34,767 nucleotides of DNA. Source: a virus. The stretch spans positions 1 through 34,767 of the IMG/VR virus record IMGVR_UViG_3300037847_003861; one strand, given 5' to 3'. The notes beneath the pieces were generated by a model. It did not search any database, was not told where the DNA came from, and was given only the letters and a program-made list of their open reading frames with translations. A program made the position numbers and the translations under genes. Below are positions 1 to 34,767 of this stretch, one piece after another. How positions within the stretch are numbered: position 1 is the stretch's first letter; each line of letters starts with the position of its first letter.

Positions 1-108
1 GCCATTTGCGCCCTAACGCCAACCCCTAAAGATGACAGCATTGTTCGTAAAGCATATGTCATTGTTGAGTGGTTAGCTCTTAACGTAGGCAAAGCAAAAG
101 ACAAATAA
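1..108 (+). CDS. 3' end of a small phage protein (partial)
   Basis: An open frame runs in from the left edge and ends with TAA at 106-108, giving 35 visible residues. The visible stretch starts AICALTPTPKDD and ends in a basic tail (NVGKAKDK). From memory, short proteins with a similar LTPTPKDD segment followed by a helix lie just upstream of lysis genes in many phages. That would make it a conserved hypothetical of the lysis region. No enzymatic motif is visible and the start lies outside the window. The next start codon is 7 bases after the stop, so it is probably co-transcribed with the spanin-holin-endolysin genes. Confidence 0.6.
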   Translation, partial: AICALTPTPKDDSIVRKAYVIVEWLALNVGKAKDK

Positions 109-115
109 TAGGCGC

Positions 116-325
116 ATGTTGCGTTTAATAACAGCCGCATTAGAAGCTTTTATAGCATATATAAATTTAAAGAACAGACGTTACATAGATGAGATCGAAG
201 ATGAGATTGATGAGCTTGCCCGTAGTGGCACTCCTTCTGCAAAGTTGCGCATTGAAAGATTGGGCAAACGACTCAGTCGTGAACGACAGCGCACTATACG
301 ATCCGCCGACAGTAACTCTGATTGA
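116..325 (+). CDS. Probable inner-membrane spanin (i-spanin, Rz-like)
   Basis: A 69-residue protein with a hydrophobic N-terminal segment (about residues 2-18, LRLITAALEAFIAYINL) followed by a charged, probably coiled-coil region rich in Glu, Arg and Lys. This is the layout of an inner-membrane spanin subunit, which joins the outer-membrane spanin across the periplasm to fuse the two membranes at the last step of lysis. It is short for an i-spanin. The call rests mainly on context: a lipoprotein gene starts inside it in another frame (189-431), as in Rz/Rz1 pairs, and holin and endolysin genes follow. No clear Shine-Dalgarno site precedes the ATG. A different small membrane protein remains possible. 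Confidence 0.6.
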   Translation: MLRLITAALEAFIAYINLKNRRYIDEIEDEIDELARSGTPSAKLRIERLGKRLSRERQRTIRSADSNSD

Positions 326-431
326 AGGTAAACAATATGAGTTTGTTGAAGGAGTCCTTCAAGGAAGAAAGGACCACAAATTCCACAGCAATTATTCATA
401 CCTAAGGGCAATTACAATTGGAAATAAATGA
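189..431 (+). CDS. Probable outer-membrane spanin lipoprotein (o-spanin, Rz1-like)
   Basis: An 80-residue protein that begins inside the i-spanin gene in a different frame and runs past its end. Its N-terminus is a lipoprotein signal: basic residues (MRSKMR), a hydrophobic core (LPVVALLL) and a lipobox ending L-Q-S-Cys20. Maturation would therefore leave a ~61-residue lipoprotein beginning at Cys20. The later segment YDPPTVTLIEGKQYEF recalls a family of small phage lipoproteins near lysis genes. In-frame Met5 and Met8 are alternative starts that keep the signal. The lipoprotein signal and the overlap together support the o-spanin role. It ends ATGA, sharing bases with the next start at 428. 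Confidence 0.72.
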   Translation: MRSKMRLMSLPVVALLLQSCALKDWANDSVVNDSALYDPPTVTLIEGKQYEFVEGVLQGRKDHKFHSNYSYLRAITIGNK

Positions 432-601
432 ACTCCTCAAAATTGATTGATACCCTTTTGGGGACTTTAACACCTACGATTGCAATAGCTGCTTCGATGC
501 AGGAGCAAATAGAATATTGGCTGCGAGTGATATCACTTATACTGGGTATCGCAGTAGCGGCTGTATCACTCTACCGTTTGATTTTTAAGTATAAGAAATG
601 A
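428..601 (+). CDS. Holin candidate (57-aa membrane protein)
   Basis: A 57-residue reading frame overlaps its neighbours by ATGA at both ends (428-431 with the o-spanin stop, 598-601 with the endolysin start). It has a weakly hydrophobic N-terminal half (LIDTLLGTLTPTIAIAAS), a polar middle (MQEQIEYW), a strong membrane segment at about residues 33-53 (VISLILGIAVAAVSLYRLIF) and a basic tail KYKK. Small size, a basic C-terminus and the place directly before the endolysin are typical of holins, which open the inner membrane to release the endolysin at a set time. The one or two membrane segments do not fix the holin class. The sequence family is not recognised, so the call is from position and topology. 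Confidence 0.65.
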   Translation: MNSSKLIDTLLGTLTPTIAIAASMQEQIEYWLRVISLILGIAVAAVSLYRLIFKYKK

Positions 602-1143
602 TAGGACTAGCTATAGGACATTCCAGACAAGGAGATAGTGGGGCTTACACTATTGGCAAAAATAGTGTGAGTGAACATAAGTTTAATTCAGAGTTGATCC
701 CCTTAATCACACCTCACTTGAAAGTCCCCTACAAAATATATGATGACTACAACGCCGTCAGTTATGTAGGTGCTATGAACTATGTGTCTCGCAAGATGAG
801 GGAAGATAATGTGGATGCTTGTATTGAGTTCCACTTCAACGCTGCTGGACCTAAAGCCACAGGACATGAGTGGCTCCACTGGGAAACTAGTAGGGGCGGT
901 AGGAGATTAGCTACTAAACTTAAAGAAGCAATGGATCAAGAATATCCTGAGCTTAGATCTCGTGGCGTTAAACCACGCGGTAGAGGTCAGCGTGGCGCAT
1001 TGTTTCTTCGCAAGACCCCTTGTTACGCTTGTATTGCTGAACCGTTCTTCGGGTCAAATGCGGGGGATGTAGACTTGATTAGATCAAACATAGGTAGATT
1101 AGCTAAAGTATATGCAGAAGGAATAAACAACTTCTATGCTTGA
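598..1143 (+). CDS. Endolysin: N-acetylmuramoyl-L-alanine amidase (Amidase_3 type)
   Basis: A 181-residue protein consisting of a single Amidase_3 fold. This zinc amidase cuts the bond between MurNAc and the L-Ala of the stem peptide. Visible motifs are the first zinc His in IGHSRQG (His8), a probable second ligand Glu26, the third ligand His79 in IEFHFNA, and the catalytic Glu148 in AEPFFGSN. The length matches a bare catalytic domain without a cell-wall-binding module, usual for phages of Gram-negative hosts. No signal peptide or SAR anchor is seen, so it should depend on the holin encoded just upstream. The start overlaps the holin stop as ATGA, suggesting translational coupling. Confidence 0.88.
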   Translation: MIGLAIGHSRQGDSGAYTIGKNSVSEHKFNSELIPLITPHLKVPYKIYDDYNAVSYVGAMNYVSRKMREDNVDACIEFHFNAAGPKATGHEWLHWETSRGGRRLATKLKEAMDQEYPELRSRGVKPRGRGQRGALFLRKTPCYACIAEPFFGSNAGDVDLIRSNIGRLAKVYAEGINNFYA

Positions 1144-1442
1144 TGAGGATACCAAAGACCATACGAGTTGCGGGACAGACTGTTCGGATTTTAAAAGAGG
1201 ATCTGAGTGATGATGGTTTGTTTGGGTATTACAGTCACGACCGCAAAGTAATCATTCTATCTAAAGATCTAAAAGACCCCCAGTTATTGTTAACCTTGAG
1301 ACACGAGTTAATGGAAGCTTCTTTGTGTATATCAGGAGTAGGTTTCTGTGAAACTTTTGAGCAGGAAGCTGTAGTCCGATGCATGGATGAAGTATTCTTC
1401 CCAGCTTGGGACAGGATAAGTAAACGAATTAGTAGTGGATGA
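1143..1442 (+). CDS. Small zincin-like phage protein (HExxE motif)
   Basis: About 99 residues. The N-terminal half looks like short beta strands (KTIRVAGQTVRIL), followed by HDRKVIILSKDL and a helix carrying LRHELMEASL. The HELME sequence matches the position of an HExxH zinc-peptidase motif, but the second histidine is Glu. From memory, small phage proteins of the ImmA/IrrE-like or putative metallopeptidase class often carry HExxH or HExxE here, so it may be a variant ligand or a non-catalytic relative. Substrate unknown. I chose ATG 1143, which overlaps the endolysin stop (TGATG); an in-frame TTG at 1140 is the alternative. It overlaps the next gene by four bases. Confidence 0.6.
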   Translation: MRIPKTIRVAGQTVRILKEDLSDDGLFGYYSHDRKVIILSKDLKDPQLLLTLRHELMEASLCISGVGFCETFEQEAVVRCMDEVFFPAWDRISKRISSG

Positions 1443-1972
1443 AACGCAAAAAGCTCCCTCCTCAGTTCACTAGAACTAAGGGGATGCTCCTATTTACGCC
1501 TAACAGCGACAATATAAAGGAAGCGTTTGAGCGAAGCGAAAATTTAGGGGTGCTACCCAACTCATTTACAAGAGGCGCAGGAAGGATGACAGGGTTTTTA
1601 GGGGAGGTTGCATTTGAAAAACTTTATCCTGAAGCTGTTTATGTGGGCGACAAAATATACACCCACGACTACGAGCTTGGTAAACGTAAGATAGATGTAA
1701 AAGCAAAGAGCTGTGCTGGAAAGCCACAACCCCATTACACTGCTTCAGTGAATTGTGCTGAAGGAAAAAAGCTGCCAGCTAATGCTTACTACTTTGTAAG
1801 AGTCCGTAAAGATTTCACAAGAGCTTGGATGTTAGGCTGGGCTACAGGACACAAGATTCAAAAGTCAGGTGAATATAAGAAACGGGGTGAGCCAGATGAC
1901 TGGGGGTTTACCTACAAGGTAGATGGATATCACCTACCTATTGAAGCACTGCGCCCTGCGAACTCTCTATAG
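1439..1972 (+). CDS. PD-(D/E)XK nuclease-like protein
   Basis: A 177-residue protein. Residues 52-60 (TGFLGEVAFEKLYP) form a helix with a conserved-looking Glu, followed by a beta hairpin containing RKIDVKAK. This is the E ... D-x-K arrangement of PD-(D/E)XK nucleases, with Asp and Lys in IDVKAK as the likely catalytic pair. The next segments (YTASVNC, AYYFVRVRKD) fit core strands of that fold. It could be a homing or restriction-type nuclease or a DNA-processing enzyme of the phage; substrate not inferred. It overlaps the preceding gene by four bases, and its last 35 bases overlap the end of the converging primase-helicase gene. Confidence 0.5.
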   Translation: MKRKKLPPQFTRTKGMLLFTPNSDNIKEAFERSENLGVLPNSFTRGAGRMTGFLGEVAFEKLYPEAVYVGDKIYTHDYELGKRKIDVKAKSCAGKPQPHYTASVNCAEGKKLPANAYYFVRVRKDFTRAWMLGWATGHKIQKSGEYKKRGEPDDWGFTYKVDGYHLPIEALRPANSL

Positions 1973-4115
1973 TTTCTTCGAAGTCTATATCAAATTTTTC
2001 AGTAACATCTATTGTCCAAACTTTACCACTCCCCTTACCTACTGATTTGATAGGTCGTATCTTGTCATTAGATTTACCGCCATCCTCTAAATGAGATAGT
2101 CCGTTCCTCACAAACTCAAGTTTGTTTGAAGCTCCCAATGCCCTACCATTGTTGTAGGTGTGTATAGCTACTTGAAATTCTGTTATAGTCCCCCGCCACT
2201 CTGTCATCTTGTCATTATTCTCTCTGCAAGCTTTCGCAAAGAAGTCTACTAGTTCTGCCACTTGAGATCTACTTGAGTTATCATAAGCAGCATAAGCAAT
2301 ACTCTCATCGATAAAGCTCTTAACTCCAAACCTGTCATCATCTAATACCTCAGTAGGTGGATTCCAGTCCGCCAACCATTTCAAAAAATGAGGTAGCTCT
2401 TGTGCAATGATTGCCTCTAGCTGTTCTTTCGGTGGGAACTTAAAAGGTTTAGGGTTTATCTTGAAGGCCATAAGCTTGTCCTTATTGCTAGAATCAAGAG
2501 TTGGTATAACGCTCATGCTGTTAGCGTCATCATTAAGACTTACGATAATTCTACCCGCCCACGGAAGAGTAACTGCGTCTGCATACTTAGCCATGAATTC
2601 GATCCTTGGATTAGCCACTCCTCTTTTAATAAGTTCTGTAGCCCTTCTCTGATCTTGGAATGAAGCTGCACTTACGGTATCGTCAATAACCCAACAAGCT
2701 GCCCTACCTAAGTCTTTATTGAACTTAGTTCCCCCTGAAAGATAATCACTAGCATCAGCATACCCACCAACGGCTGCGGCTATAATCTTATTCGACATAA
2801 GTGTTTTACCCATCTTGGCTGGGCCAACAAATATACATGCTTGTCCTTGATCTTCTTTGTTGTTGATTACGCCATTGTGGAATCTCTTCATCCATGCAAA
2901 GAAATAATTCTTAGTTCTTATAGGGGTAGAATCCACAAAGAACTGATCAAAGAATTTATAGAGCCAAGGCCATTCGCTCACATCCCCACTTTCTGCTGGG
3001 TATATTGGTTCGATGTTGGAGCTGTTTAAAATCCTCAGGCCGTTGAATGCAACAACTCTCTGGTCCCTTCTAAATACAACAGGGGCTATCTCATTAATCC
3101 TATTCTGATTACTAATAACTAAAATAGCACTCTCTACTTCTGAAAGGTTATCACCTTTCTTAGCGCGTGGTTTGAATCCTCTTTGGCGCAACTCAAGAAC
3201 AAGCTGATCTCTAGGAATCACCTGCGCAGCCCCATGAAGAAGTTTAAAGAATTGCCTACCGTTAAACCAATACTCATCCAGCAACCCACCCATCTTCTTT
3301 TGCTCGTAATCCTTAACAAAAGACTTACCAAAGATATCTTTCCAAGTTTTCCAAGGTTGGTCTCTGTCTGAATATACAATCATACCATCCTCAAAAACCT
3401 GACAGCCTTCCCGATCAATACCGTCATCAATCCAGAACAATGGTCCTCTTGAGCCTACTTCAAAGTCTCCTATCCACCTGTTTGGGAATCGCTTCTCAAC
3501 TTCAGCAGCTACTTCTTCGATTGGTATTGAAGTCTCTTTTGATTCTGGTGGGTTGTTTTGAGCTGCTTTAAGAAGGGCTGTCTGAACCGTAGCAGTAGGG
3601 ACTTTGCCCCCAAGGTTCACCCAATCTGTTCCTAACTCAAAATATTGTGAAGGCTCTTCTGATTTACTGTCATACCCTGCTTGTATAGCGTGGAACTTAA
3701 TAAGCTTCTTCAGCTCTGACATAAAAGCTTTGTATATAAAGTGAGGGACTGAACACACTTCCTCAAACTCAAAGACAACACGGATATACCCACTATATGT
3801 CTTTGCTCTCCACGTAGGCATACAGCCCACACATTTAGCGGCTATCACATTATCTATGTTTGCCCAGTCAACTGGAGCATCGTAGTCAGCCGCGACTCCA
3901 TAAACTTTAACTACTTTGTTTTCTCCTTCGATACGCGCACCAGCATTAAGTCCAGCACACATACTAAAGAAGCAGTGGTCAGTATTCTTCTTCCCACACC
4001 ACTCTCTGTAAGCTGCTTTAGATTGAAACGTAGGTCTCTGTGAGACCACTTTAGACATGTCATCACATGGAGTGCATTTTTTAGCTCTAAGGTTTTTAAG
4101 GTATCTGTATTTCAT
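1938..4115 (-). CDS. Primase-polymerase / SF3 (D5-like) helicase fusion
   Basis: A 725-residue replication protein. The N-terminal ~200 residues resemble an archaeo-eukaryotic-type primase: an Asp-x-Asp pair in VAADYDAP (Asp77, Asp79), then SGYIRVVFEFE and SQYFELGTDW. The C-terminal part is a superfamily 3 helicase: Walker A at 431-438 (GPAKMGKT), Walker B around 475-480 (WVIDDT), and a motif C Asn528 in IIVSLNDD. Such fusions synthesise primers and unwind DNA at the phage fork. The start ATG overlaps the polymerase TGA (ATGA), so the two are likely made together. The gene ends inside the opposing nuclease-like gene with no obvious terminator before it. Confidence 0.85.
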   Translation of the reverse strand: MKYRYLKNLRAKKCTPCDDMSKVVSQRPTFQSKAAYREWCGKKNTDHCFFSMCAGLNAGARIEGENKVVKVYGVAADYDAPVDWANIDNVIAAKCVGCMPTWRAKTYSGYIRVVFEFEEVCSVPHFIYKAFMSELKKLIKFHAIQAGYDSKSEEPSQYFELGTDWVNLGGKVPTATVQTALLKAAQNNPPESKETSIPIEEVAAEVEKRFPNRWIGDFEVGSRGPLFWIDDGIDREGCQVFEDGMIVYSDRDQPWKTWKDIFGKSFVKDYEQKKMGGLLDEYWFNGRQFFKLLHGAAQVIPRDQLVLELRQRGFKPRAKKGDNLSEVESAILVISNQNRINEIAPVVFRRDQRVVAFNGLRILNSSNIEPIYPAESGDVSEWPWLYKFFDQFFVDSTPIRTKNYFFAWMKRFHNGVINNKEDQGQACIFVGPAKMGKTLMSNKIIAAAVGGYADASDYLSGGTKFNKDLGRAACWVIDDTVSAASFQDQRRATELIKRGVANPRIEFMAKYADAVTLPWAGRIIVSLNDDANSMSVIPTLDSSNKDKLMAFKINPKPFKFPPKEQLEAIIAQELPHFLKWLADWNPPTEVLDDDRFGVKSFIDESIAYAAYDNSSRSQVAELVDFFAKACRENNDKMTEWRGTITEFQVAIHTYNNGRALGASNKLEFVRNGLSHLEDGGKSNDKIRPIKSVGKGSGKVWTIDVTEKFDIDFEETIESSQGAVLQ

Positions 4116-5875
4116 TTTTCATATTTTGTTAGTATTGATCCTTCCGCATCGACAGGTATATCGGGAATCCATTCAGGGGGCTTACTCATAATATCGATAA
4201 TCTCTTTAAGAGTATCCTCAGCTTTACTTTCATCTGCTTCGATAACCATTTCATCGTGAACGTGCATAATTATCTTATGCCCTTCTGCTTCAACACGAAG
4301 AAGCATGTCAGAAAAAATGTCCCTCGCCAGTGCCTGACTAGCGTTCTCAGCCACAAGTCCTCCCCACAAACGAACAGTTACATTCTTACCATGTCTTGGG
4401 ACTTTAGTTAGGTAATGGTTACGTCCACCCTCAGCCATAGTTTTTAATCTACCATAATTAAGGACACGCCCACTTGGTAACTCTACGGTGAACTCAGCCT
4501 TCGCTATATGAGAACCTTCAATATCACCTGTGTATTCACCCCAAAGATCTTTAACTCTCTTCATCTTCATCCGATATTTTCTAACCCGTTTACCCGCCTC
4601 CTCCTCAGAGATACCAGACATTGATGCGAACCTAGCAGCTCCAGCACCATACCCACACCCAAGGACCATGCCCTTCACCGCATGTCTAAGCTTCGGGTCT
4701 TGTTTAATAGAACCATCCTCTGCGTTCCACATGCCAAACCTAATTGCAAAAGCTTCGTAGATATCATCTGTCTGCTTAATCTCTTTCAACATTTCGAAAT
4801 CCTTAGCTAACCAGCATAATGTCCGAACTTCAATCTGAGAAAGGTCTACTGCGATTAATCTTTTGTCAGACTTCGGTGATATTAGATGCCTGAGGTTCAC
4901 CCCAAACATCTCGTCTCTAGGTAAGTTTTGCAGATTTAAGTTACCTCCAGACCCACTAAACCTACCTGTATGGGCACCAAAATACATACACCCTCCATAA
5001 TACCTACCGTCAGGCATGGTAGCATAATCAAAGCTCTCTAGCTTTTTCTTAATAGAGTTTATTCTTCTCCAATCTTTTACAGCACTAATCCACTTATGTT
5101 CTTCACTGTGGTATTCAATCCATTCTTGAGATTCTGCGTCTGTCTCTGCCAAACTAACTGGGGGTTCAATACCTACCAATAAACATTGCTCGTCGAAAGC
5201 AGCCCTACTCAGTAGGGGTTTATCCCCCAACCAAGGAATATTTTCCTCAGCCTCAAACAACTTTGTCTTAATTATTTCTAGTTGCTCTTTAAGTAAATTC
5301 TCATCAATCGGGATACCCTGCTGCACAATCTTTCTATTTAATCGGCTGATGTTTCTTTCGAACTCAGGCCATTTATCACTCAAGGTATCCCATAGGCGCA
5401 GACAAAGTTCACTATCTTTAAGAGCATATTCAATAACTTCGTCTTGAAACTCTTTAGTCATTTCCTCCCATCTCTTGCCCGACATGTTGTCTCGTGTTGA
5501 TTTATCAACTGTGAGATCAAACAACTCTGCTGTAGATCCTTTAAGAGATCTTGGGAGTTTGCAGAAAGCAGCTAAGTCCGCTGTGCAATGCCACTCGTAT
5601 GGTTCACAAGAAGACCACCATTCTTGTTCTACCCCATAGTAATATAAGGTTTCGTCAAAGCTTGCGTTGTGGGACAGCACAATATGGTCATTAAGTTTTG
5701 ACCAATCAAAATCTTTGGGGTGGCCTACAAACTTTGTCCCATCGTTCCCCACCACTGAAACCATGTAAGCGTCAAATTGAGGGTGGCTAAAGTAACCAAG
5801 TGTCCCCAAAGTTTTAATACTACATTCCTTGTCGTAGTAAGTTTCGAAGTCTACTGCGTAAATATATCTGTCCAT
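4112..5875 (-). CDS. Family A DNA polymerase with 3'-5' exonuclease domain
   Basis: A 587-residue replicative polymerase. The proofreading exonuclease domain shows motif I with Asp9 and Glu11 (VDFETYY), motif II around Asn70/Asp74 (SHNASFDE) and motif III Tyr150/Asp154 (EYALKDSELCLRLW). Polymerase motifs are A with Asp344 (AVDLSQIEVRTL), B around Lys401 to Tyr409 (RHAVKGMVLGCGYG) and C with His540-Asp541-Glu542 (MHVHDEMVIEAD). There is no 5'-3' exonuclease domain, as usual for phage PolA enzymes. It is preceded by a strong GC hairpin (5891-5922) only 15 bases upstream of the ATG, which separates it from the recombination genes. No clear SD site is visible. Confidence 0.93.
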   Translation of the reverse strand: MDRYIYAVDFETYYDKECSIKTLGTLGYFSHPQFDAYMVSVVGNDGTKFVGHPKDFDWSKLNDHIVLSHNASFDETLYYYGVEQEWWSSCEPYEWHCTADLAAFCKLPRSLKGSTAELFDLTVDKSTRDNMSGKRWEEMTKEFQDEVIEYALKDSELCLRLWDTLSDKWPEFERNISRLNRKIVQQGIPIDENLLKEQLEIIKTKLFEAEENIPWLGDKPLLSRAAFDEQCLLVGIEPPVSLAETDAESQEWIEYHSEEHKWISAVKDWRRINSIKKKLESFDYATMPDGRYYGGCMYFGAHTGRFSGSGGNLNLQNLPRDEMFGVNLRHLISPKSDKRLIAVDLSQIEVRTLCWLAKDFEMLKEIKQTDDIYEAFAIRFGMWNAEDGSIKQDPKLRHAVKGMVLGCGYGAGAARFASMSGISEEEAGKRVRKYRMKMKRVKDLWGEYTGDIEGSHIAKAEFTVELPSGRVLNYGRLKTMAEGGRNHYLTKVPRHGKNVTVRLWGGLVAENASQALARDIFSDMLLRVEAEGHKIIMHVHDEMVIEADESKAEDTLKEIIDIMSKPPEWIPDIPVDAEGSILTKYEK

Positions 5876-5890
5876 TATACTTTAAATTAA

Positions 5891-5922
5891 TACCCCGTCC
5901 CCCCTCCAAAGGGGACGGGGTA
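5891..5922 (-). terminator. Perfect 12-bp GC-rich hairpin upstream of the polymerase gene
   Basis: TACCCCGTCCCC (5891-5902) and GGGGACGGGGTA (5911-5922) are perfect reverse complements separated by an 8-base loop. Read on the - strand, the hairpin is followed by TTAATTTAAAG and then the polymerase ATG, so it could be a partial intrinsic terminator or attenuator between the upstream recombination genes and the polymerase, or a processing or stabilising stem for the polymerase mRNA. The U-run is imperfect. The adjoining 5923-6011 has no open frame of useful length and no other recognised element. Confidence 0.6.
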
Positions 5923-6011
5923 AGGTGAGGCTTTTATGCGATTACCTCTAAGGTGATGAAAAATACCAGCAAGATACCCTGTGCCGCCGCATTACCTTTT
6001 CCTTGTCGGAA

Positions 6012-6224
6012 TCATTCAGGTTGAACTACCCCATCAAAAGGCATAATAATTTCCTTCTGTTCAGGGAGTCCCTTAATTGTATCCTCAAGACTTTCTTTAA
6101 TAAGCTTTGTCGCATGAAGATCTGCGGATGTTGCCACAAGAGCTTCTTCGATTTTGCTAATTATTTCTGTCAACTTAACAACTTCTGCTTGGAGTATTTC
6201 TGATCTGCTTGGTTCTTCAGACAT
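6012..6224 (-). CDS. Small hypothetical coiled-coil protein
   Basis: A 70-residue acidic protein whose residues 5-50 form a probable coiled coil (regular Leu/Ile/Val spacing in SEILQAEVVKLTEIISKIEEAL). It ends in a short hydrophobic/proline tail (IIMPFDGVVQPE). No family recognised. The ATG shares one base with the stop of the 216-aa gene upstream (TAATG), and AGGA lies just before the start. It therefore belongs to the recombination/replication operon and may be a partner of one of the neighbouring DNA-binding proteins, but nothing in the sequence proves this. Confidence 0.65.
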   Translation of the reverse strand: MSEEPSRSEILQAEVVKLTEIISKIEEALVATSADLHATKLIKESLEDTIKGLPEQKEIIMPFDGVVQPE

Positions 6225-6874
6225 TATCCTAAATACCCCCCAATAAATTCAGCAACCTCTTTACTAGGTTCCTCGTTTGTAATCGTAAGCGAAGGAGCAA
6301 ACCAGCTATACTTACCACGAGTAATCGCAGTTGACTGGAAGTTCCAAAGCCTTTGATGAATTGGAGTTGTTTTGTTGAAGACAGCAAAGGTAGCAAGACG
6401 CTTAAAGGTTTGCCTGTAGGCATCCTTAGCGACATTAATTCTACCCAATGCATAGTTACCTTTCCCAAGTGGGAATGGGAATGACTCAGGATCATCACCT
6501 TTGAAAAGCAAAGTAATCTCTGCAAACTCAAGGATAGGATACTCTGAATCTAAGCCGAGCTGATGTTTCTCCTCTGATGAATTAGCAATCCTTGGGATAT
6601 CATCTGAGTCAAACGGAACGTCCTCACGCCACGCTTTGATTGCGCTTAGTGGAACTACTTGAATAGCCTGTTCTGGCTCTGCAAGAATAATACGTTTGTC
6701 TAATACCAGAGAACCGTAAGGTGCTGGGTTTCCATCAGGACCAGTGATGTCACTGGTTTTTTGAACGACATTTACTCTTGGGATTTCAATGTCATTTTGA
6801 TCTAACGTGTCCGAAATAGCGGAAGTAGTTAGACTGCTTGTAGGAGCTTTGGTAAGCTCAGTTTTTTCACTCAT
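6224..6874 (-). CDS. Possible phage single-stranded DNA-binding protein
   Basis: A 216-residue protein with an unstructured Ser/Thr-rich N-terminus (~25 residues) and then a mostly beta-strand body: IPRVNVVQKTSDI, YGSLVLDKRII, IQVVPLSAIKAW, and a final part with aromatic and basic residues (RGKYSWFAPSLTIT). From memory, phage proteins beginning IPR(I/V)xxVQ next to polymerase and RecB-like nuclease genes are often annotated as ssDNA-binding or recombination-associated. The location between exonuclease and polymerase fits this. No diagnostic residue motif can be cited, so the function is inferred from context. Its 5' leader contains a triple heptamer repeat (6881-6901). Confidence 0.45.
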   Translation of the reverse strand: MSEKTELTKAPTSSLTTSAISDTLDQNDIEIPRVNVVQKTSDITGPDGNPAPYGSLVLDKRIILAEPEQAIQVVPLSAIKAWREDVPFDSDDIPRIANSSEEKHQLGLDSEYPILEFAEITLLFKGDDPESFPFPLGKGNYALGRINVAKDAYRQTFKRLATFAVFNKTTPIHQRLWNFQSTAITRGKYSWFAPSLTITNEEPSKEVAEFIGGYLG

Positions 6875-6880
6875 CTATGT

Positions 6881-6901
6881 TTCTTGTTTCTTGTTTCTTG
6901 T
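6881..6901. repeat. Three tandem 7-bp repeats (TTCTTGT)
   Basis: Three perfect head-to-tail copies of TTCTTGT lie in the 32-base gap between the exonuclease gene stop and the start of the 216-aa gene. On the coding (-) strand this reads as repeated ACAAGAA just before ATG, in the place where a ribosome-binding site would be. Copy number could change by slippage and alter leader length. Confidence 0.9.
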
Positions 6902-6906
6902 TTTCC

Positions 6907-8022
6907 CTACGACAGTGTTCGTCGTTGGGGTGAATGTTCGATGATCCCTGATTCTTCACAGGAATCTAAAAACTCATTAGCGAGTTGTTTCTTGCCGCCT
7001 TTGTCTGCTGTGTCACCAACAGCCTTGGCAATTTTCGCAAGAGGGAGGCTTACATGGCTTAGGATGGTTTCAGTGTCAACACCATATTTTTCAGCAATGC
7101 TTAAAAAGGTCTTGTTGTCAGTAACATTTCTACGCCCAGCCATTTTCTTGAGGCGTAAGTTTGGGAACTCTAACCCTTCTTCTGCAAGGGATACGGCTCG
7201 TTTCTTAAATCCATCTGCCCAGTTAGTTACAATCTTAGCGATTGCCCACAGTTGCTCTAAGACTTCTGGGTCTTCTGTTGAGTCAAGGTCTACGTCAGGT
7301 AACTGTGGGTTTATCTTTTTCGCTACCTCAACAACAAGACCACCAAGTGCAGGACAAACATCTTCAAACTGGCAGAACCTACAATTAACTGTTGGCGTTA
7401 GCTCAGATAGATCGGGTGTCCCTTTCTCCCATTTTGGTCTGACTTTTTCTGCTTGTAAAATGACCGCAGATAATTCGTCAACGAGTTCATCTAAATCATG
7501 GCGATAAAACCTATGAGATAAAATCTCATTTCTCTGTGGTATAAAGAATACAAACTCTATTGATTCTAATTTTGGGAATCTTTGGAAGCACCCAACAGTG
7601 TAAGCTTTGGCTTGCCAGTTCTTATCGGGGGTGTCGATCTTGCTGATACCCGTCTTGTAATCGATCAACACCCCCTCCGTGCCCCCATACACGTTAAGAA
7701 AATCACATGTCCCATATGTAGATGTGCCACGTAATTCAACATCAAGAACAATTTCAGCATGGGACTCAGTAAGTTCTTTGTCCGCATAATTCATCAGATA
7801 TTCTTTTTGATCTGCTATGATCTCATTGAATATAGAAATCTCTTCTTCCGACTGAAGGTTTGAGGAATCATTAATTTCAATAGCCTCATGGATTCTAGTC
7901 CCCATCTCAGCGGCAGCATTAGTCCCTTCTCTGCCCTTATACCCAGCGCAGCCAGCACAATATTTTAGGCTACTTGGGGAGAACTCTGCGTGTCCTCTTT
8001 CAGAGTGGGCGGGTAAATTCAT
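6907..8022 (-). CDS. Cas4/RecB-like PD-(D/E)XK exonuclease with probable Fe-S cluster (DUF2800-like)
   Basis: A 371-residue protein. The N-terminus HAEFSPSSLKYCAGCAGY, followed by GTRIHEAIE (His45), is typical of phage DUF2800/PDDEXK_1 nucleases. Catalytic residues are Asp107 in TYGTCDFLNVY, Asp121 and Lys123 in IDYKTG, and Gln137/Tyr141 in NWQAKAY. Cys214, Cys217 and Cys223 (NCRFCQFEDVCPAL), together with N-terminal Cys22/Cys25, could hold an iron-sulfur cluster as in Cas4 and AddB. The probable role is resection of DNA ends for recombination or replication, next to a candidate ssDNA-binding protein and a RuvC-like resolvase. The C-terminal ~100 residues are helical and basic. Confidence 0.82.
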   Translation of the reverse strand: MNLPAHSERGHAEFSPSSLKYCAGCAGYKGREGTNAAAEMGTRIHEAIEINDSSNLQSEEEISIFNEIIADQKEYLMNYADKELTESHAEIVLDVELRGTSTYGTCDFLNVYGGTEGVLIDYKTGISKIDTPDKNWQAKAYTVGCFQRFPKLESIEFVFFIPQRNEILSHRFYRHDLDELVDELSAVILQAEKVRPKWEKGTPDLSELTPTVNCRFCQFEDVCPALGGLVVEVAKKINPQLPDVDLDSTEDPEVLEQLWAIAKIVTNWADGFKKRAVSLAEEGLEFPNLRLKKMAGRRNVTDNKTFLSIAEKYGVDTETILSHVSLPLAKIAKAVGDTADKGGKKQLANEFLDSCEESGIIEHSPQRRTLS

Positions 8023-8053
8023 GCGCCCACATTCTCACACCCTGCTGATACCG

Positions 8054-8551
8054 TCAAAGAGATTTTTCAATTTTTTCTAATCCCCATAAATAACGGGCGA
8101 TTAAAAACGCATCCACCATTCCGTCATGGGGTTTGCGACACCTCTTATTTTTCAGCCAGTTTTCTTCTGGGGCAATGTGTTCTGCCCTAGCTAACGCTGT
8201 TTGTTTGGTGGTCCCCTTCGGTCTAAAACCTAACATTATCTTTTGCCACTTGTGGACAGACACTCTGAACACTTCGTATTCATTTGTCTCAGCCATCCCT
8301 ATTATCTTACCAAAGCTCAACGCCATTGAACGAACGGCTTGTGAACTTTTTGCATGGGGTAGTGGTTCTTCAATTGCCAGCACAAATGGTGTATTGAAAT
8401 CTAATAACCAGTTTTTAATTTTGATAGTGTCTACTTCACGTTTCTTGCAAACCCACTTAGTGGGCATAGCTATTTTATCAATGGGGCTTCCATCAAACCT
8501 AGCTATGGCACAAAGCCCACCATCTAAACCGTTATCAATACCGACGATCAA
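8054..8551 (-). CDS. RuvC-like Holliday junction resolvase / RNase H-fold nuclease
   Basis: A 165-residue protein with the RuvC fold. Strand 1 carries Asp6 in IVGIDNGLDGG, Glu61/Glu62 fall in LAIEEPLP, and the last helix carries His142, Asp143 and Asp147 (PHDGMVDAFLIARY). These acidic residues would bind two Mg ions and cut branched DNA, probably resolving replication intermediates before packaging. The start is TTG at 8551: no in-frame ATG precedes strand 1, and a later start would remove catalytic Asp6. TTG overlaps the TGA stop of the upstream gene, which suggests coupled translation. The length is normal for phage RuvC-like enzymes. Confidence 0.82.
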   Translation of the reverse strand: MIVGIDNGLDGGLCAIARFDGSPIDKIAMPTKWVCKKREVDTIKIKNWLLDFNTPFVLAIEEPLPHAKSSQAVRSMALSFGKIIGMAETNEYEVFRVSVHKWQKIMLGFRPKGTTKQTALARAEHIAPEENWLKNKRCRKPHDGMVDAFLIARYLWGLEKIEKSL

Positions 8552-8775
8552 AATAAATTAAGTGTTACTATTAGACCATCACCAGAAGCTGGTGTGTATA
8601 CAAAAATGTTTTTCTTTAATCCCTGCAAGAAAGCTATCTCTCTAGCATTGTTAGGGATCACTCTGTAAAAAGCTCCTTCAAGTTGCTTTATCACAAACGA
8701 CACATCTTTATCATCTTTATTGCGGATGATAACTTTTGGATCGTGGACAAGTTCCTTGTTTTTAAAGAGCTTCAT
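8548..8775 (-). CDS. Small hypothetical protein
   Basis: A 75-residue protein with alternating beta-type segments (PKVIIRNKDDKDVSFVIKQL, FYRVIPNN, NIFVYTPASGDGLIVTLNLF). No known family or motif recognised. It overlaps both neighbours by four bases, so it is embedded in the operon from terminase small subunit to resolvase. The purine-rich AAAAGAA before its ATG could act as a weak ribosome-binding site. A role in DNA metabolism is only suggested by position. Confidence 0.65.
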   Translation of the reverse strand: MKLFKNKELVHDPKVIIRNKDDKDVSFVIKQLEGAFYRVIPNNAREIAFLQGLKKNIFVYTPASGDGLIVTLNLF

Positions 8776-9110
8776 TTCTTTTCAACAATACTAGTGTCAA
8801 TAAATTGTGGGGCTTGAGGACCAAAGTCAGTATCCATTAATTGTTCTAATGCTAGGCGAGCGTCCTCAGCACACAACCCATGTTCCTCTTGTAAAATCTG
8901 TAAAGACTTTGCGCTGCTGTAACAAGCAACTGGAGGTTCATTAGGTTTATCTACAACTCCAATTAAAGCGCGTTCAAGTTGGTTAAAGAAAATTACTTCT
9001 TCATACCTCACTTCTCTAGGATCTTCGTGCCCAATGTAATTAGACCTTTTGACGTAAGGGTCTTGTTCTGGGTTGTAGTCCCAAGAGAAGTTATCAAAGT
9101 TGTTAATCAT
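8772..9110 (-). CDS. Conserved phage hypothetical protein
   Basis: A 112-residue acidic protein. The central part, FFNQLERALIGVV followed by VACYSSAKSLQIL and a C-terminal FGPQAPQFID, has the same order of elements as a widespread phage protein family I recall (ALIGV, CYS, helix with a dGm/GL segment, then tP.F), typically near replication genes and of unknown function. The ATG lies inside the last codons of the terminase small-subunit gene (8-base overlap), and its stop overlaps the next start. No catalytic motif is visible. Confidence 0.7.
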   Translation of the reverse strand: MINNFDNFSWDYNPEQDPYVKRSNYIGHEDPREVRYEEVIFFNQLERALIGVVDKPNEPPVACYSSAKSLQILQEEHGLCAEDARLALEQLMDTDFGPQAPQFIDTSIVEKK

Positions 9111-9675
9111 TGGGTTCGATGTCGATTACAGTTCCGTTCCCCCTATCTGCTTTCTTGTTATTTAAGATAGAGATATCTATTTGCATTTTGTTTGCGGACC
9201 CACCTCCAGACTTAGAATTAAGCCCTAAATTTCTGCGGATAAGTTGATCTAACTCTGAAAGTTCTTTTACATTTCTAGGACCACTAATGTTTTTCATACT
9301 ATCCCGCGCTAGTCTAATAGCTGCTTGAGCTATGTAGTTTTGATATTGATCGGCAGGACTCGCCTGACTTTCAGCAATATTGAGAATATCCTGCTCCTCT
9401 TTGATTCTTGCATCGTGCCTAGCTAATTTTGCTGCTTCATCTGTGAGCTTATCTAGGTCTACCCCATCGACAGATTCTACAGTCATGTCGATTTCTTCTT
9501 CGTTTTTCGACACATCGGCTCCATTTTTTCTAGCTGGGATTCCCCTTTTTTTAAACCAACGCCTCACTGTTCCTGCATGAACACCAAGTTCTTTTGCAAT
9601 GGCTGACGTTTTCCAATCGGCGTGATACATATCAACTGCTCGTTGTTGGATTTCTTCTTTCGGATTGATACCCAT
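9103..9675 (-). CDS. terS: Probable terminase small subunit (TerS)
   Basis: A 190-residue protein. Residues ~19-45 form a helix-turn-helix (TSAIAKELGVHAGTVRRWFKKRG) like those in DNA-binding domains of small terminase subunits. An acidic linker and a helical region (about 80-150: AKLARHDARIKEEQDIL, YIAQAAIRLARDSM) follow, suitable for oligomerisation. The role would be recognition of the packaging site. Its ATG is only 26 bases from the ATG of terL on the opposite strand; terS and terL are normally on the same strand, so this is unusual. A general transcription regulator with an HTH is the alternative. Confidence 0.68.
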   Translation of the reverse strand: MGINPKEEIQQRAVDMYHADWKTSAIAKELGVHAGTVRRWFKKRGIPARKNGADVSKNEEEIDMTVESVDGVDLDKLTDEAAKLARHDARIKEEQDILNIAESQASPADQYQNYIAQAAIRLARDSMKNISGPRNVKELSELDQLIRRNLGLNSKSGGGSANKMQIDISILNNKKADRGNGTVIDIEPND

Positions 9676-9692
9676 GTTAAATGCTTTATTGT
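9665..9692 (+). promoter_or_regulatory. Candidate promoter for terL inside the start of terS
   Basis: TTGATA (9665-9670) and TATTGT (9687-9692) with a 16-base spacer resemble sigma70 elements (5/6 and 4/6). The predicted start would fall within a few bases of the terL ATG at 9702. The -35 element lies within the terS coding region. The match is modest and could be chance in AT-rich DNA. Confidence 0.3.
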
Positions 9693-9701
9693 TATTAAAA
9701 T

Positions 9702-11489
9702 ATGGCTTTAATAGCTGAGAGGAGCAAGCAGTTACTAGAACCCAAAATCGATCCGAAAACTAAACGGATGGATGTGGGTGGTTTTCAACTACCCCCTACG
9801 AGTTTATTAACTGCACTTTTATATGGTTTCGCTAAACACGAGGAGGTTATTGCTCGTGAATATTACTTCTGGAGAATATGTGACGAACTCTGGAATAACG
9901 AAGATCTCCCAGAAAAATTAATGGTTCGTCATCCTTGGGCAGAGATGATGATTCGCGCTGCTCTGGAGAATAAATATTTAGCTATAGGGGGGAGTGCTTC
10001 CTCTGGTAAGTCCCATACTATGGCTGCGTGGGGTATTGTTAACTGGTTGTGTCAACCACAAGATACTCTTGTTTTGATGACCTCTACTACTTTGCGTGAA
10101 GCTCGTAAACGTATCTGGGGTAGTGTTATGTCTCTCCTATCCGTGATTGATGATGCACCAATCAAGATTCGGGATTCAATTGGCAACGCTGCTTACATAA
10201 ATGAGAAAGACGTTTTGATTGAGCGAGCAGGTCTCTCGTTGATTTCAGCAGAAAAAAGTAAAACTAAAGAAGCTGTTGGTAAGTTCATCGGTATCAAGCA
10301 GAAACGTGTGATCCTTATTGGCGACGAGCTTTCAGAACTTTCTGAAGCTATCCTTCACGCAGGTCTTACAAACTTGAGTAAGAACCCTTCATTTCAAATG
10401 ATTGGTATGTCCAACCCCAATAGCCGCTTCGATGCTTTTGGGGTGTGGTCAACTCCTGTCGATGGTTGGGATAGTGTTGACACAAATACTGCTGATGAGT
10501 GGGACACAAAATGGAAGGGCAAGTATCTGCGATTAGATGGTGAGAGATCTCCCAACATTATGGCGGGAGAAACAATATACCCTTGGCTACCAACAGAAGA
10601 AAAACTAGCAGAGGACAAAGCTCTACTAGGGGTTGAGAGCAGGGGGTATATGCGAATGGTTCGGGCAGTCTTCTTTGATAGTGATGAAACCACAGGCATA
10701 TACACAGAGAATGAGATCACTACGAGCAAAGCAATGAACTCTGTTCAGTGGCAAAGCACCCCTGTAAATCTATGTGGCATCGACCCTGCCTTCACTAACG
10801 GGGGAGACAGGACTATACTTTATACAGCTAAATGTGGGTATGACCAGTCTGGTCAATACGTTATTGAGTTTGGCAAAGCCATCCATTTAAACGATGACGC
10901 TACAAATAAAGCAGTTCCGAGAACATATCAGATTGTCCGACAGATTCGGGAGCATTGCGAGAAGCTAAATATCCCCCCAGAAAATGTAAGCGTTGATGCC
11001 ACTGGAGCTGGTGCTCCGTTCTGCGATGTGTTGGCAGGAGAATGGTCCAATAGATTCATGCGGATATCATTTGGTGGTAAGGCAAGTGACAAAAGAGTAA
11101 GTGCAAACAGCAAGTTGGTAGGCACTGAACTCTATGTAAATAGGGTTTCTGAGCTTTGGTTTGTGGGCAAAGAGCTAATGAGAACTCGTCAAGTCTTTGG
11201 AGTGACCTCTGATTTAGCCCAAGAAATAACTGGAAGAAACTATGACCATGTAAAAGGATCGACTCTACGCATGAAGATCGAATCAAAGCCAGAGTTCAAA
11301 GCTCGCTTTGGACGCAGCCCCGACCTTGCAGATGCAGCATTTCTAGCCTTAGATTGTGCCCGTCAACGCTTAGGTTTAGTTGCGGTTGACCCACCAAAAG
11401 AAGGAGATCCTGCTTTAAACAGGCCAAGAAGGAGTATGAAGTATCTATCTGGTGCGCTACAGAATGCTGACACTACCCTAGTCGATTGA
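9702..11489 (+). CDS. terL: Terminase large subunit (TerL)
   Basis: A 595-residue packaging motor. The ATPase domain has Walker A at 97-104 (GSASSGKS), Walker B ending Asp208-Glu209 (RVILIGDEL) and a coupling motif near 237-240 (SNPN). The nuclease domain (RNase H-like) has Asp361 in LCGIDPAFTNGGD, Asp432 in VSVDATGAG and Asp544 in PDLADAAFLALD. It translocates DNA into the prohead and cuts the concatemer. It stands alone at the head of the + strand late unit, with ejection-type proteins rather than portal and capsid genes following. Its TGA (11487-11489) lies inside the -35 box of the next promoter. Confidence 0.95.
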   Translation: MALIAERSKQLLEPKIDPKTKRMDVGGFQLPPTSLLTALLYGFAKHEEVIAREYYFWRICDELWNNEDLPEKLMVRHPWAEMMIRAALENKYLAIGGSASSGKSHTMAAWGIVNWLCQPQDTLVLMTSTTLREARKRIWGSVMSLLSVIDDAPIKIRDSIGNAAYINEKDVLIERAGLSLISAEKSKTKEAVGKFIGIKQKRVILIGDELSELSEAILHAGLTNLSKNPSFQMIGMSNPNSRFDAFGVWSTPVDGWDSVDTNTADEWDTKWKGKYLRLDGERSPNIMAGETIYPWLPTEEKLAEDKALLGVESRGYMRMVRAVFFDSDETTGIYTENEITTSKAMNSVQWQSTPVNLCGIDPAFTNGGDRTILYTAKCGYDQSGQYVIEFGKAIHLNDDATNKAVPRTYQIVRQIREHCEKLNIPPENVSVDATGAGAPFCDVLAGEWSNRFMRISFGGKASDKRVSANSKLVGTELYVNRVSELWFVGKELMRTRQVFGVTSDLAQEITGRNYDHVKGSTLRMKIESKPEFKARFGRSPDLADAAFLALDCARQRLGLVAVDPPKEGDPALNRPRRSMKYLSGALQNADTTLVD

Positions 11490-11514
11490 CTTTTGTTACT
11501 TTAAATACTATAAT
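11486..11514 (+). promoter_or_regulatory. Near-consensus sigma70 promoter at the terL end
   Basis: TTGACT at 11486-11491 (5/6 to TTGACA) and TATAAT at 11509-11514 (6/6) are separated by exactly 17 bases. This is the best promoter match I found in the window. Transcription would start about 7 bases after the -10 box, around 11521-11522, which is the ATG of the next gene, implying a leaderless mRNA for the ejection-protein operon. Confidence 0.75.
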
Positions 11515-11521
11515 TTAGGTT

Positions 11522-12325
11522 ATGCCGAGCCATTATTCTAAGAAGAAACAAGAAGAGGAAGAAGCTTTGAAAAATGCGCAGGGGGTTATGCGCACTGAGG
11601 TTGATGAAGATGGCGAGCCAATCGATCCAAAACTACGTCTTATTGGCACAGCTAGTAAACAAAATAAACCTATTACTTCAGGCGCAGGAGGAAGCACAGG
11701 CTCAGGAGCATCAACAAAACAACCAACTTCCTTTGCTCAATCTGACCCAAGAGTGAGAGAAGAGCGGGAGCGATTAGAAACCGCTAGGTATAACGCAATG
11801 CGGGATGGCTCTATGAAACAGGAGCGTAGGGATTTGATGGACAGGTTGACCAAAGCTGTTGACCTAACTAAAGAACAGGGAAGAGATGATCGGATTGCGG
11901 AGATAAAAGATATTGCTTTGAACGAGCTGATGGTTAAACCCGAAGCATTTGAAAGACAGTTGACCAAAGCAAACAAAACTTCACAAAGAGCATATGATGC
12001 TTTCTATGAAAGGAATACAAAAGGTGGGGGATTAAATCGCAGGAGAAAATTATATTCTCGTATGGGTGGTTTGAGAAAAGCAAGGAGGCTCAGGAAGATG
12101 GGGTTTGTAGATGCGGCTAATCAAGCAGCATCAGACTGGGCAAGGTCAATGGACAGTGAAGCACCTGCTGTAGCAACTCAAGGATTCTTAGCAGCAAGAG
12201 GGCAAGCTATGGACAGAGTGGAAAGAACAAGACAAAACAACGCTAGGTTGCAGCAGCTTCTTGTAGATAGAATGGAACAGCGTCTTAAAGAAGACCCTAA
12301 GTTTATGCCTAACGTAGTAATATAA
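11522..12325 (+). CDS. Putative internal virion (ejection) protein, 267 aa
   Basis: A 267-residue, highly charged protein. The first ~80 residues are low-complexity with a Gly/Ser/Ala-rich linker (SGAGGSTGSGAS). The rest is predicted to be long helices rich in Arg and Glu (RVREERERLETARYNAMRDG, RRRKLYSRMGGLRKARRLRK). No catalytic motif or known family is seen. Its place, first of three genes in front of a giant virion-type protein and directly after terL, suggests an internal virion protein comparable in role (not sequence) to T7 gp14/gp15. It shares one base with the next gene (TAATG). Confidence 0.5.
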   Translation: MPSHYSKKKQEEEEALKNAQGVMRTEVDEDGEPIDPKLRLIGTASKQNKPITSGAGGSTGSGASTKQPTSFAQSDPRVREERERLETARYNAMRDGSMKQERRDLMDRLTKAVDLTKEQGRDDRIAEIKDIALNELMVKPEAFERQLTKANKTSQRAYDAFYERNTKGGGLNRRRKLYSRMGGLRKARRLRKMGFVDAANQAASDWARSMDSEAPAVATQGFLAARGQAMDRVERTRQNNARLQQLLVDRMEQRLKEDPKFMPNVVI

Positions 12326-13302
12326 TGGCTGAACAAGATAACATGCCCCCCGATAATTTCTTTGAGCGTGATATAGCTCCGCTCAGAAACAATTTTAATC
12401 TTACAAGAGAGGAGACTGCGTTTATTGGTGCTCTTGAAGATCAACGCATGGCACCCCAACTTCAAATGCAAATGAAGTTGCGCTCACAGCTTCTTCAAGA
12501 AAGGAACGCAGATTTAGCATACCAAAGTAGTTTGTTTGAATTTGAAGAGCGTAAGAGAAAGGCTCAAGAACAAATTGATTTTGCTGACAAAGCTGAAGCT
12601 GTTACTAGAGATCTTAATAATATAGTTAACGACAACACTAAATCTGTCTTTGAGAAACAACAAGCAGTAGCTACATACGGAATCCAAAATGCACAATTGA
12701 TTAGCAAGATTCCATCTGCTGGCATCATGTTGAGATCGGCAGAAAGCTCACTCAAGTCTCAAGCTGCACAAACAGATGCTGCTGATAAACAAAGCGGAAC
12801 ATTATTCCAAGTAGCTCAGACAGGAGCTATGACTCCTGAACAGTTCTCTGAAGAAGTAAACGCAGATGGCATCGTCACAGATAGAGAAAGAATCCTAGAG
12901 AGGATGAACAAGTCTATCTTCGATAGGAACAAAGCTAGAAGTGACGCAGCAACTGCTGCTGCTGGAGCAAAAGCTGACGCAGATTTTGATGCGACAGTGC
13001 GAAGACAACTAACCGAGGACTTATCAGGTCTTGATGATATTGCTGCGTATGTGAAGTCTGTCCAAGAAGGAATGCCAAAGCAGGGCATGGACGAGGATGA
13101 AGATACATTTGCTGCATCAAAGACAAAGTATGAGTCTGAACAACTAAAAGATATAGGGTTGCCAGAGGGAATCAACACAGTTCAAGCTGCTCAAAAATAT
13201 ATCCTTCAGCAAAGGAACAAGCTGAGATTACAGTCGAAAACCAGAACACGAGCCGATGACCCAGATGGCGCGGGAGGAGACATGACTGACCCAATTGATT
13301 AA
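12325..13302 (+). CDS. Putative internal virion (ejection) protein, 325 aa
   Basis: A 325-residue protein that is almost wholly alpha-helical with coiled-coil character (LQMQMKLRSQLLQERNADLA, FEERKRKAQEQIDFADKAEA) and rich in Ala, Gln and Asp. Two Ala-rich stretches (SDAATAAAGAKADADFD) and an acidic segment (GMDEDEDTF) follow. No membrane segment or enzyme motif is visible. Translation probably couples to the 267-aa gene. The helical make-up and position before the 4124-aa gene fit a T7 gp15-like ejectosome component, by analogy only. It ends MTDPID, followed by a 37-base AT-rich gap with no strong regulatory signal. Confidence 0.5.
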   Translation: MAEQDNMPPDNFFERDIAPLRNNFNLTREETAFIGALEDQRMAPQLQMQMKLRSQLLQERNADLAYQSSLFEFEERKRKAQEQIDFADKAEAVTRDLNNIVNDNTKSVFEKQQAVATYGIQNAQLISKIPSAGIMLRSAESSLKSQAAQTDAADKQSGTLFQVAQTGAMTPEQFSEEVNADGIVTDRERILERMNKSIFDRNKARSDAATAAAGAKADADFDATVRRQLTEDLSGLDDIAAYVKSVQEGMPKQGMDEDEDTFAASKTKYESEQLKDIGLPEGINTVQAAQKYILQQRNKLRLQSKTRTRADDPDGAGGDMTDPID

Positions 13303-13339
13303 TATATAGATATAACTAAACAACATACCTGCTACTGCT

Positions 13340-16300
13340 ATGTCAGATCCAAGCAACCCAATAAAAAATAATTTTGTAGAAACTTCGTTTAGCGAATGGA
13401 GAGCTAATAACCCATACGAAGATAAAGTTGAAAGTCTAGGCAGGTATACAGAGCATCTACGAAATGAATATCTTGAAGCAGGGAGATATGACGAAGTAGT
13501 TGAGAGCCAGCTCCAGACTAATTTAAGTAAAGGTCTTCAGGCTAACCAACTGGTAACTCAAGAAAATGTTGATCAGATTAATCAACAACTTAAATCTTTT
13601 CGTAAGCCTGACCTATTAACATCTGTAAACACTCTGCTTGATGGAGACCCCATCAACGATGAGTTCCTTGATGATAGGCAAAAACAAATTCTAACTCGCT
13701 TTCAAAAAGAAAAAGAGCTGGGCCAACAAGGAGATGTAGCAACTGTCAGTGAGATTGTTCGCGAAGCAAACAGGGAAAAATATACTTCTCTATACAAGTC
13801 AGGAGAAATACTAGCCGCTGTCATTGAAGACGAAGAAGGTAACGAAATATTTTTAGGGGGTCAGATTCCTGAGAATATGACCGAAGCAGATGTTCTGAAG
13901 AAGACATCTCAGTATGGCGTCAGTGCATCCAACTTATTTGACCTTCGTTTCAAGAGAGAAGTTATGCCTGAGAATAATGGACTGATGAGATATGAAGTCC
14001 AGAAAAGACAAATGGCTGACTTTGAGGTTAGGGAACTATTGGCTAACACGGAGGATTTGGGAGTTAAAGCTGCACTATATGGTTTAGCTAAAGAATACGC
14101 GGACGATAAAACATGGGACTGGGGAGACAAGTTCAACTACTGGGCAAGTGATGGTTTGCAAGACCTGTTGCGGGGAGTAACTACTTTCTTTAGTAGCGGC
14201 GAAAAGAAAAAGGAGGGGCAGAAGGCAATCGTCTTGGATAAACTTCGTGAGAAGTATGAAGACGAAACAGATGAAGCAAGAGCGAAGCTCCGCACGTTCA
14301 TTCAAAATGAAACAGATTATTCCTCTGACGTTATAGATGACGTTATCAACGATGTTACCATTAAGTATGCCTTCGGAGGAGATGCTAAAGAAAATGTAAA
14401 TCCGTTTACTAAGTATACAGATAACGAGGATGAGCAAGACAAGAACGTCCACAGGACCAGATATAGCGGGACTCTTGTAGCAGCGGATCTTATTTTATCC
14501 CCTACAAAATTTAGCGAAGCTTTGCGCCAAGCTGGGGTGACAGGTAGAGCAGCAGCACTAGCAGAAAAAGAAAGAGAGTTGGCAGTCATAAGAGATTATG
14601 ACCGTATGTCTGAGATACTTTTAAAAGAAGAATCTACTTCTGAAGAGTATCAAAAAGCAATTATCGAAGGTAAACAAAAAGGCTTAACTAATTCCCAAAT
14701 CATAGAGGGTTTTAGAAAGACACACGACTTCGGGAAAATTGCCCATCGTTTCAGCGGGGTGGGTAGTAGTATAATAGAAGGTTTTCAAAGTATTGGTTAT
14801 GGTCTTGCTGCTGCTGGGTTAGGTTCTGAACAATGGGGACAAGAAGGATTAAAAAGAATATCAGAAAATAATGCACATGACCGCGCCGTAGCACAAATCT
14901 TCGGTATGGAGATGGGAGCAGGACAAGATTTCATGGAGGCTATTGCCCCTATGATGACTGACGCTGCGTTAACTGCATTGTTAACAGCGGGAACTGCAAA
15001 AGTAGGAGCATGGGGAGGTGCCGCTTACATCACAGCTAAATCATCTGGAACTGCTGCTGCCAGATCTTTAATAATGTCAACGGCTAGACAAGCACTTGCC
15101 ACCGTAGGTAAGGAGACAGCAGAGGAAGCCGCCGAAAGATTACTTAAATCGACGGCAATGAAGGGAGCTAGTAGGGATGCTACCTTTACCGCTGTTAAAG
15201 CTTATAACAGTAAACTAGCTAAGAGATTAAATATTGGTGCCGCATCATTTATTCCTGCCGCAACAAGATCTGGTTCTAATACTTACGGAGTTATCTTTCA
15301 GACAGTTGAAGATGATCTAACTCTGAAACACAAAACTGAAGAAGGTTGGGAAGAAGGTTGGAGTCTTGAGAGAGTAAAAGAAGAAGCACATGACGCAGCA
15401 ATTGGTGGTGCCATAACTCAAGGCACGATAACTGGATTACTGACTGCTGGTTTTGGTATGATCGGTAGGGGTGGTCTTGAAGAAGCATTCATGCGGGGCA
15501 TGAGTTTCCGCCAGATGAAACAGATTACTTCTAATGTAATGGGGAGAAATCTTGGCGATGCTACTTTCCAGAAGATAATGAATACCGCCTTAACTAAGGT
15601 TAAGAAAGTCCATCGATTAGAAGCACCTAAAGGATTTCTTAGGTCGGCTCTTGATGAGGGTATTGAAGAAGGTGTTGACGAGTTTATCAACACGTTAACT
15701 GTAGACGCTTTCACAAACCAAGAGACATCCTTGTTTGATCGTATGTCTTCAGCATGGCATGGGTTTGTTCTAGGTGCTGCTTTAGGTGGGAGTGGTAATC
15801 TTGTTAGCAAGACTGCAAAAAATATTGCCCCCAAAAGATTTTTAGATAGGGCTGCTGCCGCAAGAGTAGAGCGTGATGTATTCAAAGAGTATGAGCGTGA
15901 GGTAGAAGCACAGGGTCTGGGAGAAAAACTAAGGGAAGCTGGTTCACCAGCCACGGCACAGGAGGCAGAACGATTGATCCGCCAATACAAAAGAGCAGAG
16001 CGTCCTGAAAAAACTGCAACACTAGAGCCTACTCGTAGTGCGGTTGAAGAAGTAGAGGACGAGATCGATTCGATTATTGAAGAAGAAGGTGACGAGCTTA
16101 GTGATGCGGAGATGGATGAGATCAATGCAGAGTTAGCAACCTTAGTTACTCCTGAAGCTGTAAGAAAAGAGATGCAGAAAATTACTGCGGACGATTTGCA
16201 AAGCACACAAGTTAATCCTGACGCTGCCAGCAACCCAGCAATTGAAGTAGCTCAACAAGCAGAAGGAGGTTCAACTTCAGCGGCAGTTTATCTTTCGTCA

Positions 16301-19300
16301 CAACACGCAGCTAAGAACACACAACTAGAATTAGATGAGGAATACGCACTGATTCTGGATGACATTCGATACAAAGAAAAATTGTATCGGAAGATGGAGC
16401 GGGAGCTTCAAGGTAAAGAGGGTGTCTCTGCGGACAGATTGAGGAAAGCTTTAGATGATGCTGTAGCAAATGGTAAAGCCCTAAGCCCCCAAGATGCAAA
16501 GTTCATGCGAGCTGAAGCCTCGAAAAGATTTAAGGAAAAACAAAATGAACAAGCAGCGTCTGATAAAAAAGGATCAAGCGAAGAAGATATTAAGTCTATT
16601 GAGGATTTAGTTAAGGCTGGGTTCCCGCACACACTCACCATTGATCAGTTAGAAAGACTTGGTATCGCTACAGATAATTTAGATAAAGCTTCCCTAAGAA
16701 CTCTTACTAAAGAGTTGAGGCAAAAGATTGAAAAAGAGTATCCTGTCATAAAAGAGTTTGATGACGTAGCAGCTACACTTCCTTCAATCTATGGGGCTAA
16801 AGGTAAGGTGCGTATATCTTCATCTGGGATGGGTGTGTTTGATAACAACCCTGTCACCATGCTCACTTTGCTGGAGAGTAATATACAAATACCTATTCCT
16901 CAGGATGTAGTAGACGGAGGTAAAATAAACCCAGCGTTCGAAACCGAGCGTAGAGGTGGGCAGACTTTTGTTACCGACATCATGGTTCGGGAATCAGGAG
17001 GCATGGTGTCAGCCAAGACAGCTTTCAATAAAGTTGGTGCGCTAGAAGAAGATTACTCAAGGGTTGCTGATGCAGCCACTAAACTAAACGAACTAAAAGC
17101 GGATGTTCAAATCAGCGAAGACATCAAAGTAAGGAATCCCTTTAACACAAAAAGTAAGATTAAACTTACCACTCTACTAGATAGAGTTAAAGACACGACA
17201 CTTTTACAAGCAATACTAGAGGTCAACAGCCCAGACTTTGTAAAGCTAACGCAAGGGTTTAGGCAATCTGCACTAGTAACTTCAAGTGTAGAGATGCAAG
17301 CTGCTATCTACGAGTATGCTCAAAAGGTTTCCTCTGGTGTTGAGGTTGAATCTTCTCCGTTCAAAGTAGCTGAAGTTGCTAAACCCACAGCAACTTATTT
17401 CTTCAACCAACAAGTAGCTAGAAAGAAACGTGCCGCTAGAAGTTTGGTAAGTCTAGTTAGTGATTCTGAATTTAATTCTGACACAGTAGCACCAATACCA
17501 GATACCTATGTTCCAGTTGATCCAAACCCACTTCCTCCTTTGCCCACAAGGAAAGTTACTAATTACATCGAGGATCTTCAGGCAGCAGGTGGAGATGCCT
17601 TAGATAATAACAATCAATTAAGAGGCTCAATAGCCAACCTTCTAAATTCAGAATATCACAGAGGAACAAATAGAGCGTTCGTATTGCGGTCACCTCAGTT
17701 GTTCACTGAGTTTTTGCAGTATATGAGTAAGGGTAACTACGCTCGCTCAAAAGCTGCTAAGGCTTTCCAGACTAATCTTAACAATGGTTTGTTTGAAGCA
17801 GAAGGGGATGTAGTTCGAAAAGTTTTAAGGACTCTTAGTTTATCTGACGCCGAAGTAGAGTTGCCAATTGATCAAGACCCTGAGTTTTTGCAGCAACTCA
17901 AGGCAGACTTACAAGACTTAGCTGGTGCAGATTATACTGTCACCGATGGTCAAGTTCTTGCGTTCCACGTAGACTTAGCTAAGGCGGGAGCCGAAGCCAA
18001 ATTCCAAAGGGCAATACAGAACGGTAGGTCTATGAGAGTTAACGCTGGTGTTAACGATGCCATACTAGAAGCTTTAGGAATAAGTAGTAACGACCCTGAA
18101 GGTGTAATCGAAGCACTGGAAAAAGTAGTGGGTGGCAAAAGCCAAACTCAATCTACTATTGCTAAGGTTCTTCTTGCTGACAAAGAGTTTATAAGAAGTA
18201 TCAAGTTTTCTTTCGAGGCAACTACAGCAGACTATGCGGGAGCATACTACTTAGATAACGAAGGTAATCCTAACATTGTAATCAACGGTGCGAGGGCAAG
18301 TGACCGAGGGGTAGTTGATGTATTGCTACATGAGTTAGTCCACGCATTTTCAGACAGGGTATTATCGAAGTCACCTGAGGTCCGCACATCTAGTGAGAAC
18401 AATGCCATCAATAGGATCGAGTCATTGCTCAAGATCCTACGCAAAAGGGCAGCTTCAGAAAACGCACCTGACAGTGTGTTGTATGGATTAAAGAACATTG
18501 ATGATTTCTTATCTACCTTCCTTACTTCTCCAGAGTTCCAAGGCTTTGTAAAAAGCATGAGGACTTCATCAGGAGAGAGAAACTTTATCCAAAGGATTAT
18601 TGACGCCATTGCTAATTTATTCAGTAGGTCCAATAAAAGATTTCAACAAGCACTTCAGGATTCCTTAACCCTGACTCAAAGGAGAGGAATCTCTGAACCT
18701 GAAACAGCAGAAGGATTCGCGAGTCAGATTGCATCTAAGCTATCAAGGAGACAGGGCACACGGTCCAGACTCGCCACCAGTATTGGAATGGCTGAGGACA
18801 TTAATACTAATGAAGCTCTTGATAATGCTGCGGTAGAATACTTTGCATTCGCTGCCAACTATGTCCCACCAGAGATCAACATCGTTATGGATAATACCAC
18901 CGATGTTATTGCTGAGTGGGATGCAGAGTCACAATCAATTGTGTTCAACGGTCGGAGGGCGGCTGCGAAAGTTAATCAGCTAGTCGCCGCTGTTGACGGC
19001 AGACCTATTAGGAGAGAGCACATACTTGCTGCAATCTTGAATGAGGAAATTGCACACGTTGCATCCTTTGCCCAGTTAAGTCAGGATCAAATCGAAGCAC
19101 TAATGGCTGGTATCAATGATCTTGATGCACAAAGTATCATCGAACAATACTATCCAGAGGCAGAAAGGGAAGCGGCACTAGCTAGATTCAGGAGTGAAGA
19201 CCCTGAAATAAGCAGGACCGAAAGATTTATTTTAGCAGAAGAACAGTTGCGTATCCACGTTCAGAAAGTTCTCCGTGGTGCGGAGACCAATGAACAGGTT

Positions 19301-22300
19301 AACTTCCTATTGGAGAACCCATCCTTGCTCCAGACTGTTAAGCAGTATTTCAAGAATGTTCTTACCAAGCTAACATACCGTAGGAACTTGAAGGACGTTT
19401 CTCCTGAAATGAGAGACGCTGTTAACAGAGTTGTCACAGAGGTTCGTGCGATGGAGATGGCATACAGGCTTAGTCCAAATGGTATGCACTTCGATATCGA
19501 GAACTCAGAGGCAACAATGAATCAGATGCTCAAGCAGTTGGAGATGCATAACTCTATCACTCCTCCAGAAGAGGACATTGATGAAGAAGCTCCACCCGCA
19601 CCCACACTACAATCTAGGTGGGGGGCAGACGCTGGAACTGTTCCTTCCGATCATGGTGCTGTAGGTAAATTAGCGAATGGTGAATCCATTGGAAACTTTA
19701 CTGCACTACCAGCAGAGATTCTTGCTGACGCCAAAGATCCTAACAAGACTGTTAATGTTACGTTGTCCCACACCAACATAACTCTTGGCAGAAGAAGCAG
19801 AGAGTCCGAAGAAGACTTGCAGAACTTCCCCTTAGGTGTGATGCCATTCTCGTTAGAGATTGGGGGTGCAAAGTATAATGCATTCAACGTCCGTATGAAG
19901 AATGCAGGTGTTCCAAACCTAGACGAAACTATCTACAAAAACTTTTTGTCTAAAAAATCTGCCGCCAAATATCAGTTGTCTGAGAACATGAAACTCAAGG
20001 ATGTCTTAGACAGAATCAATGCTGTTGCAAAGAGAACTGGGGTTACATCAGCAATCAACATGACTGATATTAAGTTGACCAACCCTGAACTTAAAAACAA
20101 ATCGCCTAACTCTTTGATACCAAAAGATACTGTTATCTATGCACAAGGACCAAAGAATGTAATCGGCGGACCAACAGGAGAACTAGTATCTGCTAACGAA
20201 GATATTGATGTTTCAGATATGATGGAGGGGTGGGATGCGATAACATATAATCCTGCAATGGGTAACTACATGTATCGTGTAGCTGAGGATAGTGCAGGTA
20301 GAACTCGCTTCTACACACAGAGTAAGTTTGTTGGTGCTGATGAAATGGTCATGGTTAGTAACCTTGATACAGGAGGCACGAACCCATTTCAAAACTTCGC
20401 GATCTGGGTCAAGGGTGCAAGATACAAAGCTGTTGATCCACAAGTAGATCCTCCCGCCCATAAGACAATCAAGGAACTAATCGACAAGAAGCAAGCTGAA
20501 CCGACTCCGCTCAAGCCAGCTCTTCAATCTCGCGTAGGGTCTGATATTGATTTGGGTCTGACGATGAAGAGTTTCAAAGTAAACTCTTACCCCAAAGAGT
20601 TAGACTTATTTAAGACCAAAGCAGGTAAGGTTAAAGGGGCACCTCCTCAAGTTAAGTCTAGTCAGGATGTTACTAAAGTAATGAACAGACTTAAAAAGCT
20701 CACGATTGAAGGAGCTGTTGGTAGGTATTGGTATGAGGATGCAGCCAGTAAAATACTTGAGATAACTAAAGGCGATGTTGTTGAAGCAGAAAAGTTTATT
20801 GCACTGTTAGCAATTTATTCACCTCAAACTGGGGTTGAAGTTAATACTTACTTTGCTGTCAGAGCGTATGAACAACATGCGAATGGAGTTAGTCGTGAAG
20901 ACTTTGGTGTAAAGACTAGCGTTCAGGATGATAAAGCGAGGGCAGTTCTATATGACATCCAACCTTGGGACGGAAGAAAGACAGATAACTTTTACAAGAA
21001 CTTAATGTTCCACATAGTTTCTGAAGCTTCGCCTGATCAACTGGATGCTATGCAGATTGACCCAGCATTCTTAAAAGAATTACAACAACCTGTCACCGTA
21101 GACATGTGGGTGTATCGTGCATTGGGTTATGACACAATTGGTTTAACAGATGCAAAGGGGCAGGGTGCTTTTGGGTTTTCTGAAAAGCTGATAAATAGAT
21201 TAGCTTATGCGTTGAATCAAAACCTTCCAGAAGGGGCTGACCCATATCAAGCACATCAGATACAAGCTATGATTTGGACGGCTATCAAAGCGCGTTCAGA
21301 ACAAAAAGATGTTAAGAAAAAGACGGAAGCTCAGAGTGTTAAAGCAGGTGATCTTGTTTACAAGACAGACGCAAAAGGCAAGAGGACCAGATCATTCCCA
21401 ACCAAAGAAGCAGAGCGTAAGCATCAACTTCGTTGGACCAAAAATGCTTTGGCCGCAGAAGGTGTAGACTTCATAGAAGCCTCACGTTCCTTTGATTACT
21501 TTGTCAACACAATGGGCATGACTGCTACGTGGGAAGTCATACCATCTACTCTTACAGACATAGGTAAACAATTAGCTGCAATGTCCTTTGATGAGAAGAG
21601 GGCATTCACACAAAAAGCGATGGGCCTTATTGTAGACCCAGAGACTGGAGAGGATCTCTTAGCAAGAGAACTAGGAATATCTTTATCAACTGTTGCTGGT
21701 TCAGCAGGTGGTTATGCAGGAGGGGTAACACCGAATGTTATATCTACAGTTTATCCTAACAAACCATCAGGCACATACGATGATGACGCTATAAGAGCTT
21801 ACTCCAGAGCACTACAGTTTATATTCAAACAAGATGCTGTGCCTTGGTCTCGTCTAATTAAGACAACCAAAGAAGATTTACACTACAAAGTAGTGAATGA
21901 AAATGGGAGAACCATACGCAAGTTTGATTCACAAGGAGCTGCGGAAGACTACGCAGCTAAAGCTAAGAAAGATTATACGGTTGCAGGTGGGGAACAATCA
22001 TTCGGTATTAACTTGGCTTTCAATGAAGAGCTTACTGAAAGTAAACTACAAGAAATACAAGACTACTTGTCATCAGTAAACTCAGATTTAGGCTTCACCC
22101 AGATATCTGATAACGAAGTTATTGTGGTTAACTATAAGATGGACTACAATAATATGTTACCCGTCTTGACAGACGAAGACTTCAACGATAAAATAATTGA
22201 AAGATATGGACAAGAAACAAAACAAACCTACTTCACAACAGTCGGAGAATACGGATACCACGACTGGTCGGATGACAGCGAAGGAGCTACTATCTTCCAA

Positions 22301-25300
22301 ACCAGTCCCCGATTCACATCCGATGTTCAAGCGTGGGTTCGTGATCGGCGGGAGAGGTTTCAACAGATCGGGCCAGAAGCCCCAGTAACCCCAAGGTTAC
22401 AGTCTCGCTACGGTGCGGGATCGCTCATACCAAAAGAGCTAGACGCTAATTCAGTAGACTTCAGTAACTGGATAGAGATGCTTGAGCTTCCACTTATGGA
22501 AGTCGGCACATACAAGTCTCCTTCCTCAATGTTCGGTCGCCTTATGTTAGGCTACGCTGACCGAGATATCATGCGCTTCAAAGAAGAGCGTGATGCATTT
22601 GTTAGGGAAGCAAAGAAACTTGTCGAAGATTTCAAAGAGAAACATGACAGGGTCATAAAGGAAGCGGCCAAAAAAGGTATAGATATACCACCTGAGTTAA
22701 TCTCACGAGCTTCTGGATCTAACATGGGTTCTCAATTAACTGATGAGCAACTCCAAGAAGTAGAAGATCAGTTCAATAAAGAAAGAGCTAACGCTAACAG
22801 AACAGCAAAGACTCCTAAGCAAAGGGAAGTCTTACTTGATATCGCGGAGAAGAACAAAGTAAAGAACGCGACTAGCTTGCGTAAGAAGAACAGAGAAGTT
22901 CTTCTCGCTGACAGGAACCAAGCCCTGAAAGACTTACTTACTATTTCTCCTGAAGCACACAAGTTAGTTCTTGATATGCGTAAACTCACTGACGAGTTAT
23001 CTAATATAGGTAACGAGTTGTTCAGTGGATTCATTAACAATGATGATTTCAGAGCTACCTTCGATGCTAACGGTGGTATCTACATCACAAGAAGGTATCG
23101 CATGTTCGAGGACAATGACTTCATGGCGCAAGTCAGAGACTTTGAAGATCCTACTTACGCACAAGAGAGACAAGACGCGATCAACTATTTCGCGCAGCAA
23201 TACATTGACTTCCATGTCGCTGAGAAGATGACGAAGGAAGGTCTTTCTAAATCAGAGGCAAGGGCAAACGTAGAACTAGAACTGGAAGAGAAGAACTCCA
23301 GTGCCAGAACAAAGGGCAAGGATATGATGATGGAGTTCCTCAACGCATACGAAAAGAATGCGGTTGGTAGGGAGCTTGAAGTTTATCAATCTGCTGACGG
23401 TGGAAGAAGCATCATGTTCAATGAGCGTAAGTTCAAAGGTGGTCCGCTCAAGGCAATCGCTAATGAATTAAACGCCAAACAAAATGTCCCTGCCCCACTC
23501 CGTAAACTCTTAGGTGAGTATGGAGATAAGGCTGGCATAGATAACCTAGCCCATACGGTTGTTCACACAGCGAGTGTGATGGCTAACCAAGCATTCTTTA
23601 ACCGAGTTGTTGAACATGGAACTAAGGGAGACAACCCTTGGTTGGTATCTGAAGAGGAGATTGCCAAAGACTTAGAGCTACCACTGGATCAACAGAAGTA
23701 TGTCGGCTGGTCTAAGTTGAAAGCAGATGAAGGCAAGATGGATTGGAATCCGATCAAGGGTTACTACACCAAGCCAGAAATAATCAAAGACTTCAGGCAG
23801 TTGATTAACATCAACAAAGCAGAGTCAGCAGCTAAGGAGATAGACAACCCAACCGAATACCTGACGCACACAGCCTTACGTTTCTTACATCGAGCCACTG
23901 GTTTATCTTTGGCGGCTAAGACACTAGGCTCTGTTGGATTCTATGTTCGTAACATGTTGGGTAACGCAATGTTCTTCGGACCTATGCAGGGATACTACGG
24001 TGGTATCGGGAAAGCATTCGGAGAGATGGGCGGTGTTGGTAAGTCAATACTATCAGGAGACGCAGCTAATTCTAAGTCACTGATTGTTCGTGCAGCTCTG
24101 GGATCTAAGGCAGCAATGGACGCAGAGCTTACAGTATTATCTTCCATGAATGTATGGGGTGATGAGATGGAAGCGAACGCGCTAAGAGATTTGCTCATTG
24201 GCAAAACTACTATCCCGCAGATGGAGAACAAGATATCTGAGTTAGCAAAGTTTGCTTCGGATAAAACCAAAGGTGCTAAAGAAGGATACGAGAAAGCAGT
24301 TAACACAGCTACTCGATTGGCATCTGCAATGGATGCATACTACAAGATAGGACTATACGAACTTGAGTTGGAAACAATCAGGGACGCTGCAAAGGCTGAC
24401 CCAGAAGGTGGGCAGTTCAGCAGGATGCTTGAGCGAGATTCAAGAGGGGCTGTTGTTCTCGATGAAGATGGTGAGCCTAAGATAACAATCGCTATGAAGA
24501 GGGCGGCTGCTGTCAAAGTTAAGAAAGTATCACAGTCATACAGCCAAGCACCACCGATTATCAAAGGACTTACTCGATCCTCAGTTGGTTTGCTTATCGC
24601 TCCTTACGTGCGATTCGCCGCAGAGATACCAAGGGTTATGATCAACACTCGTAACCTACTCAAAGAGGAAAGGGAACAGGGGAAAACAAACCCTGTAATG
24701 AGGAAGCGATACATGAAACGCTTGAAGGGAATGATAGGAACAATGAGTTTCACATTCATTCTACCAAAGGTTCTTCAACTAGCTATCGCTGGAATAGGAG
24801 AGGACGAAGATGAAGCATTGAGAAAAGGTATGCCGTCTTATTTGAGGGGGCACACTTTCTTCTACATTCCAACAGGCAAGGACGAGCTATACTCACTCGA
24901 CTTAACTTACCTCAACCCGTTCTCAGTTATCGCTGACCCCATCGCCAGATCGTTCGAAACTTTCTGGGACAGAGGAAAGCTACGCCCAATCGACGCAACA
25001 AAGGAACTGATAGTAGGATTACTAAGACCTTATGTAAGCGAGCAGATTCTTGCAGGGGCTGTGAAAGACCTAATCGAAAACAAAAACCAATACGGGAATG
25101 CAATCCGTTATGGGGATGATGACGTAGCAAACTTCGGTAGGAGCTTCGCTTACGTTTGGGAAAAGGTATACGAGCCACGGTCATTCAACAAACTGAGACA
25201 AGCTATCACTGCTGCGCAAGGAGATAAACCTGCGACAGACTTCATATCCAACCCTCTTGGTTTGTTGTTGAGTGAACTCTTACCTGTCAAGCCACACAAG

Positions 25301-25714
25301 ATAGATTTACAAAACAGTTTCAGAACTTACTTGCGTGATCACACTAACGAATACAGAGAGCTTAACACAAAGTTCAATAGACTTCTTAGTGACAAGTCTA
25401 TGACAGATGGTCAGATCAGAGACCTCTTTGATGACATATACAAAACTAGGCTGGGATATAACAACGAGTTCCGAAGAGTCATGCGAGGATATAACAGCCT
25501 TGGTCTTTCATGGAACACCATTCAGGCTCAAGCTAAACAGAAAGGCGTGAGTAAGGAGAGGTTAACGCTGACTCACAACGGGTATATGAATCGACCAGTC
25601 TTATCTAAGTTCATGCTCGATAAGTTAAGAGCTGACAAAACTCTTGAGCAGAGGGCTATCAAGTTCTTCAACTACTCACAGAAGTTTGACAGATATCCAT
25701 CACTAGAAGATTAA
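13340..25714 (+). CDS. Giant polyvalent virion protein (4124 aa), multi-domain
   Basis: One uninterrupted 12.4-kb frame. In order: N-terminal helical region (1-460); a Gly/Ala-rich amphipathic or membrane region with hydrophobic stretches near 537-566, 687-714 and 806-822; acidic coiled coil (~870-960); a zincin domain with His1664-Glu-x-x-His1668; a second zincin-like domain with Glu1902-Glu-Ile-Ala-His1906; then three blocks separated by LQSR linkers (2090, 2395, 3020). The middle block has a helical module ending TVDMWVYRALGY (~2587). The last block has YITRRYRMFEDNDF (~3248) and hydrophobic helices near 3531-3566, 3747-3767 and 3798-3820, resembling the LPD38-type C-terminus of phage polyvalent proteins. 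Such proteins are packaged and injected with phage DNA. Here it probably combines DNA ejection across the envelope with delivery of effector domains. Individual domain functions are unproven. Confidence 0.8.
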   Translation: MSDPSNPIKNNFVETSFSEWRANNPYEDKVESLGRYTEHLRNEYLEAGRYDEVVESQLQTNLSKGLQANQLVTQENVDQINQQLKSFRKPDLLTSVNTLLDGDPINDEFLDDRQKQILTRFQKEKELGQQGDVATVSEIVREANREKYTSLYKSGEILAAVIEDEEGNEIFLGGQIPENMTEADVLKKTSQYGVSASNLFDLRFKREVMPENNGLMRYEVQKRQMADFEVRELLANTEDLGVKAALYGLAKEYADDKTWDWGDKFNYWASDGLQDLLRGVTTFFSSGEKKKEGQKAIVLDKLREKYEDETDEARAKLRTFIQNETDYSSDVIDDVINDVTIKYAFGGDAKENVNPFTKYTDNEDEQDKNVHRTRYSGTLVAADLILSPTKFSEALRQAGVTGRAAALAEKERELAVIRDYDRMSEILLKEESTSEEYQKAIIEGKQKGLTNSQIIEGFRKTHDFGKIAHRFSGVGSSIIEGFQSIGYGLAAAGLGSEQWGQEGLKRISENNAHDRAVAQIFGMEMGAGQDFMEAIAPMMTDAALTALLTAGTAKVGAWGGAAYITAKSSGTAAARSLIMSTARQALATVGKETAEEAAERLLKSTAMKGASRDATFTAVKAYNSKLAKRLNIGAASFIPAATRSGSNTYGVIFQTVEDDLTLKHKTEEGWEEGWSLERVKEEAHDAAIGGAITQGTITGLLTAGFGMIGRGGLEEAFMRGMSFRQMKQITSNVMGRNLGDATFQKIMNTALTKVKKVHRLEAPKGFLRSALDEGIEEGVDEFINTLTVDAFTNQETSLFDRMSSAWHGFVLGAALGGSGNLVSKTAKNIAPKRFLDRAAAARVERDVFKEYEREVEAQGLGEKLREAGSPATAQEAERLIRQYKRAERPEKTATLEPTRSAVEEVEDEIDSIIEEEGDELSDAEMDEINAELATLVTPEAVRKEMQKITADDLQSTQVNPDAASNPAIEVAQQAEGGSTSAAVYLSSQHAAKNTQLELDEEYALILDDIRYKEKLYRKMERELQGKEGVSADRLRKALDDAVANGKALSPQDAKFMRAEASKRFKEKQNEQAASDKKGSSEEDIKSIEDLVKAGFPHTLTIDQLERLGIATDNLDKASLRTLTKELRQKIEKEYPVIKEFDDVAATLPSIYGAKGKVRISSSGMGVFDNNPVTMLTLLESNIQIPIPQDVVDGGKINPAFETERRGGQTFVTDIMVRESGGMVSAKTAFNKVGALEEDYSRVADAATKLNELKADVQISEDIKVRNPFNTKSKIKLTTLLDRVKDTTLLQAILEVNSPDFVKLTQGFRQSALVTSSVEMQAAIYEYAQKVSSGVEVESSPFKVAEVAKPTATYFFNQQVARKKRAARSLVSLVSDSEFNSDTVAPIPDTYVPVDPNPLPPLPTRKVTNYIEDLQAAGGDALDNNNQLRGSIANLLNSEYHRGTNRAFVLRSPQLFTEFLQYMSKGNYARSKAAKAFQTNLNNGLFEAEGDVVRKVLRTLSLSDAEVELPIDQDPEFLQQLKADLQDLAGADYTVTDGQVLAFHVDLAKAGAEAKFQRAIQNGRSMRVNAGVNDAILEALGISSNDPEGVIEALEKVVGGKSQTQSTIAKVLLADKEFIRSIKFSFEATTADYAGAYYLDNEGNPNIVINGARASDRGVVDVLLHELVHAFSDRVLSKSPEVRTSSENNAINRIESLLKILRKRAASENAPDSVLYGLKNIDDFLSTFLTSPEFQGFVKSMRTSSGERNFIQRIIDAIANLFSRSNKRFQQALQDSLTLTQRRGISEPETAEGFASQIASKLSRRQGTRSRLATSIGMAEDINTNEALDNAAVEYFAFAANYVPPEINIVMDNTTDVIAEWDAESQSIVFNGRRAAAKVNQLVAAVDGRPIRREHILAAILNEEIAHVASFAQLSQDQIEALMAGINDLDAQSIIEQYYPEAEREAALARFRSEDPEISRTERFILAEEQLRIHVQKVLRGAETNEQVNFLLENPSLLQTVKQYFKNVLTKLTYRRNLKDVSPEMRDAVNRVVTEVRAMEMAYRLSPNGMHFDIENSEATMNQMLKQLEMHNSITPPEEDIDEEAPPAPTLQSRWGADAGTVPSDHGAVGKLANGESIGNFTALPAEILADAKDPNKTVNVTLSHTNITLGRRSRESEEDLQNFPLGVMPFSLEIGGAKYNAFNVRMKNAGVPNLDETIYKNFLSKKSAAKYQLSENMKLKDVLDRINAVAKRTGVTSAINMTDIKLTNPELKNKSPNSLIPKDTVIYAQGPKNVIGGPTGELVSANEDIDVSDMMEGWDAITYNPAMGNYMYRVAEDSAGRTRFYTQSKFVGADEMVMVSNLDTGGTNPFQNFAIWVKGARYKAVDPQVDPPAHKTIKELIDKKQAEPTPLKPALQSRVGSDIDLGLTMKSFKVNSYPKELDLFKTKAGKVKGAPPQVKSSQDVTKVMNRLKKLTIEGAVGRYWYEDAASKILEITKGDVVEAEKFIALLAIYSPQTGVEVNTYFAVRAYEQHANGVSREDFGVKTSVQDDKARAVLYDIQPWDGRKTDNFYKNLMFHIVSEASPDQLDAMQIDPAFLKELQQPVTVDMWVYRALGYDTIGLTDAKGQGAFGFSEKLINRLAYALNQNLPEGADPYQAHQIQAMIWTAIKARSEQKDVKKKTEAQSVKAGDLVYKTDAKGKRTRSFPTKEAERKHQLRWTKNALAAEGVDFIEASRSFDYFVNTMGMTATWEVIPSTLTDIGKQLAAMSFDEKRAFTQKAMGLIVDPETGEDLLARELGISLSTVAGSAGGYAGGVTPNVISTVYPNKPSGTYDDDAIRAYSRALQFIFKQDAVPWSRLIKTTKEDLHYKVVNENGRTIRKFDSQGAAEDYAAKAKKDYTVAGGEQSFGINLAFNEELTESKLQEIQDYLSSVNSDLGFTQISDNEVIVVNYKMDYNNMLPVLTDEDFNDKIIERYGQETKQTYFTTVGEYGYHDWSDDSEGATIFQTSPRFTSDVQAWVRDRRERFQQIGPEAPVTPRLQSRYGAGSLIPKELDANSVDFSNWIEMLELPLMEVGTYKSPSSMFGRLMLGYADRDIMRFKEERDAFVREAKKLVEDFKEKHDRVIKEAAKKGIDIPPELISRASGSNMGSQLTDEQLQEVEDQFNKERANANRTAKTPKQREVLLDIAEKNKVKNATSLRKKNREVLLADRNQALKDLLTISPEAHKLVLDMRKLTDELSNIGNELFSGFINNDDFRATFDANGGIYITRRYRMFEDNDFMAQVRDFEDPTYAQERQDAINYFAQQYIDFHVAEKMTKEGLSKSEARANVELELEEKNSSARTKGKDMMMEFLNAYEKNAVGRELEVYQSADGGRSIMFNERKFKGGPLKAIANELNAKQNVPAPLRKLLGEYGDKAGIDNLAHTVVHTASVMANQAFFNRVVEHGTKGDNPWLVSEEEIAKDLELPLDQQKYVGWSKLKADEGKMDWNPIKGYYTKPEIIKDFRQLININKAESAAKEIDNPTEYLTHTALRFLHRATGLSLAAKTLGSVGFYVRNMLGNAMFFGPMQGYYGGIGKAFGEMGGVGKSILSGDAANSKSLIVRAALGSKAAMDAELTVLSSMNVWGDEMEANALRDLLIGKTTIPQMENKISELAKFASDKTKGAKEGYEKAVNTATRLASAMDAYYKIGLYELELETIRDAAKADPEGGQFSRMLERDSRGAVVLDEDGEPKITIAMKRAAAVKVKKVSQSYSQAPPIIKGLTRSSVGLLIAPYVRFAAEIPRVMINTRNLLKEEREQGKTNPVMRKRYMKRLKGMIGTMSFTFILPKVLQLAIAGIGEDEDEALRKGMPSYLRGHTFFYIPTGKDELYSLDLTYLNPFSVIADPIARSFETFWDRGKLRPIDATKELIVGLLRPYVSEQILAGAVKDLIENKNQYGNAIRYGDDDVANFGRSFAYVWEKVYEPRSFNKLRQAITAAQGDKPATDFISNPLGLLLSELLPVKPHKIDLQNSFRTYLRDHTNEYRELNTKFNRLLSDKSMTDGQIRDLFDDIYKTRLGYNNEFRRVMRGYNSLGLSWNTIQAQAKQKGVSKERLTLTHNGYMNRPVLSKFMLDKLRADKTLEQRAIKFFNYSQKFDRYPSLED

Positions 25715-25716
25715 TT

Positions 25717-25929
25717 ATGAAAGCAAAAGATAAATTCAAAAAGCACATCATGTATGATAAAGATGGTAAAGCATACAAAGCAAACACATACGAACAACAT
25801 TTAGCCATGAAGAAAAAAGGATACGGTCACGAAGACCCAAAGAAAAAGAAAGCCAAGAAAAAGAAAGCTTCCAGTTCTAGTAAATCTTTCCTCAAGAAAG
25901 TTGATAGGATGAAAGGTGGTAGTTACTAA
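25717..25929 (+). CDS. Lysine-rich small protein
   Basis: A 70-residue, very basic protein. The N-terminal half (KHIMYDKDGKAYKANTYEQH) may be a small fold; the second half is KKKKAKKKKASSSS with a basic tail, like a histone H1-type tail. It starts two bases after the stop of the giant gene and closes the + strand operon. Nucleic-acid binding is likely from charge alone; a packaged DNA-binding or condensing protein is one possibility. Its last four bases overlap the end of the converging DUF1599 gene. Confidence 0.65.
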   Translation: MKAKDKFKKHIMYDKDGKAYKANTYEQHLAMKKKGYGHEDPKKKKAKKKKASSSSKSFLKKVDRMKGGSY

Positions 25930-26342
25930 AGGATCTTTTCCTTTATTGTCTCAACCATAGTTTCTTTTAACGCCTCGTAATTATCATAAGAGCACCTCTC
26001 GGATTCGGGGGGCTGCTCTTTTTTTGCTTCTCGTTCTTGCTTCAACATAGCCTTCGCCAGTATTGCATAGTTGATGATGTCTTCGCATGCATCATCGACT
26101 GTCTCCCCAGACACGGACAGTTGTCCATCGTTCGTGAATGTTTTAATGCGTTGTATCTTATCTAGCACACGCATCAGGATACCCGTTACAGGATGCACAT
26201 CCAAGATAGTTGAGCAGCGGAAGTTAGCGAACACATCATCAGCTTCTTTGCCACCAGTGTAGTCGTTGTTCTTCACCTCCATTATATGGCGACACCTACT
26301 TGTTGTATCGTCGTGTAATTGTAGAAGTTGTTCGAGTGTCAT
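25926..26342 (-). CDS. DUF1599 / nucleotide modification associated domain 1 protein (MazG-like)
   Basis: A 138-residue all-helical protein. Residues 21-42 (MEVKNNDYTG, DDVFANF), then GILMRVLDKIQRI (55-67) and TVDDACEDIINYAIL (81-95) match the DUF1599 pattern (KNxDY, NF, DKIxR, D..xDxxNY). The family is related to all-alpha NTP pyrophosphohydrolases and is often found in phages, some with modified DNA. The probable role is control of nucleotide pools or of modified nucleotides. It lies at the end of the right-arm - strand transcript. An intrinsic terminator for the opposite strand is embedded in its 3' part (25988-26025). Confidence 0.7.
   Translation of the reverse strand: MTLEQLLQLHDDTTSRCRHIMEVKNNDYTGGKEADDVFANFRCSTILDVHPVTGILMRVLDKIQRIKTFTNDGQLSVSGETVDDACEDIINYAILAKAMLKQEREAKKEQPPESERCSYDNYEALKETMVETIKEKIL
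25988..26025 (+). terminator. Intrinsic terminator for the + strand operon, inside the opposing gene
   Basis: AAGAGCA (25988-25994) pairs with TGCTCTT (26014-26020), and the + strand runs into seven Ts (26019-26025). The loop region holds extra short GC pairing. It lies ~60 bases past the lysine-rich protein stop, so it would end the giant-gene transcript. The same bases encode part of the DUF1599 protein on the - strand. Confidence 0.75.
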
Positions 26343-26434
26343 AGATTAAATTTGATTAGGGTTGCTACCACTAAGAAGAATCCTAATAAAAGGAATATGC
26401 CTCCCAAGATTTCGCGTTCACTTATCAGCTCCAT
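26339..26434 (-). CDS. 31-aa membrane microprotein
   Basis: A short frame starting MELISEREILGG and continuing with a single hydrophobic segment (IFLLLGFFLVVATLI) and ending KFNL. A GGGAG sequence stands 8 bases before its ATG, better than most genes here. Its TGA overlaps the ATG of the DUF1599 gene (ATGA), and its start overlaps the end of the 82-aa gene. The tight fit, SD site and clean membrane segment support a real gene. Function unknown; small phage membrane peptides can modify host envelope proteins. Confidence 0.6.
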   Translation of the reverse strand: MELISEREILGGIFLLLGFFLVVATLIKFNL

Positions 26435-26666
26435 TTGAATGCTCCCGTATAAGTTTAGTTAAAAAGATTGCTGTTCTGTTTGCTAGTTTGTCAGCCACTT
26501 TATTGTTGGCTACCATCTCTGGTCCGACCATGTCTTCTCCAGCAAAGTTAGTCCAGACAGCGAACACCCTTACAGTTGCTGGGTCCACATAGTCTTCAAT
26601 GTAATCTCCCTGAACTAATAAGCGGGGAGTTGTCTTGTCATAGACTGCCCTAACTATGTGTCGCAT
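26418..26666 (-). CDS. Hypothetical protein, 82 aa
   Basis: An 82-residue protein with a beta-rich start (HIVRAVYDKTTPRLLVQGDY), a central VRVFAVWTNFAGEDM and a C-terminal helix (KVADKLANRTAIFLTKLIRE). No family recognised. It has one of the best ribosome-binding sites in the window: AAGGAG six bases before ATG. It overlaps the 120-aa gene upstream and the microprotein downstream by 17 bases each. Confidence 0.65.
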   Translation of the reverse strand: MRHIVRAVYDKTTPRLLVQGDYIEDYVDPATVRVFAVWTNFAGEDMVGPEMVANNKVADKLANRTAIFLTKLIREHSNGADK

Positions 26667-27012
26667 TAAATTCTCCTTGAGTAATCTTATGAACGCCAGC
26701 TTCTATATCGTTGTATAACACAGTGTCAGTGGTGTATTCCCCCAGCTTCTCTGGAGTATACGAACTCTCAACAGAAACGCGGTGCCCACAGAGAGCCATG
26801 ATGCTTCTGATAAATAAACTCAGATGTCTGGGTTGGTGCCCACGGACACATCGGATGCTTGCTGATGGTGCAAAAGCAATTACGCTCCAGCCCGAAGGGT
26901 TCATGGGGTGATCATCTTTCTTTGCTTTGATTGCAACGGAAATAGGTTCACCTCCCGCAGAGGGAGATGGGACTTGGATGATGGTTGCAGTTGTGTTCTC
27001 AGGTTCTTTCAT
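26650..27012 (-). CDS. Hypothetical protein, 120 aa
   Basis: A 120-residue protein. It has a Pro/Ser-rich region (VPSPSAGGEP), a strand-like core (SVIAFAPSAS), two Cys (CVRGHQPRH, ALCGHR) and an acidic/polar C-terminus. The two Cys-x(2)-His-like pieces (C-V-R-G-H and C-G-H) could bind a metal, but spacing is not that of a standard zinc finger. No family recognised. It starts one base after the helicase stop and is probably co-translated with it. Confidence 0.6.
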   Translation of the reverse strand: MKEPENTTATIIQVPSPSAGGEPISVAIKAKKDDHPMNPSGWSVIAFAPSASIRCVRGHQPRHLSLFIRSIMALCGHRVSVESSYTPEKLGEYTTDTVLYNDIEAGVHKITQGEFNATHS

Positions 27013-27013
27013 T

Positions 27014-28399
27014 TTAGTAGTGGGTTGTATTCATCTCGCACGGTCGTGAGTGGTGGATGATGTTCATGTTATTTAGTTTCTTGTTGATTGCTTCCATCAC
27101 ATATTCCTCAATTGAATTGTTGGAGAGCATAACTTTTTGCAGGGCGTCAGACTTAGCACCGTTGCGGTGTATGCGTCCGATCACCTGAGCAAACTCCTTT
27201 GCGTTAAAGCTGGGAGATATCAAAGACAGGCGGGGTCTGTTACCTAAAGTATCGTGAAGTGAGATACCAGTTCCCCCTGTTGCTGCGTTGATTGTTAGTA
27301 AGTTTGTTTCGTCTCGTTGGAATGAGTCGATGTATTCGATGCGTTCCTCTGCTGGGGTTGAGCCGTCAATATAATCACACCCAACTAATGAAGCTAACTC
27401 TCTGAGACTCTCGGTAAAGTTCAGGAAAACAACTACGTTGTATCCTTCTTCGACAGCATCTTGTGCCATCGTTGCAATGTCCTTAACCTTGTATAGCTCA
27501 CACTGCTGCCTCGCCCGAAGTATCTTCACAATGATTGGGTCATCCTCATCTACTAAATGGTCAGGGGATTTACCGTCTTCAACGTAAGCCTTCACTTCAT
27601 CAGCAGTCATGTTGAGCTTCTTGTATTCCTTAACGATCTTGTCGTTGTTGGTAAACTCAACTGGGTCCACGAGGACTCGGTTATCTCTGAACGAATCAGG
27701 GAAGTCAGCGACAGTAAGTCCATGCGTGTTGATTCCATACATCGAACTACGCAAAGTGGTGAGCGCGTAATGTGGGTCGGCCATTTCAAATCCTCCCCAA
27801 TGTCCTTTCTCACACCTCAACTTACGCAGCCACTGGAAGTAATTCATCTTACCACCACGAGACATGTCGTTGCTATGTAGCCCAAGCATATACCCCAACG
27901 GTCGCATCTCCATTGGAGACTCGCATGGAGTTCCACTCATGCCATGAATCTTGAAGCCTTGCTTTACTAAAGCTATCAAGAGGTTCGCGTTCTGGGTCCA
28001 CGGTCCTTTGAGTTTATGTATCTCATCTATCAGAATCAAAGTGTTGTTCCCTATTGCCCAGCGGAAGTTCTTCTTGCCTACCTTATGCACATAAGGGGTA
28101 GTTCCCCTACGCAGTTTCTCAACATTCAGGATAAACTCTACACGATCCCCAAGCCCACACTCTTCTAGCTCTGCTTTCCATGTAGGGAATACAGCCTTCG
28201 GGCATATCACTGCGACACTATCAAAGCTCCCCTGATCTATGAGATCCTTTGCGACTTGCGCCCCGACCACAGTTTTACCTGTGCCCATTTGGGATGAATC
28301 CAAAGTGCTGCGCCCATCAAGCAGGGTGGATACAAAGAAGTCGTGCGCCTCAGATTGTTTTGGGAACAACGATTTCATTTTTATTAATCGCTTTGTCAT
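27014..28399 (-). CDS. SNF2-type superfamily 2 helicase/ATPase
   Basis: A 461-residue protein from the chosen ATG. Motifs: Q-like FPKQSEAHDFF, Walker A in SSQMGTGKTVVGAQ, motif Ia VAVICPKAVFPTW, motif II LILIDEIHKLKG, motif III HGMSGTP, and in the second RecA domain NVVVFLNFTESL, INAATGGTGISL and VIGRIHRNGAKS (motif VI). This is the layout of compact phage SNF2/SSL2-like helicases, which remodel DNA-protein complexes or assist recombination. The frame also opens at a TTG (28438). ATG 28399 and ATG 28378 (beginning MKSLFPKQ) are both possible, neither with a good SD site. It overlaps the 60-aa gene upstream. Confidence 0.85.
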   Translation of the reverse strand: MTKRLIKMKSLFPKQSEAHDFFVSTLLDGRSTLDSSQMGTGKTVVGAQVAKDLIDQGSFDSVAVICPKAVFPTWKAELEECGLGDRVEFILNVEKLRRGTTPYVHKVGKKNFRWAIGNNTLILIDEIHKLKGPWTQNANLLIALVKQGFKIHGMSGTPCESPMEMRPLGYMLGLHSNDMSRGGKMNYFQWLRKLRCEKGHWGGFEMADPHYALTTLRSSMYGINTHGLTVADFPDSFRDNRVLVDPVEFTNNDKIVKEYKKLNMTADEVKAYVEDGKSPDHLVDEDDPIIVKILRARQQCELYKVKDIATMAQDAVEEGYNVVVFLNFTESLRELASLVGCDYIDGSTPAEERIEYIDSFQRDETNLLTINAATGGTGISLHDTLGNRPRLSLISPSFNAKEFAQVIGRIHRNGAKSDALQKVMLSNNSIEEYVMEAINKKLNNMNIIHHSRPCEMNTTHY

Positions 28400-28532
28400 G
28401 CCATTGCTTGGTTCGAGGACAGTAAACGTAGTGCTCAAGATCTGTGTGATCTTTTAGTTTTCTTCTCTGCTGATGACGGTAATCATTCAGTAGTATCCTC
28501 TGCATTTTATTTAGTTTTATTTTTTTATTCAT
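28350..28532 (-). CDS. Small basic hypothetical protein
   Basis: A 60-residue basic protein beginning MNKKIKLNKMQRILLNDY, followed by HQQRRKLKDHTDLEHYVYC. Its ATG overlaps the end of the preceding 62-aa gene by 8 bases, as with other pairs in this operon, and its tail overlaps the helicase start. An upstream extension of the frame to 28640 lies wholly over the neighbouring gene and is not accepted. Internal Met10 is an alternative start. Function unknown; possible RNA or DNA binding from charge only. Confidence 0.55.
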   Translation of the reverse strand: MNKKIKLNKMQRILLNDYRHQQRRKLKDHTDLEHYVYCPRTKQWHDKAINKNEIVVPKTI

Positions 28533-28713
28533 AAGATGTTTTGGTTTGCCCGACAATGTCATTGAACTCTTCCAACAAGTTCTCTGCTTTATCGGTGACA
28601 TCATACTTGATCTCCTCAACATCATCGACAGGGTTGTCAAAGTATTCTTTGAGATCTGTTATGTAGTTTTCCAATGATTCAAGTAACGCGATAGCGGTTG
28701 GATTTTTCTTCAT
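28525..28713 (-). CDS. Small acidic helical protein
   Basis: A 62-residue acidic protein, predicted to be two helices (AIALLESLENYITDLKEYFD and IKYDVTDKAENLLEEFNDIV). No known family. It starts two bases after the stop of the 85-aa gene upstream and overlaps the basic 60-aa gene. The acidic protein next to a basic partner could form a complex, but there is no direct evidence for this. Confidence 0.6.
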   Translation of the reverse strand: MKKNPTAIALLESLENYITDLKEYFDNPVDDVEEIKYDVTDKAENLLEEFNDIVGQTKTSYE

Positions 28714-28715
28714 AA

Positions 28716-28973
28716 TTATTTACCAAGTTGTGAAGCAGCAGACCAAGTGGATATTACTTCCAGACATTCCTTCAGTGTAGCATTGCCATCTAAGTATTCC
28801 CACTCACCGTTGGCTTGCTCCCAGATGCCCCACTTATATTCGTTGCGAGCGAAGCCATCGTAAGGGTGTGGTCTTTTGAAGGCACCTGTTCTAGTGGCAT
28901 CTTCTACCCGATAGTTATTGTGTTGCAGGTCGATCACTTCATAGAGACCTCTGCTTAACTTCCTAACTAGCAT
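28716..28973 (-). CDS. Hypothetical protein, 85 aa
   Basis: An 85-residue protein with an SH3-like or small beta-sheet look: VRKLSRGLYEVIDLQHNNYRVED, then an aromatic-rich stretch KWGIWEQANGEWEYLDGN and a final helix LKECLEVISTWSAA. I use ATG 28973; an in-frame TTG two codons earlier would overlap the previous gene. It is part of the tight operon from 29374 down to 25926. Not recognised. Confidence 0.6.
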   Translation of the reverse strand: MLVRKLSRGLYEVIDLQHNNYRVEDATRTGAFKRPHPYDGFARNEYKWGIWEQANGEWEYLDGNATLKECLEVISTWSAASQLGK

Positions 28974-28975
28974 GG

Positions 28976-29374
28976 TCAAGGGTTCGTGGTGCAGGAATCA
29001 CTGTGCAATTCGTGTTCGATCTCGATGATGTCCTCTAAAGTTTTCAGGATCTCCACCTTCAACTTGTATTCAAGATCGAGGACAGTGAGTTTGCTTTTGA
29101 TTTCCTCCATCACCGTTAGCTTCTGCTGAAGCGGGGTCCATTGCATAGACCTATGGTGAGTGGGCCTCATCACATTACGGATGGGTTCTTCCTTCTCAGG
29201 CTCAGTTTCTTTGATGAGAGACTCGATGTTTATCCTGTGGGATTTACTGGTCCTCATCTTGCGCAAACCATATGTAGGTTTGCCTCCTTCCTGTGCGGGT
29301 TCAAGAGATGCGAGATACTTCTCGCCGTCGATCTCCACCAAACGGTGGACTGCTTTGTTAAGTGGTGTAGCCAT
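28976..29374 (-). CDS. Hypothetical coiled-coil protein, 132 aa
   Basis: A 132-residue protein. The first ~45 residues look like a small beta domain (HRLVEIDGEKYLASLEP), and the C-terminal half is a coiled coil (PLQQKLTVMEEIKSKL, DLEYKLKVEILKTLEDIIEIEHEL). It is the first gene after a TTGACA promoter candidate (29400-29427), so it leads the transcript covering the helicase and DUF1599 genes. Function unknown. Confidence 0.65.
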   Translation of the reverse strand: MATPLNKAVHRLVEIDGEKYLASLEPAQEGGKPTYGLRKMRTSKSHRINIESLIKETEPEKEEPIRNVMRPTHHRSMQWTPLQQKLTVMEEIKSKLTVLDLEYKLKVEILKTLEDIIEIEHELHSDSCTTNP

Positions 29375-29399
29375 ATTTATATATTCAAGTTGTGTCAGT

Positions 29400-29427
29400 A
29401 GTTTAACTGACGATTAGTTGTTGTCAA
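29400..29427 (-). promoter_or_regulatory. Candidate promoter with an inverted repeat over the -10 box
   Basis: On the - strand, TTGACA (29427-29422) is a perfect -35 element and TAAACT (29405-29400) a 4/6 -10 element, with a 16-base spacer. A 5-bp inverted repeat, TCAGT/ACTGA (29395-29410 on +), is centred exactly on the -10 box and could be an operator. The leader before the ATG at 29374 would be ~18 bases. Confidence 0.5.
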
Positions 29428-29437
29428 TTATTTGCGT

Positions 29438-29782
29438 TCAATATCCGCGTGGTAAATAGTCGTAAGGATTCTGCTGCATGTCATCCAGATCGGTGAGGTA
29501 GGGTTGCCCGTCCTTGCCCTTGTCGTAGAAGCAACGCTCGCAGAAGATAGCATCATGCCACTCGTGAATGTATCCTTCGTCGAACCATGATGAAGCATCA
29601 GGAGAGAGGACATTCTCTTTACCACATCGGTGGCACTCCTCTACTTCCCAATCTAAGTAGTCTTCTTCTTCCTCCAGCAACAGGTCGAATGGGTTGTCGT
29701 AAGGCTTACAGGTTACAGCAAAGAACCTGAGCACTAAGACGATTGCCAATACCCACGATACTAGAACTATTGTAATTAACAT
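29438..29782 (-). CDS. Membrane-anchored zinc-ribbon-like protein
   Basis: A 114-residue protein. Residues 1-23 form a membrane segment (ITIVLVSWVLAIVLVLRFFAV). A very acidic stretch (LLLEEEEDYLDWEVEE) follows, then two Cys pairs, C-H-R-C-G-K and C-E-R-C-F, about 30 residues apart, typical of a zinc ribbon facing the cytoplasm. The start has a very good SD (AAGGAGG, 7-8 bases upstream) located inside the end of the AcrVA2-like gene, with a 7-base gene overlap. Role unknown. Confidence 0.65.
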   Translation of the reverse strand: MLITIVLVSWVLAIVLVLRFFAVTCKPYDNPFDLLLEEEEDYLDWEVEECHRCGKENVLSPDASSWFDEGYIHEWHDAIFCERCFYDKGKDGQPYLTDLDDMQQNPYDYLPRGY

Positions 29783-31170
29783 GATGCTTCCTCCTTGTTT
29801 GGATCGTTAACATAGCATGGATCGACCCACACTACAGCGTATATGGTTCGGCCTTTGCCTTTCCACACTCCACGAAAGTGTCCTTGTCTCCAGTGAGACC
29901 TAATCTTTTTGGTGTCATCACCGTAGCCTTGGATCTTCATGCTGGTTCCATACTTGCGGCCAATGAAACAAGCACTCCACTTGTTGTCATTCATCAGCTT
30001 GCCCCTACGCTCCCTTGCTTTCTTGATTAGCTTGGAGTTGGTGTCCACCTCCTCAGGCTTGGCGAGCATAAACAGTAACAGCTTTATCGCGAATGAAGTT
30101 AACAGGATTGCCTCCTTCGTTCCTTTCTCAGCCCACTCATTTTGCTTTTCTACAATATGCTTCTCACCTTCTTTGATAAGGTGGTTCTGCAAGGACATCT
30201 TAAACATGAAGTCGAGGGATGCCTTTATGGATTTGTCCAGCATCGGGAATCTGATCGGGATGTTGTTGCCATTCAACGTGACGCCGCCGATGCACAGCAC
30301 AGGAGCCAATACAATTTTTCGATCATGGGTTTCGCTGGAGCCTCCAAATTCTTTGGCCCAATCTGCGGGTAGATTATTTATCCTGTCCAAGTTGAACTCA
30401 GCGGTCCAAGAATCACGAACCGATTTCCAAGAGTCTTCACCTGCTTCGATCATGCGCTTGTTGAGATTTATCAAGTCAGCTTTCTCGACGCCCAGATAAT
30501 CCAGCATTTCAGATCCGACTGCGGCATGCTTCCTGTCTTCACTCTCGTAGCAGATGGTCCATGTCCTACTGATTGCGACTGCCATGATAGGATCGTCCTT
30601 ATCTCCTGAAAGATTCAGTGACTTGGGTAGTGATACAACACAGGCGGGTATCGTGAAGCGCACCTCTGACATGTCCATGTCCTCATTGAGTTGGCTCCTG
30701 TTAATCATCTCCGCACAGGTCTCATCCAAGAAGTAAGTCCTCCAGTCGAATGCCTTTAGCTCACCGTAGATGTCCTTCCAAGTATCCAAGCTGAGTCCCG
30801 CTAGAGAATCCTTAGGCGGGTCGGGTTCTGCGAAGGACATCTCCCACTTGGCAACGCCTATAGTAGTCGGATCGTAATTCCCAGCGGGGATGTTGTATGT
30901 CTTAGGGAATAAGTCGAAGTAGTTGAAATCCCCAAACGCTCCGTTGTTAAATTCGTGGTGTCTTCCTGAGGCAAGGTGGTGCCAGATTACTTTCCTCAGG
31001 TGCTTTACATTCTTGCCCCACACTTGCCCTTTCTGCAAGCCGTAGTGCTCTGCTCTTACCTCATCTGCCTCGTCCAGATACTCGGTCGTAGCATGCGCTA
31101 CAGGGAGATTTTTCCCTTTTAATTTGGCTGCGTATTCTCGTCCGAGTTGTTCGTTTGATGTGCTATTCAT
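29776..31170 (-). CDS. AcrVA2-family-like protein (anti-CRISPR homologue candidate), 464 aa
   Basis: A 464-residue protein starting MNSTSNEQLG; an upstream extension to 31305 lies over another gene. Its C-terminal segment has IGRKYG (~403-408) and SHWRQGHFRGVWKGKGR (425-441), then VVWVDPCYVN (446-455). It matches, in order and spacing, the end of AcrVA2 as I remember it (IGERLG, then PHIRRGHWHGYWQGTG, then RVRWQPAVFVN). Two further parts agree: WRTYFLDE...IPACVVSLP (~143-182) and a hydrophobic helix ending FMLAKPEEV (~367-375). AcrVA2 blocks Cas12a by triggering loss of its mRNA during translation. Homologues occur in many mobile elements, so the target here may differ. It is longer than AcrVA2 (322 aa), with an extra N-terminal region. 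Confidence 0.62.
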   Translation of the reverse strand: MNSTSNEQLGREYAAKLKGKNLPVAHATTEYLDEADEVRAEHYGLQKGQVWGKNVKHLRKVIWHHLASGRHHEFNNGAFGDFNYFDLFPKTYNIPAGNYDPTTIGVAKWEMSFAEPDPPKDSLAGLSLDTWKDIYGELKAFDWRTYFLDETCAEMINRSQLNEDMDMSEVRFTIPACVVSLPKSLNLSGDKDDPIMAVAISRTWTICYESEDRKHAAVGSEMLDYLGVEKADLINLNKRMIEAGEDSWKSVRDSWTAEFNLDRINNLPADWAKEFGGSSETHDRKIVLAPVLCIGGVTLNGNNIPIRFPMLDKSIKASLDFMFKMSLQNHLIKEGEKHIVEKQNEWAEKGTKEAILLTSFAIKLLLFMLAKPEEVDTNSKLIKKARERRGKLMNDNKWSACFIGRKYGTSMKIQGYGDDTKKIRSHWRQGHFRGVWKGKGRTIYAVVWVDPCYVNDPNKEEASC

Positions 31171-31171
31171 G

Positions 31172-31345
31172 TTACTTGGATTCTTGTGATTTGATATACT
31201 CGGTGTCCTCGTCCATTGCCTGTCGAGCTTCCTCAGCTTGCTCGTCCAGCCACTGATGATACTCATGCAGCTCGCGTTCGATGTCCGCTTGCGTCCAGTT
31301 TGCATAGGCTCTTGGCCCGTCTGATATGATTCCTTGGATGTCCAT
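31172..31345 (-). CDS. Small acidic hypothetical protein, 57 aa
   Basis: A 57-residue frame from ATG at 31345: it begins MDIQGIISDGPRAYANW and continues as an acidic helix (IERELHEYHQWLDEQAEEAR), ending SQESK. It sits exactly between the 71-aa gene (4 bases away) and the AcrVA2-like gene (1 base away), which supports it. No family recognised. Small acidic phage proteins can mimic DNA or inhibit host proteins, but this is speculation. Confidence 0.6.
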   Translation of the reverse strand: MDIQGIISDGPRAYANWTQADIERELHEYHQWLDEQAEEARQAMDEDTEYIKSQESK

Positions 31346-31349
31346 TGGA

Positions 31350-31565
31350 TTACTTGGTTGGGTTCTTACTTTCTTCGACCATAGCTACCAGCAGATCCTT
31401 TGCATCTGATCGTGAGATAGCTACGCATTTATATCTAAACTTGGAGACCTTTACGGTGAGGTATGACCGTCTGGTTTTATCCTTCTCGATGATCAGGCAC
31501 AGGTCGCTGGTCTCGTAGTGGTTTGCTGTATCACCTCTGAAGGTGCGTATCTTTTCGGTATTCAT
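31350..31565 (-). CDS. Hypothetical protein, 71 aa
   Basis: A 71-residue basic protein with beta-type segments (LCLIIEKDKTRRSYLTVKVSKF, YKCVAISRS) and a C-terminal helix (DAKDLLVAMVEES). It begins MNTEKIRTF from an AT-rich leader without SD. It starts one base after the stop of the 55-aa membrane protein. Not recognised. Confidence 0.6.
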   Translation of the reverse strand: MNTEKIRTFRGDTANHYETSDLCLIIEKDKTRRSYLTVKVSKFRYKCVAISRSDAKDLLVAMVEESKNPTK

Positions 31566-31566
31566 T

Positions 31567-31734
31567 TTACTGATTGTTGAATGCTTCGTTCATGCGCTCG
31601 ATGTCCGCCGATATCTTGGCAGCTTGTGCGCGTTTGTATTCTACCCTCTGATCATGCTTGCCCATCTCGTAGGCAAGGTTCAGGAAGAAGGCTGCAAATA
31701 ATGCAAAGACTAAAAGTGCGAGGAAGTTTTTCAT
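31567..31734 (-). CDS. Small single-pass membrane protein, 55 aa
   Basis: Start MKNFLALLVFALFAAFFLNL gives one N-terminal membrane segment, followed by a charged, helical tail (YKRAQAAKISADIERMNEAF). The ATG at 31734 overlaps the preceding stop (ATGA); the longer frame upstream has no support. Topology resembles many short phage membrane proteins. A signal anchor with a cytoplasmic or periplasmic helix is likely. Function unknown. Confidence 0.62.
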   Translation of the reverse strand: MKNFLALLVFALFAAFFLNLAYEMGKHDQRVEYKRAQAAKISADIERMNEAFNNQ

Positions 31735-32000
31735 GCGATTGTGAATTTGTGGGTTGGAATGATGGCGTCGAACTCTGCCTTGGTAGCAGGGGTCCACTGA
31801 ACTGGAATCTCTACGCTAGAGTTTCCATCGTTTGCCAAGTAAGTGGCAAGGAATGCAACTGCATTGGCGGCGCGGTCTGATCCGCTCTTGATGATGTAGG
31901 TGTCTCCACCTTTGAACTTCCAGTGATTAGTGACTGGCTCACTGTGGGCACCGTAATTCTCGATGAACTGGGTGTCGATTTTCGTGTAGTAGTTATTCAT
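31731..32000 (-). CDS. Hypothetical protein, 89 aa
   Basis: An 89-residue protein beginning MNNYYTKIDTQFIENYG. It has a Trp/Lys-containing beta part (NHWKFKGGDTYIIKSG), a helix (RAANAVAFLATYLAND) and a terminal strand region (VEIPVQWTPA). Not recognised. Its leader is AAATAAATAAA directly before ATG, with a GC hairpin just upstream (32018-32043). It starts the group of small genes that leads to the AcrVA2-like gene. Confidence 0.62.
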   Translation of the reverse strand: MNNYYTKIDTQFIENYGAHSEPVTNHWKFKGGDTYIIKSGSDRAANAVAFLATYLANDGNSSVEIPVQWTPATKAEFDAIIPTHKFTIA

Positions 32001-32017
32001 TTTATTTATTCAGGTTT

Positions 32018-32043
32018 CCCCGCCCCCGATAAGGGGGGCAGGG
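32018..32043 (-). terminator. GC-rich hairpin after the VWA gene
   Basis: CCCCGCCCCC (32018-32027) pairs with GGGGGCAGGG (32034-32043); the one mismatch becomes a G-U wobble in the - strand transcript. It lies 14 bases after the VWA gene stop and 18 bases before the next ATG. No T-run follows (AAACCTGAATAAA), so it may process or protect the 3' end, or partially terminate. Confidence 0.5.
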
Positions 32044-32056
32044 TTTGTGATTCAGG

Positions 32057-33481
32057 TTACAGGATGTCTACGTCGAGCTTATCCCCGAAGCTGTAGGCAT
32101 TTGGCTCGTGCCATCTCTCGTCTCCGTAGTTGAGCCAAACTACTGGGGCCGAAGGTTCAGATCTCTCGATCTTATTCCAGTGATCGTATCCATCAGTGAG
32201 GACGATGATCGCCTCGACATGCGGGATGTTTTCTTCCACCCATCTGAGGGCCAAGGCGATGTCAGTCCCGCCGCCGCCTTTGAGGTGCTTAGGCAATGCG
32301 TCACCATTGAAAACCTCGTGATGCTCAGTGACCTCGTCATCGAATCCTACGAGGTGGATGATCTCAGGGCTGATAGAATCGAAGGCGTCCTCAGTGCGGC
32401 TAATCATGTCGGCAGCCTCGTGATAGTTGGAGCCTGACAGATCAACAAGGAAGGCAATCTCTCCAGCGTTATTGGAGCCGCGCCCATGACAAACTACGCC
32501 GCCGCCTTCGAACATCTGAGAGTTGAATGGCTTAGTCCAGCCGCCTTCAAAATTCTGGCGGAGTAAATCGGTAAGTGCCTCAGAGAAATCGATGACGCCG
32601 TCGCGATTGCTGCGAGCATTGGATACGTCGATGGTGCCTTTACCACCTGATCCAATTCCCTGTGCCTCGTTAGCCTTGGCCTCGATCTCGATCTGCTCAT
32701 TCTCGATCTCGATCTGCTGATCAACTTCCTGCTCAGTCTCACCGTCTGCAAGCTCAGGCTCAGTGAGATCATCTGATCCTGTGCCTACGAAATCCCCGCC
32801 CAAAATCTCCTCGTCAGTAAGTGGTGCATCAGGATCTGGGTTACCAGAATCTCCCTGCTCGCCGTCTTCCTGCTCGCCGTCTTCCTCAGAAGATCCACCT
32901 TGTCCGCCGCCAGTCTGCTCGCCGTCTTCCTGATCGTCTCCTGCCTGTGGCTCAGGCTGGTCCTGATCCTGCTCAGGCTGCTGGCCCTTGGCAAGATTCT
33001 GATACACTTCCTCAGCAGACAGGCTCTCATTCTTGGAATTGTAGGCGATTGAATCATCGTGAAGGATTCCACTGATGAATGGGAAAGGAACGAATCCCTC
33101 TTCGGCCAGCACCTGCTTGTTGATCCTGTCGATGATCGCGTTGATCACGTAGTCGGCTGCTACGTTTGCAAGCTGGTGATTCTGGAGCTTGGCAAGGCGC
33201 AGTGCATGGTTCAGGAGAGCATGCAAAGCCTCGTGAACGAGAAGGAATGCAAGGTAACCGACTGGGTCGCTGGTCCTCTCGATCTTCTTGAGACCGTCAG
33301 GATTCAGGAACAATCTGCGGCCATCAGTGGCACCGTATGAACCGATTCCCTCAGTGGCCCAATACCAACTGAGGAGGACCAATTTCTGGAATGCTAAAGG
33401 GAAGAAGCGGCGGACCCTGCGGAGGGATTTGGCGAGGGTATCCTCGCCGTTTACGTTGTAAGCAATTGATGCGGTATTCAT
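32057..33481 (-). CDS. Metallopeptidase-like / VWA protein (DUF2201 type), 474 aa
   Basis: A 474-residue protein from ATG 33481 (MNTASIAYNV). The N-terminal domain has HEALH (His83, Glu84, His87) in LVHEALHALLNHAL, with Asp110 in AADYVIN as a possible third ligand. This is the putative metallopeptidase domain paired with DUF2201. A long acidic Gln/Glu/Asp/Gly-rich linker (~165-270, EDGEQ repeats) leads to a C-terminal VWA domain with a MIDAS: DLSGS (Asp347, Ser349, Ser351), Thr406 in GGGGTDI and Asp430 in VLTDGY. Such proteins usually work with a MoxR-type AAA+ ATPase; none is in the window. The frame upstream of 33481 overlaps the 314-aa gene and is not used. Confidence 0.82.
   Translation of the reverse strand: MNTASIAYNVNGEDTLAKSLRRVRRFFPLAFQKLVLLSWYWATEGIGSYGATDGRRLFLNPDGLKKIERTSDPVGYLAFLLVHEALHALLNHALRLAKLQNHQLANVAADYVINAIIDRINKQVLAEEGFVPFPFISGILHDDSIAYNSKNESLSAEEVYQNLAKGQQPEQDQDQPEPQAGDDQEDGEQTGGGQGGSSEEDGEQEDGEQGDSGNPDPDAPLTDEEILGGDFVGTGSDDLTEPELADGETEQEVDQQIEIENEQIEIEAKANEAQGIGSGGKGTIDVSNARSNRDGVIDFSEALTDLLRQNFEGGWTKPFNSQMFEGGGVVCHGRGSNNAGEIAFLVDLSGSNYHEAADMISRTEDAFDSISPEIIHLVGFDDEVTEHHEVFNGDALPKHLKGGGGTDIALALRWVEENIPHVEAIIVLTDGYDHWNKIERSEPSAPVVWLNYGDERWHEPNAYSFGDKLDVDIL
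32855..32929. repeat. Three 15-bp repeats in the VWA gene linker
   Basis: CTGCTCGCCGTCTTC occurs at 32855-32869, 32870-32884 (tandem) and 32915-32929. On the - strand each encodes EDGEQ in the acidic linker between the metallopeptidase and VWA domains. Identical bases, not just identical residues, point to recent duplication or slippage. Confidence 0.9.
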
Positions 33482-33494
33482 TGTATTGATTTCT

Positions 33495-33522
33495 AATCTA
33501 CTGGTTAATTCTTCAATGTCAA
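33495..33522 (-). promoter_or_regulatory. Candidate promoter for the VWA gene
   Basis: On the - strand, TTGACA (33522-33517, 6/6) and TAGATT (33500-33495, 4/6) are 16 bases apart, the same arrangement as at 29427-29400. The leader to the ATG at 33481 would be only ~6-7 bases. It lies in the 43-base gap after the 314-aa gene. Confidence 0.5.
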
Positions 33523-33524
33523 CA

Positions 33525-34469
33525 TTAGAGTCCAATTGATTTGGCCTGTTTGATGGCACTCTCAGTGGTGGTCTGGATCTCTTTGACGATCTTCTTCCTC
33601 TCCTTGTGAGCCACAGCCTGAGACTCGTTCCAGATGTCAGATTTCTGGACGCCGCGCAGGAGGGTATCGAATACCTCTGCAATCTTCTTGATGGATGAAT
33701 CACCAAGCCAATTGTCACGCTGCAAGTCACGAGCTTCATCGAGGAGTGTCTCGAATCCCTCAGGACGAAGGCGGTTACCCTTCTTGAGAGAGGCTTCCAC
33801 CTTGCCCACCTGAGCCACTACATTCTCAAAGAATGCATCGACGCTGGCGCGGTGTGACTCGACAAGCTGCTCCCTTTCAATCTCCTGATCAGCTCTGATC
33901 TGAGCAGCCAATTCCTCAGGGAGTGCACCAAGTGCAGTGTCATCGAAGCTGATGGCACCGTTGCGGATAGTGACGCCGAAGCTGGCGCGGGAGATGTATT
34001 CATCCCTGTCAGGATAAACAAACTGATCCGCTGCCTTGCCAAGCAAAAGCTTACCCTCAGAAACAAGGGCATCCCAGTCCCTCTCGATAAGTGATTTCAC
34101 AGTATCCAACTTACGCTGGGTATCGTCTGCGATTTCGCGGATAACGTCAGTGTCATCGGCGTCTGCATAATACCAGCCGATATTGTCCGCGCCCATTGGC
34201 TTGAGCTTGGACTTGATGCGCTTTCCGTTGTCATCATGGGCGGCTGCGATGAGAGCCTTCTTGCCAGCGGTGACAATATTGCGAGCCTGAGAGATCGCGT
34301 TGTCCTCAGATGGGAGGAAGTGAAGGCCAGCGTCGAGAGCCTTAGGATCTGCGCCGTAGGCACGAGCCAAGAGATTAATGCTGGCCTCGTGCTTGGCCTT
34401 CGTTGGAAGGTAAGTTGCGCGGATTCTGACCTTAGCGATTGAGTTGATTTCTGATGTATTGATGTTCAT
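33525..34469 (-). CDS. Possible DUF3150-like protein, 314 aa
   Basis: A 314-residue, mainly helical protein (ATYLPTKAKHEASINLLARAYG, KKALIAAAHDDNGKR, TQRKLDTVKSLIERDW, FFENVVAQVGKVEASLKK). An N-terminal mixed region and a central W-containing helix followed by long helices resemble, loosely, DUF3150 proteins, which I recall being encoded with MoxR ATPase and VWA proteins in phages. Adjacency to the VWA gene supports that pairing but the family call is tentative. No catalytic motif is seen. The start ATG follows an AT-rich leader (AACCAATAAAATG). Confidence 0.45.
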   Translation of the reverse strand: MNINTSEINSIAKVRIRATYLPTKAKHEASINLLARAYGADPKALDAGLHFLPSEDNAISQARNIVTAGKKALIAAAHDDNGKRIKSKLKPMGADNIGWYYADADDTDVIREIADDTQRKLDTVKSLIERDWDALVSEGKLLLGKAADQFVYPDRDEYISRASFGVTIRNGAISFDDTALGALPEELAAQIRADQEIEREQLVESHRASVDAFFENVVAQVGKVEASLKKGNRLRPEGFETLLDEARDLQRDNWLGDSSIKKIAEVFDTLLRGVQKSDIWNESQAVAHKERKKIVKEIQTTTESAIKQAKSIGL

Positions 34470-34484
34470 TTTATTGGTTCTTTC

Positions 34485-34517
34485 TAAGTTATAAGTTAAT
34501 TGATTGTTAGTAAGTTA
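34485..34517. repeat. Three TAAGTTA heptamers in the intergenic gap
   Basis: TAAGTTA occurs at 34485-34491, 34492-34498 (tandem) and 34511-34517, in the gap between the partial right-edge gene and the 314-aa gene. The last copy includes the upstream stop codon. They may be protein-binding sites or simply AT-rich chance repeats. No convincing -35/-10 pair accompanies them. Confidence 0.6.
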
Positions 34518-34767
34518 TGCTGCAAGAGCTTCGAATTTCGGGGAGTATTTGAGGAGGATTCCAGCACTGGATGCAAGAGGCACAGCCCACTGGCGAATCT
34601 CATTGTCAGATGCTGCGAGGGCATCGATGAACCAGTCCAGTTTGCCAGCCTTAACAGCCGCCCCAGTGTCAGGGTAATCGACTACGATTGTGCGGATAGC
34701 TGCAAAGATCACAGCGTATTGAGCGCGGTGATCTGATGGCAAATCACCACCATTCTTGAGTGCTTCC
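34515..34767 (-). CDS. Partial hypothetical protein (C-terminal end)
   Basis: A frame open to the right edge, stop at 34515. The visible ~83 residues (starting EALKNGGDLPSDHRAQYAV) are Ala-rich helices with KLDWFIDALAAS and end KYSPKFEALAA. No family recognised. The TTG at 34742 is not needed as a start because the frame continues upstream past the window edge. A MoxR-like ATPase would be expected nearby, but no ATPase motif is in this piece. Confidence 0.6.
   Translation of the reverse strand, partial: EALKNGGDLPSDHRAQYAVIFAAIRTIVVDYPDTGAAVKAGKLDWFIDALAASDNEIRQWAVPLASSAGILLKYSPKFEALAA

Follow-up and report, generated by a model that had tools for sequence, protein, structure and literature searches.

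A phage gene trio that may encode a MoxR-type remodelling machine with a DUF3150-like third component

Analysing the window, i.e. the whole of virus record IMGVR_UViG_3300037847_003861 (34,767 bases), we found at its right end three co-directional genes on the minus strand, separated by gaps of 45 and 43 nt. Gene order, homologies and conserved catalytic and metal-binding residues point, with a probability that we place somewhat above even, to a three-component phage MoxR machine, in which an ATPase ring, a zincin-VWA cofactor and a DUF3150-like adaptor would together remodel, and perhaps proteolyse, a client protein. The features of the locus are as follows.

34515..34766, minus strand: C-terminal 83 codons of a putative MoxR-type AAA+ ATPase (N4 gp24 family), truncated by the contig end
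33525..34469, minus strand: 314-aa mostly helical protein, distant DUF3150-like third component (by its L002 relative and the family profile)
32057..33481, minus strand: 474-aa protein with zincin metallopeptidase, acidic linker and VWA parts (DUF2201_N/DUF2201; N4 gp25 family, phrog_1314)
33233..33235, minus strand: codon of H83, first His of the zinc motif HEALHALLNH (invariant column, 44/44)
32441..32443, minus strand: codon of D347 in DLSGS, first Asp of the MIDAS (invariant column, 44/44)

Results

The locus and its nearest relative

The nearest relative of the window is a viral contig of 44,558 bases (L002) that carries the complete operon, in the order 371-aa ATPase (L002:1328-2443), 312-aa protein (L002:2487-3425) and 485-aa VWA protein. 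The ORF at 34515-34766 is 83% identical over 83 aa to the C-terminus of the L002 ATPase, identity amounts to 74% between the middle proteins and 69% between the VWA proteins, and the preservation of the three-gene order at these identities indicates that the gene set of the window is not a product of chance. The longest ORF of the VWA gene begins at 33739; nevertheless, 33481 (474 aa) is most likely the start, given that the L002 start corresponds to the aligned methionine and that the 33739 form overlaps the 314-aa gene by 215 nt.

The metallopeptidase-VWA protein

The VWA protein matched Pfam DUF2201_N (7.7e-13), its putative metallopeptidase part, and DUF2201 (2.8e-11), its VWA part, both above cut-off and fused in one protein in the window, as well as phrog_1314 in PHROGs (2.3e-48). 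The zinc motif HEALHALLNH (H83, E84, H87, H92; HExxHxxxxH), the MIDAS residues D347, S349, S351, T406 and D430, and an N106-x-A-x-D110 motif were identical in 10 of 10 proteins of one alignment (window, L002 and eight annotated phages) and in 44 of 44 proteins of a larger one, which falls into 29 clusters below 90% identity. The VWA proteins of the eight annotated phages are 17-27% identical to that of the window, yet all retain the zinc and MIDAS residues. The protein is thus, judged by sequence, an intact DUF2201 metallopeptidase-VWA fusion enzyme, and the original prediction of a DUF2201-type protein with intact HExxH and MIDAS was borne out. The database name 'HNH endonuclease' given to gp25 is backed by nothing in this analysis.

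The conserved zinc motif bears on the question of whether the locus encodes a plain MoxR-VWA chaperone, in which the peptidase fold would be kept for zinc binding or self-processing and no client would be cut. Published abstracts and PMC7159879 portray RavA-ViaA and further MoxR systems as chaperone-like, so the zincin of the window could be structural or act on itself only. Against such a chaperone, HExxHxxxxH with its catalytic Glu is invariant in all 44 proteins, from very divergent phages, and the Glu should be dispensable if the zinc site were structural alone. We regard a chaperone of this kind, whose client could be the one assumed in either of the other explanations, as rather doubtful.

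A role in a conflict system had also been suggested, and the results give it no direct support. The Pfam scan found no effector domain C-terminal to the VWA part (the DUF2201 match ends at residue 458 of the 476 of the scanned form), and PADLOC gave for the ATPase of a related contig (L047) a generic AAA match (RtcR AAA, 1.5e-6), its other matches being weak.

The ATPase gene at the contig end

It had been stated that no MoxR ATPase was in view, and that one would lie beyond the right edge or be supplied by the host. The first statement is incorrect: the 83-codon fragment at 34515-34766 is the C-terminus of the phage's own ATPase gene. The seeming absence of the ATPase is an edge effect of the gene being cut by the contig end, and, the window being the entire record, nothing lies to its right in IMGVR_UViG_3300037847_003861. 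The placement across the right edge therefore holds in that the gene is cut there, whereas a host-supplied ATPase is rejected and need not be assumed. The search for a MoxR gene beside the locus, which had been proposed, thus succeeded, yielding the fragment in the window and the whole gene in L002, immediately upstream of the 312-aa gene.

The L002 ATPase has the Walker A sequence GQVGVGKT and matched AAA_5 (Pfam, 7.4e-5, above cut-off) and phrog_1297 'ATPase' (2.7e-18). A helix-2 insert is the defining feature of the MoxR clade; we class the ATPase as putatively MoxR-type on its AAA_5 match, its gp24 family and its VWA partner, rather than on that insert. Two ATPases, of the window lineage or of the L068-type loci described below, matched the bpMoxR model, which belongs to the MoxR-vWA ternary conflict systems, weakly and below cut-off.

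Distribution of the ATPase-VWA pair

Scanning viral contigs with a profile produced 35 loci, including the L002 contig and near-duplicates such as L043/L044 and L055/L056. An AAA+ gene was present in 31 of them, the other four (L046, L054, L062, L070) being cut at the contig end, and it lay upstream of the VWA gene within 5 kb in 30 of the 35. In L060 the AAA+ gene is divided between two ORFs, and in L065 some 2.7 kb separate its end from the VWA gene; in L061 peptidase and VWA are separate ORFs and the AAA ORF lies elsewhere in the 12.4-kb locus. In all eight annotated phages examined, which were picked from VWA matches (Ab09, N4, nACB1, K479, EE36phi1, Kc283, AR9 and phiR1-37), the ATPase gene precedes the VWA gene directly or with one small gene in between. 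The 31 loci, the L002 operon among them, support the expectation that the VWA-metallopeptidase is partnered by a MoxR-type AAA+ ATPase, and family matches assign the window pair to the N4 gp24/gp25 family.

The 314-aa protein and DUF3150

The 314-aa protein had been proposed as a DUF3150-like third partner, and a profile search against DUF3150 had been suggested. Taken by itself, the protein had no Pfam, PHROGs or NCBIfam match with E below 0.1, and no DUF3150 match at E<=1 in the Pfam scan. Neither the L002 312-aa protein in Pfam nor, even at E<=10, any part of ten records (window, L002 contig and the eight phages) scanned with the DUF3150 model gave a match. With the 314-aa protein or the two-sequence alignment A1 as query, no phage record and no bacterial genome contig was matched, L002's was the sole viral contig matched, and PDB sequences gave one chance-level match (E 0.27). 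The AF2 models were poor (mean pLDDT 57.0 for the 314-aa protein, and 41.6). In the BFVD, searched with the 314-aa model at this low confidence, even the best match (E 2.5e-3, TM-scores ~0.3) did not reach E<=0.001, and a DUF3150-named phage protein stood at rank 5 (E 0.12, TM-scores ~0.24); a PDB structure search with the poor model gave nothing significant.

The relatives of the protein were more informative. Third-gene relatives are present in 12 of 12 records of the window lineage, and the eight that were aligned outside L002 are 20-24% identical to the window protein. Eight lineage third proteins, L002 left out, were scanned against Pfam (L042, L043, L045 and L047-L051, among which L042/L045 and L043/L050 are close pairs). 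DUF3150 was the best family, at sub-threshold level, for seven of the eight (E 1e-4 to 0.014); L048 was the one without a match. The top score was that of L043 (22.2 bits, E 1e-4), and the Pfam cut-off of DUF3150 (PF11348), 24.9 bits, was reached by neither the window protein nor any relative scanned.

Comparison of profiles gave a clearer result. Profile A8, made of ten lineage third proteins including window and L002, aligned with nine genuine DUF3150 proteins at an hhalign probability of 87% (P 3.7e-6, 92 columns), with a score of 48.9, whereas none of 150 column shuffles, which lose helix periodicity, exceeded 22.2. Without window and L002 the match was weaker (probability 34%, P 4e-4). 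A two-sequence profile was only suggestive, at a probability of 26% against 3 DUF3150 sequences and of 6.7% against 9, while 0 of 200 shuffles reached the score of its trimmed form, locally or globally. A control with real proteins, made at the single-sequence stage only and comprising 187 protein pieces, one of them L002's own third protein, ranked a MotB-like protein encoded in L040 first (38.7), before L002 (31.7), the window (29.1) and the next decoy (24.6). L040 and L038 had matched DUF3150 weakly in a scan of 398 genomes; we take both proteins to be flagellar MotB, and their matches are probably coiled-coil noise. Given that a MotB-like decoy outscored the window protein, we relied on the deeper family profile A8, which indicates a distant homology of the 314-aa family to DUF3150. 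Of the two results named beforehand as refuting, the lack of an ATPase gene near the locus and the lack of a DUF3150 match, neither was obtained, the second by virtue of the relatives. The data thus support a DUF3150-like third partner, which would not formally be a DUF3150 member: what stands of the proposal comes from the relatives and the family profile, while the window protein itself had no match in Pfam.

Third genes in other phages and in cellular operons

Whether the 314-aa gene might be an unrelated passenger in the slot between the ATPase and VWA genes can be asked of other loci. The small genes in that slot in Ab09, nACB1, K479, EE36phi1 and Kc283, considered as homologues, did not match the 314-aa protein and are also unrelated to one another, and this, like the empty searches with the protein itself, is what a passenger would lead one to expect. 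On the other hand, the third gene is retained throughout the 12 records of the lineage in spite of the low identity of its products, genes akin to it accompany the pair in two further lineages, in one of which the order differs, and a cellular AAA-DUF3150-CobT-like operon (L029) has the same order. We therefore consider a passenger improbable.

The first of the two other lineages is represented by four loci with the order ATPase, 293-aa gene, VWA (L068-type), whose third proteins are near-identical. In the second, L055, the third gene, of 313 aa, comes ahead of the ATPase, and an equally long ORF occurs in L056. The L055 gene was the twelfth to enter a test of genes preceding the ATPase, in which the ~250-aa gene of L052-type loci was rejected as third partner (11 proteins, P 0.31 and 0.09). 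L055 matched the L068 group (P 3.4e-10), and the two together matched the window family at a probability of 92.5% (P 4.9e-7, 177 columns); the shuffle and decoy controls cover the comparisons with DUF3150. Separately, the L068 group reached a probability of 28% against A8 and 0.7% against DUF3150, i.e. no similarity, and L055 48% and 34%, respectively. L055 and L068 combined were weak against cellular DUF3150 (8.6%), and neither L055 nor any of three L068-type third proteins scanned matched DUF3150 in Pfam.

Cellular DUF3150 proteins scored above cut-off in 9 of 398 genomes (one phylum); a scan of another class, covering 98 genomes, yielded none. Among the viral contigs, DUF3150 profiles picked up no relative; as single queries against the phage collection, one DUF3150 protein matched one record (labelled Salmonella) and another none. 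The L029 operon encodes an AAA_5/CbbQ-like ATPase, DUF3150 and then a CobT-family protein with HExxH and an acidic linker; in L029 and L030 the C-terminus of the CobT-family (PF06213) protein runs beyond the locus. In L031-L034 and L036 a gene with HExxH and/or Walker A adjoins DUF3150, and in L035 neither was seen.

Strand, expression and a role in the virion

A tblastn search with the window terminase against 50,697 phage records, schitoviruses included, came back empty at E<=1e-5, and by this search the window phage lacks the schitovirus-type terminase by which Schitoviridae are recognised. The terminase is common to 12 of 18 tested records, namely the window, the L002 contig (91%) and ten others (64-66%), with contigs of up to 66 kb. 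The third gene lies on the strand opposite the terminase in all 12 and on the strand of the DNA polymerase in all nine that hold a polymerase; the 12 records, being one lineage with two near-duplicates, do not amount to 12 independent events. The annotation of AR9 places an 'early promoter' immediately in front of the ATPase gene, and PMC4193335 counts N4 gp24/25 among the middle transcripts.

These observations bear on the possibility that MoxR and VWA assist assembly or maturation of the particle and that the zincin processes structural proteins, a 4124-aa protein encoded in the window phage lineage being a possible client. For group 2.2 jumbo phages, PMC7824862 suggests that the pair serves the assembly and processing of virions, by analogy with Acidianus two-tailed virus, whose tail assembly reportedly depends on its MoxR-VWA pair. 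In roseophage RPP1, four virion proteins identified by mass spectrometry are encoded near the gp24/gp25 homologues, a region that its authors consider a second structural module expressed in mid-infection (PMC4193335). Middle expression thus does not exclude a role in the virion. In addition, the giant virion RNA polymerase is N4-like core gene 50 (PMC4193335) and measures 3632 aa in one roseophage and 3786 aa in another (PMC2784036); the window lineage likewise has a giant protein, that of 4124 aa. Weighing against assembly or maturation are the position of the genes on the polymerase strand, opposite the terminase, the AR9 early promoter and the middle genes of N4, although an assembly factor could still be made early. 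To us they make an exclusively late function in virion assembly less plausible without disproving it, and we consider a virion machine rather unlikely. From the gene location and the expression of the relatives, a non-virion client, either of the host or of phage replication or transcription, appears somewhat more likely than a virion protein.

Discussion

Proposed mechanism

For the three-component remodelling machine that we favour, we propose that the three proteins form one complex, made from a single gene cluster on the replication-side strand, whose expression probably falls into the early or middle phase of infection. Remodelling would be the task of a core made up of the MoxR ring and its VWA cofactor: the VWA part may use its MIDAS site to hold an acidic or extended segment of the client, ATP hydrolysis by the ring would remodel the client, and the zincin may cut the client, or itself. 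The DUF3150-like helical protein would act as adaptor or scaffold. Such an adaptor need not be present everywhere, given that N4 has no gene in between and that the slot is not conserved in the five N4-like phages.

In a bolder version, numerous tailed phages would encode an ATP-driven protease complete in itself, in which the MoxR ring feeds the client to the zincin and a host complex is cleaved or dismantled early, the client being picked by the DUF3150-like adaptor and the MIDAS site of the VWA part. If true, this would explain why gp24 and gp25 are core genes of N4-like phages; among the literature matches listed, in their accessible parts, no description of such a phage protease was found, and we hold this version to be unlikely. 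The matches listed likewise include no functional test of phage MoxR/VWA/DUF2201 or gp24/gp25 genes, and no paper in the literature searched, subscription papers mostly lying outside it, names DUF3150. For the favoured remodelling machine, the conserved zinc and MIDAS residues and the recurrent DUF3150-like partner offer a concrete complex and point mutants to examine, and the distant kin of that partner lie in cellular CobS/CobT-like operons.

Comparison with known systems

MoxR-vWA ternary conflict systems also combine MoxR, VWA and a third component (PMC7159879, 2020). Unlike these, the window locus has no effector domain after the VWA part. Pfam scans of the third proteins, in so far as Pfam covers such components, recognised no VMAP, iSTAND, FtsH or beta-propeller component. 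The cellular operons with a CobS/CbbQ-like AAA protein, DUF3150 and a CobT-like protein (L029, L030 and others) are closer in layout, L029 having the same order; however, their last protein is of the CobT family (PF06213) and not DUF2201, and their DUF3150 resembles the phage proteins no more than distantly.

In group 2.2 jumbo phages a MoxR ATPase adjoins a vWA cofactor fused to an N-terminal metallopeptidase, with no third component described in the accessible part of the report (PMC7824862, 2021); those are jumbo phages, whereas the contigs of the window lineage reach 66 kb. N4 gp24/gp25 (phrog_1297/phrog_1314) are of the same families, an AAA+ ATPase followed by a zincin-VWA protein with the same invariant residues, and are listed as 'Unknown' and 'vWFA domain' among the 14 core genes of N4-like phages (PMC4193335, PMC2784036). 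No gene is annotated between the two in N4, and in five other N4-like phages the slot is occupied by small, unrelated genes, whereas the window lineage, whose terminase has no match among the phage records, has a DUF3150-like protein in that position. Given the N4 core genes and the jumbo-phage pair, the combination of MoxR with a metallopeptidase-VWA protein is of a kind already known in phages, of which the window would represent a variant with a DUF3150-like third gene.

Naming of the zincin-VWA family and weak DUF3150 matches

Exploring the names given to the DUF2201 zincin-VWA family, which covers window 32057-33481, phrog_1314 and NC_008720 gp25, we found that PHROGs (phrog_1314) as well as several phage records call it "HNH endonuclease". 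Given that Pfam scans detected no HNH domain in five members (those of the window, of its nearest relative's locus L002 and of the viral loci L047, L055 and L068), this label looks like a propagated error. In another viral locus, L061, originating from a phage contig of 158 kb, peptidase and VWA are encoded by two neighbouring ORFs (202 and 353 aa; 5818-7490) instead of one, and an AAA ORF, at most 628 aa long, is found elsewhere in the same locus. The Pfam DUF3150 model also weakly matches proteins in L038 and L040, two loci of the 398-genome scan, which we take to be MotB; weak DUF3150 matches must therefore be checked for gene context.

Other genes of the window and phage lineage

9702-11489, terminase, marker of the phage lineage
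13340-25714, strand opposite to the VWA operon, 4124-aa protein (Pfam scan)
25926-26342, DUF1599 protein, "nucleotide modification associated domain 1" (Pfam)

DUF7178 was the only domain of the 4124-aa protein above the Pfam cut-off; the protein carries an internal HELVH stretch, at which the SprT-like match was marginal. Judged by eye, its C-terminus is conserved in L002, where the DUF1599 protein, a possible sign of modified nucleotides, likewise has a counterpart.

The lineage marked by the terminase comprises the window and records G001 and G682-G691, with contigs reaching 66 kb, and tblastn (E<=1e-5) revealed no match to this terminase among 50,697 phage records. N4 gp24-like ATPases were also detected on five contigs of ~73-76 kb within bacterial assemblies (L014, L016, L018, L022 and L024), one carrying a Clostridia label. 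Since ~73-76 kb is the size of a whole N4-like genome, this suggests that they are phage contigs inside bacterial assemblies or MAGs.
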